Assembly (NCBI GenBank): GCA_018268135.1
Contig: JAFDXD010000140.1
Coordinates: forward strand, 1 to 64,000
Source: Bacteroidota bacterium
GTDB taxonomy: Bacteria > Bacteroidota > Bacteroidia > Chitinophagales > Chitinophagaceae
Direction: 5' to 3'
Length of the DNA stretch: 64,000 nt
How positions within the stretch are numbered: position 1 is the first letter of the stretch; each line of letters opens with the position of its first letter. The position numbers were made by a program, and so were the translations under genes. The notes below the pieces were generated by a model. It saw only the letters and a list, made by a program, of their open reading frames with translations. It was not told the origin of the DNA and did no database searches. Positions 1 through 64,000 of this stretch are shown one piece after another.

Positions 1-2192
1 AAAAGATCCTGATACACATCTGAAGTAGCCCTTGTGTAAGGGTCAGTACCCGGCTCATTGCCATGCATTTTTGCATAAGTAGAGCTTTGATTGCCGGGTA
101 AACTATTCATTACCCTTGGTTGCAAAATGCTGTACCCACGCATTACCCTTTTCTTTTTTTGAGAATATACCGGTTTGTTTAAAGGATGTGCCATTGTGGC
201 TGTTAATTTCCATGCAGTTTCTCTGGGCAACTGGGTATCACTATCCAGTGTAATGATATATTTTACTGAAGTGTAAACTTCTTCATCACCTATAATTTTC
301 GAAAAATTTTGTTTGCCTTCTCTTCTCAATAAATGATTTAATTGACCAAGCTTGCCTCGTTTTCTTTCAAACCCCATCCATACTTTTTCTTTTAGATTGT
401 AAAGCCTTGGCCGATGAAATAAATAGAATACCTCATTTCCGGGCCTTGGATATTTTTTATTTAACTTATTTATTTTATCCACTAACTGAGTAATCAACTG
501 CTCATCGTCAGGCAAGGTTTGTGCAGAAGCATCTTTAAAATCTGTAAGCAAAGCAAAATATAAATTAGCATCCTGGTTAGATATAAATCTTACTTCTAAA
601 TCATCTATAATATTTTTGATGCCTTCCATACTTGATAACATGGTGGGGATCACAACCATTGTTTTACATTCAGCATAGATACCTGAAGAATAATCCATGC
701 GTGGCAATAGAATGGGAGTAGATAGCAGGGTGGCTACCCAATTGATAACAGCCGTAGCAAATTGACTAAAAGCAAAAAAGCAGGTTAATACAAGCAAGCA
801 AAGGCTGGTATAATGTAAAAGATGAATTACAGAAGTGTAAATGAGTAACCAACTTAAAAATGCTGAGAGTAAAATTATTCCACCGGAATACAACAGCAGT
901 GGAAATTTATACATCGCAATTTTTGATTTATCTTTTTCTGAAAATTTTGCGGTGGCAATGGCTGCTGTTTTTTTTAACCCTTTATCTATTAAATAATAGC
1001 CCACATGGCTCTGGTAATGGGCGCTGCCTTCTTTATTATCTTTAGCTAATTGTATGGCAATTGTGGCAATCTCTTCTTCTGTTTTTTTACTTTTTTTTGA
1101 AACTTTTTCTACTGCATGGCGGTACATATCCCTGGTGGCAAAATCCATTTTTTCATACACAGCAGAAGGGTCTTGAAGTAAAATCTTTTCAATAGAACTT
1201 ACGCTTTCTACAAATTTTCTCCAATCGGTAGTACTTAAAAATCTAAGGCTGTTTATGCTATTGCTGATAGATACCTGGTCGGCAGCCTGTTTTTGATTTT
1301 CCTGTTGTATGAGGTCTGCTGTAGAGTATCCTGTTTCAGATATTCTTTGCTCAAGCCAGGAAAGCGGAAGCGATAAAGTGTTTCCTTTTTCACGCAATCG
1401 CCTGGTAAGCTCCGATACAAAAGCGCTTGTAATAGGAGGGTCTGAGCGTGCCATATCTGCAATTACCAGCACCAGATTTTTTGGGTCGTTTTCTGCAGCA
1501 TTAATCATTTCAGTTGCCCAATACACTGATAATGATTTATGGGTTATGTCAACAGATATTTGCCTGGCTATTCTTCTTATATTTTCAATGAGTGCTAGCC
1601 GAAGCATTATTGGGATAGCCCATAATTCACCAATTTTTAAAAAATTTATTGTTTGGTAAGAGTTAATAAAATTTATGAGCATCCTCTCATCAATAAACCC
1701 ATCAGAATGTGATACAAGTTCTACTGCAATATCATACACCCTTGGCAATCCTGCCGACTCTCCTTTTAATAGTTGAGGCAATTCTTTGCTATATCCCTTC
1801 GGTAAATGTTTTTTTGCGGTATTTATCTGCTCTTCTATCAGGTAAAAATTATCAAGCAGCCACTCTGCTGCCGGTACTATCCTTAATTTATTTTTGATAT
1901 TTTCGGTTAGGATGGCCTGGGTCTTCAATAATATTTCTTCATTATCAGCCAGCCTTTTTAATAATCCTTCCGTGGGTGTTTTAGCTAATAAAGTATGCCG
2001 CTTTGCTAATAATTTAGCATGTGCTTCCAATTGTATTTCGGTAAACAATTCTGAGCGCAAGGGCGCCTTCACTTGCTCTTTTTTATTTGCAGAGTCGCCA
2101 AGCAGAGGGTCAATAATATTTTTTTTGAGAGCATTTACTGCGTTAGGCAATATCTCCAATATATCTTTCTGATTTGATTTATTGGTATCCAT
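1..2192 (-). CDS. Cyclic beta-1,2-glucan synthase (NdvB/ChvB type, GT84), N-terminal part
   Basis: The frame opens at the ATG at 2192 and stays open to the window edge, giving about 730 residues without a stop; the gene continues to the left. A soluble helical N-terminal region (residues 1-420) precedes two hydrophobic segments (about 426-485), then a GT2-fold glycosyltransferase region that begins near PRMDYSSGIYAE (about 495) and contains VVIPTMLSS, ITLDSDTQLP (about 650, the DxD-like metal site) and GYSILQPR. This order matches the start of the GT84-GH94 membrane proteins that build cyclic beta-1,2-glucan from UDP-glucose; such proteins are usually about 2,800 residues, so roughly a quarter is visible. 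A 15-bp inverted repeat sits just in front of the start. The family call rests on the DSD motif and overall layout and is strong; substrate and product are inferred. Confidence 0.85.
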   Translation of the reverse strand, partial: MDTNKSNQKDILEILPNAVNALKKNIIDPLLGDSANKKEQVKAPLRSELFTEIQLEAHAKLLAKRHTLLAKTPTEGLLKRLADNEEILLKTQAILTENIKNKLRIVPAAEWLLDNFYLIEEQINTAKKHLPKGYSKELPQLLKGESAGLPRVYDIAVELVSHSDGFIDERMLINFINSYQTINFLKIGELWAIPIMLRLALIENIRRIARQISVDITHKSLSVYWATEMINAAENDPKNLVLVIADMARSDPPITSAFVSELTRRLREKGNTLSLPLSWLEQRISETGYSTADLIQQENQKQAADQVSISNSINSLRFLSTTDWRKFVESVSSIEKILLQDPSAVYEKMDFATRDMYRHAVEKVSKKSKKTEEEIATIAIQLAKDNKEGSAHYQSHVGYYLIDKGLKKTAAIATAKFSEKDKSKIAMYKFPLLLYSGGIILLSAFLSWLLIYTSVIHLLHYTSLCLLVLTCFFAFSQFATAVINWVATLLSTPILLPRMDYSSGIYAECKTMVVIPTMLSSMEGIKNIIDDLEVRFISNQDANLYFALLTDFKDASAQTLPDDEQLITQLVDKINKLNKKYPRPGNEVFYLFHRPRLYNLKEKVWMGFERKRGKLGQLNHLLRREGKQNFSKIIGDEEVYTSVKYIITLDSDTQLPRETAWKLTATMAHPLNKPVYSQKKKRVMRGYSILQPRVMNSLPGNQSSTYAKMHGNEPGTDPYTRATSDVYQDL

Positions 2193-2194
2193 TC

Positions 2195-2225
2195 TTATTT
2201 ATTTCAAATTATTTGAAATAAATAA
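2195..2225. promoter_or_regulatory. 15-bp perfect inverted repeat abutting the glucan synthase start
   Basis: Positions 2195-2209 and 2211-2225 are exact reverse complements around a single central base (2210). The repeat ends two bases before the ATG at 2192. It could be an operator for a dimeric regulator, or it could fold in the mRNA and cover the start region. No T-rich terminator tail is evident. Confidence 0.6.
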
Positions 2226-2253
2226 CCAATTTCATGCCTTGTAATTTATTCGC

Positions 2254-2289
2254 CTAAAAGCCTTTGCCACAGCGGCTTTGGCTTTTTAG
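2254..2289 (-). terminator. Probable intrinsic terminator downstream of rpe
   Basis: CTAAAAGCC (2254-2262) pairs with GGCTTTTTAG (2280-2289), with an inner GCC/GGC pair. Read on the minus strand the stem runs into TTTT. It lies about 190 bases beyond the rpe stop. The rest of 2226-2476 shows no gene. Confidence 0.45.
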
Positions 2290-2476
2290 TATTGATTAAT
2301 AATATTACTGAAGATAATGATTACGGGTAAAATAGTCCACAGTAAACAACTGCAAATATGCTAAAGGATAAATGATGAGGTTGTAAAAATTAATACTAAC
2401 AAAAAGTTAATTATACAAAAACTCAATGTATGTAGCATTGTAATTCCATCAACAAAAAATTGAAAAAGAAAAGAAA

Positions 2477-3124
2477 CTAAATCTGTTTTAAAGCAGCAAT
2501 GGTAGCAATGGGGTCGGTAGATTTAAATACAGTATTGCCAGCCACTAATACATCTGCGCCTGCTTCAATTACAGATTTGGCATTTGCTAAAGTAATGCCA
2601 CCATCTACTTCTATTTTTACATTCAGCAATTGCTCATTAATCATTTCCCGCAGTTGTTGAATTTTTAAAATGGTATGCGGAATAAAAGATTGGCCACCAA
2701 AGCCGGGGTTCACACTCATCACACAAACCAAATCAATATCGGCTAAAATATCTTTTAAAAAATATACCGGCGTATGCGGATTAATGGCAACCCCCGCTTT
2801 CATACCAAGGCTTTTTATTTGTTGAATATTTCTATGAAGGTGCTTGCATGCTTCAAAATGTACTGTAAGGCTATTTGCACCAGCATCTTTAAATGCTTCT
2901 GCATAATGCTCAGGTTCTTCTATCATTAAATGTACATCACAAAATTTGGTAGTGGTACTTGCAATAAATTTAATAATCATTGGCCCAAAACTTATATTGG
3001 GAACAAATCGCCCATCCATCACATCCAGGTGAAACCAGTCTGCCTGACTGCTATTCAGCATATCACAATCTTTTTGCAGTGTTAAAAAATTGGCTGATAA
3101 CAGCGATGGTGCAATAAGTGCCAT
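2477..3124 (-). CDS. rpe: Ribulose-phosphate 3-epimerase
   Basis: Cytosolic TIM-barrel enzyme of the pentose phosphate pathway that interconverts ribulose 5-phosphate and xylulose 5-phosphate. The 215 residues are full length for the family. Diagnostic motifs are in place: the substrate loop APSLLSANF at 5-13, the metal and catalytic strand HLDVMDG at 32-38, the phosphate loop MSVNPGFGGQ near 140, the second catalytic Asp in EVDGGI near 176 and the phosphate-binding AGNTVF near 197. The stop of the upstream lipoprotein gene lies just ten bases away on the same strand, so the two are probably cotranscribed. Family assignment is secure. Confidence 0.96.
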   Translation of the reverse strand: MALIAPSLLSANFLTLQKDCDMLNSSQADWFHLDVMDGRFVPNISFGPMIIKFIASTTTKFCDVHLMIEEPEHYAEAFKDAGANSLTVHFEACKHLHRNIQQIKSLGMKAGVAINPHTPVYFLKDILADIDLVCVMSVNPGFGGQSFIPHTILKIQQLREMINEQLLNVKIEVDGGITLANAKSVIEAGADVLVAGNTVFKSTDPIATIAALKQI

Positions 3125-3134
3125 GATAATTATT

Positions 3135-3926
3135 TTATTTTTTTTCGTTTAACCTTTCCAGAGCCTCTTTTGCCTCGGTATAATCGGGAGAGTATGCCAA
3201 TGCCATTTGGTATGCTTCAATAGCTTCCAGGCGGCGGTTTAATTTTTCTAAACATTTTCCCCGATAGTAATACCCTTCATCAAAATTGTTTTGCAATGTT
3301 ACGGCTTTATCAAGTACGGCAAGCGCTTCATTGTATTTTTGAAGGCTGTACAATGCTAATGCTTTTTCAATATAAGCATCCATGTATGTATAGCTTATAG
3401 ATAAGCAGGTATCAAAGTAGGGGATAGATTGTTGTTTTAAATTAGAATAACTATAGTACAATCCTTTTATAAAATAAGCATCCTTTACAGCATCTGCCTT
3501 TGTATTTTTAATAAGGCTATCTGCCAGGCTAAGCGAATGTGCATTTTTAGTTTGTGCATACAATATTCCAAGATGAATAAGATATTGTGGGTCGGGGTAT
3601 AAGGCTACAGCTTTTTCGTAAGAGTGGATAGAGCCTGCAGTATCTTCATTTTCTATATCTAAAGTGCCTTTTATATCATACCATCTAGGCCTGCTGCTGT
3701 CTTTTTTAATGGCATTATTCACGGTAGTAATGGCCTTGTCATACTTGCCTGCCTCCCGGTAATATTGTATTAGGTTTTCAGTAAGTAAGGCAGAGTCAGG
3801 GTAATGAGCGATATCATTTTTTAATAATTGCTCTTTTGACAAACCATCATTTTTATTCGTAGCTGTATTATCAGCATCATTACAACTTATAAAAAAAAGG
3901 CAACCAATAAAAAAAAGGTATTTCAT
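3135..3926 (-). CDS. TPR-repeat lipoprotein
   Basis: A 263-residue secreted protein beginning MKYLFFIGCLFFISC, a short lipoprotein signal with the acylated Cys at about residue 15. The reading frame extends 7 codons upstream to a TTG, but the ATG at 3926 starts the signal peptide cleanly and is preferred. After a polar linker the protein is made of tandem 34-residue tetratricopeptide units (YDKAITTVNNAIKKD, EALAVLDKAVTL, RLEAIEAYQMALAYSPDY) running to the C terminus. It is probably anchored in the periplasmic face of an envelope membrane and acts as a protein-protein scaffold. The partner is unknown. The gene directly precedes rpe. Confidence 0.8.
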   Translation of the reverse strand: MKYLFFIGCLFFISCNDADNTATNKNDGLSKEQLLKNDIAHYPDSALLTENLIQYYREAGKYDKAITTVNNAIKKDSSRPRWYDIKGTLDIENEDTAGSIHSYEKAVALYPDPQYLIHLGILYAQTKNAHSLSLADSLIKNTKADAVKDAYFIKGLYYSYSNLKQQSIPYFDTCLSISYTYMDAYIEKALALYSLQKYNEALAVLDKAVTLQNNFDEGYYYRGKCLEKLNRRLEAIEAYQMALAYSPDYTEAKEALERLNEKK

Positions 3927-4014
3927 TTTATTCTTATTCTTTGGCAAAAATAATGGTTACTCATTTGTTTGCTTGTAAATTTTTTGATAAAAGTAAAGTT
4001 TATACCACTGTCAT

Positions 4015-4377
4015 TTAATTTGCACGGTTTTTTTCATTCAAAGGAATAATCGTGAACTTATTTCTTATAAACCTTGCCAATGGCTGCTCTACTAATATGT
4101 AAAAAATGTAGGACACAATTACCATAATGATAAAGGTTATCACTAAATTTTTACTAATGTACTTCTGTATCCAGCTTAGTACAAAACTGGTATGCAATAA
4201 ATAAAAAGAGTAAGTGGCGCTCCCCAAAGCCACCATTAGCCTGGTTTCCAGTAATTTTCTTACCCTGCTTTTATGATAAATAAGGTGATAAAAAACAAAA
4301 GTAATTTTAAAAATGCCGAGCCTGCATTTATCCTTTACTACAAATGCTAATAATGACCTGTAAGTTTTTTGATCATT
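4015..4377 (-). pseudogene. C-terminal remnant of an acyltransferase-3 family membrane protein
   Basis: The open frame runs from just after an in-frame TGA (4378-4380) to the stop at 4015, about 120 residues. The only ATG (4236) would give 73 residues. The sequence LGSATYSFYLLH followed by two hydrophobic helices and VEQPLARFIRNKF is the typical end of OafA/YrhL O-acyltransferases, which normally span about 350-400 residues with ten helices and carry a catalytic His near the N terminus. That N-terminal part is missing here and the neighbouring gene ends 10 bases away at 4387, so this looks like the stump left by a deletion or replacement. An intact homologous family member lies at 9069-10196. 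Confidence 0.65.
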
Positions 4378-4386
4378 TCAAATCTC

Positions 4387-5541
4387 CTAAGAGCCGTCTT
4401 TATTAAATACTTTACTGTGTTTTTTAAATAAATAAAGTGCAGGCAAAATGAGAAAGGGAACCAGCGTTAAAAAAAAGCGGTTATGCCATTCGTCACAGGA
4501 AAAAACAACACTCAACCAGAAAATAATAATTAATATAATGAAATAGATAAAGGCCACGGGCATCCTGTATTTCATCTTGATAATGCACAGAATAATGAAG
4601 AGATAAAGCGGGTAGAAATAGAATAATAGAAAAGCATTGTGGCCTGAAGAATAATATGGTCTTAAAAGCCCAAAAAAAGCTTTTGATTTAAGTAATGTGA
4701 GCCTGCCGAACTGGTGAAAATTATGAAATATATAATTTGCCAACCCTGCAATGGAATTGTCGTTCTGTATTGCACCTGTATCACTGGTATAATGTATAGT
4801 AGGTACTTCACAAATTACCATCTGTTCTTTAAAAGGCAGAATTACATCTATACTGCCACCGGTTCCCATGAGATAATTTAATAGCCATAATGCAATAAAA
4901 GAAAGCGAAACAAAAACAGCAATCCTTATAAATGGGTTTAATTTTTTGGAAACAAAGAAAAACAAATAGATAATTGTAGCCCCCAGAAAAAAAATGCCGC
5001 TTGGCCTTGAAATGCATAGAAGGATGAGAAAGATTATTAATACAACTATTGACTTCAAAGAAAGCTTCTTCAATTTCAACAGATAACAAGAATATAAAAT
5101 ACTCAGGCTGAAAAAAACAGATTCGGTATATAAGGAAGCATTGTACAATTGGTAAGGAAAGCATACGATCAATAAAAAGCATCCGGCAAAAGCCAGTATC
5201 CTGGATGAATAAAATATAATCATAAAACGATACAAGTATATTAGTGCAACAAAATTCAGTATAAGCTGAAAAGCTATGACTGCCCCATATCCGGCATGGA
5301 TTTTCATTGCCAGGAAAATAAGAAGAGCTTCTGTAAAATACATGTAATTGCTGGCAACGCTAATTCCTTTTCCGGAAAACAAATTTGCAGCCTCCATAAT
5401 AGGCCTGCTACTCTCGCCCCCGGTATTGATGCCTGAAGAAAACAACAGATATGCCTGCATAAATGCCCAAAAGAAAAAAAGAAGCCATAAAGCATTCTTT
5501 TCTATGAAGAAAATTACTTTATTATTTTCCAGTCCGTTCAT
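4387..5541 (-). CDS. Multi-spanning membrane protein, GT-C glycosyltransferase-like
   Basis: A 384-residue protein with about ten hydrophobic helices. An extracytoplasmic loop early in the protein carries NTGGESSRPIMEAANLFSGKG, a pattern like the first periplasmic loop of GT-C enzymes, where acidic residues follow the first helix; however the exact acidic pair is not clear here. Later features are the ISRPSG turn after a helix and CDEWHNRF near the C terminus, which resembles the R/H-containing final loops of mannosyltransferase-like proteins. It is likely to transfer a sugar from a polyprenyl-phosphate donor outside the cytoplasm, but this is inference from topology and neighbours. It follows the flavoprotein gene on the same strand with 39 bases between. 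Confidence 0.5.
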   Translation of the reverse strand: MNGLENNKVIFFIEKNALWLLFFFWAFMQAYLLFSSGINTGGESSRPIMEAANLFSGKGISVASNYMYFTEALLIFLAMKIHAGYGAVIAFQLILNFVALIYLYRFMIIFYSSRILAFAGCFLLIVCFPYQLYNASLYTESVFFSLSILYSCYLLKLKKLSLKSIVVLIIFLILLCISRPSGIFFLGATIIYLFFFVSKKLNPFIRIAVFVSLSFIALWLLNYLMGTGGSIDVILPFKEQMVICEVPTIHYTSDTGAIQNDNSIAGLANYIFHNFHQFGRLTLLKSKAFFGLLRPYYSSGHNAFLLFYFYPLYLFIILCIIKMKYRMPVAFIYFIILIIIFWLSVVFSCDEWHNRFFLTLVPFLILPALYLFKKHSKVFNKDGS

Positions 5542-5580
5542 TTATGATCAGTCTTTATTAGATAACACAAAAGCGTTGTC

Positions 5581-7104
5581 TTACTTTTCTTCATGATAAT
5601 CTTCTTCTGTATTGATGCTCCAGATATTTTCTTTGTCGGCAATGCCGTTCTTTATATTTTCCACAGCCTGCATTGCCGTTAACATGGAATGATCCTGGTT
5701 ATTGTATTTATGCATACCATTTCTTCCTACCAAAAAAAGGTTTTCAAATTTATTTACATATTCTTTTATCTCATCAAACCTGTTATATGAACCTACATAA
5801 GATGGGTATGTTTTCGGCATTCTGATAACAACACCGTCCAGCACATCTTTTTCATCAATAATACCAATCGAATCGATTTCTTTTTGAGCGAATTTCAGCA
5901 ACGCACTGTCTTCCATCGTCCATAGGTCATCGCCTTCATTGCAAAAATATTCAAGCCCTATCCAAGATGTATCGGGGTCGTTGATCATGCCCGGGCTCCA
6001 GTTATTAAATAATTGCAGCCTGCCTACTTTCACTTTTTTTTCCTGTATATACATCCAGTTATCTTTTACAGGAGAACCATCAGGGTTTTTGATCTTTAAT
6101 TTCTTTACCAGTATACCTACGGTAATGAAATCCCGATACATAAGCCCATTACTAACTGATAGCACGGCGTCAGGCACAGTACAGTTTAATCCGTTGATGA
6201 GATCCTTTATGGGCATTCCGGATATAAAATTATCTCCTTTAAATTCTTCTTCCTTACCATTTTCACCAATACAAACCACAGAAATTATTTTATTGTTCTC
6301 TACATTGATCCTGGATACCTTCTTATTGTAAAATATTTTTCCTCCTTTTTTCTCAATATCTTTTGCCACTAGTTCCCAAAGCTGGCCGGGGCCATATTTA
6401 GGGTATAAGAATTTTTCGATCAGGCTTGTTTCCATATTCTTTTTTTTCCTGGAAAATGCATGCCATAAGGTTTTGGTTAGGGATAGTCCCTTTACTCGTT
6501 GTGCCCCCCATTCTGCACTGATTTTATCACATGAAACTCCCCATACCTTTTCTGTATAATCTTTAAAAAAAGTTTTGTAAAGTTCATTGCCAAATCTGTT
6601 AATGAAAAAATCTTCCAAAGATGTTTCTTTTTTTATGGGGAACAATCTAACCCGGATATAACTTATCCCAATCCTGCCGATTCTAACCAGCCCAAGATTT
6701 CTGATTGTATCAGAATTTAATTTTAGTGGGTAATTAAAAAAACGTTTCAAAAAATAGATTCGTGATAGCCTTTCTCTCACCAACATTACATTTTCAGCGT
6801 TTGCATTTATTTTGTGATTGCTTTTAACTCTAGTATGTTTGCTGTGATAAGAGATAGTTATACCATCCTCGTTTGTTTCCAGGGGCAAAAAATCAAGCCA
6901 CCAATTCATTACTTTTTCACTCTTTGAAAAAAAGCGATGGCCACCTATATCAATACGGTTTCCTTTATAATTAACTGTTTTTGAAATTCCTCCTGTATCG
7001 GCAGTTGCCTCCAGAATTATAGGAATTATATCGGTAGAAGAAAGGAATTCGTGTGCTGCAGTAAGCCCTGCAGGGCCAGCTCCTATTATAATTGCTGTTT
7101 CCAT
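5581..7104 (-). CDS. NAD(P)/FAD-dependent oxidoreductase of the protoporphyrinogen oxidase/UDP-galactopyranose mutase-like group
   Basis: A 507-residue flavoprotein. The N terminus is a Rossmann dinucleotide fold, [15 protein letters not shown] at about 5-19, with the second FAD contact [15 protein letters not shown] and the [10 protein letters not shown] segment characteristic of this group. The C-terminal end [24 protein letters not shown] is the third FAD-binding strand. Relatives of this type sit in many bacterial polysaccharide and glycolipid clusters; the true substrate is unknown. Despite distant likeness to HemG/HemY it is not needed for haem here, because HemJ is encoded at 50094. 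It is divergent from the methyltransferase gene at 7250. Confidence 0.75.
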
Positions 7105-7249
7105 ATTTAGCCAAATATATGGCTTTTAAAAAAAACTGGTCTATCTTGTATTCTATTGTTGAAAACGGAATAAAATGTTGAATACATTTTGACTGTTTTC
7201 GGAAAATTAAATACATAGCTATTTATTCATATTAATTGACAAAGCAGTA

Positions 7250-7747
7250 ATGCCTTATTTAAGCAAACTGGCAAGAGAAAAAAAAATAAAAGTCTTTATT
7301 GATACCCTTCCGCTCAATGTTTCCATTTTAGAAATAGGATGTGGTAATAATTGGTTAAAAGAGTATATGTGCACCAAGGGCTATACAAATTATACCGGAA
7401 TAGATATTAATGGAGAGCCCGACATTAAAGGAGATATCAATGAATGGGAAAAACTCGGTTTAAAAAAAGAGCAATTCGATCACATTATTGCTTTTGAAGT
7501 AGTAGAACACGATGATATTTGGGATAGCTGTTTTGCTCTTTTAAAAAAAGGGGGCACTCTCCGGCTTACCACACCTGTTCCTTCAGCAGACTGGGTTTTA
7601 AAAATAATGGAATTTTTACGATTAAATCAAAAAAGGACAAGCCCTCATTCTCATTTGACAGATGTCAGAAAAAATCATTTATTCAATCACTTATTTTATA
7701 AAAGAATATGGGGGTTAAGTCAATGGGCTATTTTACAAAAGCCATAG
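7250..7747 (+). CDS. SAM-dependent methyltransferase (class I)
   Basis: A short 165-residue class I methyltransferase. Motif I is ILEIGCGNNWLKEY (about 27-40), followed by the acidic residue that holds the ribose of SAM in YTGIDINGEPD (about 51-61). Motif IV is IIAFEVVEHDD (about 83-93) and motif VI is LLKKGGTLRLTTP. The length is shorter than usual because the C-terminal substrate region is reduced. It lies in the glycan block, immediately before a membrane glycosyltransferase (15 bases between), so a sugar or lipid substrate is plausible, but nothing in the sequence fixes it. Confidence 0.75.
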   Translation: MPYLSKLAREKKIKVFIDTLPLNVSILEIGCGNNWLKEYMCTKGYTNYTGIDINGEPDIKGDINEWEKLGLKKEQFDHIIAFEVVEHDDIWDSCFALLKKGGTLRLTTPVPSADWVLKIMEFLRLNQKRTSPHSHLTDVRKNHLFNHLFYKRIWGLSQWAILQKP

Positions 7748-7762
7748 ATATCTGATTATACA

Positions 7763-9055
7763 ATGCATATATCACGCAATAAAATATTTATTTTTTTATT
7801 TCCGCTTGTTTTTATTGCAAGTCTTGGCATTGCAATAATAAGGGATATTAGAAATCTTGAAGATGGCTATGCATGCGACCTTAGAAAACGGATTGTGGGT
7901 TCAAGATACCAGGCTGCAGGGCTATCTCCATATTACTATAAATGGAAGCCCGGCCAGCCGGAGGAATTTTGTAATCCTTATGAATCCGGGCCTGACTTTT
8001 TGCAAAATGTCGTCACCCTGCCTCCGTCTTATTTGTGGGTATTGCAACCAATTTCAAAACTTGGGTTTCATACTATTGAAATAATATGGTTTATCGTTCA
8101 ATACCTTTTTTTGCTTTCTATATTTGGCTTATTTCTATGGAATATAAAAGAATTGCAATACAGGTATATATTATTAACTGTGTTTTCGCTTTTCTTTTTT
8201 TCAAAAGGATGGATTACAAATGTTGATATAGGGCAGAGTTATATTCTGTTCCCGTTATTGTGGAGCGTTGCTTTTTTTCTCAAAAATAAAAAAGTAAAAG
8301 CATATTTTTTTGCAGGAGCATTACTTGCAGTGTGTTGCTGGCTCCGGCCTGTATGTATTCTGATGGTACTTCCTTTTTTGGTATCAGATAAAAGAGCATC
8401 ATTCTTAAAAGGGTTTATTATCATTGGATGTTTGTGTATTCTTCAGTTATTGTTGTTTCATCAGTATGAAAACTGGCAGGATTTTTTTCATTCCTCTTTT
8501 CAATGGGGGAAATATTACAATACTTTAGGACCCGCTTCTTCTACGGATTTCGGGAATGGGAAATGGCCATCTACAATAGAAGGGCAGAGTGATTTTCACA
8601 TTACTGCCATTCCTCAATACACAGCTAATTTACCAATAGTTGCAAGTTCGCTATTTAATATTCACATTAAGAGTTTGTGGTATATCGTTTTGTTTTTCAT
8701 TCTGGCAACAACAATTATATTTTCAGTATATAAAAAGAGAACGCAACTTAAGTTAGATACAATATGGATATCTTCCTTTGTGATCTATTATCTTTCTGAG
8801 GTATTTGTATCAGTACCCAAGCCTTCCTATTATTTTGTTGAGCTTATTTTCCCCATCTGCATAATGGTGGGTAGTAAAAGTATATTTAAAAATAGGACAG
8901 GATTAGCATTACTGCTTTTGGGTTTGTGTTTATCAACTTTCGCTATTAGACTTATACCGATGCAATTATTAATAGGAGAGTACCTGGTATTTATTTCACT
9001 TCTATTCTTTCTTTCCAATCAATTAAAAATAAAACAACAGATCATAAATCAATGA
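7763..9055 (+). CDS. GT87-like membrane glycosyltransferase (DUF2029 type)
   Basis: 430 residues with about ten hydrophobic helices. After the first helix comes an extracytoplasmic stretch, CDLRKRIVGSRYQAAGLSPY, which matches the pattern D-R..G....G.sPY found in GT87 mannosyltransferase-like proteins, where the Asp of the first loop is catalytic. Other features are a G-Q-S turn (NVDIGQSYILFPLL), equivalent to the family's N.GQ.N motif, and the CWLRPVCILMVLPFL helix. It probably uses a polyprenyl-phosphate-linked sugar at the outer face of the cytoplasmic membrane. It is followed almost directly by the acyltransferase gene, so sugar addition and acylation may act on the same surface molecule. 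Confidence 0.6.
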   Translation: MHISRNKIFIFLFPLVFIASLGIAIIRDIRNLEDGYACDLRKRIVGSRYQAAGLSPYYYKWKPGQPEEFCNPYESGPDFLQNVVTLPPSYLWVLQPISKLGFHTIEIIWFIVQYLFLLSIFGLFLWNIKELQYRYILLTVFSLFFFSKGWITNVDIGQSYILFPLLWSVAFFLKNKKVKAYFFAGALLAVCCWLRPVCILMVLPFLVSDKRASFLKGFIIIGCLCILQLLLFHQYENWQDFFHSSFQWGKYYNTLGPASSTDFGNGKWPSTIEGQSDFHITAIPQYTANLPIVASSLFNIHIKSLWYIVLFFILATTIIFSVYKKRTQLKLDTIWISSFVIYYLSEVFVSVPKPSYYFVELIFPICIMVGSKSIFKNRTGLALLLLGLCLSTFAIRLIPMQLLIGEYLVFISLLFFLSNQLKIKQQIINQ

Positions 9056-9068
9056 AGTGTTTAGGCCA

Positions 9069-10196
9069 ATGCAAAAACAATCAATAAATATTTACTTTCC
9101 TAATTTAAATGGGCTTAGGTTCATAGCGGCACTATTTGTTTTTGTTTGCCATGTAGAAGCTGTTAAGGGTAATTTCAATTTGCCCAGCCGCATCAACGAA
9201 CACTTCTTCCTTATCATAGGAAAGCTTGGTGTAGTGATGTTCTTTGTTTTAAGTGGTTTTCTTATTACTTATCTTTTATTATCCGAACTAAAAGAAACAA
9301 ATACAATTGCAGTAAAAAAATTCTATTTGCGGCGAATATTAAGAATATGGCCTCTCTATTTTCTTATAGTGTTTTTCTCTTTATTTCTTGCGCCGAGGCT
9401 GGCTTTTTTTCAACTACCCAATATTGAATCAGCGTTAAATACTAATAGTCTTGTATCAGTTGGGTTGCTGTTTATTTTTATGTTGCCAAACTATGTTTAT
9501 GCAATAATGGGAACAGTACCTTATGCCGCACAAAACTGGTCTATCGGAACAGAAGAACAATTCTACCTGCTTTGGCCTGTACTGATAAAAAAAGTAAAAA
9601 ATAAACCAGTACTTTTTGGAAGTGTATTTATTTTATACAGTATGGTCAAATTGATATTGATTTATTTACAACATCAGTCCATGTTATTTAAAACACTCTT
9701 AGACTTTTGGTATTATTTTAATATTGATTGCATGGCATTAGGAGCAATGGGGGCATATCTTGTGATTGCAAAAAAAGACTGGCTTCTTAGGCTTATATAT
9801 TCAATTCCATTTCAAATAGCGATATACTTAACGATTGTACTGCTCATAGGGTTCAGTATTGAATTCAGGTATATGCATTTTGAGATATACGGTGCATTAT
9901 TTGCTTGCGCAATTATAAACCTTGCAACGAATAAAAAAAATTTACTCAGTCTTGAAAACCCTGTATTTAATTATTTGGGTAAGATTTCTTATGGGATTTA
10001 TATGTATCACTTCATTGCCCTTACCATTGCAATACGGGTATTGATTTATTTCGATTTTATGAATGACACTGCTTTATATCTGCTAGGGTTCATTTTGACG
10101 ATTGCCTTATCTTCTCTGTCATATTACTATTTCGAATCTTTCTTTTTGAAATTCAAACAAAGGTTTTCTCTTTTTTCAGGTAAAAGAAATATTTAA
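9069..10196 (+). CDS. Acyltransferase-3 family O-acyltransferase (OafA/YrhL-like)
   Basis: A 375-residue integral membrane enzyme with about ten helices. It begins with the family signature FPNLNGLRFIAALFVFVCH, whose final His is the proposed catalytic residue, and continues with FFVLSGFLITYLL and the FYLRRILRIWPLYFL block. Near the end FNYLGKISYGIYMYHF matches the usual last conserved motif. Such proteins move acyl groups, often acetyl, across the membrane to lipopolysaccharide, peptidoglycan or exopolysaccharide. The frame could begin at GTG 9057, two bases after the previous stop, but ATG 9069 lines up better with the family. The acceptor is unknown. Confidence 0.85.
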   Translation: MQKQSINIYFPNLNGLRFIAALFVFVCHVEAVKGNFNLPSRINEHFFLIIGKLGVVMFFVLSGFLITYLLLSELKETNTIAVKKFYLRRILRIWPLYFLIVFFSLFLAPRLAFFQLPNIESALNTNSLVSVGLLFIFMLPNYVYAIMGTVPYAAQNWSIGTEEQFYLLWPVLIKKVKNKPVLFGSVFILYSMVKLILIYLQHQSMLFKTLLDFWYYFNIDCMALGAMGAYLVIAKKDWLLRLIYSIPFQIAIYLTIVLLIGFSIEFRYMHFEIYGALFACAIINLATNKKNLLSLENPVFNYLGKISYGIYMYHFIALTIAIRVLIYFDFMNDTALYLLGFILTIALSSLSYYYFESFFLKFKQRFSLFSGKRNI

Positions 10197-10222
10197 GTGA
10201 TTTATGAGAAATGATGCAACAT

Positions 10223-10810
10223 TTATTTCAATCTTGAAATCCTGTTCACATATTTTCCTATCATGTCAAATTCAATATTTACAGTATCGTTTATTTTTAG
10301 ATATCGCATATTGGTATGCTCAAAAGTGTAGGGAACTATGGCAACGGAAAATGTAGAAGCAGTAATATTGAAAATAGTGAGGCTAATACCATTTAAAGTA
10401 ATGGAACCTTTTTCAATAATTAGAGTTGAAAATTTTTTGTCTATTTCAAATTGATATTCCCAACTACCCAATTTGTCCAATATACCAATACAAATGGCAG
10501 TAGTATCTACATGGCCTTGTACAATATGCCCGTCTAATCGCCCATTTAGTTGCATACAGCGCTCTAAATTTACAATAGCGCCGGTTTGCCAATAGGTAAG
10601 GTTAGTTTTTTCTAAAGTTTCCTTAATAGCAGTAACCTTGTGGCATTGCCCTTCAATGGCTTCTACGGTTAAGCATACTCCATTATGGCTAAGGCTTTGG
10701 TCGGGCTTTAACTCATTATATAATGAAGAACTTACCCAATAGCTGCAATTGCCTCCATGCCGCTCTATTTTTTCAATTTTTCCCGTTGTTTCTATAATTC
10801 CAGTAAACAT
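10223..10810 (-). CDS. ribE: Riboflavin synthase, alpha subunit
   Basis: Cytosolic enzyme that dismutates two 6,7-dimethyl-8-ribityllumazine molecules into riboflavin and a pyrimidinedione. The 195 residues show the internal duplication of the family: the first lumazine-binding barrel starts MFTGIIETTGKIEKIE and contains SHNGVCLTVEAI and the hinge RLDGHIVQGHVD (about 94-105); the second contains KGSITLNGISLTI (about 134-146), the counterpart of the first. No other rib gene is adjacent and I saw no FMN riboswitch in front of it, so it appears as an isolated gene convergent with the acyltransferase gene. Confidence 0.96.
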   Translation of the reverse strand: MFTGIIETTGKIEKIERHGGNCSYWVSSSLYNELKPDQSLSHNGVCLTVEAIEGQCHKVTAIKETLEKTNLTYWQTGAIVNLERCMQLNGRLDGHIVQGHVDTTAICIGILDKLGSWEYQFEIDKKFSTLIIEKGSITLNGISLTIFNITASTFSVAIVPYTFEHTNMRYLKINDTVNIEFDMIGKYVNRISRLK

Positions 10811-10864
10811 TTTTCAAATTTCGGTATTTTGTTAATCAATATTTCTTTTTTTAAATAAAACTAT

Positions 10865-10872
10865 TATCTTTG
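10865..10872 (+). promoter_or_regulatory. Bacteroidetes -7 promoter element for rpsU
   Basis: TATCTTTG fits the phylum's TAnnTTTG. A transcript starting a few bases downstream would open with a 6-bp hairpin (TAACTG 10879-10884 with CAGTTA 10891-10896) ahead of the ribosome-binding site. Confidence 0.7.
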
Positions 10873-10910
10873 CGCCCCTAACTGGTAATGCAGTTATTAT
10901 TATTTCACTT

Positions 10911-10918
10911 AAAGGAGG
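10911..10918 (+). promoter_or_regulatory. Strong Shine-Dalgarno sequence of rpsU
   Basis: AAAGGAGG lies 9 bases before the ATG at 10928, a near-perfect complement to the 16S rRNA 3' end. No other gene in this window has a comparable site at a proper distance, which agrees with the known disuse of Shine-Dalgarno pairing in Bacteroidetes and with the reported exception of rpsU. Confidence 0.9.
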
Positions 10919-10927
10919 TATTTACTA

Positions 10928-11125
10928 ATGTTAATTATTGATTCAAAAGATTGCGAAAACATTGACAAGGCGCTTAAAAAGTATAAAAAGAAATTTGAGA
11001 AAAGCCGCACATTATTGCAATTAAGAGAAAGACAGGCTTTTACAAAGCCTTCTGTAAGGCGCCGTACTGAAGTATTGAAAGCTGTGTACAAGCAGCAAAT
11101 GGCTACGGGCAAATTCGATAAATAA
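10928..11125 (+). CDS. rpsU: 30S ribosomal protein S21
   Basis: 65-residue basic protein of the 30S platform. The start MLIIDSKDCENIDKALKKYKKKFEK and the arginine-rich RERQAFTKPSVRRRTEVLKAVYKQQ match bS21. In Bacteroidetes, structural work on Flavobacterium ribosomes showed that bS21 with bS6 and bS18 holds the 16S anti-Shine-Dalgarno tail out of action. The strong AAAGGAGG in front of this gene would therefore be read mainly by ribosomes lacking S21, giving feedback control; that link is known for relatives and inferred here. The gene has its own promoter and a terminator that ends right at the next gene's start. Confidence 0.95.
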   Translation: MLIIDSKDCENIDKALKKYKKKFEKSRTLLQLRERQAFTKPSVRRRTEVLKAVYKQQMATGKFDK

Positions 11126-11158
11126 TACTTAAATAATTACTACCAGCAAAATAGTAAA

Positions 11159-11199
11159 CTGATGGCCGGTTATGCATAACTTTGGCCATCAGTTTTTTT
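11159..11199 (+). terminator. Intrinsic terminator of rpsU
   Basis: CTGATGGCC (11159-11167) pairs perfectly with GGCCATCAG (11184-11192), loop of 16 bases, followed by seven T residues. The T tract ends one base before the ATG of the recombinase gene. Confidence 0.88.
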
Positions 11200-12102
11200 A
11201 TGCCCCTTACTCACCAGGTACATATTGAGCCATTTCTCCAATATTTAAAGTATCAAAAGAGGTATAGCCGTCATACCATCCTTTCTTATCAAAATGATTT
11301 AGACAGTTTTTTACAATTTATTTTAGCTAATTATACCCCCGATAGTTTAGCAGAAATAAAACCGGCATTTATCAGAAGCTGGCTGGCATTGCTTAGAGAA
11401 AATAAACTGTCTGCCAAAACCATCAATCGAAAAATATCAGCGCTCAAATCTTATTTTAAATATCAGCTAAGGCAGCAGGCAATTTCTGTAAGCCCAATGG
11501 CCACCATTGTATCTCCCAAAAATGCCAAAAAACTCCCGCAGTTTGTAGATCAAAATGATATCAGAAGCTTATTTGCCCATGTAACTTTTGCCGAAGGCTT
11601 TGTAGGAAAAACTGAAGAACTGATATTGAAAATACTATATTATACAGGCATTAGAAAAGCAGAGCTGATACAGCTTAAAGAGCATAATATTGATGGCGGC
11701 AATGCTACTATAAAAGTATTGGGCAAGGGAAATAAGGAAAGAATTATTCCCATAAACAGTGAGTTGCTGAAAGATATACAGCAATATATTCACTTAAAAA
11801 AAGATAACCTGCCGGCCCCCGGTAATGATAGCCTGCTGCTGAGTATTAAGGGCAAAATGCTGGATCCTAAATATGTATATAATGTAGTAAAAAAATACCT
11901 TACCCTTATTACCAGCATTCAAAAGAAAAGCCCACATATACTTCGCCATAGTTTTGCAACACACCTTACCAATAATGGAGCAGAGCTAAATGCTGTAAAA
12001 GAACTATTGGGTCATAGCAGCCTTGCAGCTACCCAAATTTATACTCATAATAACATCGAAAAATTAAAAGATATCTATAAAAAAGCTCATCCAAAGGCCT
12101 AA
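11200..12102 (+). CDS. Tyrosine recombinase XerC/XerD family
   Basis: 300-residue site-specific recombinase of the type that resolves chromosome dimers at dif. The N-terminal SAM-like core-binding domain (about 5-90, with HTILSYQNDLDSFLQF and KTINRKISALKSYFKYQ) is followed by the catalytic domain: the first Arg in YYTGIRKAELIQL, the Lys in KVLGKGNKERIIPI, the HxxR box HILRHSFATHL, the His in ELLGHSSLAATQ and the nucleophile Tyr in IYTH, all present. The frame could open at TTG 11182, but that codon lies inside the rpsU terminator stem; ATG 11200 directly after the T tract is chosen. Which of XerC or XerD it is cannot be decided from sequence alone. Confidence 0.92.
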   Translation: MPLTHQVHIEPFLQYLKYQKRYSRHTILSYQNDLDSFLQFILANYTPDSLAEIKPAFIRSWLALLRENKLSAKTINRKISALKSYFKYQLRQQAISVSPMATIVSPKNAKKLPQFVDQNDIRSLFAHVTFAEGFVGKTEELILKILYYTGIRKAELIQLKEHNIDGGNATIKVLGKGNKERIIPINSELLKDIQQYIHLKKDNLPAPGNDSLLLSIKGKMLDPKYVYNVVKKYLTLITSIQKKSPHILRHSFATHLTNNGAELNAVKELLGHSSLAATQIYTHNNIEKLKDIYKKAHPKA

Positions 12103-12279
12103 ATTTATTTAACTGTTATTTTTCTGCCATTTATATAATTTTATTTTGAAAACATCGTTTGAACAAGTAACTTCATTACTCAAATTATCTGTGAAATTTT
12201 TTATTAAATTCTAAGAAATCGCCTATGCTTCCATAACTACATTATTCTAATTTTTGTTATTCATTTAAAATTGAAAATT

Positions 12280-12579
12280 ATGAACGTAAACATTCAAACA
12301 GTGCATTTTGATGCAGATTCTAAATTGTTAATTTACATCGAGAAAAAAATAGCGAAACTCACGCAGTTTCATGACCGAATAACCAAAGTGGATGTATATC
12401 TTAAGTTGGATAATATTGTACATAACATCAAAGACAAAATTGCTGAAATAAAAGTGTCCATCCCGAGGCACGAATTTTTTGTAAAACAATCATCCAAGTC
12501 TTTTGAAGAAAGTTTTGATGAAGCCTTAGACGCACTTATCAATCAAATAAAACGCAAAAAAGAAAGGCAGGCCGCCTGA
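12280..12579 (+). CDS. hpf: Ribosome hibernation-promoting factor (short HPF/RaiA family)
   Basis: A 99-residue protein, MNVNIQTVHFDADSKLLIYIEKK at the start and SIPRHEFFVKQSSKSFEESFDEALDALINQIKRKKER at the end, matching the short form of the S30AE fold that occupies the mRNA and tRNA channel of idle 30S subunits. It lacks the extra C-terminal dimerisation domain of long HPF. The frame could start at TTG 12271; ATG 12280 is preferred. It lies between the recombinase and the tRNA-tuf cluster, a common order in Bacteroidetes, and is closed by a strong terminator. Confidence 0.92.
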   Translation: MNVNIQTVHFDADSKLLIYIEKKIAKLTQFHDRITKVDVYLKLDNIVHNIKDKIAEIKVSIPRHEFFVKQSSKSFEESFDEALDALINQIKRKKERQAA

Positions 12580-12606
12580 TTTTACTATATTTTTTTAAGC
12601 AACATA

Positions 12607-12632
12607 CCCTGCACCAAAATGCAGGGTTTTTT
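12607..12632 (+). terminator. Intrinsic terminator of hpf
   Basis: CCCTGCA (12607-12613) pairs with TGCAGGG (12620-12626) across a 6-base loop, followed by six T residues. Confidence 0.88.
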
Positions 12633-12704
12633 ATTGTTTATAACCGGTTAAAAAAATCCTTTAAAAAAATCTTTTACAAAGTTTTTCTATTAATCATTTT
12701 CACT

Positions 12705-12712
12705 TACCTTTG
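12705..12712 (+). promoter_or_regulatory. -7 promoter element for the tRNA-tuf transcript
   Basis: TACCTTTG fits TAnnTTTG and lies about 68 bases before tRNA-Thr, after the hpf terminator. It is the only good match between hpf and tuf, so the four tRNAs and tuf are probably one transcript. Confidence 0.65.
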
Positions 12713-12780
12713 CCTTCCCAAAAAAAAGAGTGCATTCGTATGGGCAGTTTTGAGGGTAGTTCTTTTGATATTTTATATTT

Positions 12781-12853
12781 GCCGAAATAGCTCAGTTGGT
12801 AGAGCAACTGATTTGTAATCAGTAGGTCGCTGGTTCGACTCCAGTTTTCGGCT
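12781..12853 (+). tRNA. tRNA-Thr (anticodon TGT)
   Basis: 73-base cloverleaf: acceptor GCCGAAA pairs with TTTCGGC, anticodon stem ACTGA/TCAGT encloses TTTGTAA with anticodon TGT, and the T loop is TTCGACT. Discriminator T; no encoded CCA. It is the first of four tRNAs in front of tuf. Confidence 0.97.
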
Positions 12854-12863
12854 CACTTCTTTT

Positions 12864-12946
<83 letters not shown>

Positions 12947-12967
12947 CAGATTTTTTTTTGATTATTA

Positions 12968-13040
12968 GCGGAAGTAGCTCATTTGGTAGAGCGGTAGCCT
13001 TCCAAGCTTCAGGTGGCCGGTTCGAGCCCGGTCTTCCGCT
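12968..13040 (+). tRNA. tRNA-Gly (anticodon TCC)
   Basis: 73-base cloverleaf: acceptor GCGGAAG pairs with CTTCCGC, and the anticodon loop CTTCCAA gives TCC. The anticodon stem GTAGC/GCTTC has a T-T mismatch at the second pair, which is unusual but tolerable. CCA not encoded. Confidence 0.95.
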
Positions 13041-13054
13041 CAGGTTTGAAAAAA

Positions 13055-13126
13055 GCCGTCGTAGCTCAGGGGTAGAGCACTTCCTTGGTAGGGAAGGGGT
13101 CATGAGTTCGATTCTCATTGATGGCT
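13055..13126 (+). tRNA. tRNA-Thr (anticodon GGT)
   Basis: 72-base cloverleaf: acceptor GCCGTCG pairs with TGATGGC (two G-T pairs), and anticodon stem CTTCC/GGAAG encloses TTGGTAG with anticodon GGT. CCA not encoded. It is the last tRNA before the tuf leader. Confidence 0.96.
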
Positions 13127-13325
13127 CAAAAAGTTCATTGATGTGTTAATCGTAACTCAGGTGTAGGAATATCCTGATAGTATTTCAGGAGCTATAACAG
13201 TTCGATAAACATTGTTGACACAACAAGTTCATTGACGTTTTAAAAACATAAAATTAAACATCAAGTCGTTGGTTTCAGACTCAAAATGAAAACCATTTTT
13301 CAAAACAAATACTAAAATAAAAACA
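13127..13325 (+). other. tuf leader with paired direct repeats
   Basis: 199 bases without a gene between the last tRNA and tuf. It contains AAGTTCATTGA twice (13131-13141 and 13225-13235) and a small hairpin, CCTGA (13173-13177) with TCAGG (13185-13189). The repeated box resembles short conserved blocks I recall from Bacteroidetes rRNA spacers, possibly processing or antitermination signals, but that likeness is from memory. No second promoter was recognised. Confidence 0.4.
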
Positions 13326-14513
13326 ATGGCAAAAGAATCATTCAAGAGGGATAAACCCCATCTTAACGTTGGTACCATCGGTCACGTGGATCATGGTAAA
13401 ACAACACTTACAGCCGCTATAACCGATGTTTTGTCAAAAAAAGGTTTAGCGGAGAAAAAAAATTATGACGATATCGATGGTGCTCCCGAAGAAAAAGAAA
13501 GGGGTATTACGATTAATACTGCTCACGTTGAGTACGCAACCGCTACTCGTCACTACGCTCACGTAGATTGTCCGGGTCACGCCGATTATGTTAAGAACAT
13601 GATTACTGGTGCTGCTCAAATGGATGGCGCTATACTGGTAGTAGCTGCTACAGATGGCCCAATGCCACAAACTAAAGAACACATCCTTTTGGCTCGCCAG
13701 GTAGGGGTGCCTCAGATAGTTGTATTTATGAACAAGGTTGACCTAGTTGATGATCCGGAACTATTAGAGTTAGTTGAAATGGAAATTCGTGAATTATTAA
13801 CTTCTTATGGCTTTGATGGAGATAATACTCCTATTATTCAAGGCTCTGCTACTGGCGCTCTTGCCGGTGAAGAAAAATGGGTTGCTAAAATTAGCGAACT
13901 AATGGATGCGGTAGATTCTTACATTCCATTACCACCAAGATTAGTTGACTTACCATTCCTAATGAGTGTGGAAGACGTATTCTCCATCACTGGTCGTGGT
14001 ACGGTTGCTACTGGTCGTATCGAAAGAGGACGTATCAAAGTTGGTGATCCAATTGAAATAGTTGGTTTAATGGAAAAACCATTATCATCTACTTGTACAG
14101 GTGTGGAAATGTTCAAAAAATTATTGGACGAAGGAGAAGCTGGAGATAATGCTGGTCTATTATTACGTGGTATTGAAAAAACTCAAATCCGTCGTGGTAT
14201 GGTACTTTGCAAACCAGGTTCTATCACTCCGCATACCGAATTTAAAGGCGAAGTTTATGTACTGAGCAAGGAAGAAGGTGGACGTCATACTCCATTCTTC
14301 AATAAATATCGTCCTCAGTTCTATTTCCGTACTACAGACGTAACTGGTGAAGTTACCCTTAACCCTGGTACTGAAATGGTAATGCCTGGTGATAATACTA
14401 GCTTAACTGTTAAGTTAATCCAGCCAATCGCAATGGAAAAAGGTTTGAAATTTGCCATTCGTGAAGGCGGACGTACAGTAGGTGCCGGTCAGGTTACAGA
14501 AATTATCAAGTAA
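13326..14513 (+). CDS. tuf: Elongation factor Tu
   Basis: 395-residue GTPase that brings aminoacyl-tRNA to the ribosome. G1 is [17 protein letters not shown] at about 16-32, the effector Thr is in [14 protein letters not shown]3 is [12 protein letters not shown], and G4 is NKVDLVDD. Domains 2 and 3 follow, with [21 protein letters not shown] and the final [18 protein letters not shown]. Full length with no unusual residues. It lies directly after tRNA Thr-Tyr-Gly-Thr, the same order as thrU-tyrU-glyT-thrT-tufB in Escherichia coli. Codon use is more GC-rich and regular than in the neighbours, as expected for a very highly expressed gene. Confidence 0.98.
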
Positions 14514-14534
14514 GATCTGAAATAAGATAGTGTT

Positions 14535-14553
14535 AGCTTTTTAGCCAAAAGCT
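14535..14553 (+). terminator. Weak hairpin after tuf
   Basis: AGCTTTT (14535-14541) pairs with AAAAGCT (14547-14553) across a 5-base loop, 21 bases after the tuf stop. No good T tract follows, so termination is uncertain; it may instead be a 3'-end processing structure. Confidence 0.35.
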
Positions 14554-14574
14554 TTAAATCTATCTAAAATACAC

Positions 14575-14582
14575 TATCTTTG
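14575..14582 (+). promoter_or_regulatory. -7 promoter element for tRNA-Trp-secE-nusG
   Basis: TATCTTTG, an exact TAnnTTTG match, about 50 bases before tRNA-Trp. It is followed by an 11-bp inverted repeat at 14591-14601 and 14614-14624 that ends just before the tRNA. Confidence 0.65.
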
Positions 14583-14590
14583 ACATATTC

Positions 14591-14624
14591 TAAAAGCTAT
14601 TGGCAAACCTGCTAATAGCTTTTA
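14591..14624 (+). repeat. 11-bp inverted repeat in front of tRNA-Trp
   Basis: TAAAAGCTATT (14591-14601) and AATAGCTTTTA (14614-14624) are perfect complements across a 12-base loop. Placed between the promoter and the tRNA's 5' end, it could be an RNA hairpin in the tRNA precursor. The core AAAAGCT is the same as in the hairpin after tuf. Confidence 0.6.
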
Positions 14625-14632
14625 GCTTTAAT

Positions 14633-14703
14633 ACGGGCATGGTGCAACGGTAGCATACGGGTCTCCAAAACCTTTGATCTGGGTTCGAATCCTAGTGCCC
14701 GTG
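14633..14703 (+). tRNA. tRNA-Trp (anticodon CCA)
   Basis: 71-base cloverleaf: acceptor ACGGGCA pairs with TGCCCGT, anticodon loop CTCCAAA contains CCA, and the T loop is TTCGAAT. Discriminator G. The anticodon stem CGGGT/ACCTT has a weak outer pair. CCA is not encoded. It sits immediately before secE, as in other Bacteroidetes. Confidence 0.95.
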
Positions 14704-14790
14704 CAAAGAATACAATAAAGCTATTTCTAATGTAAATTTTTAACTTTATTGGATTGCAGAGCAAAAAACATTTAAAACATTATTATAACA

Positions 14791-14985
14791 ATGAATAAAT
14801 TCCTGGTATTTCTAAAAGACTCTTACAAAGAGATGATAGAAAAAGTAAGTTGGCCTAAATGGGATGAATTACAGCAATCTACTATGATTGTATTAGGCAG
14901 CACTTTATTTATCACTGCATTAGTATGGGTGATGGATTTAGTAGCTAATAATTCTATGAAATTTATTTACTCTTTATTTAAATAA
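14791..14985 (+). CDS. secE: Preprotein translocase subunit SecE
   Basis: 64-residue essential component of the SecYEG channel in the cytoplasmic membrane. It has the amphipathic helix FLKDSYKEMIEKVSWPKWDEL with the conserved VSWP turn, then a single membrane helix (about 31-52, STMIVLGSTLFITALVWVMDL). This is the short one-helix form usual outside gamma-proteobacteria. Position between tRNA-Trp and nusG supports the call, and nusG starts one base after its stop, so translation is probably coupled. Confidence 0.95.
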   Translation: MNKFLVFLKDSYKEMIEKVSWPKWDELQQSTMIVLGSTLFITALVWVMDLVANNSMKFIYSLFK

Positions 14986-14986
14986 A

Positions 14987-15583
14987 ATGGAAGAAACAGT
15001 ACAAGGTATTGAAAAGGCAGAGAAAGACAGCAGATGGTATGTGCTGAGGGTGGTAAGTGGCAAAGAGCGTAAAATAAAAGAATACCTCGATAAAGATATC
15101 GTACGCAATGGTTGGGAAAAAGTTATCAAACAAATTTTTTTACCGGTAGAAAAAGTGTACAAAGTATTGAATGGTAAAAAAGTAATGCGTGAAAGAAATT
15201 TTTACCCCGGCTATATTATGATGGAAGTGGCCGATGGAAAATTGAGCGACGACATCATTCAGCATGTAAGCAATATCAGCAATGTAATGCATTTTCTTAC
15301 TGATGGCAAAGGCTCTAAGGGAAATATCATTTCGCTTCGCAAAGCAGAGGTAAATAAAATGCTTGGCAAAGTAGATGAACTGAGCGATGTAGGCGGCGTA
15401 ACCATGAGCGAGCCATTTATTATTGGCGAAACCATCAAAATTATTGATGGGCCTTTCAATGATTTTAATGGTGTAATAGAAGAAGTAAGCGACGAAAAGA
15501 AAAAATTAAAAGTGCAGGTAAAGATTTTTGGACGTGCCACACCTGTAGAGCTTAGCTATATGCAGGTAGAAAAGATAGTTTAA
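14987..15583 (+). CDS. nusG: Transcription termination/antitermination protein NusG
   Basis: 198 residues. The NGN domain begins [20 protein letters not shown] and includes [10 protein letters not shown], the RNA polymerase clamp-binding surface; the C-terminal KOW domain is [20 protein letters not shown], which contacts ribosomal protein S10 or Rho. A short insertion separates the two. In most relatives nusG is followed by rplK-rplA-rplJ-rplL-rpoB; here a strong bidirectional terminator and an unrelated, broken lipoprotein gene follow. Confidence 0.96.
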
Positions 15584-15588
15584 TCATA

Positions 15589-15622
15589 AAAAAAAGCCTC
15601 ATCCAAAAGATGAGGTTTTTTT
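15589..15622. terminator. Bidirectional intrinsic terminator between nusG and the lipoprotein pseudogene
   Basis: CCTCATC (15597-15603) pairs with GATGAGG (15609-15615), loop CAAAA, with seven T after it on the plus strand and a matching A run before it, which is a T tract for the minus-strand gene. Confidence 0.88.
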
Positions 15623-15645
15623 ATAAAGTTATTTTTACTTTCCTG

Positions 15646-16323
15646 TTATAAAATTACACTCGACTTTAAAATAGTTTTAGTGTCAGTGCTGCTAACAAGC
15701 CCCAGGTAATTGAGGTTAATTTTTATCGTATTTTGTATTAACCCTACTTTAGGAGCATAATAAGTTTGAATATCAGAAGTAAGAGCCGTTGCCGGCACTC
15801 CATCAACAGAAATACTGGATTGTACATGAATTACCTTGGTATAAGTTTTGCCATTTACCAAAAGATTTAACCCGGTTTCTACTATTTTATTTACTAATGT
15901 TACTTTAAGTGGTACATTCGAAATGGTAAGATTATAAGACTGCTACCAGCTAGTATTAAATCCGACATTGTCTTTTAAGTACAAAATTTCTTCTCTGCTT
16001 CCCCCTAATTCACCCGGCAGGGTTTGATATCTATAGTAATCACCGGCACTAATATTATAATATTCAGACCCATTAGTGCCACTATTTAAATATACATGAT
16101 AGCTTTTGGCATTAATGGTAGAATCTCGGTTGGTAGAAGTTAAAATGTAAGAAGAAGTAGTAGAAGCAGCATTATCTGTAGTTTCATAATTCCAGGTACT
16201 GCCTACTGTAGTGGTCATATACTTATCAGGTATTACAGGTGGCGGGGTATTGCCAGGGTTATTTTTACTGCACGAAACAGCCAAAATAAGTAGTAAAATG
16301 AGTGGGGTTAGTGATTTTTTCAT
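15646..16323 (-). pseudogene. Lipoprotein gene interrupted by an in-frame amber codon
   Basis: One continuous frame of 226 codons is broken only by TAG at 15943-15945. The first part (126 residues) has a clear lipoprotein signal, MKKSLTPLILLLILAVSCSKN, with Cys about 18, then a proline linker and a beta-rich domain. The frame continues after the stop with 98 more codons, QSYNLTISNVPLKVTLVNK and so on, to the natural TAA at 15646. The context reads TGG-TAG-CAG, so a single C to T change from CAG would explain it. Either a recent pseudogene or a base error; if translated, a truncated protein results. Similar lipoproteins of unknown function are common in the phylum. Confidence 0.8.
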
Positions 16324-16384
16324 AAAATTTATATTTTAATTCTCTAATATCGGTAATTTTTATCAATAATTAATTTTTTACTCT

Positions 16385-16392
16385 TATCTTTG
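16385..16392 (+). promoter_or_regulatory. -7 promoter element for the infA-rplQ operon
   Basis: TATCTTTG, an exact match, with only 13 bases to the infA ATG, so the leader must be very short. It shows that this operon has its own promoter rather than reading through from secY or map. Confidence 0.7.
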
Positions 16393-16405
16393 CGCTCCGA
16401 AATTT

Positions 16406-16624
16406 ATGGCTAAACAGGCACTTATTAAGCAGGATGGAACAATAGTAGAGGCTTTGAGCAACGCTATGTTCAAAGTAAAACTTGAAAATGGGCATGAAAT
16501 ATTAGCTACAATTTCAGGGAAAATGAGGATGCACTATATCCGTATTTTACCCGGAGACAAAGTAGGTGTAGAAATGAGCCCCTACGATTTAACCAGGGGC
16601 AGAATCATTTTTAGGTATAAATAA
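16406..16624 (+). CDS. infA: Translation initiation factor IF-1
   Basis: 72-residue S1-fold protein that binds the 30S A site during initiation. [40 protein letters not shown] then [22 protein letters not shown] is textbook IF-1 with the full length. It is the first gene of the infA-rpmJ-rpsM-rpsK-rpsD-rpoA-rplQ operon and has its own -7 element 13 bases upstream. In most relatives secY and map precede it; neither is here. Confidence 0.97.
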
Positions 16625-16653
16625 GTAATTCATAATAAATAAAATATAAAGAA

Positions 16654-16770
16654 ATGAAGGTTAGAGCTTCAATAAAAAAACGCAGCGCAGATTGTAAAAT
16701 TGTGAGAAGAAAAGGGCGCCTGTATGTTATTAACAAAAAGAATCCTCGTTTTAAACAAAAACAAGGGTAA
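16654..16770 (+). CDS. rpmJ: 50S ribosomal protein L36
   Basis: 38-residue ribosomal protein reading [20 protein letters not shown], then [18 protein letters not shown]. Only the first Cys of the zinc-ribbon pattern (ADCKIV) is present; the usual later Cys and His ligands are replaced ([11 protein letters not shown]), which makes this the zinc-free form. It lies 29 bases after infA and 84 before rpsM, the standard order. Confidence 0.95.
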
Positions 16771-16795
16771 TTTTTTCAATCGTCATCAAAAAACA

Positions 16796-16829
16796 AATTC
16801 TACATTTTTTTTAAAAATTAAGTAGAATT
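16796..16829 (+). repeat. 8-bp hairpin in the rpmJ-rpsM spacer
   Basis: AATTCTAC (16796-16803) pairs with GTAGAATT (16822-16829) across an 18-base loop, 25 bases before rpsM. No T tract follows, so it is not a typical terminator. Confidence 0.5.
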
Positions 16830-16854
16830 CAAATATTAAAAATTAAAAAATAAT

Positions 16855-17235
16855 ATGGCTCGTATTGCCGGTATAGATTTACCAAAAAACAAAAGAGGCG
16901 AAGTAGGCCTTACCTACATTTATGGAATTGGTCGCTCAACAGCTCGTTACATATTGGGCAAAGCAGGTATTGATTTAAATAAAAAAGTTAATCAATGGAA
17001 TGATGAAGAACAAACTGCCATTCGTAATGTGATTAACAACGAATTTAAAACAGAAGGTGCTTTGCGTAGCGAAACTCAAATGAACATTAAACGTTTGTTG
17101 GATATTGCCTGCTACCGCGGATTGCGCCATCGTAAAGGATTGCCTGTACGTGGCCAACGTACCCGTACCAATAGCCGTACTAGAAAAGGTAAACGTAAAA
17201 CCGTTGCCGGCAAAAAGAAAGTTGCTAAGAAATAA
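16855..17235 (+). CDS. rpsM: 30S ribosomal protein S13
   Basis: 126-residue head protein of the 30S subunit contacting the P-site tRNA and 50S bridge. [26 protein letters not shown] at the start, the helix-turn-helix region with [11 protein letters not shown]-like [30 protein letters not shown], and a basic tail are all typical. In Escherichia coli the leader of this gene carries the S4-binding pseudoknot of the alpha operon; in this genome the better pseudoknot lies further down, in front of rpsD itself. Confidence 0.97.
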
Positions 17236-17239
17236 TTGA

Positions 17240-17356
17240 TCAGCCAATATTTTTGAGCTGAATAATTAATATGACTTGATTTTACATGAACCAACGCCGG
17301 ATAGCCTAAGTCAGCAGGAGGGTTGCTTCAGTTCCGATAAAAAGGAATGTTTTTTT
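17240..17356 (+). ncRNA. Structured rpsM-rpsK spacer with possible attenuator
   Basis: In this 147-base spacer TCAGC (17240-17244) pairs with GCTGA (17257-17261), TGACTT (17272-17277) with AAGTCA (17308-17313), and TTCC (17332-17335) with GGAA (17344-17347) followed by seven T. CAAC (17292-17295) can also pair with GTTG (17323-17326), crossing the second stem. The block is richer in G and C than the spacers around it. Possible r-protein binding site with conditional termination; pairings found by eye. Confidence 0.4.
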
Positions 17357-17382
17357 AAATTGATTACCTATTATTAAAAATT

Positions 17383-17793
17383 ATGGCAAAAGCACAAGGC
17401 GGCAAACAAACAGGAAAAGCTGCCGCAAAAAAAAGAGTTGTAAAAGTTGAGAGTCATGGAGATGCTCATATTGTAGCAAGTTTCAACAATATTATCATCA
17501 GTTTAACCAACAAGCAAGGCCAGGTAATATCATGGTCAAGCGCAGGTAAAATGGGTTTTAAAGGAAGCAAAAAAAATACTCCGTACGCTGCACAGATGGC
17601 TGCTGCAGATGCTGCTAAAGTTGCATTGGATGCAGGTTTAAAAAGAGTGGATGTATTTGTAAAAGGACCCGGTAGTGGCCGTGAAGGCGCTATCCGCTCA
17701 CTTTCACAAAACGGAATTGAGATAGCAACTATAAAAGACGTTACTCCAATGCCCCACAACGGATGCCGTCCTCCTAAGAAAAGAAGAGTTTAA
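17383..17793 (+). CDS. rpsK: 30S ribosomal protein S11
   Basis: 136-residue platform protein of the 30S subunit. [46 protein letters not shown] and the closing [18 protein letters not shown] are the family signatures. An N-terminal basic extension of about 20 residues ([19 protein letters not shown]) is common in this phylum. The 119-base spacer to rpsD contains a weak hairpin TCACC/GGTGA (17802-17815) followed by T residues and then the rpsD pseudoknot. Confidence 0.97.
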
Positions 17794-17845
17794 GCTCAAA
17801 ATCACCTTTGGGTGAATTTTTGAATTTTCATATTATTTAATAACG

Positions 17846-17899
17846 GGTGCAGCATTTATTTTAAAGGTCTTTACAATGATGCACCGACACTAAAAGACC
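17846..17899 (+). ncRNA. Predicted H-type pseudoknot leader of rpsD (S4)
   Basis: Stem 1 pairs 17846-17851 with 17880-17885 (GGTGCA/TGCACC) and, past a G-A mismatch, 17853-17856 with 17875-17878 (CATT/AATG). The 18-base loop carries GGTCTTT (17866-17872), which pairs perfectly with AAAGACC (17893-17899) downstream of stem 1. The two helices interlock as a classic H-type pseudoknot, ending 13 bases before the rpsD ATG. S4 is a known autorepressor that binds pseudoknot-like mRNA in other bacteria, so feedback control is the natural hypothesis. Pairings were checked base by base, but no covariation could be tested. Confidence 0.6.
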
Positions 17900-17912
17900 A
17901 CTTTATACAATT

Positions 17913-18518
17913 ATGGCACGTTATACAGGCCCCAAAACAAAAATCTCCAGAATTTTCGGAGAACCTATTACCGGTAATGGAAAATGGCTGACTAAAAACA
18001 GCAACCCTCCCGGACAGCATGGCGCTCAACGCAAGCGTAAAACACTTGGTGAGTATGCACTTCAGTTAAAAGAAAAACAAAAAGCAAAATACACTTATGG
18101 TTTGCTGGAAAAACAATTCCGCAAAACATTTGATGAAGCTAGCCGTAAAAAAGGTGTAACAGGTGAAAACCTTATTAAACTTTTAGAAGCTCGCCTTGAT
18201 AATACCGTTTTTAGAATGGGTATTTCTATAAGCCGTCAGGGCGCCCGCCAATTGGTAAGCCACAAGCATATTACAGTAAATGGCGAAGTAATTAATATTC
18301 CTTCTTACAGTTGCAAACCAGGTGATGTAATTGGTTTGAAAAATAAAAGCGCTGCCAATGCAGCTATCACCGGTAACCTGCGTGGAAAAAATCCAAAATT
18401 CAACTGGGTAGAATGGAATGAGGCAGAAATGAAAGGTACTTTTATTACTTGGCCTGAAAGAGAAAGTGTTCCTGAAAATATTAAGGAACAACTTATAGTG
18501 GAATTGTACAGCAAATAA
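17913..18518 (+). CDS. rpsD: 30S ribosomal protein S4
   Basis: 201-residue primary 16S-binding protein. [25 protein letters not shown] opens the N-terminal region, which lacks zinc-binding cysteines; the S4 RNA-binding domain is [40 protein letters not shown] (about 94-133). Full length for the family. Its own mRNA leader has a predicted pseudoknot, which suggests autoregulation by this protein. It is followed by a 110-base spacer and rpoA, the conserved alpha-operon order. Confidence 0.97.
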
Positions 18519-18532
18519 TAGCTGAACAGCAG

Positions 18533-18594
18533 GCAGGCTTTGCACTAAAAAGTGGAGCGATAAACAAAGATGCCGTGTTTACTTATCAATACGG
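18533..18594 (+). repeat. Hairpins in the rpsD-rpoA spacer
   Basis: CACT (18543-18546) pairs with AGTG (18551-18554) over AAAA, with GCT (18537-18539) and AGC (18556-18558) continuing the stem past an internal loop. CCGT (18573-18576) can pair with ACGG (18591-18594). Modest stems; function unknown. Confidence 0.3.
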
Positions 18595-18628
18595 ACAATA
18601 AATTTTAAATTAAAATCAACAAATAAAA

Positions 18629-19624
18629 ATGGCCATTTTTAATTTTGTTAAACCAGATAAAATTGTACTTCAAAAAGCAACTGAGTTTGAAGCTCAATTT
18701 GAATTTCGCCCATTAGAACCAGGATATGGTGTAACCATTGGGAACGCCCTACGCAGGGTATTGCTTAACTCTTTAGAAGGTTATGCCATTGTTGGAATCA
18801 ACATTGCTGGCGCCGACCATGAGTTTGCTACCATTAAAGGAGTTACTGAAGACGTAACTGAAATTATCCTTAACCTAAAACAAGTACGTTTTAAAGCAAA
18901 GGCAGACCACGAAGTAAATGCTGAAAAGGTAACCCTTTCTTTAAAAAATAAAACAGAATTTACTGCAGGCATGATAGGTGAAGCCTCTCCCGCTTTTGAA
19001 GTAATGAACCCTGATTTATTAATTTGCACTTTAGATACTTCTGCCAAACTTGATATAGAAATTTCTATCGGCCGTGGCCGTGGGTATGTACCTGCTGAAG
19101 AGCACAAAGAAAAAAGCTCTCATTTTGGTTACATCCCTGTAGATGCAATTTATACCCCAATTAAAAATGTAAAATATTTAATTGAAAATACAAGGGTTGA
19201 GCAACGTACAGATTTTGAAAAACTTATTATGGATGTAGTTACCGATGGTACCATTCATCCGGAAGAAGCAGTAAAACAGGCAAGCCGTATCCTCATTCAA
19301 CATTTAATGATCATCACTGATGAAAACATTACATTTGATACTAAAGAGGATAAAAAAGAGGACCTAGTAGATGAACAAACTCTTCAGCTTCGCAAAATGC
19401 TAAAAACTCCTTTAGAAGATTTAGACCTTTCAGTACGTGCTTTCAACTGCTTAAAAGCTGCTAAAATCAACTCATTAAGTGAGCTTGTTCAATACGAACA
19501 GGAAGACCTGATGAAGTTTAGAAACTTTGGCCAGAAATCTTTAAGCGAAATAGACCAGGTATTACACGAAAGAGGTTTAAGCTTTGGTATGGATTTGAGC
19601 AAATTGAAATTAGACGACGAATAA
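18629..19624 (+). CDS. rpoA: DNA-directed RNA polymerase subunit alpha
   Basis: 331 residues. The N-terminal domain that dimerises and holds beta and beta-prime includes FEFRPLEPGYGVTIGNALRRVLLNSLEGYAIVG (about 26-58) and VPAEEHKE. After a linker the C-terminal domain, LDLSVRAFNCLKAAKINSLSELVQYEQEDLMKFRNFGQKSLSEI (about 266-309), is the helix-hairpin-helix module that contacts upstream DNA and activators. Both domains are intact. It lies between rpsD and rplQ as in most bacteria. Confidence 0.98.
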   Translation: MAIFNFVKPDKIVLQKATEFEAQFEFRPLEPGYGVTIGNALRRVLLNSLEGYAIVGINIAGADHEFATIKGVTEDVTEIILNLKQVRFKAKADHEVNAEKVTLSLKNKTEFTAGMIGEASPAFEVMNPDLLICTLDTSAKLDIEISIGRGRGYVPAEEHKEKSSHFGYIPVDAIYTPIKNVKYLIENTRVEQRTDFEKLIMDVVTDGTIHPEEAVKQASRILIQHLMIITDENITFDTKEDKKEDLVDEQTLQLRKMLKTPLEDLDLSVRAFNCLKAAKINSLSELVQYEQEDLMKFRNFGQKSLSEIDQVLHERGLSFGMDLSKLKLDDE

Positions 19625-19671
19625 AATTATTGAATTAGCAATAATAATAACAGCAATTTTTATAATGAGTA

Positions 19672-19698
19672 GGTTATAATTCCTGACACGGTATAACC
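19672..19698 (+). repeat. 7-bp hairpin in the rpoA-rplQ spacer
   Basis: GGTTATA (19672-19678) pairs with TATAACC (19692-19698) across a 13-base loop, 22 bases before the rplQ ATG. Perfect stem, no terminator tail. Confidence 0.5.
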
Positions 19699-19720
19699 GA
19701 ATTTTAAAACAACAACAGTC

Positions 19721-20491
19721 ATGCGTCACGGAAACAAAAACAAAAATTTAAGCAGAACAGCCTCTCACAGAAGAGCTTTATTGGCAAACCTCGGTAGCCA
19801 GTTGATTACACACAAAAGAATCACTACTACCTTAGCAAAAGCAAAAGCTTTGCGTACTTTCATTGAGCCACTTATTACTAAAACAAAAGCTACTGGCAGC
19901 AAAGAAGTAATCAGCCACAATCATAGAATTGTATTTAGCTACCTCAACGATAAACAAGCGGTGAAAGAATTATTTACCGTAGTAGCTCCTAAAGTAGCAA
20001 GTCGCCCGGGCGGATATACCAGAATTATTAAACTTGGTGCAAGGGTAGGTGATAATGCTGAAATAGCAATGATAGAATTAGTAGATTTCAATGAAATTTA
20101 TGGCAAAGGTATTAGCAAAGCTACTACTGCAGAACCTGCTAAGAAAACACGCCGTAGCGGTGGTGCTAAAGCAAAAGCTAAAGATACTGCTGCCACAGAA
20201 GTAGTAGCAGAAACAGCCGCACCTAAAAGTAAAAAAGCAGATGACCTTAAAATAGTTGAAGGTATAGGCCCCAAAATTGCCGAAGTATTGAATGCCGCCG
20301 GAATTGTAAGCTTTGCAGATTTGGCAAAATCTACTCCAGAAAAAATTAAAGAAATTTTAGAAGCTTCTGGTGGCCATTTTAATGCCGCTGACCCTGCTAC
20401 ATGGCCTGAGCAGGCTCAATTAGCTGCTGATGGAAAAATGGATGAATTGAAAGTGTTACAGGATAAATTAAACGGAGGAAGAGAAGCCTAA
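19721..20491 (+). CDS. rplQ: 50S ribosomal protein L17 with C-terminal helix-hairpin-helix extension
   Basis: The first 125 residues are a normal L17 ([29 protein letters not shown]-like start, [42 protein letters not shown]). The protein then continues for about 130 residues, twice the usual length: a charged Lys/Ala linker (about 130-175) and a compact domain with [20 protein letters not shown] (about 184-203), a helix-hairpin-helix, ending [19 protein letters not shown] and LQDKLNGG. I recall similar tails on other Bacteroidetes ribosomal proteins such as L21. It may bind RNA or DNA outside the core ribosome; function unknown. Last gene of the operon, with a strong terminator after it. Confidence 0.93.
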
Positions 20492-20513
20492 TATGAAATA
20501 TTTAAAAAAATAT

Positions 20514-20545
20514 AAGCAAACTTTTTAAAGGTTTGCTTTTTTTTT
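20514..20545 (+). terminator. Intrinsic terminator of the infA-rplQ operon
   Basis: AAGCAAAC (20514-20521) pairs with GTTTGCTT (20531-20538), and the inner TTT/AAA extends the stem past one bulge. Nine T residues follow. Confidence 0.88.
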
Positions 20546-20598
20546 GAAATCACTTTTACAATTAATTATTTTCTTTGCAATAAATTTTTAATAAAAAG

Positions 20599-21690
20599 AT
20601 GGACACTAATAAAGCCATATTAATTTTAGAAGATGGTACTGTATTGAATGGAAAAAGCTTTGGTAAAAAAGGAATTGCTACCGGAGAGCTTTGCTTTAAT
20701 ACAGGCATGACGGGCTACCAGGAAGTATTTACTGACCCAAGTTATTATGGGCAAGTAGTAATTATGAACTGCGTACATACCGGCAATTATGGTGTAAAAA
20801 AAGATGAAGTAGAAAGCAATTCAGTAAAAGTGAAAGCTGTAATAGGGAGAGACCTCGAAGAAAAATATAGCCGGTTTATGGCAGATGATTCACTGCAAAA
20901 ATATTTTGAAGATCAAAATGTGGTAGCTATTAATGAAGTAGATACCAGGGCCCTTGTAGAGCATGTACGTACTAAGGGAGCCATGAATTGTATTATATCA
21001 TCTACAGAAATGAATATAGATGTATTAAAACAGTTATTAAAAGAAGTACCTTCTATGGATGGCTTGGAGCTGGCATCTTTAGTAAGTACTAATGAGCCTT
21101 ATACTTTAGGAAATGAAAATGCCGCCTTACGGGTAGCCGTACTCGATTTTGGTATAAAGCAAAATATCTTGAACTGCCTGGTAGAAAGAGGTGCATTTGT
21201 AAAAGTATATAATGCTAAAACAGAATTTGAAACACTCGAAAAATTTAATCCAAACGGATATTTTATTAGCAACGGCCCCGGCGATCCTGCACCCATGGAT
21301 TATGCCATTAGTACGGTAAAAAATATAATGCAATCGGGCAAACCCTTATTTGGTATCTGTCTTGGGCACCAGCTACTTGCTTTGGCAAATGGTATCCCTA
21401 CTTTTAAAATGCATCACGGGCACAGGGGTTTAAACCATCCTGTAAAAAATATTATTACAGGCAAGAGCGAAATTACCACACAAAATCATGGCTTTGGAAT
21501 AGACCCCGAAGCAGTAAAAAAAAGTGATATTGTTGAAATCACACACCGTAACCTAAATGATGATAGTATTGAAGGCATCAGGCTAAAAAACAAAAAAGCT
21601 TTCTCGGTGCAGTACCACCCCGAAGCTACACCCGGCCCACATGATAGCCGTTATTTGTTTGATGATTTTTTTGCTATGATGAAAAATTAA
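20599..21690 (+). CDS. carA: Carbamoyl-phosphate synthase small (glutaminase) subunit
   Basis: 363-residue cytosolic enzyme that hydrolyses glutamine and feeds ammonia to CarB for arginine and pyrimidine synthesis. The N-terminal CPSase_sm domain contains FNTGMTGYQEVFTDPSYYGQ, and the C-terminal class I amidotransferase domain has the nucleophile elbow FGICLGHQLLALA (Cys about 251) and the His/Glu pair QYHPEATPGPHDS (about 334-346). carB is not adjacent; aroQ follows with its own promoter 6 bases after the carA stop. Confidence 0.96.
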   Translation: MDTNKAILILEDGTVLNGKSFGKKGIATGELCFNTGMTGYQEVFTDPSYYGQVVIMNCVHTGNYGVKKDEVESNSVKVKAVIGRDLEEKYSRFMADDSLQKYFEDQNVVAINEVDTRALVEHVRTKGAMNCIISSTEMNIDVLKQLLKEVPSMDGLELASLVSTNEPYTLGNENAALRVAVLDFGIKQNILNCLVERGAFVKVYNAKTEFETLEKFNPNGYFISNGPGDPAPMDYAISTVKNIMQSGKPLFGICLGHQLLALANGIPTFKMHHGHRGLNHPVKNIITGKSEITTQNHGFGIDPEAVKKSDIVEITHRNLNDDSIEGIRLKNKKAFSVQYHPEATPGPHDSRYLFDDFFAMMKN

Positions 21691-21696
21691 TTATAC

Positions 21697-21704
21697 TAAA
21701 TTTG
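21697..21704 (+). promoter_or_regulatory. -7 promoter element for aroQ, near-leaderless
   Basis: TAAATTTG, an exact TAnnTTTG match, followed by only 5 bases before the aroQ ATG. If used, transcription would begin at or next to the start codon. Confidence 0.5.
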
Positions 21705-21709
21705 AGTGT

Positions 21710-22144
21710 ATGAAAATAGCAATCATCAATGGCCCCAACCTGAATTTACTGGGAAAGCGTGAAGTAGATATTTATGGCAATCAATCTTTTGATACTTACT
21801 TTAGCGCTCTTCAAAAAAAATATCCAAGCATTAATTTCTCAAATTATCAAAGTAATGTAGAAGGAGAGTTGATTGATGAAATACAAAGAGTGGGATTTAA
21901 TGTAGATGGAATAATCATTAATCCCGGAGGATATACCCACACTTCTGTGGCGCTTGGCGATGCTATTGCCGCTATAAAAGCTCCGGTAGTAGAAGTACAT
22001 ATTTCCAATATATTTGGCAGGGAAGATTTTAGAAAGCTTTCACATGTATCTGCCAAAGCAATAGGCGTAATAAGTGGCCTGGGTTTAAAAGGTTATGAAC
22101 TTGCTTTAGAATACTTTACTACACCTGTCCTATCATTAGGATAG
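21710..22144 (+). CDS. aroQ: 3-dehydroquinate dehydratase, type II
   Basis: 144-residue dodecameric enzyme, third step of the shikimate pathway. INGPNLNLLGKREVDIYG at the N terminus holds the catalytic Arg and the flexible-loop Tyr. IINPGGYTHTSVALGDAI contains the substrate-binding Asn and the conserved Thr-Ser pair, and EVHISNIFGREDFRKLSHVS contains the essential His and the lid Arg. Complete. The 3' end overlaps the convergent DUF4954 gene by nine bases. Confidence 0.96.
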   Translation: MKIAIINGPNLNLLGKREVDIYGNQSFDTYFSALQKKYPSINFSNYQSNVEGELIDEIQRVGFNVDGIIINPGGYTHTSVALGDAIAAIKAPVVEVHISNIFGREDFRKLSHVSAKAIGVISGLGLKGYELALEYFTTPVLSLG

Positions 22145-24256
22145 CTTCAATTTTTTTATAAGGGACTTTATTTCTTTTTTCATTTTATCTAACTCTCCAA
22201 GTTGAGTTTGTATGAATGAGTTGTTTTCAAACCTGCCCATTACATTGTTCATTTCTTCTGTACTATCATACACCATTTTTCTAAACGGGTTATTATAATC
22301 TTTTTCCCTGGCACTATAAATGCTTTTGCACATCCATGTTTTTATTTCAATGCTCTGAAGCAATAATTTTTTAAATATTTCAGCAGAAAATTGTTTACCG
22401 GTGATATTCAATATTTCGAGGAGTGATGTGTAAGCATGTTGAAGTTTATCTGCCTCATATTTTTCTCCTTCTGTTTTATAAAATTGATGTACCTGTTCCC
22501 AACTGGTAATTTTATTGTCTTTTACTGCATTTTTAAATGCGAATACAGAGGATGTTTTGATGAGCTGACCTCCAATATTTACCCAATGGCTTCTTTGCAC
22601 TTTTGAAACAAGCAGTTTTTTTAAGGTATCAAAATCGTCAATATTATTTTCTTTGATAAAATTCAGGATGCAACTTGCCGCATAATAAAAAATTAGTTCT
22701 TTAAATATTTTAATGGCCTGAGGTACTTTTACAATAACAGTATTTCTGTCGCTATTTTCTAAATTTGAGACCCGGGCAGAGCCGTCTTTTTCTACACTAA
22801 GTTTTTGCAATAAACTTAATGAGTCAAATATTTCATTGATGGTATCTGGCGCCAGGTAATCATATTCTATTCTTTGTAGTTTTTCTGTACGTTTATCACG
22901 GTCTAAATATTTCCAGGCATTACGCTCCAATGCATACATATTGTACATAAACCAATAAGCCGGCATTATTACCAATTGGTTATTGCTAACATCATTGCTA
23001 ATTAAAGAAAAGGGAATATTGATATTGAGCTCTGCCGGAAAATCGCCTTTAGCAATAATACAGAATGATGAAAATTTGGAATTGTGTTTTAAACTTACGC
23101 ATAAGCCCGGCCAAAAGCCCCTGCCTGCAATGATTTCACCATCTGCTCCCCGGCTATTATGATTGCTGCCAATAGTGGCCCCGGCAGCAATATTACTTTG
23201 GCCCATTACTAATGAAGCACACAAAAATGAATTATTATGATGCTGCTCATGTGAGGGAAAGATTAGGGTATTTAATACTTCGCAGCAGGATATGGTAGAG
23301 TTATTTCCTAAAAAAGAATTGATAAGGCGGGCTCCATATTTTAATTGTGAATGAGAGCTCATAACAAACCTAACTGCTTTTACACCGTAAAATATTCTAC
23401 AGCCATAACCAACTATTCCATTTACCAGTTCACAACCTTCGCCTACCTGCGACATGCGGGCAGCATCACTATTGATGGTTACATTTTTTATTTTATTGGC
23501 ACCTTTTATATAGGCATCAGATCCTATCCATGCATCTTTTAATATTCCGCAGTTTTTTATAACTGTTCGCTCACCAATATGGCCATAGTAACCTCTTCTT
23601 TTATCAAATTTTTTTTCAGTAAAAATTTTGAATTTTTCCATCAGCTCTGCATCATCCCTGTATTTACTCCACATATAAGCATCGCCGGGTAGCATCCCAT
23701 TGAAAGGTAAAATGCTTCTGCCACCATTTTCATTACATACTTCTACCCAGGTTCTCAAGCCTTCATCTTCGCCTTCTTTTAATATTCCATTTCCAAATTT
23801 TGAATGATTGGTATTGGCCAGCTCATTTACATTGGCTATCATTACTTCATCTTCAATAATGTAGTGGCTTAAATAATTTACATTTTCAATGCAAATATTA
23901 TTTCCCAAATCGCAACTAATGATAGTGCTGTTGTACAGCCCTACCGGTAAGCGAAGATTATGAAATTCTTTGTATAAAGCCTGTAGGTTTCCTATTCGCA
24001 CCAATCCAAAAAACTTACAATTTTTTACAAGCCCGGCATCAAAATTATCTGATACTAAAATGTTATTCCAATTATCTGATGTATTCCTGTTGAGTACAAG
24101 CGTTTCTATTTCAGTGGCAGTAAGCGCCCTGTAAATGATGCCTGATTTATTTTGAAAATTACGAAGGTAATATTCATCTTCATTTTTGGGTATGTATTCT
24201 CTTTCTATAAAATTATACCCTAGCTCTTTTACCGGATGTGTTTGAATAAAGTTCAT
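22136..24256 (-). CDS. DUF4954 family protein (hexapeptide beta-helix)
   Basis: 706 residues without signal peptide. The middle (about 60-420) is rich in short repeats of the left-handed parallel beta-helix type, for example GERTVIKNCGILKDAWIGSDAYIKGANKIKNVTINS and GEGCELVNGIVGYGCRIFYGVKAV, as in hexapeptide acyl- and nucleotidyltransferases. A conserved stretch IGSNHNSRGADGEIIAGRGFWPG and PFSLISNDVSNNQLVIMPAYWFMYN follows, then a helical C-terminal region ending in a coiled coil (about 660-706). This is the architecture of the Bacteroidetes-wide DUF4954 family. The function is unknown; a sugar-related transferase or its scaffold is a guess. Confidence 0.8.
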   Translation of the reverse strand: MNFIQTHPVKELGYNFIEREYIPKNEDEYYLRNFQNKSGIIYRALTATEIETLVLNRNTSDNWNNILVSDNFDAGLVKNCKFFGLVRIGNLQALYKEFHNLRLPVGLYNSTIISCDLGNNICIENVNYLSHYIIEDEVMIANVNELANTNHSKFGNGILKEGEDEGLRTWVEVCNENGGRSILPFNGMLPGDAYMWSKYRDDAELMEKFKIFTEKKFDKRRGYYGHIGERTVIKNCGILKDAWIGSDAYIKGANKIKNVTINSDAARMSQVGEGCELVNGIVGYGCRIFYGVKAVRFVMSSHSQLKYGARLINSFLGNNSTISCCEVLNTLIFPSHEQHHNNSFLCASLVMGQSNIAAGATIGSNHNSRGADGEIIAGRGFWPGLCVSLKHNSKFSSFCIIAKGDFPAELNINIPFSLISNDVSNNQLVIMPAYWFMYNMYALERNAWKYLDRDKRTEKLQRIEYDYLAPDTINEIFDSLSLLQKLSVEKDGSARVSNLENSDRNTVIVKVPQAIKIFKELIFYYAASCILNFIKENNIDDFDTLKKLLVSKVQRSHWVNIGGQLIKTSSVFAFKNAVKDNKITSWEQVHQFYKTEGEKYEADKLQHAYTSLLEILNITGKQFSAEIFKKLLLQSIEIKTWMCKSIYSAREKDYNNPFRKMVYDSTEEMNNVMGRFENNSFIQTQLGELDKMKKEIKSLIKKLKLS

Positions 24257-24472
24257 ACCTGAGTGTAATTTTTACCTGAATTTGTATTTTGAATTTTTGT
24301 TTTAATATATTTCTGGAACAGATAGCTTTGCATTTTTGAGTTTAACAACTTCATACCTTCCATTATCAAATTTCTATATTTTGTAAGTAGTAAAGTTGTT
24401 ATTATTTTACAACAGCAAAAGTTGCCCATTGTTTATTCTATTCTGATGATAAACCCGGGAAATTATTTGAGC

Positions 24473-26311
24473 TTATTCTACTGTTACACTTTTTGCCAGG
24501 TTTCGGGGTTTATCTACATCTATTCCTTTAGAAACACCAACATAATACGATAATAATTGCAATGGTACTACACTTAAAATGGGCGCTATTACTTCATCTG
24601 CCGGCGGAATACTAAATACATGATTGCTTAAAGTAGGGCTGATAACATCACCTTCGGTTATAATAGAAATAATTTTTCCTTTACGTGCTTTAATTTCCTG
24701 CATGTTGCTTACAATTTTTTCGTGGTAAGAATCTTTTGTTGCAATAAACACTACAGGCAATTTTTCATCTACCAGGGCAATAGGTCCATGTTTCATTTCT
24801 GCAGCAGGGTATCCTTCTGCGTGTATGTATGATATTTCTTTAAGCTTTAAAGCTCCTTCCAATGCTATGGGGAAATTGTAGCCTCTGCCTAAAAATAAAA
24901 AATCAGTTGCATTTTTATATGCTTCTGCAATGGTTTTAATGCTTTCTGAATTTTTTAAAATGGCATCTACTTTTTCTGGCACATCTTGTAATTCTATTAA
25001 AAGTTGCTTGTACCTTTCTTTGCTGATGGTTTCTTTTACAAAAGCCATTTTTAGCGCCATTAACATCAATACGGCGAGCTGCCCGGTAAAAGCTTTTGTA
25101 GATGCAACACCAATTTCGGGCCCGGCATGTGTATAAGCGCCGGCATGCGAAATACGGGATATAGAAGAACCAACAGCATTTACCACACCAAAAATAAATG
25201 CTCCGTTTTCTTTGGCTTTTTCTAACGCTACCAGGGTATCTGCTGTTTCGCCGCTTTGCGATATGGCAATGATAACGTCTCCTTTATTTACAATGGGATT
25301 TCTGTATCTAAATTCAGAGGCATACTCTACCTCTACAGGTATGCGGCACAGCTCTTCAATAATATACTCTGCCACCAACCCCGCATGCCAACTGGTGCCA
25401 CAGGCAATAATCATTATTCTGTTGGCATTTATTAATTGAGAAATATGTTGATCGATCCCTCCCATTGTGATGGTGCCAGCATCTGCGTCTAATCTTCCAC
25501 GTAAGCAATCATAAATAGTACTGGGTTGCTCAAAAATTTCTTTAAGCATAAAATGATCATAGCCTCCTTTTTCAATGGCGGCCAGCTCCATGTCAAGCTT
25601 GGTAATATAAGGGGTAACCTTTTCGTTGCCCAGGTTTTTTAAAATTAGTTCATCGGGTTTTACAATGGCAAGCTCATAATCGTTTACATATACTACTTCT
25701 TTAGTGTACTCAATGATGGGAGAGGCATCGCTGGCCAAAAAATGTTCCCCTTTTCCAATGCCGATTACTAAAGGGCTTCCTTTGCGTGCAGCAATAATGG
25801 TTTCAGGGTCGTTACTGTCTATAATCAAAATGCAATAGGCGCCAGATACTCTTTTAAGTGCAATGCGTAATGCTTCTTCTAATGTGCAGTTATTATTATT
25901 TTGAATGTCTTCTACAAAATTTAATAATACTTCTGTATCAGTATCGCTGGTAAACTGGTACCCTTTTTTTTGTAATTCTGTTTTTAGCTGTGCATAGTTT
26001 TCTATAATACCATTGTGTATCATGGCAAACCTGCCATTGGAAGAGGTATGGGGATGTGCATTCCGGTCGCTTGGCTCGCCATGTGTAGCCCAACGGGTGT
26101 GGCCAATTCCAATGCCTGAGTCAAGATCTTTACCAATAACGTACTCTTCTAATTCTGCAACCTTGCCTTTCTTTTTATATACATTTAGTTTACCATTATG
26201 CAGCAATGCTACACCACTGCTATCATAGCCTCTATATTCTAATCTTTTTAAACCTTTTAAAACTATTGGGTATGCTTGTCTTGGGCCGGTATATCCTACT
26301 ATTCCACACAT
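24473..26311 (-). CDS. glmS: Glutamine-fructose-6-phosphate aminotransferase (isomerising)
   Basis: Makes glucosamine 6-phosphate for peptidoglycan and lipid A. The mature enzyme must begin at Cys-2, so the start is the ATG at 26311 (MCGIVGYTGPRQ); the frame extends 13 codons further but that would mask the nucleophile. 612 residues: class II glutaminase domain (LKRLEYRGYDSSGVAL, HTRWATHGEPSDRNAHPH), then two SIS sugar-isomerase domains (IACGTSWHAGLVAEYIIEEL, AISQSGETADTLVALEKAKE, LGRGYNFPIALEGALKLKEISYIHAEGY) and the end PRNLAKSVTVE. Complete. No glmS ribozyme was recognised upstream. Confidence 0.97.
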   Translation of the reverse strand: MCGIVGYTGPRQAYPIVLKGLKRLEYRGYDSSGVALLHNGKLNVYKKKGKVAELEEYVIGKDLDSGIGIGHTRWATHGEPSDRNAHPHTSSNGRFAMIHNGIIENYAQLKTELQKKGYQFTSDTDTEVLLNFVEDIQNNNNCTLEEALRIALKRVSGAYCILIIDSNDPETIIAARKGSPLVIGIGKGEHFLASDASPIIEYTKEVVYVNDYELAIVKPDELILKNLGNEKVTPYITKLDMELAAIEKGGYDHFMLKEIFEQPSTIYDCLRGRLDADAGTITMGGIDQHISQLINANRIMIIACGTSWHAGLVAEYIIEELCRIPVEVEYASEFRYRNPIVNKGDVIIAISQSGETADTLVALEKAKENGAFIFGVVNAVGSSISRISHAGAYTHAGPEIGVASTKAFTGQLAVLMLMALKMAFVKETISKERYKQLLIELQDVPEKVDAILKNSESIKTIAEAYKNATDFLFLGRGYNFPIALEGALKLKEISYIHAEGYPAAEMKHGPIALVDEKLPVVFIATKDSYHEKIVSNMQEIKARKGKIISIITEGDVISPTLSNHVFSIPPADEVIAPILSVVPLQLLSYYVGVSKGIDVDKPRNLAKSVTVE

Positions 26312-26481
26312 AAATATTAGTGATTGAAAATAAAAAAAATGTTTTCGCAATATAAAAGAAAATATTGACTGCTTTATTGTTTATCGGGGTATAAACATTT
26401 TATTAGTAAGGATTGTATTATGTAATACTTAAATGATTTTTAAAATTTTACAGTCATAATCCTGCATTTGAAAATGGCTTA

Positions 26482-27873
26482 CTATAATAAAATGCCTTTC
26501 AAAAAGAAATAGGCTACAGAGAAATAAATAACAATACCAGTAACATCAACTAACGTAGCTACAAAGGGGGCAGAGGATGCTGCCGGGTCGAGTTTTAATT
26601 TTTTGAGAATAAGAGGCAACATAGATCCCATTAAACTTCCCCAAAGAACAATGCCAATTAGTGAGAAAAAAATTGTGGTGGCAACAAGCTTCCAGTAAAT
26701 GCCATAATCGAAAATATGGAGGTTTTGCCATACCAGTATCCGCAGAAACCCAATACTGCCCAAAATAATTCCGAGAAGTAAGCCTGATAAAATTTCCCTA
26801 CGCATAACCCTCCACCAATCTGTAATGGTAAGCTCGCCAAGGGCCATAGCCTGTATGATAAGTGTAGAAGCCTGTGAGCCACTATTACCGCCGCTACTCA
26901 TAATTAAGGGGATAAATAAAGCCAATACTGTGGCGGCTTCTATTTCTTTTTGAAAAAATTGCATAGCAGTGGCGGTTAGCATTTCACTTAAAAATAAAAT
27001 TACCAGCCAGCCAGCCCTTTTCTTTACAAGTTTAATAATGCTTATATCAAGATAGGGTTCTTCAAGGGCCTCTGTACCACCCATTTTTTGCATGTCTTCG
27101 CTAAACTCTTCCTGTGCTACCCATAGTACATCATCAATGGTGATAATGCCCAATAAAATATTTTTATCATCAGTAACGGGTAAGGCTACACGATTATTCA
27201 TTTTAAAAATATCACTGGCAATTTCCTGATCGTCGTGTACATTTAATGAAATGTACCTGCTATCCATTAGCTCGCTCACTTTTGCCTGGGGCGAGGCAAG
27301 TATAAAATCTTTTATCCGGATATCATCAATTAATTCTCCCTGATCATTTATTACATAAATAACATCAATGGTTTCAGAATTACTTCCAAAATGCCTGATG
27401 GTTTGCAATACTTCATCTACCGTGTTGTACTCATAAATATATACATAGTCGGGCGTCATCAGCCTGCCTACACTATTTTCAGGATAACCTAATAATTTTA
27501 GGGTAATCTTTCTTTCTTCGGGGTTTAATGTTTTTATTAATTCTCGTACTGTTCCTGTCGGTAACTCTTCAAAAAAATCTACCCTGTCATCCGGAGGTAA
27601 TTCATTGAGTAATTCTGCAGATTTAAAAGGGGGGAGATTTTTTATGATAATTTTTTGCTCGGCAGTATCCAATATTTTAAATACACTGGTAGCCCGGTGT
27701 ATATCCAGGTTACTGATAATTTGAGTCTCTAAATCATGATTTTCATAGATAAGATTGGCTACATCACTAATGTTTTGGTTATTTAAAAACTCCTTAAGGG
27801 TGTTTTTATCCTGTGAAGCCATCGCTTCATCAAACTGTTGTTGTAATGGTATTTCTTCTATTTCCAAAGACAT
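26482..27873 (-). CDS. mgtE: Magnesium transporter MgtE
   Basis: 463 residues. A cytoplasmic MgtE-N superhelical domain (about 10-130, with PPDDRVDFFEELP), then two CBS domains (VGRLMTPDYVYIYEYNTVDEVL and VSELMDSRYISLNVHDDQ through VALPVTDDKNILLGIITIDDV), which sense intracellular Mg, then five membrane helices beginning near residue 285 with the pore segment PLIMSSGGNSGSQASTLIIQAMALGE. All family elements are present. It imports Mg2+ down its gradient and closes when the cytosol is replete. It is divergent from the SET-domain gene; no M-box riboswitch fits in the 67-base gap. Confidence 0.95.
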   Translation of the reverse strand: MSLEIEEIPLQQQFDEAMASQDKNTLKEFLNNQNISDVANLIYENHDLETQIISNLDIHRATSVFKILDTAEQKIIIKNLPPFKSAELLNELPPDDRVDFFEELPTGTVRELIKTLNPEERKITLKLLGYPENSVGRLMTPDYVYIYEYNTVDEVLQTIRHFGSNSETIDVIYVINDQGELIDDIRIKDFILASPQAKVSELMDSRYISLNVHDDQEIASDIFKMNNRVALPVTDDKNILLGIITIDDVLWVAQEEFSEDMQKMGGTEALEEPYLDISIIKLVKKRAGWLVILFLSEMLTATAMQFFQKEIEAATVLALFIPLIMSSGGNSGSQASTLIIQAMALGELTITDWWRVMRREILSGLLLGIILGSIGFLRILVWQNLHIFDYGIYWKLVATTIFFSLIGIVLWGSLMGSMLPLILKKLKLDPAASSAPFVATLVDVTGIVIYFSVAYFFLKGILL

Positions 27874-27940
27874 CAGAACAATGTATTATTTTCGTTTTTA
27901 TAAATCGCAATTTAGCCTTTTTTATTTTTAATTATATGTT

Positions 27941-28324
27941 ATGATATGCCATTCTTTATTTGTACAAAACACAGTGGGTAGGGGAAGAGGTGTTTTTACC
28001 AATAAAAAAATTATTGCAGGCACTATCATTGAAATTAGCCCGGTGATTGTGATGGAAAAAGCAGACCGTTTACTCTTAGACCAAACTCTACTGCATGATT
28101 ATATTTTTGAATGGGGTGCCACAAAAAATCAATGTTGTATGGCCCTGGGGTATGTGCCGGTTTATAACCATTCTTATAAAAGCAATTGCGAATATTTTAT
28201 GGATTTTGATGAGGAAACTATATTTATTAAAACAGTAAGAGATATACACCCCGGCGATGAACTTACTATAAACTATAATGGAGATTGGGACAATGAAGAA
28301 AAGGTATGGTTTGAAGTAGTATAG
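27941..28324 (+). CDS. SET domain-containing protein
   Basis: 127 residues that are almost entirely a SET fold: GRGRGVFTNKKIIAGTIIEISPVIVM at the N terminus (about 13-38), the pseudoknot elements NHSYKSNCEYFMD (about 75-87) and HPGDELTINYNGDW (about 105-118). These are the SAM- and lysine-binding motifs of SET methyltransferases. The post-SET Cys cluster is missing. In eukaryotes such enzymes methylate protein lysines; bacterial examples are less studied and the substrate here is unknown. Possible ancient transfer, but it is common in free-living Bacteroidetes. Confidence 0.85.
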   Translation: MICHSLFVQNTVGRGRGVFTNKKIIAGTIIEISPVIVMEKADRLLLDQTLLHDYIFEWGATKNQCCMALGYVPVYNHSYKSNCEYFMDFDEETIFIKTVRDIHPGDELTINYNGDWDNEEKVWFEVV

Positions 28325-28330
28325 ATTGCA

Positions 28331-28361
28331 AAAGAAAAAGGCTGCCTCTATTGGGCAGCCT
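28331..28361 (-). terminator. Intrinsic terminator of the aconitase gene
   Basis: GGCTGCC (28340-28346) pairs with GGCAGCC (28354-28360). On the minus strand the stem is followed by CTTTTTCTTTT. It lies in the gap between the convergent SET and aconitase genes. Confidence 0.7.
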
Positions 28362-28382
28362 CGTATTTTCAAAACAGAAAAT

Positions 28383-30659
28383 TTATTTATTTTTTTCGGC
28401 AAATTCTTTTCTAATAATATTTAATGCGCCACCGGCTTTAAACCATTCAATTTGTTGCTCATTATAGGTGTGATTTACTGTAATCAAATCTGTAGAGCCA
28501 TTTTTATGATGCAATTGAATTTGCAAAGGTTTGTTTGGAGTAAATTCAGTAAGGCCAATGATGTCAATGGTATCATCTTCCTGAATTTTATCATAATCTT
28601 CTTTATTTGCAAAAGTTAATGCAAGCATACCCTGTTTTTTTAAATTGGTTTCGTGTATGCGGGCAAAAGATTTTACCAATACAGCTCTCACACCCAGGTG
28701 CCTTGGTTCCATAGCGGCATGTTCTCTTGATGAGCCTTCGCCATAATTTTCATCTCCTACTACTAAAGTGCCTATGCCTGCTGCTTTATAAGCTCTTTGT
28801 GTATTTGGTACAGTACCATACTCACCGGTAAGCTGATTTTTTACAGAATCTGTTTTTTCATTAAAAAAGTTGATGGCACCTATCAGCATATTGTTGCTGA
28901 TATTATCAAGGTGCCCACGAAATTTAAGCCATGGGCCAGCCATACTAATATGGTCTGTAGTGCATTTGCCTTTTGCCTTTATCAGTAGTTTCAACCCTTT
29001 TAAATCTGTACCTTCCCATGCTGCAAATGGGGCGAGCAATTGCAAACGTTTGCTGGTAGGCGATACTATTACCTGTACTCCGCTTCCGTCTTCTGCAGGT
29101 TTTTGAAACCCGGGGTCATCTACCTCAAAACCCTTTGGAGGCAATTCGTATCCTGTAGGAGGGTCTAATTTTACCTGCTCACCTTTATCATTTGTTAGAG
29201 TATCAGTAAGAGGGTTAAATTCTAAAGTTCCGGCAATTGCCATTGCCGTAACTATTTCGGGGCTGCCTACAAAGGCAAAAGTGTTGGGATTACCGTCTGC
29301 ACGTTTTGCAAAGTTTCTGTTGAAGGAATGAACAATGGTATTTTTTTCAGCTTTCTCGGCCCCAACCCTTGCCCACATTCCAATGCAGGGGCCACATGCA
29401 TTTGCAAATACGGTAGCGCCAATATTATTGAATACATCTAAAAAACCATCCCGGTCAATGGTATATCTCACCTGCTCGCTACCCGGAGTAATGGTAAATT
29501 CAGAGTGAAGTTTTAATCCTTTTTCTTTTACCTGCCTGGCTAAGCTTACAGCTCGGCTTATATCTTCATAAGAAGAATTGGTGCAGCTTCCTATCAGGCC
29601 TACTTCTATTTTGGTAGGCCAGCCATTTGCTGCGGCAGCCTCTTTCATCTTTGAAATAGGTGTAGCCAAATCTGGTGTAAAGGGGCCATTAAGGTGTGGC
29701 TCTAATGTACTGAGATCAATTTCTATTACCTGGTCAAAATAAGCTTCGGGGTTGGCATATACTTCTGCATCGCCGGTTAAGTGTTCTTTTATTTTATCTG
29801 CTTCTGCTGCAATATCTTCTCTACCGGTAGCTTTTAAATAACGGCTCATGCTATCATCATATCCAAATGTAGAAGTAGTTGCTCCAATTTCGGCACCCAT
29901 ATTGCAGATGGTGCCCTTGCCCGTACAGCTCATGCTGGTAGCGCCTTCTCCAAAATATTCAACCACAGCGCCGGTGCCACCTTTTACGGTAAGAATACCG
30001 GCTACTTTTAAAATAACATCTTTAGGAGCCAGCCAGCCATTTAGTTTACCCGTTAGTTTGATGCCTATTAGTTTTGGCATTTTTAGTTCCCAGGCCAGGC
30101 CTGCCATTACATCACATGCATCTGCACCACCTACCCCAATGGCTATCATTCCAAGCCCACCGGCATTTACCGTATGGCTATCGGTACCAATCATCATCCC
30201 TCCCGGAAAAGCATAATTTTCTAACACTACCTGGTGTATAATGCCTGCTCCCGGTTTCCAAAAACCAATGCCGTATTTATTACTTACAGATGCCAAAAAA
30301 TCATACACTTCACTGCTTTCCTGCTTTGCCCTGTCTAAGTCTATAGAGCTGCTTACTTTTGCTTCAATCAAATGATCGCAATGCACTGTGGATGGTACAG
30401 CTACTTTGCTACGGCCACTTTGCATAAACTGAAGTAGCGCCATTTGGGCTGTTGCATCCTGCATGGCTACCCTGTCCGGAGCAAAATCAACATACGACTT
30501 TCCCCTGTCATACGCAGTGGTGGCTTTTCCCTGCCAAAGATGGGCATACAATATTTTTTCAGTAAGGGTTAATGGTTTACCTACTACTTTACGGGCTGCT
30601 TCAATGCGATTACCAAAATCTGCATAAAGCTTTTTAATCATTTCGATGTCGAAGGCCAT
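28383..30659 (-). CDS. acn: Aconitate hydratase
   Basis: 758-residue [4Fe-4S] enzyme of the citric acid cycle converting citrate to isocitrate. Cluster ligands lie in [11 protein letters not shown] (about 360) and [14 protein letters not shown] (about 423-436). The substrate loops [23 protein letters not shown] and GPCIGMW are present, and the swivelling C-terminal domain has [19 protein letters not shown] (about 640-658). Length and sequence fit the mitochondrial-type aconitase rather than the longer AcnA or AcnB. It is divergent from the PspC-like gene. Confidence 0.95.
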
Positions 30660-30831
30660 GAGATGCGGTTTAATATGAATAATATATTTTCATGAAATAT
30701 TTTTATGCTCAATGTCAAGTGTGGTATGCGCTATAACCATTGAACATTTTAATAACCAATAGAGAATGCAAAATTAACGAAATTGCCGCAAGCTGTGTTT
30801 AAAAAAAAGAGTAATTTTAAAGAGTGTTTAA

Positions 30832-30839
30832 TATTTTTG
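30832..30839 (+). promoter_or_regulatory. -7 promoter element for the PspC gene, near-leaderless
   Basis: TATTTTTG matches TAnnTTTG exactly and ends only 4 bases before the ATG at 30844. Confidence 0.45.
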
Positions 30840-30843
30840 TGGA

Positions 30844-31065
30844 ATGAACCGTTTGAAACGTTTTATTGAGTGGCAGGTTTTTGGCGTATGCTCTGCCATA
30901 GGCGAAAAAATAGGAATATCTACCTTTTCTATCCGTAAATATTTTATTTATATTTCATTTATCACAATGGGATCTCCCATTATTGTTTACCTCTTCATTG
31001 CATTTTGGATGAATGTAAAAAGGTATATTTTTAATGCCAGAAGAAACCCGGTACGGTATCTCTAA
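30844..31065 (+). CDS. PspC domain-containing membrane protein
   Basis: 73 residues: an amphipathic start MNRLKRFIEWQVFGVCSAIGEKIGIST containing the conserved G-V-C-x-x-I/L-x-E element of PspC, followed by one strongly hydrophobic segment (about 32-58, FIYISFITMGSPIIVYLFIAFW) and a basic tail. PspC proteins take part in the envelope stress response in proteobacteria; in Bacteroidetes this short stand-alone form is frequent and its role is not established. A -7 element lies only 4 bases before the ATG. Confidence 0.75.
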   Translation: MNRLKRFIEWQVFGVCSAIGEKIGISTFSIRKYFIYISFITMGSPIIVYLFIAFWMNVKRYIFNARRNPVRYL

Positions 31066-31068
31066 TTT

Positions 31069-31656
31069 TTATTGCTCCACCCAATTTACTTTTTCGCTTA
31101 ACGGTTTTCTTTTTGCAGGGGCAGATGCTGTAGCAATATATCCAATGTAAAAAAAGCCTAAAAGTTTGTCTTCTTCCCCTAATTTAAAAAATTGTTTTGC
31201 CTCGGGCAGATAGGTGATTCCTCCTGTAGTCCAATATCCGCCGAGGTTGTAGGCTGTAAGCGAAAGGTAAATATTTTGTACGGCACAGGCTACAGCTTCT
31301 ACATCTTCCAGTTCGGGAATACGTTTGGTAGTAGTTCTTTTCATGCCAATGGAAATAATATGTGAGGCAAGTAAAGGAGTTTGTTGCAATTTTTGATACT
31401 TGCTTTCCAAAAAATTTTCACCGGCGCTTTGTTTGTATAATTCACTCTGAAAAGTAGCGAATGTTTGTAACCCTTTGCCACTAAATACCGTAAACTGCCA
31501 TGGCTCTGTTTGCCCATGATTGGGTGCCCAGCAGGCATTAATTAATATTTGTTCAATGATTTCTTTGGGAACTTGTTTGCCGGCTATAAACTGATCGGGA
31601 AAAACCGAGCGACGGTTTTTAATTAATTCATTAAAAGCTTCGATGGATATTGACAT
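31069..31656 (-). CDS. Nitroreductase family protein
   Basis: 195-residue FMN enzyme. The FMN phosphate-binding start is IKNRRSVFPDQF (about 11-22), the second contact is ACWAPNHGQTEPWQFTVF (about 42-59), and the C-terminal motif TGGITYLPEAKQFFKLGEEDKLLGFFYIGY is present. It resembles the YdjA-like single-domain type that reduces nitro or quinone compounds with NAD(P)H. Physiological substrate unknown. The frame could start at TTG 31659; ATG 31656 is chosen. It ends just 3 bases from the convergent PspC gene and follows kdsA on the same strand. Confidence 0.85.
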   Translation of the reverse strand: MSISIEAFNELIKNRRSVFPDQFIAGKQVPKEIIEQILINACWAPNHGQTEPWQFTVFSGKGLQTFATFQSELYKQSAGENFLESKYQKLQQTPLLASHIISIGMKRTTTKRIPELEDVEAVACAVQNIYLSLTAYNLGGYWTTGGITYLPEAKQFFKLGEEDKLLGFFYIGYIATASAPAKRKPLSEKVNWVEQ

Positions 31657-31686
31657 CAAAATTTCTTTTTTTAGATAAAAATATGT

Positions 31687-32508
31687 TTAAAGGATTGCTT
31701 TTCTTAAAGGCAATAATTTTTCTAATAGCGGTTCCAGCAAATCTATTTTTAGCATATTAGCGCCATCACTTTTTGCAATTGAAGGGTTGGGATGTGTTTC
31801 AATAAATAGTCCGTCTGCACCTGTAGCAATTGCAGCCTTGGCAATGGTTTCAATTAATTGAGGGTTTCCACCGGTAACTCCAGATGTTTGATTAGGCTGT
31901 TGTAAAGAATGTGTGCAATCCATTATTACAGGTACTTCATGCTCCTTCATCCATGTAATGTTTCTGTAATCCACTACCAAATCCTGGTAGCCAAATGAGT
32001 TACCTCTTTCGGTAAGCCACACATTTTCGTTTCCTGCATTTTTTATTTTATCTACTGCAAACTTCATAGAAGGGCCACTTAAAAACTGCCCTTTTTTTAC
32101 ATTTACAATTTTGCCTGTTTTTGCGGCAGCTATTAAAAGGTCTGTTTGCCTGCAAAGGAATGCCGGAATTTGTAAAATGTCTAAATATTGAGCTGCAATG
32201 GCAGCTTCTTCATGAGAATGAATGTCTGATGTAACCGGGACATTAAATCGTTTTCCGGCTTTTTGTACAATTGCCAGGGCGGCTTCGTCGCCAATACCCG
32301 TAAATGATGTGCCGCTGGTACGATTGGCTTTGCGATAAGAGGCTTTAAAAATATAAGGTATTTCCAATTTTTTGCAAATGCCTGATACTTTTTCTGCTAC
32401 TTCCATTACTAAATCCTCACTCTCTACTATACAAGGGCCGGCAATCAAAAAAAAATTGCCCTTATCATACTTTTGTGAGCTAAAAATGGTGCTGCTAATA
32501 TTTTTCAT
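31687..32508 (-). CDS. kdsA: 3-deoxy-8-phosphooctulonate synthase
   Basis: 273-residue enzyme that condenses phosphoenolpyruvate with arabinose 5-phosphate to make KDO-8-phosphate for the lipopolysaccharide core. TIM barrel with FLIAGPCIVESEDL (about 20-33), FKASYRKANRTSGTSFTG, PVTSDIH, and DCTHSLQQPNQTSG near the end. The Cys in GPC is the metal ligand of the metal-dependent class, where Escherichia coli has Asn, so this enzyme probably needs Fe, Mn or Zn. Its presence implies a KDO-containing lipopolysaccharide. A -7 element ends 5 bases before the ATG. Confidence 0.95.
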   Translation of the reverse strand: MKNISSTIFSSQKYDKGNFFLIAGPCIVESEDLVMEVAEKVSGICKKLEIPYIFKASYRKANRTSGTSFTGIGDEAALAIVQKAGKRFNVPVTSDIHSHEEAAIAAQYLDILQIPAFLCRQTDLLIAAAKTGKIVNVKKGQFLSGPSMKFAVDKIKNAGNENVWLTERGNSFGYQDLVVDYRNITWMKEHEVPVIMDCTHSLQQPNQTSGVTGGNPQLIETIAKAAIATGADGLFIETHPNPSIAKSDGANMLKIDLLEPLLEKLLPLRKAIL

Positions 32509-32513
32509 GCCTG

Positions 32514-32521
32514 CAAAATTA
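32514..32521 (-). promoter_or_regulatory. -7 promoter element for kdsA, near-leaderless
   Basis: On the minus strand TAATTTTG matches TAnnTTTG exactly, with 5 bases to the kdsA ATG at 32508. Confidence 0.45.
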
Positions 32522-32631
32522 AACTATTGAGTATTGATAACCTTACTTCTTTTTATTTATACACACATGTGCAATACCCTATGGTGGGTATTGTTAATTT
32601 TAAACCAACTAATTAATTTTGTCTTTATTAA

Positions 32632-32669
32632 ATGCATTTTTTGCATGAAATGGTGCATACATTTGCACC
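32632..32669 (+). promoter_or_regulatory. Promoter region of the outer-membrane protein gene with two dyads
   Basis: The -7 element TACATTTG lies at 32658-32665. Around it are two short inverted repeats: ATGCA/TGCAT (32632-32646) and GGTGCA (32652-32657) with TGCACC (32664-32669), the latter enclosing the -7 box. A regulator bound here would directly block the promoter. Confidence 0.45.
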
Positions 32670-32697
32670 TAATTTATAAACCAAAAAATAATTAAAC

Positions 32698-33195
32698 ATG
32701 AAAAAATTATTAATTGTTGCTGTATTTGTTGCAGGTTCATTTGCAGGTATGGCTCAAAAAAGCGATGCCGGTATTCAGGGCTTTAAAGTTGCCGGTGGTA
32801 TTGATCTTGCCATTCCGGCAAACAATATGGGCGGAACTTCCATTGGCGCCGGTGTTGACCTATTGGGCCAATATGGTGTTTCTGAAAATTTTGGTATTAC
32901 TGTAGATGCAGGCTATACCGCATTATTTTTAAAAGGTGGCGGCAACACCGAGGGCCTTATTCCAATTAGGGCAGGTATTCGCTACTACCCATCTTCTCAA
33001 TGGTATGTAGGTGGTAAAGCCGGTATTGGTATTTTAACTGGTGGTGGCTCAAGTCTTACTACTACTGCTTATTCTTTTGGCGGTGGCTATATGATAAGCC
33101 CTAAGCTTGATTTAGGAGCTACTTATGACGGCTATAGCAAAAGTGGTTCTTTTGGGCTGGTTAATGTACGCCTTGGATATTTCTTTGGAAATTAA
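32698..33195 (+). CDS. Outer-membrane beta-barrel-like protein
   Basis: 165 residues with a Sec signal peptide MKKLLIVAVFVAGSFAGMAQ (cleavage after about residue 19). The mature part alternates polar and aromatic/glycine residues in about eight short amphipathic strands (GAGVDLLGQYGVSENFGITVDAGYTALF, GIRYYPSSQWYVGGKAGIG, LGATYDGYSKSGSFGLVNVRLGYFF), ending with a C-terminal Phe-Gly-Asn. This is the look of a small eight-stranded barrel of the OmpW/OmpA-like type, though no exact family is recognised. Function unknown. It has a clear promoter and a strong terminator of its own. Confidence 0.65.
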   Translation: MKKLLIVAVFVAGSFAGMAQKSDAGIQGFKVAGGIDLAIPANNMGGTSIGAGVDLLGQYGVSENFGITVDAGYTALFLKGGGNTEGLIPIRAGIRYYPSSQWYVGGKAGIGILTGGGSSLTTTAYSFGGGYMISPKLDLGATYDGYSKSGSFGLVNVRLGYFFGN

Positions 33196-33210
33196 TTTAT
33201 TTCTTACTTA

Positions 33211-33246
33211 AAAAAAAGCCGTTGCATTTTTTGTAACGGCTTTTTT
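33211..33246. terminator. Bidirectional terminator between the outer-membrane protein and response regulator genes
   Basis: AGCCGTT (33217-33223) pairs with AACGGCT (33235-33241), with the inner GCA/TGT continuing. The plus strand continues in T and a run of A precedes the stem, so it serves both convergent genes. Confidence 0.88.
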
Positions 33247-33253
33247 AATAAAG

Positions 33254-33895
33254 TTAAATCAGGTTGTTTTCGTAAGCAAACTTAATTAATCCAACCAGGC
33301 TGGAAGTTTTAGTTTTTCTAAAAATATTTTTACGATGTGTTTCTACAGTTCTTTCACTGATAAATAAAGTATCTGCTATTTTTTTATTGCTGTATTCTTT
33401 TTCAATTAGTTTTATTATCTCAACTTCTCTTTCCGTAAGCCTTATTAATTCTGTGTTTTTTTTCTTCTCACTTGCATTTTGCATTTCAGTTAATACTTCC
33501 TGACTAAAATAAATGCCTCCTCTTGATACTTTTTGGAGCGCAAATATAAGCTCCTGTTTTCCTATATTTTTAAGCACATAACCGGCAATATCACTGTCTT
33601 CAATCATATTATTTACCAAAAATCCCTGCCCGCTCATCGATAAGGCGAGTATCTTTATTTCAGGAAATTGTTGCCTGACAACTTTAGCCAATTCTGCACC
33701 ATTCATTACCGGCATCATGATATCAGTTAGTAAAATATCAATTTTATTTTTTGCCAATAGGCCGGGAATAGATTCAGGTTGGGTAGATTCTAATACTACC
33801 TCAAAATCAGGTTGTCCATTCAATAAGGATTTAAGCCCGTCAATAACAATTTGATGGTCATCAACTATGGCCAATAATATTTTCTCTTTCTTCAT
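33254..33895 (-). CDS. Response regulator, NarL/FixJ (LuxR) type
   Basis: 213 residues. The receiver domain runs from about 5 to 125: acidic pair in IVDDHQIVIDG, phospho-acceptor Asp in DILLTDIMMPVMNG (about 57), Thr/Ser switch in ILALSMSG and the conserved Lys in YVLKNIGKQEL. The C-terminal helix-turn-helix of the GerE family is LTEREVEIIKLIEKEYSNKKIADTLFISERTVETHRKNIFRK (about 147-190). It binds DNA when phosphorylated. No sensor kinase is adjacent, so the partner is elsewhere. A near match to the -7 element (TATCTTTC) lies just upstream. Confidence 0.93.
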   Translation of the reverse strand: MKKEKILLAIVDDHQIVIDGLKSLLNGQPDFEVVLESTQPESIPGLLAKNKIDILLTDIMMPVMNGAELAKVVRQQFPEIKILALSMSGQGFLVNNMIEDSDIAGYVLKNIGKQELIFALQKVSRGGIYFSQEVLTEMQNASEKKKNTELIRLTEREVEIIKLIEKEYSNKKIADTLFISERTVETHRKNIFRKTKTSSLVGLIKFAYENNLI

Positions 33896-33982
33896 ACCGG
33901 TAGAAAGATAAGAGTAAAATTTATTTTGAAAAAAAATGATTTAGTTAACTCCAGTTTTTTAGTTAAGGAAGAATAAAGGGAG

Positions 33983-34702
33983 TTAATTAATCTTTAATAC
34001 ATCTTTCATGGTGAAGATGCCTTTTTTACCAGCAATAAATTCGGCAGCTAATACAGCCCCGGTAGCAAATCCTGTACGATTGTGAGCCGTGTGAATTATT
34101 TCAATATCATCTATTGCAGAGCTGTATTTTATAGAATGTGTACCGGCAGCAGGGTCAATTCTTTTGCTAATAATTGAGAGCTCATCTTGTATATTTGAAG
34201 GCTCATTAATCCACTTTTTTTTGCTGTCATTATTTTCAATTATTTGTTCGGCAAGTGTAATGGCGGTACCACTGGGAGCATCTGTTTTTTGAGTGTGATG
34301 AATTTCTTCCATACTTACATCATACCCTTTTACCTTGCTCATTAGCTGAGCTAATTTTTTATTTAACTCAAAAAAAATATTTACACCAACACTAAAATTA
34401 CTGGCATATAAAAGTGTGCCATTCAGTGTTTCGCATTTTGTTTTAATGCTGTCCCAATCCTTTAGCCATCCTGTGCTGCCGCTAACTACAGGTATTCCGG
34501 CATCCAGGCAAGTAGAAATATTTTCAAAAGCACTATGCGGCCCTGTAAATTCAATAGCAACATCGCATAATGCAAGGTTTGCAGCTGTAAAGTCTGCAAT
34601 GCTATTGATGTCAATTTTTAAATTGCAGGTATGGCCATGTTGCAGGGCAATAGCTTCAATAGCTTTACCCATTTTGCCATAACCAATTAATGCTATATTC
34701 AT
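33983..34702 (-). CDS. dapB: 4-hydroxy-tetrahydrodipicolinate reductase
   Basis: 239-residue NAD(P)H enzyme of lysine and diaminopimelate synthesis. The Rossmann motif is IALIGYGKMGKAIEAIA (about 3-19). The catalytic block EIHHTQKTDAPSGTAITLAEQI (about 135-156) contains the His pair and the phosphate-like site KTDAPSGTA, and HTAHNRTGFATGAVLAAEFI ends the protein. It lies 6 bases after the DUF5683 gene, in the order parA-parB-DUF5683-dapB that is common in the phylum. Confidence 0.95.
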   Translation of the reverse strand: MNIALIGYGKMGKAIEAIALQHGHTCNLKIDINSIADFTAANLALCDVAIEFTGPHSAFENISTCLDAGIPVVSGSTGWLKDWDSIKTKCETLNGTLLYASNFSVGVNIFFELNKKLAQLMSKVKGYDVSMEEIHHTQKTDAPSGTAITLAEQIIENNDSKKKWINEPSNIQDELSIISKRIDPAAGTHSIKYSSAIDDIEIIHTAHNRTGFATGAVLAAEFIAGKKGIFTMKDVLKIN

Positions 34703-34708
34703 TTTTTA

Positions 34709-35356
34709 TTAAGGGATTTTTGCAGATGTTAAGTAACTCGATTTATTTCTACCAATATTCATCACAATACTGATGCCTTTTGTATTTGCCATTGGGCTGT
34801 AGCCTGGTTTTATTTCGAAGCTGAGATTATTGCCAACATCAAAAGTTTTTAAATGGGCATCTACTGCAGCATCAGCTACATTGAGCCCCCAAAATGCTAT
34901 AAAAAAAAGTACGGAATAATCTACATTTTGGCGCACCTGGTTTCTAAAAACCCTTATTCTTTCGGGTTGGTCCTTTACGGTATAATATGGCTGAATGATT
35001 AAATGATCATTGGAGGTATCATTGTCTGTAGCTAATTCATAAGCATACTTTGCATCTTTATATTGCTTTAAGTTTCTTAAAAAAAGATAAGTAGTGGTAC
35101 CTAATGCGCCATATACAATGGGTACTTTCCAATATTTTTTATTGGTAATTTGCCCCCATCCCGGTATGATGGCAGAGCGGATTACTGCTTTATTTGGATT
35201 GTATTTTTCTTCTCCAGTATCCTTTACTGCCTTCAGGTTTTTTGTAATAAAAGGCTTGCCTGCTGTATCCCTGGCCATATTTGGTGATTGAGCATTTACA
35301 AATAAAATGCATATCAAAAATACGCCGGTAAGTATCATTTTTTTTTGAAAAATCAT
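34709..35356 (-). CDS. DUF5683 family membrane protein
   Basis: 215 residues with a signal-like N terminus (MIFQKKMILTGVFLICILFVNAQ, cleavage after about 22) and a conserved core AVIRSAIIPGWGQITNKKYWKVPIVYGALGTTTYLFLRN (about 57-95), where the P-G-W-G-Q motif defines DUF5683, followed by YSVLFFIAFWGLNVADAAVDAHL. Probably an envelope protein with two membrane or barrel-edge segments; function unknown. Its ATG overlaps the parB stop codon by one base (TAATG), so translation is likely coupled to parB. Confidence 0.8.
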   Translation of the reverse strand: MIFQKKMILTGVFLICILFVNAQSPNMARDTAGKPFITKNLKAVKDTGEEKYNPNKAVIRSAIIPGWGQITNKKYWKVPIVYGALGTTTYLFLRNLKQYKDAKYAYELATDNDTSNDHLIIQPYYTVKDQPERIRVFRNQVRQNVDYSVLFFIAFWGLNVADAAVDAHLKTFDVGNNLSFEIKPGYSPMANTKGISIVMNIGRNKSSYLTSAKIP

Positions 35357-36270
35357 TAACTCACATTAATATTCAATTTTTCTAAAAGCCCATTCAACTC
35401 TTCTAAAGAGTAGTATTCAAATAAAATACTACCATTTCCTTTTTTATGATGGGTAAGTTTTACTTTGGTACTATAATGAGATGCTAAATTATCTTCAATT
35501 TTTTTATAAGCAGGCGCAAGTTCTGTTTTTACAGCAGTTTTAACAGAGTTGCTGCCGGTATATATTTTTCTTACCAGGTCTTCTGTTTGCCTTACAGAAA
35601 GCGCCTTATTCTTTATTTCAGAAAAAATATAAAGCTGCTTATCTACCATATCTACATTAATTAAAGCACGAGCATGCCCCATACTAATAACACCATTTCT
35701 TACAGCCACCTGTATATCGGGTGGTAATTTTAGTAAACGTATATAATTAGCTACTGTAGTTCTTTCTTTACCCATACGCTCGGCTACCTGCTCTTGTGTA
35801 TAATCAAGGTCGTCCATCAATCGTTTGTAGCTAATGCCTATTTCAATAGCGTTTAAATCTTCTCTCTGAAGGTTTTCTAATAATGCCAGCTCAAGTAGCT
35901 GTGCATCATTTACCTGGCGGATATATACGGGCACATCTTTTAAGCCTGCAATTATTGAAGCCCTATATCTTCTTTCACCCGCAATCAGCCGGTACTTGCC
36001 GTTTCCAATTGCAGATACAGAAAGTGGCTGAATGATATTATGGATTTTAATGGAAGCCGCCAGTTCACTAAGGGCCACTTCATCAAAATCCTTACGTGGC
36101 TGATTGGGATTTACTTCAATATCCTCAATTTTAATACGCAGGCTGGAGGTAGATTTTTCTACTATCTCCGGCTTTAGGCTGCCGGCAGTATTTTTTAAAT
36201 CTGTATCAATATTTTGCAAAAGGCTTCTTATGCCTTTACCCAATGCATCTTTTTTATTTGGCGCTGTCAT
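35356..36270 (-). CDS. parB: Chromosome partitioning protein ParB
   Basis: 304 residues. The N-terminal CTPase/ParB box is IKIEDIEVNPNQPRKDFDEVALSELAASIKIHNIIQPLSV (about 47-86) and YRLIAGERRYRASIIAGLKDVPVYIR, which contains the GERR motif. The DNA-binding helix-turn-helix is DYTQEQVAERMGKERTTVANYIRLLKLPPDIQ (about 155-186), and a basic C-terminal dimerisation domain ends the protein. It binds parS near the origin and loads SMC. It works with ParA, whose gene is 107 bases upstream. No parS consensus (GTTnCACGTGnAAC) was seen in the window. Confidence 0.95.
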   Translation of the reverse strand: MTAPNKKDALGKGIRSLLQNIDTDLKNTAGSLKPEIVEKSTSSLRIKIEDIEVNPNQPRKDFDEVALSELAASIKIHNIIQPLSVSAIGNGKYRLIAGERRYRASIIAGLKDVPVYIRQVNDAQLLELALLENLQREDLNAIEIGISYKRLMDDLDYTQEQVAERMGKERTTVANYIRLLKLPPDIQVAVRNGVISMGHARALINVDMVDKQLYIFSEIKNKALSVRQTEDLVRKIYTGSNSVKTAVKTELAPAYKKIEDNLASHYSTKVKLTHHKKGNGSILFEYYSLEELNGLLEKLNINVS

Positions 36271-36377
36271 AAACCTAAATCAATAATTTGTAATTCAAAA
36301 GTGTTTAATAATTTATATAAAAAATTAAATAGTATAAAAATTTAATGCAGATAGTCAGGCAGGGTTTTATCAAAGCA

Positions 36378-37178
36378 TTAGCTCAATACCCGGTCTTCTT
36401 TTTTTATTTTAGTAAGATTATTTTTTTGTAAAATTTCTTTGGCCAGATTTAAATAATTAACTGCTCCTTTACTATCCGAATCATATAAAATTACTGGTTT
36501 ACCAAAGCTCGGTGCCTCACTTAATTTGGTATTACGATGTATAATACTGCTAAAAACCATGTCCTCAAAATGTCGGCGCACTTCGCTTACTACCTGGTTA
36601 CAAAGCCTCAAACGCCCATCATACATCGTCATTAATATCCCTTCTATTTTTAAATCGGTATTTAGTCGGTTTTGTACAATTTTTACAGTATTTAGTAATT
36701 TACCCAATCCTTCTAAGGCAAAAAATTCTGTTTGTACAGGCACTACTACACTGTCAGAAGCCGTTAAAGCATTTACTGTAATAAGCCCAAGCGATGGGGA
36801 GCAATCAATTACTATAAAATCATATTCATCTTTTACAGGCTCTAATATTTTTTTTAATATACTCTCCCTGTTAGGATGATTAATCATTTCAATTTCTGCT
36901 CCTACAAGGTCAATGTGAGAAGGAATAAGGTCAAGATGAGAAATATCTGTTTTAAGAATAACATCTTTTGCAACCGCATCATTTACCATACAATCATAAA
37001 GGCTATTGGTAATATTATGCAGGTCAAATCCCACCCCGGTTGTGCTATTGGCCTGTGGGTCGGCATCCACTAATAAAGTTTTATATTCCAATATAGCAAA
37101 ACTTGCCGCAAGGTTTATAGCTGTGGTTGTTTTTCCTACACCCCCTTTTTGATTTGCAATGCCGATAATTCTTGCCAT
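36378..37178 (-). CDS. parA: Chromosome partitioning ATPase ParA (Soj)
   Basis: 266-residue deviant Walker ATPase. Walker A is [20 protein letters not shown] (about 7-26) with both signature lysines. Walker A-prime is [16 protein letters not shown] (about 35-50), and Walker B is [19 protein letters not shown] (about 117-135). There is no long N-terminal DNA-binding extension, so this is the chromosomal Soj type. Coupled to ParB for origin segregation. Its presence suggests, without proving, that the replication origin is not far away. Confidence 0.96.
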
Positions 37179-37411
37179 GTTTGCTTTTATAAATTTTAGA
37201 AGTAAATCCTATTTATTTTTGTAATTGTTGATACGCCCTATTTAAGCAAACATCGGAATAATTTAAGATTAAACAGCTTAAAATGCAGGTAAAAAACAAT
37301 ATCCCCGCAAATTTAGCTATTCGGGGATTAAAAAGGGAGCAAAGAGTTGAGTAAATTGCATTTTAAAACCTACTTTATTTTAGAGAGCAGGTACATTATC
37401 AGTAAAACAAT

Positions 37412-37912
37412 ATGATTACAATAATATCGGGAAGTAGCCGCCAGGAAAATAATACTAAAAAAGTAGCGCTTGAGTACCAACGAATTTTGCAGGAAAAAAA
37501 TATTGAATGCAGCTTACTTGCACTGGACGATACAGCTATTTATGAAAGAAATGCAGCTTTTATTGAGATGGAGAATGAAATATTAATACCGGCAGAACGG
37601 TTTATCATTATTATGCCAGAATATAACGGTTCATACCCGGGTATTTTGAAATTACTGATTGATAATACCGATATTGCTAAAGTTTGGTGGTACAAAAAGG
37701 TACTTCTTACAGGTATTTCTACCGGGCGTGCCGGCAACCTTAGAGGAATGGAGCATTTAACCGGCTCATTATTGCACCTTAAAATGCAGGTGCATTACAA
37801 CAGGCTTCCTATTAGCATTGTAGATAAATTAATGGATTCAAATGGAAGGTTTACTGATACCCTTACAATTAATGCTATCCATAATCAGGTGGAGCAATTT
37901 TTAGAATTTTAA
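37412..37912 (+). CDS. NADPH-dependent FMN reductase family protein
   Basis: 166 residues with a flavodoxin-like fold: IISGSSRQENNTKKVALEY (about 4-22) is the FMN phosphate loop, and FIIIMPEYNGSYPGILKLLID (about 67-87) is the conserved PEYN(G/H)S-P motif of the azoreductase/chromate reductase group. STGRAGNLRGMEHL follows. It uses NAD(P)H to reduce quinones or other acceptors; the natural substrate is unknown. It lies 16 bases before the metallophosphoesterase gene, probably in the same transcript. Confidence 0.88.
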   Translation: MITIISGSSRQENNTKKVALEYQRILQEKNIECSLLALDDTAIYERNAAFIEMENEILIPAERFIIIMPEYNGSYPGILKLLIDNTDIAKVWWYKKVLLTGISTGRAGNLRGMEHLTGSLLHLKMQVHYNRLPISIVDKLMDSNGRFTDTLTINAIHNQVEQFLEF

Positions 37913-37928
37913 AACCCTAATATTTTAT

Positions 37929-39179
37929 ATGCGTACACCCCTAGGCGTTATATTGTTTATTTCTGTAATGTTGCTGTTAGATTCCTATTTTTTTCAGGCC
38001 ATCAAAACAGTATCTCAAACACTCTCTCCAAAAGCAAAAGCTGTTATATATACTGTTTACTGGGCCATTACAGCATGTGCCATCATAGGCTTTTTGCTTT
38101 TTGTATATACAGAGCAAAATTTTTTGGGAAAAAAATTACGAACCTACCTGTTTGCAACAATTATTGGATTATTCATTGCAAAGTTAACTGCAGGGATTTT
38201 TTTTCTGGCAGATGATATACGCAGGCTGATACAATGGGCTGCCGGAAAATTATTTTTTAATAATACAGAAGGAGCCGGGCTTGCAGAAGAAGGTATAAGC
38301 CGTTCTGCATTTTTAAGCTGGCTTGGTTTGGCAGCTGGCTCTACTATTTTTGGCAGCCTTATTTATGGTTTTTCAAATAAATATAATTACCAGTTAAAAA
38401 AAATACAGCTATCTTATCCTAACCTTCCTCCTGCATTTAAAGGGCTTAAAATTGTGCAGATAAGTGATATACATAGCGGTAGTTTTATGGATAAAGAAGC
38501 AGTAGAACGAGGCGTAGATATGGTATTAAAGCAAAATGCAGATATTATATTATTTACAGGCGATTTGGTAAATGATAAGGCTACAGAGATGGATAATTAC
38601 CAAGATGTATTTAACAGGTTAACAGCGCCAATGGGCGTATTTTCTACTTTAGGCAATCATGATTATGGAGATTATTTACAATGGCCCGTAGATGGCGTAA
38701 CCAAAGTACAAAACCTTGAGAATTTAAAAAAAGTACATACTGCAATGGGGTGGAGGCTGCTTATGAATGAACATGTAGTATTAGAAAAAAATAATGAGCA
38801 GATAGCATTAATAGGAATTGAGAATTGGAGCGCAAAAGCCAGGTTTCCTAAACATGGAAGGATGGATTTAGCCTACCCCGGCTGCGAAAAATATCCATTT
38901 AAAATATTAATGAGCCACGACCCAAGTCATTGGGATGCCGAAGTAATACCAAAGTATAGTGATATTGACCTTACCCTTAGTGGGCATACACATGGGATGC
39001 AGTTTGGTGTTGAAATTCCTGGGTTTAAATGGAGTCCTGTACAATATATTTATAAAGAATGGGCGGGGTTATATGAGGAGGGCAAACAAAAATTGTATGT
39101 AAACCGAGGCTTTGGTTTTATTGGCTACCCGGGCAGGGTAGGCATTTTGCCCGAAATAACTTTGATAGAATTAGTATAA
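37929..39179 (+). CDS. Membrane-anchored metallophosphoesterase
   Basis: 416 residues: four hydrophobic segments in the first 160 residues, then a calcineurin-like phosphoesterase domain. The five metal motifs are all there: QISDIHSGSF (about 178), FTGDLVND (about 212), LGNHDYGDY (about 240), LMSHDPSHW (about 326) and LSGHTHGMQFG (about 348). This matches the YkuE/YaeI type, some of which cleave UDP-2,3-diacylglucosamine or phospholipid head groups. The catalytic side is probably attached to the membrane surface. Substrate not determined. It is convergent with the RES toxin gene, 14 bases apart. Confidence 0.88.
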   Translation: MRTPLGVILFISVMLLLDSYFFQAIKTVSQTLSPKAKAVIYTVYWAITACAIIGFLLFVYTEQNFLGKKLRTYLFATIIGLFIAKLTAGIFFLADDIRRLIQWAAGKLFFNNTEGAGLAEEGISRSAFLSWLGLAAGSTIFGSLIYGFSNKYNYQLKKIQLSYPNLPPAFKGLKIVQISDIHSGSFMDKEAVERGVDMVLKQNADIILFTGDLVNDKATEMDNYQDVFNRLTAPMGVFSTLGNHDYGDYLQWPVDGVTKVQNLENLKKVHTAMGWRLLMNEHVVLEKNNEQIALIGIENWSAKARFPKHGRMDLAYPGCEKYPFKILMSHDPSHWDAEVIPKYSDIDLTLSGHTHGMQFGVEIPGFKWSPVQYIYKEWAGLYEEGKQKLYVNRGFGFIGYPGRVGILPEITLIELV

Positions 39180-39193
39180 TTAAATCAGCATTT

Positions 39194-39643
39194 TTAAGAC
39201 TTAAGCCGGTTGTCAAACTCAAAATCTTCCAGGGCCTTAATTTTTATTTTTTTGAATTGTGAATGTGCAGGGTTTAATAGATAGTTAGATTCTCCCTTTA
39301 TTATAGCAGATGGAACTTTTAATACGGCTGTTTTTTGTGCATATAGCCAATTGTTTCCCATCTGCCTGGTAATGTGTAGTGTAGATGTATTGGGAAAATC
39401 AACCGGAAGATTTTTTACATTAATTTCCTGAATGCTAACAGAGTCGGGGATATCAATAATCATTACCTTAAAAAGTGCTTTAAGTCCTTCACTGTCTCTA
39501 TGCACTATATTTTCTAAGCAGGCTAAAGCCCTGCTGGCAGCGGTGTATATTACAAAATTGCCTTTACTGTTCCATCTTGCTTCTGTACCGGGAGATAAAA
39601 GTTGATGAGTATATTTCTCTAGAGCAATACGATATACAAACAT
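39194..39643 (-). CDS. RES-domain toxin of a RES-Xre toxin-antitoxin pair
   Basis: 149 residues, all RES domain: the opening MFVYRIALEKYTHQLLSPGTEARWNSKGNFVIYTAASRALACLENIVH contains the conserved Arg, Tyr and Glu of the NAD-binding pocket, and SAIIKGESNYLLNPAHSQF is the closing S...NYL.NP.H.. motif. Studied RES toxins (Res of Photorhabdus, MbcT of Mycobacterium) destroy cellular NAD+; the same activity is inferred here. Its gene starts 3 bases after the antitoxin stop, so the two are translated together with the antitoxin first. Confidence 0.88.
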   Translation of the reverse strand: MFVYRIALEKYTHQLLSPGTEARWNSKGNFVIYTAASRALACLENIVHRDSEGLKALFKVMIIDIPDSVSIQEINVKNLPVDFPNTSTLHITRQMGNNWLYAQKTAVLKVPSAIIKGESNYLLNPAHSQFKKIKIKALEDFEFDNRLKS

Positions 39644-39646
39644 AAA

Positions 39647-40072
39647 TTAAGCAAGATTTCCGTAGGCGATATTGGTAAGTTCATTCATTACTAAATCAAT
39701 TCCTGTACTGGTTTTTATAGCATCATTTGGTAAAATGCCATTTAAACCAAAAGCAGGCTTTTGCATCCATTTTGCTAATGAATCTTTACTTCCAAATACC
39801 TTGCTACCAAAAGTAAAGAGGGCCTTTAATTTTAAAATACGTTCGCTCTGATCGGGATTAAGGCGTTTTTTATCTTTTTTATATCGGCTATAGGTTTTAT
39901 AAGAAGTGTCCATTATTTGTTCTATTAATGATTTGTCATAGCCTGAGGCAAGCAATACATCATCTATAGAATTGGCATAAACTCCTTTTAGTGAATGTGC
40001 TACAATGTAGAGTGCCTGTTGCTCTTCTACAAGGTAATTTTGCTCATCATCTGTAATTGATTTAATAGCCAT
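39647..40072 (-). CDS. Xre/MbcA/ParS-like antitoxin (DUF2384)
   Basis: 141 residues. An N-terminal helical Xre-like DNA-binding region (about 1-75, containing LLASGYDKSLIEQIMDTSYKTYSRYKKDKKRLNP) is followed by the DUF2384 toxin-binding region ILKLKALFTFGSKVFGSKDSLAKWMQKPAFGLNGILPNDAIKTSTGIDLVMNELTNIAYG. It neutralises the adjacent RES toxin and, as in related pairs, probably represses its own promoter. A perfect 14-bp inverted repeat overlaps the -7 element in front of it, a fitting operator. Confidence 0.88.
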   Translation of the reverse strand: MAIKSITDDEQNYLVEEQQALYIVAHSLKGVYANSIDDVLLASGYDKSLIEQIMDTSYKTYSRYKKDKKRLNPDQSERILKLKALFTFGSKVFGSKDSLAKWMQKPAFGLNGILPNDAIKTSTGIDLVMNELTNIAYGNLA

Positions 40073-40088
40073 ATAAAAAATATTTCTT

Positions 40089-40136
40089 CAAATATAAGAC
40101 AAATTTCCAAAATTAAAAGAATTTTGTCTTATATTT
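40089..40136 (-). promoter_or_regulatory. Promoter and operator of the RES-Xre operon
   Basis: AAATATAAGACAAA (40090-40103) and TTTGTCTTATATTT (40123-40136) are perfect inverted repeats with a 19-base spacer, 33 bases centre to centre, about three DNA turns. The -7 element TATATTTG (40096-40089, minus strand) lies inside the proximal half-site, 16 bases from the antitoxin ATG. Confidence 0.7.
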
Positions 40137-40168
40137 TTAAAAAAAAGAGGCAGCGTTTTGCTGCCTCT
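40137..40168 (-). terminator. Intrinsic terminator of rpsA
   Basis: AGAGGCAGC (40146-40154) pairs perfectly with GCTGCCTCT (40160-40168) over a 5-base loop. Read on the minus strand it ends in eight T residues. It lies 24 bases after the rpsA stop and directly abuts the toxin-antitoxin operator. Confidence 0.88.
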
Positions 40169-40191
40169 ATGATAAAATTAATAGAAGTTGA

Positions 40192-42138
40192 TTATTCTGG
40201 TTTTGCTTCTTCAGTAGCTGAAGCAGACTCATCATCAAGCTTAGCTTTCAAGCCTGCCAATACTCCAAGGTCGCCTAAAGTTGTTTTCTCTACTTTGCTT
40301 TGTATATTTTTTACTGCTTTTTTAGTAGATTCTGCTTCGGCTTGTTTTTCTTTACGTTCAGCCTGCTTTTCATCTTCTTTAGCTTGTTCCCATATTTTAG
40401 TATGACTAACCACAATTCTCTTGTCGCTACGTTCAAATTCAATTACCATAAAGTTGGCAATTTCATCTGCACCAATGGTTTTACCATCTTCTTTTACCAA
40501 ATGGCGTGCAGGAGCAAATCCTTCTAAGCCATAAGATAATTGTACCATTGCACCTTTGTCATCTTTTTTAATTACGGTGCCTTCATGTACTGATCCTATT
40601 GTGAAAGTGCTTTCCAGGCCGCTCCAAGGGTCTTCTTCAAGTTGTTTGTGGCCCAATTGCAATTTGCGTCCTTCTTTATCAATGCTTAAAATCAATACTT
40701 CAATTTCATTACCAACTTTCGTGTATTCGTTGGGGTTATTAAAGCGTTTTAGCCAGCTAAGGTCGCTGATATGTATCATGCCACCAATGCCAGTAGCTAA
40801 TTCTACAAACACGCCGTAAGGAGTAATATTTTTTACAATTCCTTTGTGTTTGGTACCTTCTGCAAATTGTGTATCAATATTTGTCCATGGATCTTCAGTC
40901 AATTGCTTGATAGAAAGGCTCATTTTACGGGTTTCTTTATCGAGCGTTACAATTTTGGCTTCATACTCATCACCAAGTTTAAAGAATTCTTTTGCATTGA
41001 TAGGAGTATTAGCCCAGGTAATTTCGCTAACGTGTACCAGGCCTTCTACGCCAGGCATAATTTCAAGAAATGCGCCGTAGTCTTCAATATTTACAACTTT
41101 TCCTTTTACCACTTCGCCTTCTTTTAAATTTTCAGCTAAAGTATCCCATGGGTGAGGAGTAAGTTGTTTCAGGCCAAGGCTGATGCGTTTTTTATCATCA
41201 TCAAAATCAAGTACTACCACATTTATTTTTTGATCCATCTTTAATACTTCAGATGGATGTGTAATACGTCCCCATGAAATATCGGTAATGTACAATAAGC
41301 CATCTAAGCCACCAAGGTCAAGAAAGGCTCCAAAATCTGTAATATTTTTGATAGTTCCTTCCAATACCTGGCCTTTTTCAAGCTTGCCGATAATTTCAGC
41401 TCTTTGAGCCTCAATATCGCTTTCAATTAGCGCTTTGTGAGATACTACCGCATTTTTGATGGCTTCATTTATCTTAACCACTTTAAACTCCATTGTTTTG
41501 CCTACAAACTGATCATAATCGGTTACAGGTTTTACATCTATTTGAGAACCGGGTAAGAATGTTTCCATACCAAATACATCTACAATTAGACCGCCTTTGG
41601 TTTTGCTGGTAACATAACCAGTTACAATTTCACCTGTTTTGTTTACTTCTACTATTCTTTCCCATGCTCTTGTAATACGGGCAGATTTGCGACTAAGATT
41701 AAGGTTTCCGTCTCTGTCTTCTTTTTCTACCACCATTACTTCTACCACATCACCCACTTTTACACCACCGGGTATATCACGAAATTCATTAAGAGAGATA
41801 AGGCCATCACTTTTAAAGCCAATGTTTACTACAGCATCAGTTTTTGTTAATGATTCAATTGTTGCCTGAATCATTTCACCATCATTAATTTGCTTAAAAG
41901 TGTTTTCATATACCGCATCATACTTCTCTTTTTCTTCTTTTGAATAAGAGGAAACATTGCGTTTGTCTCTGCTCCAATCAAAATCATCATGTGCTGTTTC
42001 TACCTTAGGTTCGGCTTTGGGTGTTGCTACAATAGTAGCTTCTTCAGGCTGATTTGTTGTCGCAGTAGCTTCGGCTGCATTGGCAGCTTTTGGCTCCTGA
42101 TCTTCTGCGTTTAGTTGTTTTTTAAAATGAAATGACAT
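40192..42138 (-). CDS. rpsA: 30S ribosomal protein S1
   Basis: 648 residues. Six S1 domains in tandem can be read: starting near 93 (GEMIQATIESLTKTDAVVNIG), 170 (GEIVTGYVTSKTKGGLIVDV), 255 (GQVLEGTIKNITDFGAFLDL), 340 (GEVVKGKVVNIEDYGAFLEI), 427 (GTKHKGIVKNITPYGVFVEL) and 513 (GSVHEGTVIKKDDKGAMVQL). An acidic/alanine-rich N-terminal extension of about 70 residues and a Lys/Glu-rich C-terminal tail (about 590-648) are phylum-typical additions. S1 captures mRNA for translation, which matters in organisms that do not use Shine-Dalgarno pairing. The mRNA leader may begin with a small hairpin. Confidence 0.96.
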   Translation of the reverse strand: MSFHFKKQLNAEDQEPKAANAAEATATTNQPEEATIVATPKAEPKVETAHDDFDWSRDKRNVSSYSKEEKEKYDAVYENTFKQINDGEMIQATIESLTKTDAVVNIGFKSDGLISLNEFRDIPGGVKVGDVVEVMVVEKEDRDGNLNLSRKSARITRAWERIVEVNKTGEIVTGYVTSKTKGGLIVDVFGMETFLPGSQIDVKPVTDYDQFVGKTMEFKVVKINEAIKNAVVSHKALIESDIEAQRAEIIGKLEKGQVLEGTIKNITDFGAFLDLGGLDGLLYITDISWGRITHPSEVLKMDQKINVVVLDFDDDKKRISLGLKQLTPHPWDTLAENLKEGEVVKGKVVNIEDYGAFLEIMPGVEGLVHVSEITWANTPINAKEFFKLGDEYEAKIVTLDKETRKMSLSIKQLTEDPWTNIDTQFAEGTKHKGIVKNITPYGVFVELATGIGGMIHISDLSWLKRFNNPNEYTKVGNEIEVLILSIDKEGRKLQLGHKQLEEDPWSGLESTFTIGSVHEGTVIKKDDKGAMVQLSYGLEGFAPARHLVKEDGKTIGADEIANFMVIEFERSDKRIVVSHTKIWEQAKEDEKQAERKEKQAEAESTKKAVKNIQSKVEKTTLGDLGVLAGLKAKLDDESASATEEAKPE

Positions 42139-42148
42139 AAAAATAAAT

Positions 42149-42180
42149 CCCGTGGTTTTTTATACGGGGATGCAAAGGTA
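42149..42180 (-). promoter_or_regulatory. -7 element and 5' hairpin of rpsA
   Basis: On the minus strand TACCTTTG (42180-42173) fits TAnnTTTG. The predicted transcript would open at about 42168 with CCCGT paired to ACGGG (42149-42153 with 42164-42168), a hairpin at its very 5' end, 34 bases separating the -7 box from the ATG. Confidence 0.55.
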
Positions 42181-42240
42181 CATTTTTTTAATAATTTTTG
42201 GCAATTAATACGGAGGAAAATTGTTGGGTACATAGCAAAA

Positions 42241-42270
42241 AAAAGCCTCCCAATATTGGGAGGCTTTTTT
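42241..42270 (-). terminator. Intrinsic terminator of the T9SS cargo gene
   Basis: GCCTCCCAATATTGGGAGGC (42245-42264) is a perfect 20-base palindrome flanked by A and T runs; on the minus strand it ends in eight T. It lies 17 bases beyond the stop at 42287. Confidence 0.88.
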
Positions 42271-42286
42271 ATAAAAAATCAAGTAA

Positions 42287-45200
42287 TTAGAGTATGACAA
42301 CTGAGCCAGTCTTAATTCTAACACCTTTTGTATCAGTAAGTTCTACTCTGTAGATACCTCTTGAGAAATTAGTAAGATCTACATCCATTCTAGTGTAACC
42401 TGCTATTACACTGTAAGCTTTACTCCAAACCCTTGCTCCTTTAGAGTCGTAAACATTAATGAAGCCTGGTACGCCGCCATCACGGTTTAATGGTGGATTG
42501 TTGTAATATCTAACCTGGAACTGACCTGTAGTAGGGCTTGGGTAGATAAACAAGGTAGAGCTGGAAGAATCTGTAATAGCAAGAGCAGAAGATGTACTGC
42601 TACAAGTGTTAACATCATTTACAGCTACAGTATAAGAGCCTAAGTGATCAATATCTACAACTATGCTATTGCCAGTAACACCCGGTACTGCACTGCCGTT
42701 TCTAAACCAAGTATAAGTAGCAGCCGGATTAGGAGAAACTGCTGCAGTAATAGTAGTAGTTAATCCTGGGTAAAGTTTTTTATACGGAGCAGCACTCAGT
42801 ACAATAGTTGGATTAGGATTAACAGTTAAAGTAGCTACGTTGCTAAATTTATAAGAGCTACATGTAGTAACATACAATGAGTCTTTGTACTTATAATTGT
42901 TCATTGCTAAAGTAGCTCCTGTAATAGTAAGTGTACCAGTTACAGCAGATGTTCCGTAAGGAGCGCCTGATGTAGGTATTTTAGTAAATGTAGCCCCGTT
43001 ATCTGTACTTACATACCATCTGTGGCTAACGCCTACACCAGTAGTAGAAGTAGCAGTAAATGAAGCATTTTTACCTGCACAAGTAACTGCATTTGCAACC
43101 GGAATAGAAGCATCTGTAATTGGATTGCTTACTGTTACCGGGATAGTAGCTGTACCATCGCATGAGCCTCCGTTATTTACAGCAACTGTATAGTTGGTAG
43201 TAACAGTTGGTTTCACATAAACAGTATTTATCTGAGTGCTATCATAAGGAATAGTAGCTGCGGCATCTTTAAATATATTGCCACCTGTTACCGGACCCCA
43301 TATACCTGTTTCTGGAACACCAACATTATAATTTACATTAATTGACCAATCTTTTAAAGTACCTGCATCTGGAGGGCCTAAGTCATAAATAGCCAAGGTC
43401 CAGTTACCACCTGTATTTATACCATTTAAGAAGGTAGTATAAGAGCGGGTGGTAGGAATAAATCCATTAGGTCCTAAAGGTGCGGAACCTGCAGTGGCTG
43501 GATCCTGATTATCAGGTTTGAAAGTACCTGTCCATGGATCAGTACCTGAAACCAAGGTAGCGGTTCCAAATGAACTGATTACTGTATTGGTAAATCCGGT
43601 TGTTGGTCCGGAGCCACCAGTTTGGGTAAGACCATAGTCAAGGTTAAATATCTGACCGTTTGGAGCTTTTAACGCTATAACTAAATCTCCAATCCATGAG
43701 TGTGCAATATTAAGTTTTACACTAAAACCGGTAACAATAGCGCCTGCTGGCAATGGAGCAGTAGCAATTGTATTGCTCATACCTGCTGATGTGCCATCAT
43801 CCGGAATTGGAACATTTACTGCACCAGATGCAGTTGTTTGAACTGCTGGTACCGGAGAGGAAATATTGTTAATGGTTAATTTCTGTATAGTGCCTACACA
43901 AATAGATGCAGAAGCCGGAGCAATGGTAGGTACAAATGGGTTTACAGTTAAGGTAGCTGTATTGCTAAATGCAGCAGGAGTACATGTACCTGAGTATAAA
44001 ACCTGGTATTGATAACCATTCATGCTTATTGGAGCATTTGAAATAGTAAGGGTTGCGCTATTTGCTCCTGAAAATACTCCACCGTTTGTAACAGTAGTCC
44101 ATTGTGCGGTAGCACTTACTCTTTGCTGCCATTGGTAAGATATAAAAGAACCAGTGCCACCTAAAGTGAAATTAGCAGTGTTGCCACATAATACTGTTGC
44201 GTTAGCTGGCTGAGTAGGTGTAAGTGTAACGCAAGGCACAATATTTACAGTGTAGTCTTCAACCTCACCAAAACTTGAATTTCCACAAGAAGTAGCATTA
44301 GGGCCAAAGCTGGTATCATGTAAGCGTATTCTTAAGCGGGTGCTGCCTAACATTGCATTAGCTGGAACGAGAATGTTGCCTGTATAAGGACCTGCACCTA
44401 ATGCTGATGTATAAACAGTTTCTCCAGGGTCAGTAAAGCTACCATTATGATTATAATCAATAAAGATAATAACCTGATCTGAAGAGAAGCCAAATGCATT
44501 TTCTACATCTAATGGATAAAGAGCACCTTGAACTAAGTCTGTACTTTTGCTGGTAAAGTTTTCGTATCCCGTAGTACCAGTTGAGGCATTATTGATGGAA
44601 CCTAATGAGAAATTAGAAATACTTTCAAAACCTCCATTTTGTGCACCAGCATCGCAATAGCAACCTGATTGAGGAGTTTTATCAACAAATACTTTATTAG
44701 AAGTACCTGTAGAGGAAGAGGCAGTACAGGTTACAACAGCTCTATAATAAGTAGGGCCAGACTGGCTGGTTGTTAATGTAGAACTGGTAGCGCCGGGAAT
44801 ATTTACCCATGCATTAGCAGTAGTAGAGGAAGAATCCTGCCATTGATAAGTAACCCCAGATCCTGATGTACCATTTTGTAAAGAAAGTGAAAAATTAACT
44901 CCATTACATACATTAGGAACAGAAGCAATTGTATTTCCCGGTGCAGGAGTACCTGCACATGGGGCAGGAGGAGCACAATCTAAGTTAGATGCTGTAACTG
45001 TATATGCAGATGCAGTACCTGAAGGACCTGAACTTGGGTTAGTAGAATATACTACCAAAATTAAGTTTGCACCAGCAGGAACAGTAACAGAAGCACTAAT
45101 GCCAGCTCCAGGAGCGGGAGTACCTGTGCTTACACCTGGGTCTGCAAGATAATTAGTAACCAAATTGGCAGGATTAAATGCATTGTTATATACAGCAAAC

Positions 45201-45553
45201 TGAATATTTGCATTAGTAAGATCAGTAGTAGTAAGATTAAATGTTACACACTGAGATGACCCGGTAGTATTTGACAAAGAATAAGTGTCATAAAAGAATG
45301 GCCCGCCAGAAATAGTAGCAGGCGTAGTATAAGCAGATGAACATGAACCAGTAGGAGCCCCAGGGCGTGAAAGCCTTGAATTCATAGTTGCATCGCCAGC
45401 ACCTAAAGAGCCTGAAAATACACATGCTGCTTTAGGACTGCCCGTTTTTGGTGATGCTTGTGTGGAACTTATAAAAAGCCCAAAACAAATCACCATGGCT
45501 AATACACTTTTTAGCATGTATCGCATTTTAATAAGAGTAGTTTTGATTTGCAT
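42287..45553 (-). CDS. Large secreted protein with proprotein-convertase P-domain and T9SS type A sorting domain
   Basis: 1,088 residues. Signal peptide MRYMLKSVLAMVICFGLFISSTQA within the first 35 residues. The frame extends 9 codons further to ATG 45580, but ATG 45553 looks more natural; another Met follows at about residue 10. The mature protein is rich in Thr, Ser, Gly and Asn and modular: a GEVED domain near 305-440 (VIIFIDYNHNGSFTDPGETVYTS, SFGEVEDYTVNIVPC), PKD/Ig-like repeats, a P-domain near 565-740 (LNIAHSWIGDLVIALKAPNGQIF, NWTLAIYDLGPPDAGTLKDWSIN), and the C-terminal type A sorting signal (LFIYPSPTTGQFQV ... GIYRVELTDTKGVR). It is exported by the type 9 system and probably surface-attached; no enzyme domain is seen. 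Confidence 0.85.
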   Translation of the reverse strand: MQIKTTLIKMRYMLKSVLAMVICFGLFISSTQASPKTGSPKAACVFSGSLGAGDATMNSRLSRPGAPTGSCSSAYTTPATISGGPFFYDTYSLSNTTGSSQCVTFNLTTTDLTNANIQFAVYNNAFNPANLVTNYLADPGVSTGTPAPGAGISASVTVPAGANLILVVYSTNPSSGPSGTASAYTVTASNLDCAPPAPCAGTPAPGNTIASVPNVCNGVNFSLSLQNGTSGSGVTYQWQDSSSTTANAWVNIPGATSSTLTTSQSGPTYYRAVVTCTASSSTGTSNKVFVDKTPQSGCYCDAGAQNGGFESISNFSLGSINNASTGTTGYENFTSKSTDLVQGALYPLDVENAFGFSSDQVIIFIDYNHNGSFTDPGETVYTSALGAGPYTGNILVPANAMLGSTRLRIRLHDTSFGPNATSCGNSSFGEVEDYTVNIVPCVTLTPTQPANATVLCGNTANFTLGGTGSFISYQWQQRVSATAQWTTVTNGGVFSGANSATLTISNAPISMNGYQYQVLYSGTCTPAAFSNTATLTVNPFVPTIAPASASICVGTIQKLTINNISSPVPAVQTTASGAVNVPIPDDGTSAGMSNTIATAPLPAGAIVTGFSVKLNIAHSWIGDLVIALKAPNGQIFNLDYGLTQTGGSGPTTGFTNTVISSFGTATLVSGTDPWTGTFKPDNQDPATAGSAPLGPNGFIPTTRSYTTFLNGINTGGNWTLAIYDLGPPDAGTLKDWSINVNYNVGVPETGIWGPVTGGNIFKDAAATIPYDSTQINTVYVKPTVTTNYTVAVNNGGSCDGTATIPVTVSNPITDASIPVANAVTCAGKNASFTATSTTGVGVSHRWYVSTDNGATFTKIPTSGAPYGTSAVTGTLTITGATLAMNNYKYKDSLYVTTCSSYKFSNVATLTVNPNPTIVLSAAPYKKLYPGLTTTITAAVSPNPAATYTWFRNGSAVPGVTGNSIVVDIDHLGSYTVAVNDVNTCSSTSSALAITDSSSSTLFIYPSPTTGQFQVRYYNNPPLNRDGGVPGFINVYDSKGARVWSKAYSVIAGYTRMDVDLTNFSRGIYRVELTDTKGVRIKTGSVVIL

Positions 45554-45582
45554 AATTGTTTTTTTATTAATGAGTAACATCG

Positions 45583-45612
45583 AAAAAACACAATTTCCAA
45601 TATGGTAATTGT
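45583..45612 (-). terminator. Possible terminator between the small secreted protein and the T9SS gene
   Basis: ACAATTTCCA (45590-45599) pairs with TGGTAATTGT (45603-45612) with one mismatch and a 3-base loop. On the minus strand it leads into GTTTTTTC. It may reduce rather than abolish read-through. Confidence 0.5.
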
Positions 45613-45638
45613 ATTAAAATTTCTGAATAACTAAAGTA

Positions 45639-45899
45639 TTATTGCTTTACTTCAGCGGTTTTTTTAGAAAGAATGATTGGAGCAGGAGCATCACTTTGAG
45701 CATTTGGAGAAGCTGCAAGGCTCTTTTGTTTAAGAAAATCCATTTTTAGTTTTACTCTTTCTTCCTGAGTAAGTTTGGCTCTGCTAGCTTGAGTAGAGGT
45801 TGTTTTAGTAAGGGTAAGTGTTTTTTTGGGAGCGGTTTGAGCAGAAGCCAAACTAACTGACCCCATCAAAACAACACATGCAAGTAATAATTTTTTCAT
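45639..45899 (-). CDS. Small secreted protein of unknown function
   Basis: 86 residues with a Sec signal peptide MKKLLLACVVLMGSVSLASA (cleavage about 20). The mature part is short, polar and rich in Thr, Lys and Ala (PKKTLTLTKTTSTQASRAKLTQEERVKLKMDFLKQKSLAASP), with one likely helix around LTQEERVKLKMDFLKQK and a proline-containing tail. No known family is recognised. It has its own -7 element (45931-45938), lies directly upstream of the large T9SS protein on the same strand and may be cotranscribed in part. Confidence 0.6.
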   Translation of the reverse strand: MKKLLLACVVLMGSVSLASAQTAPKKTLTLTKTTSTQASRAKLTQEERVKLKMDFLKQKSLAASPNAQSDAPAPIILSKKTAEVKQ

Positions 45900-45930
45900 A
45901 TTATTTATTTTTTGTGAAAAATTTAATATT

Positions 45931-45938
45931 CAAATATA
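45931..45938 (-). promoter_or_regulatory. -7 promoter element for the small secreted protein
   Basis: TATATTTG on the minus strand is an exact TAnnTTTG match, 31 bases before the ATG. Confidence 0.6.
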
Positions 45939-46076
45939 GAAAAAATCATTAAAAGCAAAAATATTTTATGTTTTGCATAAATACCTATATTTTACTGTTT
46001 TAAAGTAATTGCACTACCAATGTTTAGCTTTTATTGGCTATAATGACATTTTTTATTTAACCAACTGCATTTTTGT

Positions 46077-46844
46077 ATGAGTACAATTTTCCGCCGGTTT
46101 AAAGATTCACGATTTGTAAAGGGGATGGTATATGCAATTATTGGCATATTTTCTTACCCCGGTATTAATATAATAAACAAGTTGGAGATAAAGGGGATGG
46201 AAAATCTTGAAAACCTGCCCAACAGGAACGTGTTATTTGTAAGTAACCATCAAACTTATTTTGCCGACGTAATTACTTTTATTCATATTTTTTGTGCCGC
46301 CAGATGGCGAAAAAGAAATAAACTCGGTTTACCTTATTACCTGCTTTGGCCTTTTACTCGTATTAAATATGTGGCGGCAGAAGAAACAATGAAGAAGAGC
46401 ATGCTCACTAAAATATTTACCCTGGCAGGAGCAGTAACGGTAAAAAGAACCTGGAATGCAGGTGGTAAAGAAGTGAGGCGTGGGCTGGATGCTTCTGATA
46501 CACGGAAAATAAATAATGCATTGCAGAATAATTGGGTTATCACTTTTCCGCAAGGTACTACCAAGCCTTTTGCACCGGGTAGAAAAGGCACTGCATTTAT
46601 CATCAAACAAAATAAACCCATTGTAGTACCGGTTACCATCACTGGCTTTTGGCGGGCCTTTAATAAAAAAGGGCTAAAATTTAAAAAGAAGGGGTCGCTG
46701 CTAAAAGTTACATTTAAAGCGCCAATGCAAATAGATTATAATGACAGTACTGAAAATATATTAGAACAAATAATGGATGCTATTGAGCAAAGTAAAAAAT
46801 TTATGAAGCATGGAAATGCTGCCAGCATCAATCCTGTATCATAA
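46077..46844 (+). CDS. plsC: 1-acyl-sn-glycerol-3-phosphate acyltransferase family protein
   Basis: 255 residues. Opens with a hydrophobic segment (about 15-32) that would anchor it to the cytoplasmic membrane. The acyltransferase blocks are FVSNHQTYFADVITF (about 60-74), the HX4D catalytic motif, KYVAAEETMKKSMLTKIFTLAGAVTVKR (block II) and FPQGTTKPFAPGRKGTAFI (about 159-177), the substrate-binding block III. PVTITGFWRAF completes the family pattern. It most likely adds the second acyl chain to lysophosphatidate in phospholipid synthesis, though glycine-lipid or lysophospholipid substrates are possible in this phylum. Confidence 0.85.
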   Translation: MSTIFRRFKDSRFVKGMVYAIIGIFSYPGINIINKLEIKGMENLENLPNRNVLFVSNHQTYFADVITFIHIFCAARWRKRNKLGLPYYLLWPFTRIKYVAAEETMKKSMLTKIFTLAGAVTVKRTWNAGGKEVRRGLDASDTRKINNALQNNWVITFPQGTTKPFAPGRKGTAFIIKQNKPIVVPVTITGFWRAFNKKGLKFKKKGSLLKVTFKAPMQIDYNDSTENILEQIMDAIEQSKKFMKHGNAASINPVS

Positions 46845-46858
46845 TGCCTGACATTTTA

Positions 46859-47368
46859 TTACTGTAAAAACAAGGCTTTTAATTCTTTGGCTTCATCCGG
46901 TTTCATTTTACCTCCTAATATCAACCTTAGTTGCCTTCTTCTTAATGCGCCTTCATAGAGTTTTTTTTCTTCTTCTGTTTCGGGAATTAATTTATTAACC
47001 GGCCTTGGTTTGCCCGTGGGGTCAAGCGCTACAAATGTATAATAGGCTTCATTACTTTTATATCTGTATTGCTGTATGGCATCTTCGCCAAATACTTTCA
47101 TGTGTACTTCCATACTGCTGTTAAAAGACCGGGTTACTTTTGCTTCAATATGCACTACATTGCCGATTTTTATAGGAGTTTCAAATGAAATATTATCAAC
47201 AGAAGCCGTTACTACCGGCGCTGCACAGTGTTTCATGGCTGCAAGGGCAGCAGCAATATCCATCCAGTACATAAGCCTTCCGCCCATCAGGTTGCCAAAA
47301 TTGTTGGTATCGTTTGGCAAAACCAGTTCCGTCATTACCACTAAGGATTCACTTGCTTTTTTGTCCAT
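46859..47368 (-). CDS. Acyl-CoA thioesterase (hotdog fold)
   Basis: 169 residues. The hotdog core includes VLPNDTNNFGNLMGGRLMYWMDIAAALAAMKHC (about 15-47), where the Asp-x-x-x-x-x-G-x-x-x-G-G motif of the BFIT/YciA-like acyl-CoA hydrolases is seen, and VVTASVDNISFETPIKIGNVVHIEAKV. The open frame extends 48 codons upstream, but a perfect -7 element (47385-47392) lies within that stretch, so MDKKASESLVVM at 47368 is the true start. It cleaves acyl-CoA thioesters in the cytosol; chain-length preference unknown. Confidence 0.88.
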   Translation of the reverse strand: MDKKASESLVVMTELVLPNDTNNFGNLMGGRLMYWMDIAAALAAMKHCAAPVVTASVDNISFETPIKIGNVVHIEAKVTRSFNSSMEVHMKVFGEDAIQQYRYKSNEAYYTFVALDPTGKPRPVNKLIPETEEEKKLYEGALRRRQLRLILGGKMKPDEAKELKALFLQ

Positions 47369-47384
47369 TGCAAATATTTTTTTG

Positions 47385-47392
47385 CAAAGATA
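47385..47392 (-). promoter_or_regulatory. -7 promoter element for the thioesterase
   Basis: TATCTTTG on the minus strand, 16 bases before the ATG at 47368. It decides the start: codons upstream of it cannot be in the mRNA from this promoter. Confidence 0.65.
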
Positions 47393-47577
47393 GGGTATGG
47401 ATAGTTGCAATATTACGCTTTGGTAAGAGTAGAGTATAGGTATGCTGATGAAAGGATTGCGACGCAACGATGATGCCATGAAAAACAAATGCCGGTATAA
47501 AAAAATAAACACTACTTTATAATGTGTAACAAATATTTATTTTGTACTTCGTAATTTCGATTTTTTAAAATTGTTTT

Positions 47578-48798
47578 ATGATATCATTTGATAATACAGA
47601 ATCTGCCTTTGCATATAAGTCAGATAAAGAACTTAAAAAAGCCAATTTTTTGTTTTCTACCATGGGCAGTCCTTTTTTGGTTAATATGGGCCTGAAGCTT
47701 ATGCCCTTTGCAATAAAGGCTCATTTGCCGTTTACAAAATCTATTATTCGCTCTACTATTTTTAAACAATTTGTGGGTGGAGAAACCTTGCAGGAAACAG
47801 CAGCAGTAGCAGATAAATTGGGTAAATACAATGTGCAGGTAATATTAGATTATGGCGTAGAAGGCGGGGATGATGGTGAAGAGGGCTACGACCATGCAAG
47901 GGAAGAGTTTATTAAGGTGATAGAATATGCAGCCACGCAAGCCAATATTCCATTTATGAGTATAAAAATAACGGGCATAGTGAGGTTTGGGTTGCTGGAG
48001 AAGATAGATGCGTATATGCATGACTGTGAGGGGTCGTTGATAAAGCGTTATTACAAAGTATTGGAACAGTTATCGGCCGGCGAAAAAGACGAATGGGAGA
48101 GGGCGGTACAGCGATTGTTGAAAATATGCGATTGCGCCGGCAAAAATAATATTGGGGTATTGGTAGATGCAGAAGAAACCTGGATACAAGACCCGGTAGA
48201 TGCCATTACGATTTTAATGATGGATACTTATAATAAAAATAAGGTAGTAATTTATAATACCATTCAGCTTTATCGCCACGACAGGCTTGCATTTTTGAAA
48301 GATAGCTATGAGGCGGCCTTAGAGAAAAATTTTATACTTGGCGCCAAATTGGTAAGGGGAGCTTATATGGAAAAAGAAAGAAAACGTGCCGCTGAAATGG
48401 GCTATGCTTCGCCAATACAACCTGATAAAAATACCTGCGATAATGATTACAATGCAGCAGTAAAATTTTGTGTAGAACATTTGGAAAATATTGCACTTAT
48501 TGTAGCATCGCATAATGAGTACAGTAATTTATATACCACTCAACTGCTTGATGAAAAAGGGCTGCCTCACAATCACCCTCATGTTCATTTTTCTCAACTA
48601 TATGGCATGAGTGATAATATTACCTTTAACCTTGCCAATAGCCATTGCAGTGTGAGCAAATATCTTCCCTTTGGCCCTATAAAAGATGTAATACCTTACC
48701 TGATGCGAAGAGCACAGGAAAACAGCTCGGCTGTAGGGCAAACCGGGCGTGAGCTTAGCCTTATAAAAAAAGAAATGCAACGCCGCAAAAAAAAATAG
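47578..48798 (+). CDS. putA: Proline dehydrogenase
   Basis: 406-residue FAD enzyme that oxidises proline to pyrroline-5-carboxylate and feeds electrons to the quinone pool; stand-alone PRODH domain, not the fused PutA. TIM-barrel motifs are IGVLVDAEETWIQDPVDAITI (about 195-215), VVIYNTIQLYRHDRLAFL (about 223-240), GAKLVRGAYMEKERKRA (about 257-273) and VASHNEYSN (about 306-314), ending SVSKYLPFGPIKDVIPYLMRRAQENS, the classical YLPYG-like PRODH signature. Complete. Symbol used by analogy with the PRODH half of PutA. Confidence 0.92.
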   Translation: MISFDNTESAFAYKSDKELKKANFLFSTMGSPFLVNMGLKLMPFAIKAHLPFTKSIIRSTIFKQFVGGETLQETAAVADKLGKYNVQVILDYGVEGGDDGEEGYDHAREEFIKVIEYAATQANIPFMSIKITGIVRFGLLEKIDAYMHDCEGSLIKRYYKVLEQLSAGEKDEWERAVQRLLKICDCAGKNNIGVLVDAEETWIQDPVDAITILMMDTYNKNKVVIYNTIQLYRHDRLAFLKDSYEAALEKNFILGAKLVRGAYMEKERKRAAEMGYASPIQPDKNTCDNDYNAAVKFCVEHLENIALIVASHNEYSNLYTTQLLDEKGLPHNHPHVHFSQLYGMSDNITFNLANSHCSVSKYLPFGPIKDVIPYLMRRAQENSSAVGQTGRELSLIKKEMQRRKKK

Positions 48799-48805
48799 CA
48801 GGCAT

Positions 48806-49462
48806 TTATTGAATTTTTATAACGTTGTTTTCTGCTATGGCATATACCTGTTCTCCCTTAAGCGGACGAATACTTACACTGCCTGTAAAGTTGCCAAATG
48901 CCGGCAGTACCGCATATTTTTTTGTGAAATAAAAACAGGGCAGATGAATGGTTTGTTTTGCTTTCCCTCTGATACTTATGCCGGGATGCAAATGGCCACA
49001 AAAGCAATACCTGTCATCCTTTTCAGTAATGTCATTGATATCGTGAACAAAACAAAAATTATTTTGTATAAAAATATCCTGATGTAATATTAAAGAAGCC
49101 TGTTGGTACCATTGTTTTTGTAATACATCATGATTGCCTCTGATTAAATGGATGGTAAGATGCTCAAAATCGTTTCTCCACTTTAAAAAAAAATTGGCTT
49201 CTTTATTAATATCGCTATGAAAAAAATCGCCTACAATAATAATTTGCAAGGGGTTGAAAAACTGTACAGCCGCAAACAGGCGTTGCATATCTTCTTTAAA
49301 AATATTTTGGGGAATGCCAATACCGCTTTTGCGGAAATGACCGCTTTTTCCAAAATGAAGATCAGACAGGATTAACGTTTTTTCTTCCTGCCAATAAATA
49401 GTACGATCGGCATTTAATAAAAAAGTATTGTTTAATAAATGATGTAGAATAAAACGACTCAT
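48806..49462 (-). CDS. pdeM: Ligase-associated metallophosphoesterase PdeM
   Basis: 218 residues, calcineurin-like fold. LILSDLHFGKSGHFRKSGIGIPQN (about 30-53) is the very characteristic PdeM start with the metal Asp and His; IVGDFFHSDINKEA (about 77), LIRGNHDVL (about 107) and FCGHLHPGISIRGK (about 153) supply the other ligands. In other bacteria pdeM sits with a DNA ligase, an exonuclease and a helicase in a damage-response cluster; here it is alone. The frame extends to TTG 49471, but that codon lies in the -7 element, so ATG 49462 is the start. Confidence 0.85.
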   Translation of the reverse strand: MSRFILHHLLNNTFLLNADRTIYWQEEKTLILSDLHFGKSGHFRKSGIGIPQNIFKEDMQRLFAAVQFFNPLQIIIVGDFFHSDINKEANFFLKWRNDFEHLTIHLIRGNHDVLQKQWYQQASLILHQDIFIQNNFCFVHDINDITEKDDRYCFCGHLHPGISIRGKAKQTIHLPCFYFTKKYAVLPAFGNFTGSVSIRPLKGEQVYAIAENNVIKIQ

Positions 49463-49468
49463 GGCTAA

Positions 49469-49476
49469 CAAAGTTA
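49469..49476 (-). promoter_or_regulatory. -7 promoter element for pdeM, near-leaderless
   Basis: TAACTTTG on the minus strand, an exact TAnnTTTG match, only 6 bases before the ATG at 49462. Confidence 0.5.
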
Positions 49477-49572
49477 GGCGCCTGCCTGATTTTTTTTTAA
49501 AACAAGTTTTGTAATGTTTTAACTACTTGCTTAATTTGTACTCAACTTTAACTCTACAAAATAAAATTAATT

Positions 49573-50091
49573 ATGGAAAATGTAACAAATGATAAGCTTG
49601 ACAATGGAGAATTTGATCAACCAAAAATGAGCGGCACTTTAAATGTAGTATCTATCCTATCCATCATTGGATGTGCCATACAGTTTTTAAGTAGCTGCTG
49701 GGGGTTTTTCTCTTCAAAAACTTCTTTTGATAATAAAGATAAAGTAATAGAGCAATTGAGCTCGGGCAAAATGCCCTCCTGGGCAAAATCAATGATGCCT
49801 GATATGAACCATTTTGAAGAGATGGTTACACATGCTTATGAAAACCGGTTGCCGATTTTAATTTTATCCATTGTAGCAATTGCACTTTGCTTTTATGGCG
49901 TTTTGCAAATGCGTAAATTAAAACAGCAGGGATTTTTATTTTATGTAATTGGTGAATTATTGCCTTTTGTTATAGGCGCAATTTTTATTGGCTCCTTTAC
50001 TTTAACCGGCTTTGCTGCTATATTTGGATATATTATTGCAGCAATATTTATTTTACTATTTTTCTCTCAAAAGAAGCACCTTATTTATTAA
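49573..50091 (+). CDS. Membrane protein of unknown function
   Basis: 172 residues with four predicted membrane helices (about 24-45, 95-112, 120-140 and 145-165). Between the first two lies a polar loop containing KVIEQLSSGKMPSWAKSMMPDMNHFEEMVTHAYENR. The N terminus is acidic and lacks a signal peptide. I do not recognise a named family; proteins of this layout (DUF4064-like or similar small multi-span proteins) are frequent in Bacteroidetes. It is convergent with hemJ, three bases apart, and has no evident functional partner. Confidence 0.6.
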   Translation: MENVTNDKLDNGEFDQPKMSGTLNVVSILSIIGCAIQFLSSCWGFFSSKTSFDNKDKVIEQLSSGKMPSWAKSMMPDMNHFEEMVTHAYENRLPILILSIVAIALCFYGVLQMRKLKQQGFLFYVIGELLPFVIGAIFIGSFTLTGFAAIFGYIIAAIFILLFFSQKKHLIY

Positions 50092-50093
50092 GG

Positions 50094-50621
50094 CTATTTT
50101 TTAGAGCGAATGATTTTATAAATCTTAATGGCGCTCATTAAAATAATGATGAATAAAACTAACCCAAGTAAACCCCACAAGGGGCTCATTGCCTGTTTAA
50201 CCGATACAGTTATTACGATAGCCACCAAAAATACGGTGGCTATTTCGTTCCATACCCTAAGCTGCTGAGAAGTATATTTAAAAACACCCCTTATCTGGTC
50301 GGTATAAATTTTTTGCAGGGTAAAATGATATGCATACAAACCTGTTACAAAGGCTAATTTTATTAATAACCATTGTGGTAATGAGCCATATAAAATAGCC
50401 ATCCATACACCAAATATCAAGGTTAGTATGGCAGATGGCCAGGTAATACCCAACCATAAGCCTTTCATCATTTTAGAAAATTGCTTATGTAAAATTGTTT
50501 TATCAGGCTCTGGCTTTTCTTCAGCTTCGGTATTGTAAATAAAAAGGCGAGGAATATAAAACATGCCGCTAAACCATGTTACTATAAAAATAATATGTAT
50601 GGCTTTTATGTAATAATACAT
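50094..50621 (-). CDS. hemJ: Protoporphyrinogen IX oxidase HemJ
   Basis: 175-residue cytoplasmic-membrane protein with four helices. The start YIKAIHIIFIVTWFSGMFYIPRLFIY (about 3-28) contains the conserved His and Arg; MMKGLWLGITWPSAILTLIFG and LRVWNEIATVFLVAIVITV (the R-x-W-N-E motif) are the other hallmarks of the UPF0093/HemJ family. It carries out the six-electron oxidation of protoporphyrinogen to protoporphyrin, replacing HemG or HemY. The gene lies next to hemH on the same strand, 64 bases after it, and across from the seven-gene hem cluster, which strengthens the call. Confidence 0.88.
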   Translation of the reverse strand: MYYYIKAIHIIFIVTWFSGMFYIPRLFIYNTEAEEKPEPDKTILHKQFSKMMKGLWLGITWPSAILTLIFGVWMAILYGSLPQWLLIKLAFVTGLYAYHFTLQKIYTDQIRGVFKYTSQQLRVWNEIATVFLVAIVITVSVKQAMSPLWGLLGLVLFIIILMSAIKIYKIIRSKK

Positions 50622-50685
50622 TGTAAAGGCTTAGTTTAATTTAAATTTTTTAATAGCTTATTAAAGATTTTATTAAAGCAATTTA

Positions 50686-51708
50686 TTAAGCTTCATTCAA
50701 TACCAAATTCTTTAAAGCGTTTACCCATTCCGGTTGCACATTCATGCAAGGTATCATTTTAAAAGTTTCTCCCCCGGCCTGCAAAAATATTTCTTCACCT
50801 CTTATGGCAATTTCTTCAAGTGTTTCGAGGCAATCGCTTACAAAAGCAGGGCAAATAATTAATAATTTTTTAATACCCTCCTTTGGCATCTCGGCCAAAC
50901 GTATATCTGTAAAGGGCTCCAGCCATCCTTTGCCTAATCTTGATTGAAAAGAAATGCTGAATTTTTCTTTTGCAATACCAAGTTTTTTGGTAACTAAATT
51001 AGTACTGGTAAAGCATTGATGCCGGTAACAATGTGCATGAGCAGGCGATTCTGTATTGCAACATTCGGCAGATTGTAAGCAATGATTTCCGGTAGTATCA
51101 CTTTTGCGTATATGCCTGCCCGGTACACCATGATAGCTAAATAAAATATGGTCATACTCCTCCTGAAGATAAGGTTTCATACTCTCTGCCAGGGCATTTA
51201 TATAATCATTAGAGTTGTAGTATGGTTCTATGAATTTTAAGGAAAAATTGTAATTGTTTTTTTTATGTATTTCCCTTGCATGTACCACCGCAGTTTCGTA
51301 GCTCGACATGGCATAATGTGGATACAGCGGTACAGCTATAACTTCATTTAGCCCTGGGGTTCTTTTCAATAAATTATCAAAGGCAATCTTTGGTGTAAGG
51401 CTGCCATATCGCATGGCAATTTCTACCGGCTCTTTTACCAATTGTTGCAAAGCATCTCTCAGCTTTTCTGTAAGTACAATCAATGGAGAGCCTTCACTTG
51501 TCCAAATAGTTTTATAGGCCTCGGCCGACTGTGCCGACCGCCTTGGCGTAATGAAACCTTTTACTATTAAAAGCCTCAGCAGGTAAGGCATATCAATTAC
51601 CCTTTCATCCATTAAAAACTCATCAAGGTATTTTTTTACATCTTTCACTTCCGTACTATCCGGAGAGCCAAGATTCATCAATAAAATTCCACGAACCGTA
51701 TTTTGCAT
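50686..51708 (-). CDS. hemH: Ferrochelatase
   Basis: 340-residue enzyme inserting Fe2+ into protoporphyrin IX. It begins MQNTVRGILLMNLGSPDSTEVKDVKKYLDEFLMDERVIDMPYLLR, typical of the family. The catalytic His is in DHILFSYHGVPGRHIRKSDTTGNHC (about 187-211), the second site is SFQSRLGKGWLEPFTDI (about 256-272) and the acidic CPAFVSDCLETLEEIAIRGEE (about 294-314) follows. The longer frame to 51744 starts upstream of a -7 element at 51726-51733, so ATG 51708 is used. Several Cys residues (CLQSAECCNTESPAHAHC) could bind a metal or iron-sulphur centre, but this is uncertain. Confidence 0.95.
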   Translation of the reverse strand: MQNTVRGILLMNLGSPDSTEVKDVKKYLDEFLMDERVIDMPYLLRLLIVKGFITPRRSAQSAEAYKTIWTSEGSPLIVLTEKLRDALQQLVKEPVEIAMRYGSLTPKIAFDNLLKRTPGLNEVIAVPLYPHYAMSSYETAVVHAREIHKKNNYNFSLKFIEPYYNSNDYINALAESMKPYLQEEYDHILFSYHGVPGRHIRKSDTTGNHCLQSAECCNTESPAHAHCYRHQCFTSTNLVTKKLGIAKEKFSISFQSRLGKGWLEPFTDIRLAEMPKEGIKKLLIICPAFVSDCLETLEEIAIRGEEIFLQAGGETFKMIPCMNVQPEWVNALKNLVLNEA

Positions 51709-51725
51709 AGCATAAAAATATTTTG

Positions 51726-51733
51726 CAAATGTA
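51726..51733 (-). promoter_or_regulatory. -7 promoter element for hemH-hemJ
   Basis: TACATTTG on the minus strand, 17 bases before the ATG at 51708. The open frame begins farther upstream, so the promoter decides the start. Confidence 0.6.
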
Positions 51734-51790
51734 TAAATAGCCAATGTAAGAGTATCAAAAAAAATATTTAGGACAACAGCAGAATATCAT

Positions 51791-51906
51791 TGTTCAGCAT
51801 TTGTCCCGCTTTTCGCTCATAGTCCTCATACCGCTAAGGCGGTATGAGGAGCTAACCGCTACAATCGGGTGTAGATGCTCATCTTATTAATTTCTGTTGA
51901 GCATTT
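51791..51906. repeat. REP-like palindrome flanked by 12-bp imperfect direct repeats
   Basis: CCTCATACCGC (51824-51834) and GCGGTATGAGG (51839-51849) form a perfect 11-bp stem with a 4-base loop. It lies between TCCCGC on the left and ACCGCTACAATCGGGT on the right, a layout I associate with dispersed extragenic palindromes in Bacteroidetes. TGTTCAGCATTT (51791-51802) and TGTTGAGCATTT (51895-51906) flank it as near-identical direct repeats. No T tract follows. The rest of 51745-52020, the divergent hemH-hemA region, shows no gene. Confidence 0.5.
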
Positions 51907-52020
51907 TTGGCAGTCATTTTATTCTTCCAATAAATTTTATTGGGCACTAATTTTTTATTAATCTGACAAAGAAATGACAATATAGATCTCTTTAAATTAG
52001 TTAGGACAATTTGTAGCAAG

Positions 52021-52028
52021 TATTTTTG
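52021..52028 (+). promoter_or_regulatory. -7 promoter element for the hemA cluster
   Basis: TATTTTTG, an exact TAnnTTTG match, 30 bases before the ATG at 52059. A TTG that opens the long reading frame lies inside this box and is therefore not the start. Confidence 0.65.
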
Positions 52029-52058
52029 CAAATTAGAAATCAATACTTAAAACCTCGG

Positions 52059-53300
52059 ATGTTAAGAGAAACAATAGATATTTCTAATTTTTTTATAGCC
52101 GGCATCAATTATAAAAAAACTGATGCAGCCGTTAGAGGTAAATTTTCCGTAAGTCAGGAACAGTATGTAAGTATTATCAATAAGGCCCCCGAATTTGGCG
52201 TAAGGCATTTTTTTATTTTATCTACCTGCAATCGAACAGAAATTTATGGATTTGCCGAAAGTGCCAATCAGTTAAGTAAACTGTTGTGTGCAGATGCTGC
52301 TCATCAGCAAGAATCTTTTACAAGCATTTGTTATACCAAAAGCGGGTTACATGCAGTAGAGCATTTATTTAATGTAGCCGCAGGGTTAGATTCGCAAATA
52401 TTAGGTGATTATGAAATCATCGGCCAGATAAAGCAGGCTGCAAAAATTTCGAAAGAGCATAACTGTATGGGCGCATACATGGAGCGAATGATTAATGAAG
52501 TATTAAATGCGTCAAAAGAAATCAGAACTACCACGGCATTAAGTGGAGGCACAGTATCGGTATCATTTGCAGCTGTGCAATGTATTAAACAACAATTAAA
52601 AAATATAAAAGGAAAAAAAATATTGCTATTGGGCACAGGCAAAATAGGAAGCAATACTTGCAAAAATATTGCGGATTATTTGCCCGGCACTCAGGTTACA
52701 TTAGTTAATCGTACTGTTGATAAAGCATCGGAGCTGGCTGCAAAATACCAGTTTTCGCTGGGCGATATGGCACAATTGCAGACATATATCAGCCATTCAG
52801 ATATAATTATTGTTGCCACCAATGCAACTAACGCTATCATTGATGAACAAAATTTTAAAACCGGTGATACAAAAATTGTAATTGACTTATCAGTGCCTTG
52901 TAATGTAGCGCCCACTGTAAATTCATTGCCAGGAATTACCCTTTTAAATGTAGATGAGTTAAGTAAAATAAAGGATGAAACATTAAGAAAACGTACCAAT
53001 GAAATTCCTAAAGTAAAAATCATCATACAAAAACATATTGATGCATTTATTGAATGGCATCAAATGAGGAAGCACGTGCCTGTATTGAGGGCGGTAAAAT
53101 CACACCTCGAAAAATTACATTCGGGTACATTGGAAAATACAATGGTGCCGGCACTTGTAGCCAATATGTGCGATAAAGCAGCCGAAGAAAAAATTCAAAA
53201 AGTTATCAATGGCATGGCTGTAAAAATGCGGCATCAGTACCAGCACGGCTGCCAATATATAGAAGCTATGAACGATTTTATTGCTACGGCTTCTAACTAA
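52059..53300 (+). CDS. hemA: Glutamyl-tRNA reductase
   Basis: 413-residue NADPH enzyme, first step of the C5 route to haem. The active-site Cys lies in FFILSTCNRTEIYGFAES (about 50-68), and the substrate-binding region is VEHLFNVAAGLDSQILGDYEIIGQIKQA (about 98-125), followed by the Rossmann fold KGKKILLLGTGKIGSNTCKNIADY (about 186-209) and the C-terminal helical dimerisation domain. Free haem often represses this enzyme in other bacteria through its N-terminal region; not testable here. hemC follows after 6 bases. Confidence 0.95.
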   Translation: MLRETIDISNFFIAGINYKKTDAAVRGKFSVSQEQYVSIINKAPEFGVRHFFILSTCNRTEIYGFAESANQLSKLLCADAAHQQESFTSICYTKSGLHAVEHLFNVAAGLDSQILGDYEIIGQIKQAAKISKEHNCMGAYMERMINEVLNASKEIRTTTALSGGTVSVSFAAVQCIKQQLKNIKGKKILLLGTGKIGSNTCKNIADYLPGTQVTLVNRTVDKASELAAKYQFSLGDMAQLQTYISHSDIIIVATNATNAIIDEQNFKTGDTKIVIDLSVPCNVAPTVNSLPGITLLNVDELSKIKDETLRKRTNEIPKVKIIIQKHIDAFIEWHQMRKHVPVLRAVKSHLEKLHSGTLENTMVPALVANMCDKAAEEKIQKVINGMAVKMRHQYQHGCQYIEAMNDFIATASN

Positions 53301-53306
53301 TTTACA

Positions 53307-54278
53307 ATGCAATCAATAATAAAGATAGGAACAAGAGATAGCGAATTGGCTTTGTGGCAGGCAAAACAAGTAAAAGCAGGGTTGGAACAAAATGGGTTTG
53401 CTGCAGAATTGGTATTAATAAAAAGCGAAGGCGATATAGATCTAAAAACTCCCTTGTACGAAATGGGGGTACAGGGTATATTTACACGAAGCCTTGATAT
53501 AGCTTTACTAAATAAAAAAATTGATATTGCGGTACATTCAATGAAAGATGTACCTACTCTTCTTCCCAAAGGTATTGTGCAATCAGCCGTTTTAAAGCGT
53601 GGTAATTATAAAGACCTTTTTGTACCCAATAACACACTATTATCAAATGTTGAATCTCAAAAACTGTTAGAGTCTTTAACCGGGTCAGTATCGGGTATCA
53701 CTAATTTGCAAAGTACACTGCAAATTGCCAGCAGCAGCATACGCCGTAAAGCACAGTGGCTGCACCGCTATCCTCACAGCAGTATTCAAAATATAAGAGG
53801 TAATGTAAATACCAGGTTGCAAAAATTAAAGGAGAGCCAATGGGCAGGAGCCATCTTTGCCGCAGCAGGCCTGGAGAGAGTAAATAAAAGGCCACAAGAA
53901 GCAATAGAATTAAACTGGATGCTACCGGCTCCTGCACAAGGTGCAGTAATGTTGGTAGCCAGAGAAAATGATGACAAAAATTTATCTGCAGCATTGTTGC
54001 TGAATGATGCAGATACTGAAACCTGCACTAAAATAGAAAGAGATTTTTTAAGAGAATTATTGGGAGGATGCTCCACACCCATTAGCGCATTGGCACAAAT
54101 AAAAAACAATGAAATTCATTTTAAGGGTAATATATTTTCGTTAGACGGTACAGAAAAAGCGCAAGTAGAGCAAAAAGTATTGATATCAGGAGCAAAAGAA
54201 TTTGGTAGAATAATGGCTCATCAATTATTGCAAAACGGCGGCGCTTCAATTGCTGAAAAAATAAAGGATGCAAAATAA
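53307..54278 (+). CDS. hemC: Porphobilinogen deaminase (hydroxymethylbilane synthase)
   Basis: 323 residues. Domain 1 begins IIKIGTRDSELALWQAKQVKAGLEQ and has IDIAVHSMKDVPTLLPKG (about 72-89), holding the catalytic Asp. Arginine-rich ASSSIRRKAQWLHRYPHSSIQNIRGNVNTRLQKL binds the growing tetrapyrrole, and domain 3 has the dipyrromethane cofactor Cys in LLGGCSTPISALAQI (about 252-266). Complete. Its 3' end overlaps hemD by 11 bases, so translation of the two is coupled. Confidence 0.95.
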   Translation: MQSIIKIGTRDSELALWQAKQVKAGLEQNGFAAELVLIKSEGDIDLKTPLYEMGVQGIFTRSLDIALLNKKIDIAVHSMKDVPTLLPKGIVQSAVLKRGNYKDLFVPNNTLLSNVESQKLLESLTGSVSGITNLQSTLQIASSSIRRKAQWLHRYPHSSIQNIRGNVNTRLQKLKESQWAGAIFAAAGLERVNKRPQEAIELNWMLPAPAQGAVMLVARENDDKNLSAALLLNDADTETCTKIERDFLRELLGGCSTPISALAQIKNNEIHFKGNIFSLDGTEKAQVEQKVLISGAKEFGRIMAHQLLQNGGASIAEKIKDAK

Positions 54279-54966
54279 AATTAAAATATTGTGCACCAGG
54301 CCTGTTGATAACGAAGCCATCGACATTTGTAATAAAAATAATATTGCTTTAGATACTATTTCATTTATCAGCACAGCCGCTATTGAAACAGTAGAAGTAC
54401 AGCAGGAAATTGAAAATACATTGAGCTTATCTGCAACGGTAATTTTTACAAGTATGAATGCGGTAGAGGTTGTAGCCTCATTTATGCATGGAGAGCAGCC
54501 GGTATGGAATATATACTGCATAGGCAATGCAACTAAACACAGGCTGCAACAACAATTTAGCAAAAGCAACATTGTAGGCACAGCTAATGATGCAATGGCA
54601 CTTGCAAGCCTGATTGTTGAAAATGAGAGCGTATCAGAAGTGATTTTTTTCTGTGGAGATAAAAGAAGAGACGAATTGCCAAATTTTTTAAATGAAGCCG
54701 GCATAGAAGTACAGGAAATAGTGCTGTATGAAACTATTCCATTGCCGCAAAAAGTATCGAAAGAATATGTTGGCATTTTATTTTTCAGCCCAAGCGCTGT
54801 ACAAAGTTTTTTTTCGGTAAATAAAATACCAGCGGCTACCATTGTATTTGCAATTGGCCAAACTACAGCTCGGGAAGTAAAAAAATATTGCAGCAATAAA
54901 ATTATTATAAGTGATGAGCCTGCAAAACAAAATTTAATAGAAAAAATGGTAGAGTATTTTACCTGA
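54268..54966 (+). CDS. hemD: Uroporphyrinogen-III synthase
   Basis: 232 residues with the low conservation usual for HemD. The two-domain flavodoxin-like fold is suggested by IKILCTRPVDNEAIDICNKN at the N terminus, TVIFTSMNAVEVVASF (about 56-71), YCIGNATKHRLQ (about 88) and the second-domain ILFFSPSAVQSFFSVN (about 170-185) and VFAIGQTTAREVKKY (about 193). The Tyr that guides ring closure is likely the one in VLYETIPLP. Assignment is strengthened by position between hemC and hemE, overlapping hemC. Confidence 0.88.
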   Translation: MQNKIKILCTRPVDNEAIDICNKNNIALDTISFISTAAIETVEVQQEIENTLSLSATVIFTSMNAVEVVASFMHGEQPVWNIYCIGNATKHRLQQQFSKSNIVGTANDAMALASLIVENESVSEVIFFCGDKRRDELPNFLNEAGIEVQEIVLYETIPLPQKVSKEYVGILFFSPSAVQSFFSVNKIPAATIVFAIGQTTAREVKKYCSNKIIISDEPAKQNLIEKMVEYFT

Positions 54967-54993
54967 TTAAAACCATAATTTATAAAGCATAAA

Positions 54994-56022
54994 ATGATAC
55001 AAAACGATTTATTGCTAAGAGCATTAAAAGGAGAAAAGACTGAGCGGGTACCCGTATGGATGATGCGCCAGGCTGGCCGCTACCTCCCCGATTATTTAAA
55101 ACTTAAAGCCAGGTACGATTTTTTTACAAGAGTACAAACACCGGAGCTTGCTGCAGAAATTACATTGCAGCCAATAGACCAGGTAGGGGTAGATGCTGCA
55201 ATTATTTTTTCAGATATTTTAGTGATACCACAAGCCATGGGATTGCAGGTATTGATGGAAGAAGGCAAAGGCCCGTTATTGCCTTCAGTAATACAGGAGC
55301 AAAAAGATGTAGATGCCTTAAGAACAGATACTGTAGAAGAAAAATTGCAGTATGTGATGGATGCACTTACGCTCACAAAAAAAGAGCTTAATGGGCGAGT
55401 GCCTTTGATAGGATTTGCCGGAGCCCCCTGGACCTTGCTTTGCTACATGGTAGAAGGTAAAGGAAGTAAAACATGGGATAAGGCAAAAGAATTCGCTTAT
55501 ACGCAACCGTTGGTAGCACATCATTTATTACAAAAGATTACCGATATTACCATTCAATATTTAAAAGCCCAGGTAAAAGCCGGTGCAGATACATTACAGG
55601 TGTTTGATAGCTGGGCCGGTGCTTTAAGCCCGGCAGATTTTAAAGCATTTTCACAGCCGTATTTATTGCAAATTGCTTCGGCTTTAAAAAATGATGCACC
55701 GGTAATTTTATTTCCAAAAGGAGCCTGGTATGCATTGCAAGACCTCAGCGAAAGCAGCGCCGCAGGTATTGGTATTGATTGGTGTATCTCTCCGCAAATG
55801 GCAAGAACTTTTACAAATAATAAAATTACTTTGCAGGGCAATTTTGACCCATCAAAATTACTGGCTCCCATACCTGAAATAAAAAAAGCTGTAAAAGAAA
55901 TGATTGATAGCTTTGGATCTCAGCGGTATATAGCCAACCTAGGCCACGGCATTATGCCCAATGTACCGGTAAGCCATGCCAGGGCTTTTGTAGAGGCAGT
56001 AAAAGAATACCGTGTGCCTTAA
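54994..56022 (+). CDS. hemE: Uroporphyrinogen decarboxylase
   Basis: 342-residue cytosolic TIM-barrel dimer that removes four acetate carboxyls to give coproporphyrinogen III. The signature [16 protein letters not shown] (about 21-36) contains the Arg pair that binds substrate, [14 protein letters not shown] (about 70-83) has the catalytic Asp, and [13 protein letters not shown] (about 206-218) and [20 protein letters not shown] (about 315-334) complete the family. No unusual features. hemF follows 13 bases later. Confidence 0.96.
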
Positions 56023-56035
56023 AAATTGATTTACC

Positions 56036-57019
56036 ATGAAGTATAAAACAGAGACCAAAGAATTTAGAGCCAGGTGGATTGAGTACATACATCAATTGCA
56101 AGATACTATTTGCAGTGCACTTGAGGCAGAAGATGGCCTGGCTAAGTTTGCGGAAGATGAGTGGGAAAGAGCTGAAGGTAAGGGAGGTGGCGGACTTACC
56201 CGTACAATTGTGCAAGGGAATGTATTTGAAAAAGGCGGCGTAAATACTTCTGTAGTATATGGAAAGGTTACAGATAAAATGCGTGGACTGCTTAAGCAGG
56301 ACGCAAGTAAGTGGTTCGCTTGTGGGTTATCGTTAGTAATACATCCCCTCAACCCTTATGTGCCTACGGTACATGCCAACTGGCGATATTTTGAATTATA
56401 TGATGAAGATGATAATGTATGCGACAGGTGGTTTGGCGGCGGAGCTGACTTAACACCTTATTATTTATTTGAAGAAGATGCCATTCATTTTCATCTTACA
56501 TTTAAAAATGCTATTGACCCGTTTGGCAATCATATTTATCCAGAGTGTAAGGCTTTGTGTGATGAATATTTTACCAATACCCACCGAAATAATGAAATGC
56601 GTGGCATAGGTGGTGTATTTTATGAACATTTACGGCCTGAAGACGATGCTGAAGCCGAGCGTTTATTTGCTTTTCAGCAAGCCAATGGAGATAATTTTTT
56701 ACAAGCCTATTTACCCATTGTGCAAAAGCGAAAAAACAATGCCTATACTCAAAAAGAAATTGATTGGCAGGAAATTCGCCGTGGGCGATATGTAGAGTTT
56801 AATTTAATACACGACAGGGGTACATTATTTGGATTAAAAACAAATGGCAGAACTGAAAGCATTTTAATGAGCTTGCCACCAAGAGCAAAATGGTTATATG
56901 ATTACAAGCCAATAGAAGGAAGTGAAGAAGATAAATTGTTGCAAGCCTGCCTTTGCCCTAAAGATTGGTTAGGCATTACCGTTAGTAATAAGTTGGGTAC
57001 TGAAATTACAAATAAATAA
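56036..57019 (+). CDS. hemF: Oxygen-dependent coproporphyrinogen III oxidase
   Basis: 327 residues of the aerobic, cofactor-free HemF family. WERAEGKGGGGLTRTIVQGNVFEKGGVNTSVVYG (about 42-75) is the usual N-terminal block, YFELYDEDDNVCDRWFGGGADLTPYYL (about 118-144) contains the active-site Asp and Arg, and FNLIHDRGTLFGLKTNGRTESILMSLPP (about 255-282) is the C-terminal signature. It consumes O2, which points to an aerobic lifestyle; the radical-SAM HemN is not in the window. A 104-base gap separates it from hemB. Confidence 0.96.
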   Translation: MKYKTETKEFRARWIEYIHQLQDTICSALEAEDGLAKFAEDEWERAEGKGGGGLTRTIVQGNVFEKGGVNTSVVYGKVTDKMRGLLKQDASKWFACGLSLVIHPLNPYVPTVHANWRYFELYDEDDNVCDRWFGGGADLTPYYLFEEDAIHFHLTFKNAIDPFGNHIYPECKALCDEYFTNTHRNNEMRGIGGVFYEHLRPEDDAEAERLFAFQQANGDNFLQAYLPIVQKRKNNAYTQKEIDWQEIRRGRYVEFNLIHDRGTLFGLKTNGRTESILMSLPPRAKWLYDYKPIEGSEEDKLLQACLCPKDWLGITVSNKLGTEITNK

Positions 57020-57123
57020 ATCGCAATATTTTTGTAACAAGCAACAAATAGGCATGGAAAAATGGAATACTTTGGAAACAGCAAAACAATATTAATTTAA
57101 GAAGAACAATTCATATTTTTTTT

Positions 57124-58098
57124 ATGTATTTACAAAATAGAAACAGAATTTTACGCACTACACCTGCTATAAGAAGCATGGTGGCAGAAACTATTTTAAC
57201 ACCTGCAGATTTTATAGCTCCATTATTTATTGATGAAGGGGAGAATAAAACTACCGAAATAGCTTCCATGCCTGGTTATTATCGTAGAAGTTTAGATGGT
57301 ACAATACAAGAGGTAAAAGAGCTTTGGAGCCTCGGAGTAAAATCAGTTTTACTCTTTATTAAATGCAAAGATGAGTTAAAGGATAATACCGGTAAAGAAG
57401 CATGGAATGAAAACGGGCTTATGCAGCGAAGTATTATGGCCATTAAAAGTGCAGTGCCTGAAATGTACGTGATGACCGATGTGGCGCTCGATCCTTTTTC
57501 TTCATACGGGCATGATGGAATAGTAAAAGACGGTGAAATAGTAAATGACGAAACGGTAGAAGCACTTGTAAAAATGAGCATTAGCCATGCTGCTGCCGGG
57601 GCAGATATGGTGGCGCCAAGCGATATGATGGATGGCCGCATTGGAGCCATTAGGCAAGGTTTAGAGAATCATCATTTTACCAATACCGGCATTATGGCTT
57701 ATAGTGCAAAATATGCCTCTTGTTTTTATGGCCCATTTAGAGATGCTCTTGATAGCGCCCCCGGCTTTGGTGATAAAAAAACATACCAGATGGATTATTC
57801 AAACCGGATAGAAGCTGTAAAAGAAGCATTGATGGATGTGGAGGAAGGGGCTGATATAGTGATGGTAAAACCAGGGCTTCCTTACCTTGATATTGTTCGT
57901 GAAGTAAAAAATGCTGTAAGGGTTCCGGTAAGTGTGTACAATATTAGTGGCGAGTATGCTATGATAAAAGCTGCTGCCCAACGGGGATGGATAGACGAAA
58001 ATAAAGCTATCCTGGAAACCCTTACTTCTATCAAGAGAGCAGGGGGCGACCTGATAGCAACTTATTTTGCAAAAGACGCAGCAAAATTATTAGCGTAA
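57124..58098 (+). CDS. hemB: Delta-aminolevulinic acid dehydratase (porphobilinogen synthase), magnesium type
   Basis: 324 residues. The Schiff-base lysines are in IMAYSAKYASCFYGPFRDA (about 192-210) and IVMVKPGLPYLDIV (about 245-258). The metal site reads MTDVALDPFSSYGHDGIV (about 118-135): the three zinc-binding Cys of the Escherichia coli type are replaced by Asp/Ala, giving the DxALDP motif of enzymes that use Mg2+ instead, as in plants and pseudomonads. Full length. It lies between hemF and hemL in the same direction. Confidence 0.95.
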   Translation: MYLQNRNRILRTTPAIRSMVAETILTPADFIAPLFIDEGENKTTEIASMPGYYRRSLDGTIQEVKELWSLGVKSVLLFIKCKDELKDNTGKEAWNENGLMQRSIMAIKSAVPEMYVMTDVALDPFSSYGHDGIVKDGEIVNDETVEALVKMSISHAAAGADMVAPSDMMDGRIGAIRQGLENHHFTNTGIMAYSAKYASCFYGPFRDALDSAPGFGDKKTYQMDYSNRIEAVKEALMDVEEGADIVMVKPGLPYLDIVREVKNAVRVPVSVYNISGEYAMIKAAAQRGWIDENKAILETLTSIKRAGGDLIATYFAKDAAKLLA

Positions 58099-58164
58099 TA
58101 GATAATTGCCTTTAGTGATTATACGCCTTTTATAATTCTGTAATTTTATTTTAGAAATATTAAG

Positions 58165-59460
58165 ATGAATACAACCTTAAGTAAAAAGCTTTTTGAACGG
58201 GCACAACAGTCAATACCGGGTGGAGTTAATTCGCCGGTACGTGCTTTTAAAAGTGTAGGTGGTACGCCAGTTTTTATTGCAAAAGCAAAAGGAAGCTACC
58301 TGTATGATGCTGACGACAATAAATACATTGACTACATTGCAAGCTGGGGGCCAATGATATTGGGGCATGCACATAAGCCTGTAATAAATGCAATACAAAA
58401 ATATGCAAGCTATTCTACCTCATTTGGCGCCCCTACAGAGCTTGAAATAAAAATGGCGGAGCTAATAAAAAGTATGGCTCCTAACATTGATTTGATACGA
58501 ATGGTAAGTAGTGGCACAGAAGCTTGCATGAGTGCATTGCGATTGGCCAGAGGCTTTACCGGTAAAAATAAATTCATCAAGTTTGAAGGCAACTATCATG
58601 GCCATGCGGATGCATTTTTAGTAAAAGCAGGAAGTGGATTGGCTACTTTTAATATTCAAACTGTGCCCGGCGTAAGTGCAGGTGTTAGCAATGATACGCT
58701 TACAGCAGCTTACAACAATTTGGAAGCCGTGCAAAAATTGGTAGATGAAAATAAGAATGAAATAGCCGCAATCATTTTAGAACCTGTGGCAGGCAATATG
58801 GGCTGTATATTGCCCATGCCCGGTTTTTTAGAAGGGCTAAGAAAAATATGTGATGAAAACAATATTGTACTCATTTTTGATGAAGTGATGACGGGTTTTA
58901 GGCTTAGTGCCGGTGGGGCACAGGAGCGGCTGAATATTAATGCCGATTTGGTAACTTATGGTAAAGTAATAGGTGGGGGCATGCCTGTTGGTGCATTTGG
59001 CGGAAAGAAAAAAATTATGGAACATATAGCGCCATTGGGCAATGTGTACCAGGCAGGCACATTGAGTGGAAACCCTATTGCAATGATTGCCGGCTACACT
59101 ACTTTAAAAGAGTTAAAAGATAAACCTGAAATTTATTTGTCGCTGGAAGCTAAAACCTCTTACTTACGGGAAGGAATAAACGAAGTATTAGTAAAAAGTG
59201 ATATTCCTTTTGTGATAAACCAGATTGGATCTATGATAAGTGTACACTTTTCTAATCAGGCGGTTACTGATTTTGCTTCAGCATCACAATGCGATATTTC
59301 GTTATTTAACAGGTTGTTTCATTTTATGCTGAAACATGGAGTGTATTTGCCTCCTTCCGGCTTTGAAAGCTGGTTTTTAAATGATGCAGTTTCTTACAAA
59401 AACCTGGATAAAACCATTGGGCTATTTAAAAAATTTGTAAAAGAAGAGCGTAAGAAATAA
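58165..59460 (+). CDS. hemL: Glutamate-1-semialdehyde 2,1-aminomutase
   Basis: 431-residue PLP enzyme that makes 5-aminolevulinate from the HemA product. [24 protein letters not shown] at the start is the HemL signature. [19 protein letters not shown] (about 112-130) and [20 protein letters not shown] (about 138-157) bind PLP, and [16 protein letters not shown] and [17 protein letters not shown] (about 267-283) give the Asp and Schiff-base Lys. [13 protein letters not shown] follows. It closes the hem cluster; plsX is convergent, 78 bases away, with no clear terminator seen. Confidence 0.96.
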
Positions 59461-59538
59461 AAATTGCGAAGGCTGTTCTTATTTACATTACATTATTTTT
59501 TATGACCTTATTTTTTAAGAGCAAAGAAGAAATAATTA

Positions 59539-60480
59539 TTAGGAAAAGCTTGCTTTAATTTTACCGGTAAGGTCGGTTTTCATCATACGGCATGCAATAT
59601 TTATCATGTTTTTAAAAGCTGTGTAGCCTGATATGCCATGCCCAATTATTACCGGCTTTGCTACACCTAATACGGGCACTCCTCCGTAGGTTTCAAAATT
59701 AAAACGGTCAAAATATTCATCCTGAATATTGCGGCGCTTTGTAAGGTCGTGAATACTTTCTGCTAATTTTAAAACTACATTGCCAGTAAAGCCTTCACAC
59801 ACCAATACATCTGCCTTATCCATCAGGATATCCCTGCCTTCTATATTGCCAACAAAATTTATTTGTTTATTTTCTTTTAGAAGAGGGTAGGCCGCTTGTG
59901 TGAGAATATTTCCTTTACCTTCTTCTTCCCCAATATTTACAAGACCTACTTTTGGGCTTGGTATATTTAAAATATGCTCACTAAATAATGAGCCTAAAAT
60001 TGCAAACTGATTTAAGTTTTCGGGTTTGCAATCTGCATTCAGCCCAACATCTACCAATAATCCAAGGGTGCCGTTTTCTCGTGGCATATATGCGCCAATA
60101 GTGGGGCGCAAAACACCTTCTATGGCTTTGATACTAAATAATGCCCCTACCATCATGGCCCCTGTATTGCCGGCGCTGATAAAAGCATCTATTTTATTAG
60201 TAGCCAGTAAATGAAAGCCGATGGCAATAGATGATTGTTGTTTTTCTTTTAGCGCCTTGGTAGGATGCTCGTGCATTTCTATTACCTGGGCAGCATGTAC
60301 AATACTATAGGTAGAGGGGTTCATACTATTTCCATCAAGGTATAGTTTTAATTTTTCTTCATCGCCAATTAGCACCAGGTGTACCTCTTCTTTATTATAG
60401 GCCATAAAAGCAGAAGCTCCTTTTACTGCTTCGAGTGGTGCATAATCGCCTCCCATCATATCTAATCCTATAGTAATCAT
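59539..60480 (-). CDS. plsX: Phosphate acyltransferase PlsX
   Basis: 313 residues. Converts acyl-ACP to acyl-phosphate, the first step of phospholipid synthesis by the PlsX/PlsY route. GLDMMGGDYAPLEAVKGA (about 5-22), ISAGNTGAMMVGALFSI (about 101-117), and VNIGEEEGKGN with LVCEGFTGNVVLKLAE (about 204-240) are typical. The frame could start one codon earlier at TTG 60483; ATG 60480 is preferred. It lies downstream of rpmF and yceD, the widely conserved yceD-rpmF-plsX order. Confidence 0.94.
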   Translation of the reverse strand: MITIGLDMMGGDYAPLEAVKGASAFMAYNKEEVHLVLIGDEEKLKLYLDGNSMNPSTYSIVHAAQVIEMHEHPTKALKEKQQSSIAIGFHLLATNKIDAFISAGNTGAMMVGALFSIKAIEGVLRPTIGAYMPRENGTLGLLVDVGLNADCKPENLNQFAILGSLFSEHILNIPSPKVGLVNIGEEEGKGNILTQAAYPLLKENKQINFVGNIEGRDILMDKADVLVCEGFTGNVVLKLAESIHDLTKRRNIQDEYFDRFNFETYGGVPVLGVAKPVIIGHGISGYTAFKNMINIACRMMKTDLTGKIKASFS

Positions 60481-60574
60481 CAATCAATATTTTAAAAATT
60501 AAAAATTCCAAAACCAAAGGTTGAAGTTACTCAATCTTTGATTTTGGAATCAAAATCTTTTCGCCAAATAAGTA

Positions 60575-60769
60575 TTAAGCTTTTAGTGGGGCTTTTTCTG
60601 AAACAACCTGGCCTTTGTAATATAGCTTTCCTTCGCTTACATGAGCACGGTGACGCACATGTAATTCGCCGGTAGTAGCATCCTTGCTAAGTGTGGCTTC
60701 TACTGCTTTATAATGTGTTCTTCTTTTTGCACTGCGTTGTTGAGAGTGGCGCCTTTTTGGATTTGGCAT
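60575..60769 (-). CDS. rpmF: 50S ribosomal protein L32
   Basis: 64-residue basic protein, MPNPKRRHSQQRSAKRRTHYKAVEATLSKD then HRAHVSEGKLYYKGQVV. The four-cysteine zinc ribbon of many L32 proteins is absent, so this is the zinc-independent form. It lies between yceD and plsX on the same strand, a conserved arrangement linking 50S assembly and lipid synthesis. Confidence 0.95.
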   Translation of the reverse strand: MPNPKRRHSQQRSAKRRTHYKAVEATLSKDATTGELHVRHRAHVSEGKLYYKGQVVSEKAPLKA

Positions 60770-60828
60770 GACTTTATTTTTTAAAAATTAAAATTAGTAT
60801 GTATGATATTTCAATAATGAACTTATGT

Positions 60829-61371
60829 TCAGTTTTCTTTAAATTTATCTAAACCCTTCCACAATGAATTTGCATTGTTTTCTGTAACCCTTGTTTCCAT
60901 TTCTTTTAATTTTTTCAACACTTCAAGGTTACATTTCGGCCCGCCCATTTCTTCATCGCTACACATTCTTTGCATGGGCACACTTAGCATTACAAATTCA
61001 TAAATCCAATCTCCCACATACAAGTGGCTTTCTGTTCTGGAGATGTAATATACATCAGGGTCTTCTTCCTGCTCATTCATCTCTTCAGGGTTTTCTACCA
61101 GTTTTACCAGCATATTGAATTCGTCCCAAAGATCCATTTTTAACGGATTTCCACACCTGTCGCAAGTTACTACTGCACTGCCTCCTACTTCAAACTTTAG
61201 GAGCATAAAACCGGTATTTTTTTCTAACGAGAGTTTTACATTTGTATGTGCATCTGTAAAATCTTCCGCCCCTTTTTCTATAAAGAACTTATCATCTAAT
61301 TGGTATTCAAACTGGTGAATGCCAGGCTTTAACCCCACAAAAGCAATCTCAAATGTTCGTCTGTTAGCCAT
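60829..61371 (-). CDS. yceD: YceD/DUF177 family protein
   Basis: 180 residues. The DUF177 region includes VKLSLEKNTGFMLLKFEVGGSAVVTCDRCGNPLKMDLWDEFNML (about 43-86) with a CDRC zinc-like pair, and MQRMCSDEEMGGPKCNLEVLKKL (about 134-156) with further Cys. Relatives take part in large ribosomal RNA accumulation and 50S assembly. The frame extends 8 codons upstream, but those overlap the -7 element at 61393-61400, so MANRRTFEIAF at 61371 is the start. First gene of the yceD-rpmF-plsX operon. Confidence 0.88.
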   Translation of the reverse strand: MANRRTFEIAFVGLKPGIHQFEYQLDDKFFIEKGAEDFTDAHTNVKLSLEKNTGFMLLKFEVGGSAVVTCDRCGNPLKMDLWDEFNMLVKLVENPEEMNEQEEDPDVYYISRTESHLYVGDWIYEFVMLSVPMQRMCSDEEMGGPKCNLEVLKKLKEMETRVTENNANSLWKGLDKFKEN

Positions 61372-61392
61372 TGTGTTCAGTTTAAAGGACGG

Positions 61393-61400
61393 CAAAGGTA
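61393..61400 (-). promoter_or_regulatory. -7 promoter element for yceD-rpmF-plsX
   Basis: TACCTTTG on the minus strand, 21 bases before the ATG at 61371. It decides the start of yceD. Confidence 0.65.
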
Positions 61401-61489
61401 ATCAAAAACTATCAATATTAATACATGTTTTACCAGATTTTAGGCTAAAAATGGGTAAATAAGCCCGATTCACTAATTTTAAGCCCTAT

Positions 61490-62569
61490 ATGGCGATAAG
61501 CAGACGTAAAATTAAGGGCATTATTTTATTAAGTATTTGTATTATTATACATATTTATAGTGCTAGTGAGCAAAGGGTAGAAAATGGGTATAGTACAAGG
61601 TTTTATGTACCTGTTTCGCATTTTTTAAGGTATATTTTTGGATGGTTACCCTTTAGCCTTGGCGATATTTTATATGGATGCTTTTTTATTTGGTTGCTTT
61701 CAAAGTTAATAAAGGGGGTAGTATTTCTTTTTCAAAAGAAAAAAGGAAAGGTATTTTGGAAAGATAAAATTGAAAGAGCCTTTTTGGGATTGTGTATCCT
61801 CTACATTATTTTTAATATACTTTGGGGCATTAATTATAACAGGGAAGGGATTGCAAAGCAATTGGGGCTAAAAATGGAATTGTACAATACTGCCGAATTA
61901 GAGAGCATGAATGCGATGCTTTTGCAAAAGGTAAATGCCAGCAAACAAAGTATTATTAATTTACAAGAACCATATCCAACCAATAAGCAGTTGTTTTTAA
62001 TGGTTCAAAATGCTTATAAAAATATTGACGAACAGTATCCATTTTTAGAATATAAGCCCGTTTCCTTAAAATCATCAATATGGGGCTGGATAGGAAATTA
62101 CTCAGGCTTTAGCGGATATTATAATCCATTTACCGGCGAGGCGCAGGTAAATACAAGCATTCCCAAATTTTCACAGCCATATACTGCTTGCCACGAGGTA
62201 GCTCATCAATTGGGCTATGCAAAAGAAATGGAAGCCAATTTTGTGGGGTACCTGGCAGCATCAGCATCAAGTGATACCTTATTTAAATACTCAGTGTATC
62301 TTGATCTTTTTACTTATGCCAATCGAAATCTTTTTGCAATTGATTCTGTTGCTGCAAAAAATTATTCCAAACAATTAAGTGAGCCGGTGCTGGCAGATAT
62401 TAAAGAATGGATTGCATTTAGCCGAAGCCACCAAACTCCTTTAGAGCCTGTCATTCGTTGGCTGTATGGCAAATACCTGGAGGGGAATAAGCAACCGCAG
62501 GGTATTTATAGCTATGATGAAGTAACAGGTTTTTTAATTGCTTATTATAAAAAATTTGGGAAAATTTAG
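61490..62569 (+). CDS. DUF3810 family membrane protein with HEXXH-like motif
   Basis: 359 residues. Three hydrophobic segments lie in the first 120 residues (about 9-24, 40-75 and 97-115). The large C-terminal region contains SSIWGWIGNYSGFSGYYNPFTGEAQVNTSIP (about 203-233) followed by CHEVAHQLGYAKEMEANFVGYLAA (about 243-266), a His-Glu-x-x-His zinc motif with a downstream Glu as in gluzincin peptidases. This layout is that of DUF3810, common in Bacteroidetes and Firmicutes, and suggests a membrane-bound metalloprotease. Substrate and activity are untested. It stands alone, divergent from the yceD operon. Confidence 0.8.
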   Translation: MAISRRKIKGIILLSICIIIHIYSASEQRVENGYSTRFYVPVSHFLRYIFGWLPFSLGDILYGCFFIWLLSKLIKGVVFLFQKKKGKVFWKDKIERAFLGLCILYIIFNILWGINYNREGIAKQLGLKMELYNTAELESMNAMLLQKVNASKQSIINLQEPYPTNKQLFLMVQNAYKNIDEQYPFLEYKPVSLKSSIWGWIGNYSGFSGYYNPFTGEAQVNTSIPKFSQPYTACHEVAHQLGYAKEMEANFVGYLAASASSDTLFKYSVYLDLFTYANRNLFAIDSVAAKNYSKQLSEPVLADIKEWIAFSRSHQTPLEPVIRWLYGKYLEGNKQPQGIYSYDEVTGFLIAYYKKFGKI

Positions 62570-62698
62570 TAAGGCCTATTTTGAAATCTAAAGCACACTC
62601 TCTACATTTTTTTTATAAAAAATTTATTTATCATTAGCAGGATTATGTAATTTAATATCAAACCTCTTTTTACTTTTTGAGTTGAAACAAAAAGTTAC

Positions 62699-62769
62699 AA
62701 AAAAAAAAAGGCCTCATAAAAAAAGTTAAAAATTTGAATGAATTTTCTTAACGCTTTTTTTATGAGGCC
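62699..62769 (-). terminator. Long-stem terminator of the RND pump gene
   Basis: GGCCTCATAAAAAAAG (62710-62725) and CTTTTTTTATGAGGCC (62754-62769) are perfect 16-bp inverted repeats; inner TTAA pairs extend the stem. On the minus strand it ends in a run of about 11 T (62709-62699). The rest of 62570-62833 shows no gene. Confidence 0.75.
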
Positions 62770-62833
62770 CAAGCCCTATACTTCTCAAATTTGTTTGGTA
62801 CTCATTCTACCTAATCCTAAAAATAAAATATTC

Positions 62834-64000
62834 TTAAGTGGTTGTATTTTCTTCAGGAATATCGATGTGCTTTGTATCTACTTTGCGATAAGCCCAGCGA
62901 AAAATAAGAGGAAAAACAAGTAGAGAAAATACCATTGCACAAAGAATACCTCCAATCACTACCCTGGCCAGTGGTCTTGAACTTTCGGAGCCAATACCTG
63001 TGGAAATGGCTGCAGGCAATAAACCAATCGCCGCCATCAGAGATGTCATCACTACCGGCCTTACTAAAGATTCCACTCCTGTTTTTATGGAAGTGTACAA
63101 CATTCTGTGATGATGTTTGTTAATCATCATATTTTGTTTAAAGGCAGTAATGAGCAATACCCCTTCGAGAATGCAAATACCAAAGAGAGCAATAAAACCT
63201 ATACCGGCAGATATACTAAAATTTGTGCCGGTGATAAGTAGGGCGCCAATACCGCCTACCACAGCAAATGGTACATTGGTAAATACGAGACCGGCATCTT
63301 TAAAATTTCCAAACATGATAAACAACAATAAGAAAATCAACAAAAGACTGATGGGTACCACCTGAGCCAGGCGTTTTTGTGCTCTTTGCTGATTTTCGAA
63401 ATCGCCCTGCCATACCATATTGTAACCCTTTTTTAAATGAATTTGTTTGGCTACTTTTTGTTGAGCTTCATCAATTGCACTACCCATATCCCGGCCACGT
63501 ACAGAAAATTTTACTGCAGAGTATCGCTGATTATCATCTCTAAAAATCAGACAGGGCCCGGTTTTATAATTAATATCTGCAATTTCTTTTATAGGTACCT
63601 GCGAGCCATTAATAGTAGGCACCAAAAGGTTTCCAATATCATCAGCATTTTTTCTAAATTCTTCGGGAAACCTGATACGAATATTAAACTTTTTAATGCC
63701 TTCATATAATTGTGTAGCGGCCTTACCCCCAATTGCCATCTCTATTACAGCATTGGCATCTGAAGTAGTAACACCATACTGCGCCATTTTATTTTGATTC
63801 AAATCTATATCTAACTCTGGCTGCCCAAGATTTTTAATGACTCCCAAATCTTCAAATCCGTGTACAGTTTTTAGTACATCATAAATTTTATTACATTCAC
63901 CTTCCATGTAGTCAAGCGAATCGCCAAATACTTTCACTACAATTGAGCCTTTTACCCCAGATACGGCTTCTTCCACATTATCCATTATGGGTTGAGAAAA
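62834..64000 (-). CDS. Heavy-metal efflux RND permease (CusA/CzcA family), C-terminal part
   Basis: The frame is open from the right edge (FSQPIMDNVEEAVSGVKG) to the stop at 62834, about 389 residues, so the N-terminal half is outside. The visible part covers the periplasmic docking loop region (VKVFGDSLDYMEGECNKIYDVL, MAQYGVTTSDANAVIEMAIGGKAATQLYEG) and six membrane helices. FVNVPFAVVGGIGAL-like LVFTNVPFAVVGGIGALLITG, IGFIALFGICILEGVLLI and MTSLMAAIGLLPAAISTGIGSESSRPLARVVIGG match the CzcA/CusA group, which exports Cu, Ag, Co, Zn or Cd. The metal-coordinating Met triad of CusA is not clear in the visible part, so specificity is open. Terminated by a long hairpin. Confidence 0.9.
   Translation of the reverse strand, partial: FSQPIMDNVEEAVSGVKGSIVVKVFGDSLDYMEGECNKIYDVLKTVHGFEDLGVIKNLGQPELDIDLNQNKMAQYGVTTSDANAVIEMAIGGKAATQLYEGIKKFNIRIRFPEEFRKNADDIGNLLVPTINGSQVPIKEIADINYKTGPCLIFRDDNQRYSAVKFSVRGRDMGSAIDEAQQKVAKQIHLKKGYNMVWQGDFENQQRAQKRLAQVVPISLLLIFLLLFIMFGNFKDAGLVFTNVPFAVVGGIGALLITGTNFSISAGIGFIALFGICILEGVLLITAFKQNMMINKHHHRMLYTSIKTGVESLVRPVVMTSLMAAIGLLPAAISTGIGSESSRPLARVVIGGILCAMVFSLLVFPLIFRWAYRKVDTKHIDIPEENTTT

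Follow-up and report, generated by a model that had tools for sequence, protein, structure and literature searches.

The window analysed here, a stretch of 64,000 nucleotides, contains the genes infA, rpsM, rpsK, rpsD, rpoA, and rplQ in this order, all of them assigned by NCBIfam models above cut-off. The spacer between rpsK and rpsD measures 119 nt and carries, at positions 17846-17899, a short element in which two helices cross. The parts of the element and its neighbors are:

17383-17793, plus strand: rpsK (S11), the upstream gene (NCBIfam TIGR03632/NF003698)
17845, plus strand: unpaired conserved G at the foot of stem 1 (G in 76/87 rows, column 28 of alignment A1)
17846-17856, plus strand: stem 1, 5' arm, GGTGCA-G-CATT (sequence reading and covariation)
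17857-17865, plus strand: loop 1, which holds the U-run 17859-17862 (little or no variation of the U-run across the family alignments)
17866-17872, plus strand: pseudoknot helix, 5' arm, GGTCTTT (sequence reading and comparative pairing)
17873-17874, plus strand: loop 2, AC (sequence reading)
17875-17885, plus strand: stem 1, 3' arm, AATG-A-TGCACC (sequence reading and covariation)
17886-17892, plus strand: loop 3, GACACTA, its first G conserved (G in 76/87 rows, column 78 of A1)
17893-17899, plus strand: pseudoknot helix, 3' arm, AAAGACC (sequence reading and comparative pairing)
17900-17912, plus strand: 13-nt spacer to the rpsD start codon (sequence reading; distances in relatives)
17913-18518, plus strand: rpsD (S4), presumed regulated gene and source of the presumed ligand (NCBIfam NF003717/TIGR01017)
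18629-19624, plus strand: rpoA, next downstream of rpsD (NCBIfam NF003516/TIGR02027)
19721-20491, plus strand: rplQ (L17), after rpoA (NCBIfam TIGR00059)

Direct reading of the sequence bore out the geometry given in the preliminary description: a 10-bp stem with one G.A mismatch at 17846-17885, a complementarity of GGTCTTT with AAAGACC, the crossing of the two helices as in an H-type pseudoknot, and an end 13 bases before the rpsD ATG. In stem 1, an outer segment (17846-17851, GGTGCA, with 17880-17885, TGCACC) and an inner one (17853-17856, CATT, with 17875-17878, AATG) flank the mismatch of G at 17852 opposite A at 17879. The second helix is a perfect 7-bp pairing of 17866-17872 with 17893-17899, and the 13 nt between it and the ATG at 17913 lie inside the expected footprint of the ribosome. 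Up to the A-run, loop 3 has 5-7 nt in the 87 group-A rows of the family alignment.

Sequence context of the element

By itself, the single window sequence was suggestive only. Knots of equal strength (a stem of 10 or more Watson-Crick pairs and no more than one mismatch, with 7 Watson-Crick pairs crossing it) appeared in 5/5000 dinucleotide shuffles of the 119-nt spacer. Both strands of the 64 kb together contain ten such knots, the present one and nine others; these nine are what an explanation by chance pairing in an AT-rich spacer can draw on. A single-strand fold of 17794-17960 was no more stable than shuffles (z -0.44, with a program that cannot form pseudoknots). The element is established because of comparative, family-wide evidence and not by this one sequence.

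Directly after the rpsK stop codon, a hairpin was observed at 17796-17823 that is terminator-like by pattern at 17802-17815, with the tail ATTTTTGAAT; the 301-base region contains two terminator-like sites against 0.4 expected. Hairpins of unrelated sequence were seen by eye at the same place after rpsK in several relatives (L007, L012, and L029). Given the hairpin at 17802-17815, rpsK and rpsD may not always lie on one transcript, and the sequence would leave room for transcription-level control between them. No U-run was found 3' of the knot. One sigma-70-like site is present in the region (17884-17911), which is chance level (0.8 expected), and the Bacteroidetes promoter box TAnnTTTG occurs in only 2 of 111 spacers.

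Two further observations concern the window. The rplQ product has 256 aa, with an extension of more than 100 residues beyond the L17 domain, and is matched by the "sunset domain variant" L17 model at a score below its cut-off. On the minus strand, 51798-51876 matches Flavo-1 RNA (RF01705) above the gathering score.

Conservation and covariation within the family

An S4 match was obtained in 145 of the 147 same-family genomes searched, and rpsD upstream regions were taken from 110 of these, mostly one per genus, and from a family genome added later (L113). In 108 of these 111 loci, the sequence before rpsD holds an alignable element with the same layout; 87 of the 108 form group A (window included) and 21 a divergent group B. 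The groups, and the three loci left out, were chosen by eye from the sequences. Since L055, L082, and L083 have no element, it is dispensable in some relatives; in L094 it is weak and rich in A and T.

A covariance model of group A, built on the nested stem only, matched 83/94 family genomes and, weakly, 7/204 other genomes of the order; model R1 gave a single match in the window's own genome, at 17842-17902. Among family genomes held out of model building, 34/37 were matched (counted from the listing). Of the 11 family genomes that the group-A model missed, eight are group-B genomes or share a genus with them, and three come from genus g15, where two were seen to lack the element (L055 and L185). 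In a set of 80 named loci, the two models together matched 51 of the 52 whose rpsD is at least 73% identical, from genera that include Chitinophaga, Niabella, Flavihumibacter, Sediminibacterium, Ginsengibacter, Flavipsychrobacter, and Taibaiella, and 0/28 of the others (Sphingobacterium, Cytophagales, Flavobacteriia, Bacteroidales, and unplaced records). Of the 52, ten duplicate sequences already in the sample (nine matched, one the element-less L082); the remaining 42 are new in sequence and all were matched (42/42). On this pattern of matches, the element is a feature of one family, identified by the names of these loci as Chitinophagaceae.

Three sets of matches from outside the family were set aside. 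For the weak matches in the order (7/204 genomes, E 9e-4 to 7e-3) and those of the second model in the class (4/288 genomes, E 3e-4 to 9e-3), neither rpsD nor rpsK was present in the stretches fetched, and those of the first model in the class (17/288 genomes, E 1e-3 to 1e-2) were taken as chance by their scores. A record titled Phycisphaerales (L231) has a Chitinophagaceae-like rpsD (74% identical) and is among the few loci without the element; it is probably a mislabeled or mixed MAG.

The preliminary description had named uncompensated variation of the pairing bases as what would speak against the element; both helices show compensated variation across the family. When all column pairs of the 87 aligned spacers were ranked by mutual information, with no structure supplied, three stem-1 pairs and one pseudoknot pair took the top four places. 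With the structure given, 90.7% of cells in the 87 rows were paired compared with 76.5% after shuffling, double-change cells numbered 222 compared with 79, and the covariation score was 0.379 compared with 0.136, each value being reached by 0/500 shuffles; the count of pairs changed on both sides (11/18) was nearly matched by shuffling (8.9). Sliding the partners by 1-3 columns lowered pairing to 33-58%. Under a tree-keeping null for group A, four stem-1 pairs obtained E values of 0, 0, 0, and 0.017, and the best pseudoknot pair one of 0.17, as some 5' arms, including that of the window, are out of place in the alignment. The pseudoknot register was therefore fixed from the U-run and the A-run alone. 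With this pairing-blind register, 81 of 86 distinct rows could be scored; the other five, in which the run pattern could not be located, were dropped. The first pair outside the runs was canonical in 81/81 rows (A-T 60, C-G 18, G-C 3), and so was the second (G-C 74, A-T 5, T-A 2). On a tree built without the pseudoknot arms, these two pairs underwent about 11 and about 6 double changes, all from pair to pair, with zero single-sided breaks, and the observed pairing value was reached by 0/5000 swaps and 0/1000 tree nulls. The third pair was canonical in 57/81 rows and the fourth in 34/81, so that the helix frays outward; its A/U core hardly varies, which places core pairing beyond the reach of covariation.

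In group B, 9 of the 11 predicted stem-1 pairs showed double changes, with an E value of 0 for one pair and 0.22 for another. The pairing-blind pseudoknot register gave 15, 17, and 12 canonical rows of 21 and failed for several rows, since the A-run that pairs is often not the first. A search for the longest complement, which reports presence only, found the expected arm in 19/21 rows; L092 had another pairing, and L093 had none in the stretch used. Judging by these substitution patterns, both crossing helices are under selection. Chance pairing is refuted by the compensated conservation across the family together with the matches in held-out genomes and in the named loci new in sequence, and we assign it a negligible probability.

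A subgroup of group A, 24 rows by pattern, carries AATGAA after the pseudoknot arm and, in 23/24 rows, TTCATT before stem 1, where TTCATT also stands in 17/63 other group-A rows; in the subgroup, a short, weak hairpin whose sequence varies often stands before TTCATT. The two motifs, which are absent from the window and too invariant to test, could form an outer helix that closes the knot.

Position at the rpsD start and the presumed role of S4

In all 30 model matches that were fetched, nine of which are sequences outside the model, rpsD begins 5-16 nt downstream. In group A, the distance from the second base after the A-run to the ATG has a median of 16 nt (interquartile range 13.5-17, range 7-19), whereas the rpsK stop lies 6-188 nt from stem 1; in group B, the pseudoknot arm ends 0-2 nt before the ATG in 10/21 rows. 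By these distances, the element keeps close to the start of rpsD and not to rpsK. The gene rpsK is upstream of rpsD in 113/113 loci (111 genomes), so the sample holds no locus in which the element has followed rpsD to a new place. On balance, the evidence from position speaks for control of translation start. Ribosomes of Bacteroidia are reported not to recognize Shine-Dalgarno sequences (PMC9976891), so a structure over the start region would be a natural brake, and a nearby knot a plausible form of initiation control. What is found in the lineage is a covarying structured RNA consistently upstream of a ribosomal protein gene, as is asked of an r-leader.

An element of mRNA processing, pausing, termination, or stability between rpsK and rpsD, such as a knot acting as a barrier to an exonuclease or a paused polymerase, would suit the intercistronic location and the hairpins of unrelated sequence upstream in the spacer, the window's being terminator-like (17802-17815). 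We regard it as quite improbable: group A keeps the element within a narrow range of distances from the start codon and a wide one from rpsK, the terminator-like hairpin is outside the conserved element, no U-run comes after the knot, and the group-B arms that nearly touch the ATG suit start-site control.

We consider it likely that the element is an S4-responsive translational operator for rpsD, and perhaps with it for rpoA and rplQ, and a structurally new S4 leader. The S4-leader reading in the preliminary description is partly supported, by the place of the element at the rpsD start and by its restriction to rpsD; the role of S4 itself we infer from this position and from precedent. In the proposed mechanism, free S4, in excess of 16S rRNA, would bind or stabilize the knot, and the folded pseudoknot helix, which ends 0 to ~20 nt before the ATG, would block or trap the 30S subunit. 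The S4-bound knot would keep 30S off the rpsD start, or trap it there as in E. coli, and translation of rpsD, perhaps also of the following rpoA and rplQ, would be lowered.

The position would fit any product of the operon as ligand, and the comparative data prove the structure, not the ligand. A translational leader could thus respond to S11, S13, L17, or RpoA, or could without any ligand fix a lower rate for rpsD relative to rpsK; such ligand-free tuning needs no S4 site, and none was recognizable when 16S words were compared. We find these possibilities unlikely. The element adjoins rpsD and not rpsM or rpsK, the conserved unpaired G's of stem 1 and the loop U-run suggest a specific partner, and S4 is the reported regulator both of the E. 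coli alpha operon and of Bacillus rpsD (PMC10931766).

In a comparison for rRNA mimicry, words of at least 8 nt shared by group-A rows with a 210-nt stretch of 16S from a relative (G004) were not above the shuffled control (14/90 rows, the 90 including three loci without the element; control mean 16.5, maximum 52). In group B, 7/21 rows shared such words (control mean 2.9, maximum 13), which is within the control range. The stem foot GGGTGC/GCACC resembles strands at the base of helix 18 of 16S rRNA; with shared words within the control, this resemblance is not claimed. The window's assembly yielded a single SSU rRNA (G000:C67:24903-26021, locus L266), which is short and organelle-like, is flanked by tRNAs and an LSU gene, and lies on a contig that looks like contaminating organelle DNA; a 16S of the bacterium itself was not found there.

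The loop-1 U-run and the junction-proximal A/U pairs of the pseudoknot helix are almost invariant, whereas stem 1 changes freely. Loop 1 contains at least UUU in 87/87 group-A and 20/21 group-B rows, and the A/U run of the helix comprises 3-6 pairs in the 82 rows scored, with 5/87 unscored and the lower bound set by the search pattern. A U-run in loop 1 beside an A/U second helix is the sequence arrangement expected of a U.A-U triplex. Loop 1 of an H-type knot follows the A-strand of the second helix, which is the geometry of the U.A-U triples of telomerase RNA and SAM-II. The invariance suggests a U.A-U triple helix formed by the U-rich loop 1 in the deep groove of the A/U pseudoknot helix; this would leave the knot marginal without protein and make it firm with protein. 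The weak correlation between the loop-1 U-run and the pseudoknot A-U run (Spearman 0.29) is not taken as evidence, since phylogeny could cause it. The unpaired G conserved at both feet of stem 1 (76/87 each) is a candidate contact at either place. More tentatively, and somewhat short of an even chance in our estimate, the element may represent an S4 operator of a new class, in which a U.A-U triplex holds the H-type pseudoknot and S4 closes it, as a ligand closes a pseudoknot riboswitch, over the start codon region of an mRNA whose ribosomes do not use Shine-Dalgarno pairing. It would then be one of several structurally unrelated S4 leaders that arose before rpsD within one phylum. The short, strongly conserved element makes the blocking of initiation by a knot directly testable.

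Relation to known S4 leaders

Comparative genomics led in 2020 to the proposal of four S4 leaders, including hairpins before rpsD in Bacteroidia and Flavobacteria that are reported to regulate rpsD-rpoA-rplQ, with S4 as the likely ligand by precedent only (Eckert and Weinberg; PMC7247131). The preliminary description knew of no Bacteroidetes S4 leader of this form; within the literature searched that statement stands, but it passed over these two hairpin leaders (RF03139 and RF03141; PMC7247131), neither of which matches the element. The S4-Flavobacteria model (RF03141) had no match in the window, in 15 family loci, or in the four family genomes listed among 119 class genomes; as a control, it matched 10/20 outgroup rpsD loci and one of 20 later sources. 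The S4-Bacteroidia model (RF03139) matched 0/20 relatives (13 of the family, own genome included) and nothing in the window, and did match the control Bacteroides ihuae. No match to S4-Clostridia (RF03140) was obtained in the window at the gathering threshold or in three genomes, its controls being silent too. A search of the window with Rfam gave no S4-leader match, and a loose threshold gave chance-like matches only. No description of the element was found among the listed matches from openly accessible literature, judged by title and start of abstract.

A different hairpin was observed before rpsD in Sphingobacterium, Solitalea, and family-f3 loci (L116, L119, L132, L245, L248, L249, L252, and L265, in the last 75 nt before rpsD), with the segments TTTAAGATAAGATTC, GCTATAGGC, and GATACTTCAAAC in this order. 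It shows changes on both sides of the inner stem and has no Rfam match; by its sequence, it is perhaps yet another S4 leader. Loci L124, L129, L131, and L134, from another class of the phylum, have GC-rich rpsK-rpsD spacers in which inverted repeats were seen by eye (CACGGCAGC .. GCTGTCGTG or like, and TTTGTC .. GACAAA).

The S4 operator of the E. coli alpha operon is the Rfam family Alpha_RBS (RF00140). There, S4 is a proven repressor and holds a complex pseudoknot at the start of rpsM, of which the ribosome binding site is a part (PMC10931766). The element shares with it a pseudoknot at a translation start in the same operon and would resemble it broadly in mode of action, but lies before rpsD instead of rpsM and has no Rfam match, and S4, proven in E. 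coli, is here the presumed ligand. In Bacillus, S4 represses its own synthesis from an rpsD that is apart from the alpha operon, and the leader reportedly forms no pseudoknot (PMC10931766); the S4 motif of Firmicutes carries a GUAA rRNA-like sequence (PMC7247131). Both the Bacillus leader and the element stand directly before rpsD, the element being a pseudoknot within the alpha operon. The pseudoknots of the SAM-II riboswitch and of telomerase RNA are likewise H-type, their second helix being A/U-rich and flanked by a U-rich loop 1; they differ from the element in ligand, sequence, and biology, and the triple helix present in them is for the element a prediction.

The comparison thus leaves a candidate for a new pseudoknotted S4 leader that has strong structural support and differs from the catalogued ones. 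It would fill a gap in a much-studied type of feedback, namely how Chitinophagaceae may keep S4, and with it RpoA and L17, in step with rRNA. The hairpins of Bacteroidia and Flavobacteria belong to the same phylum, precede the same genes rpsD-rpoA-rplQ, and are assigned to S4 by precedent, but they are hairpins of 33-34 model positions, whereas the element is an H-type pseudoknot of ~60 nt. If the S4 reading is true, the element would be, beside these two, a third unrelated RNA solution before rpsD in one phylum, and a good case for the repeated invention of ribosomal protein operators.
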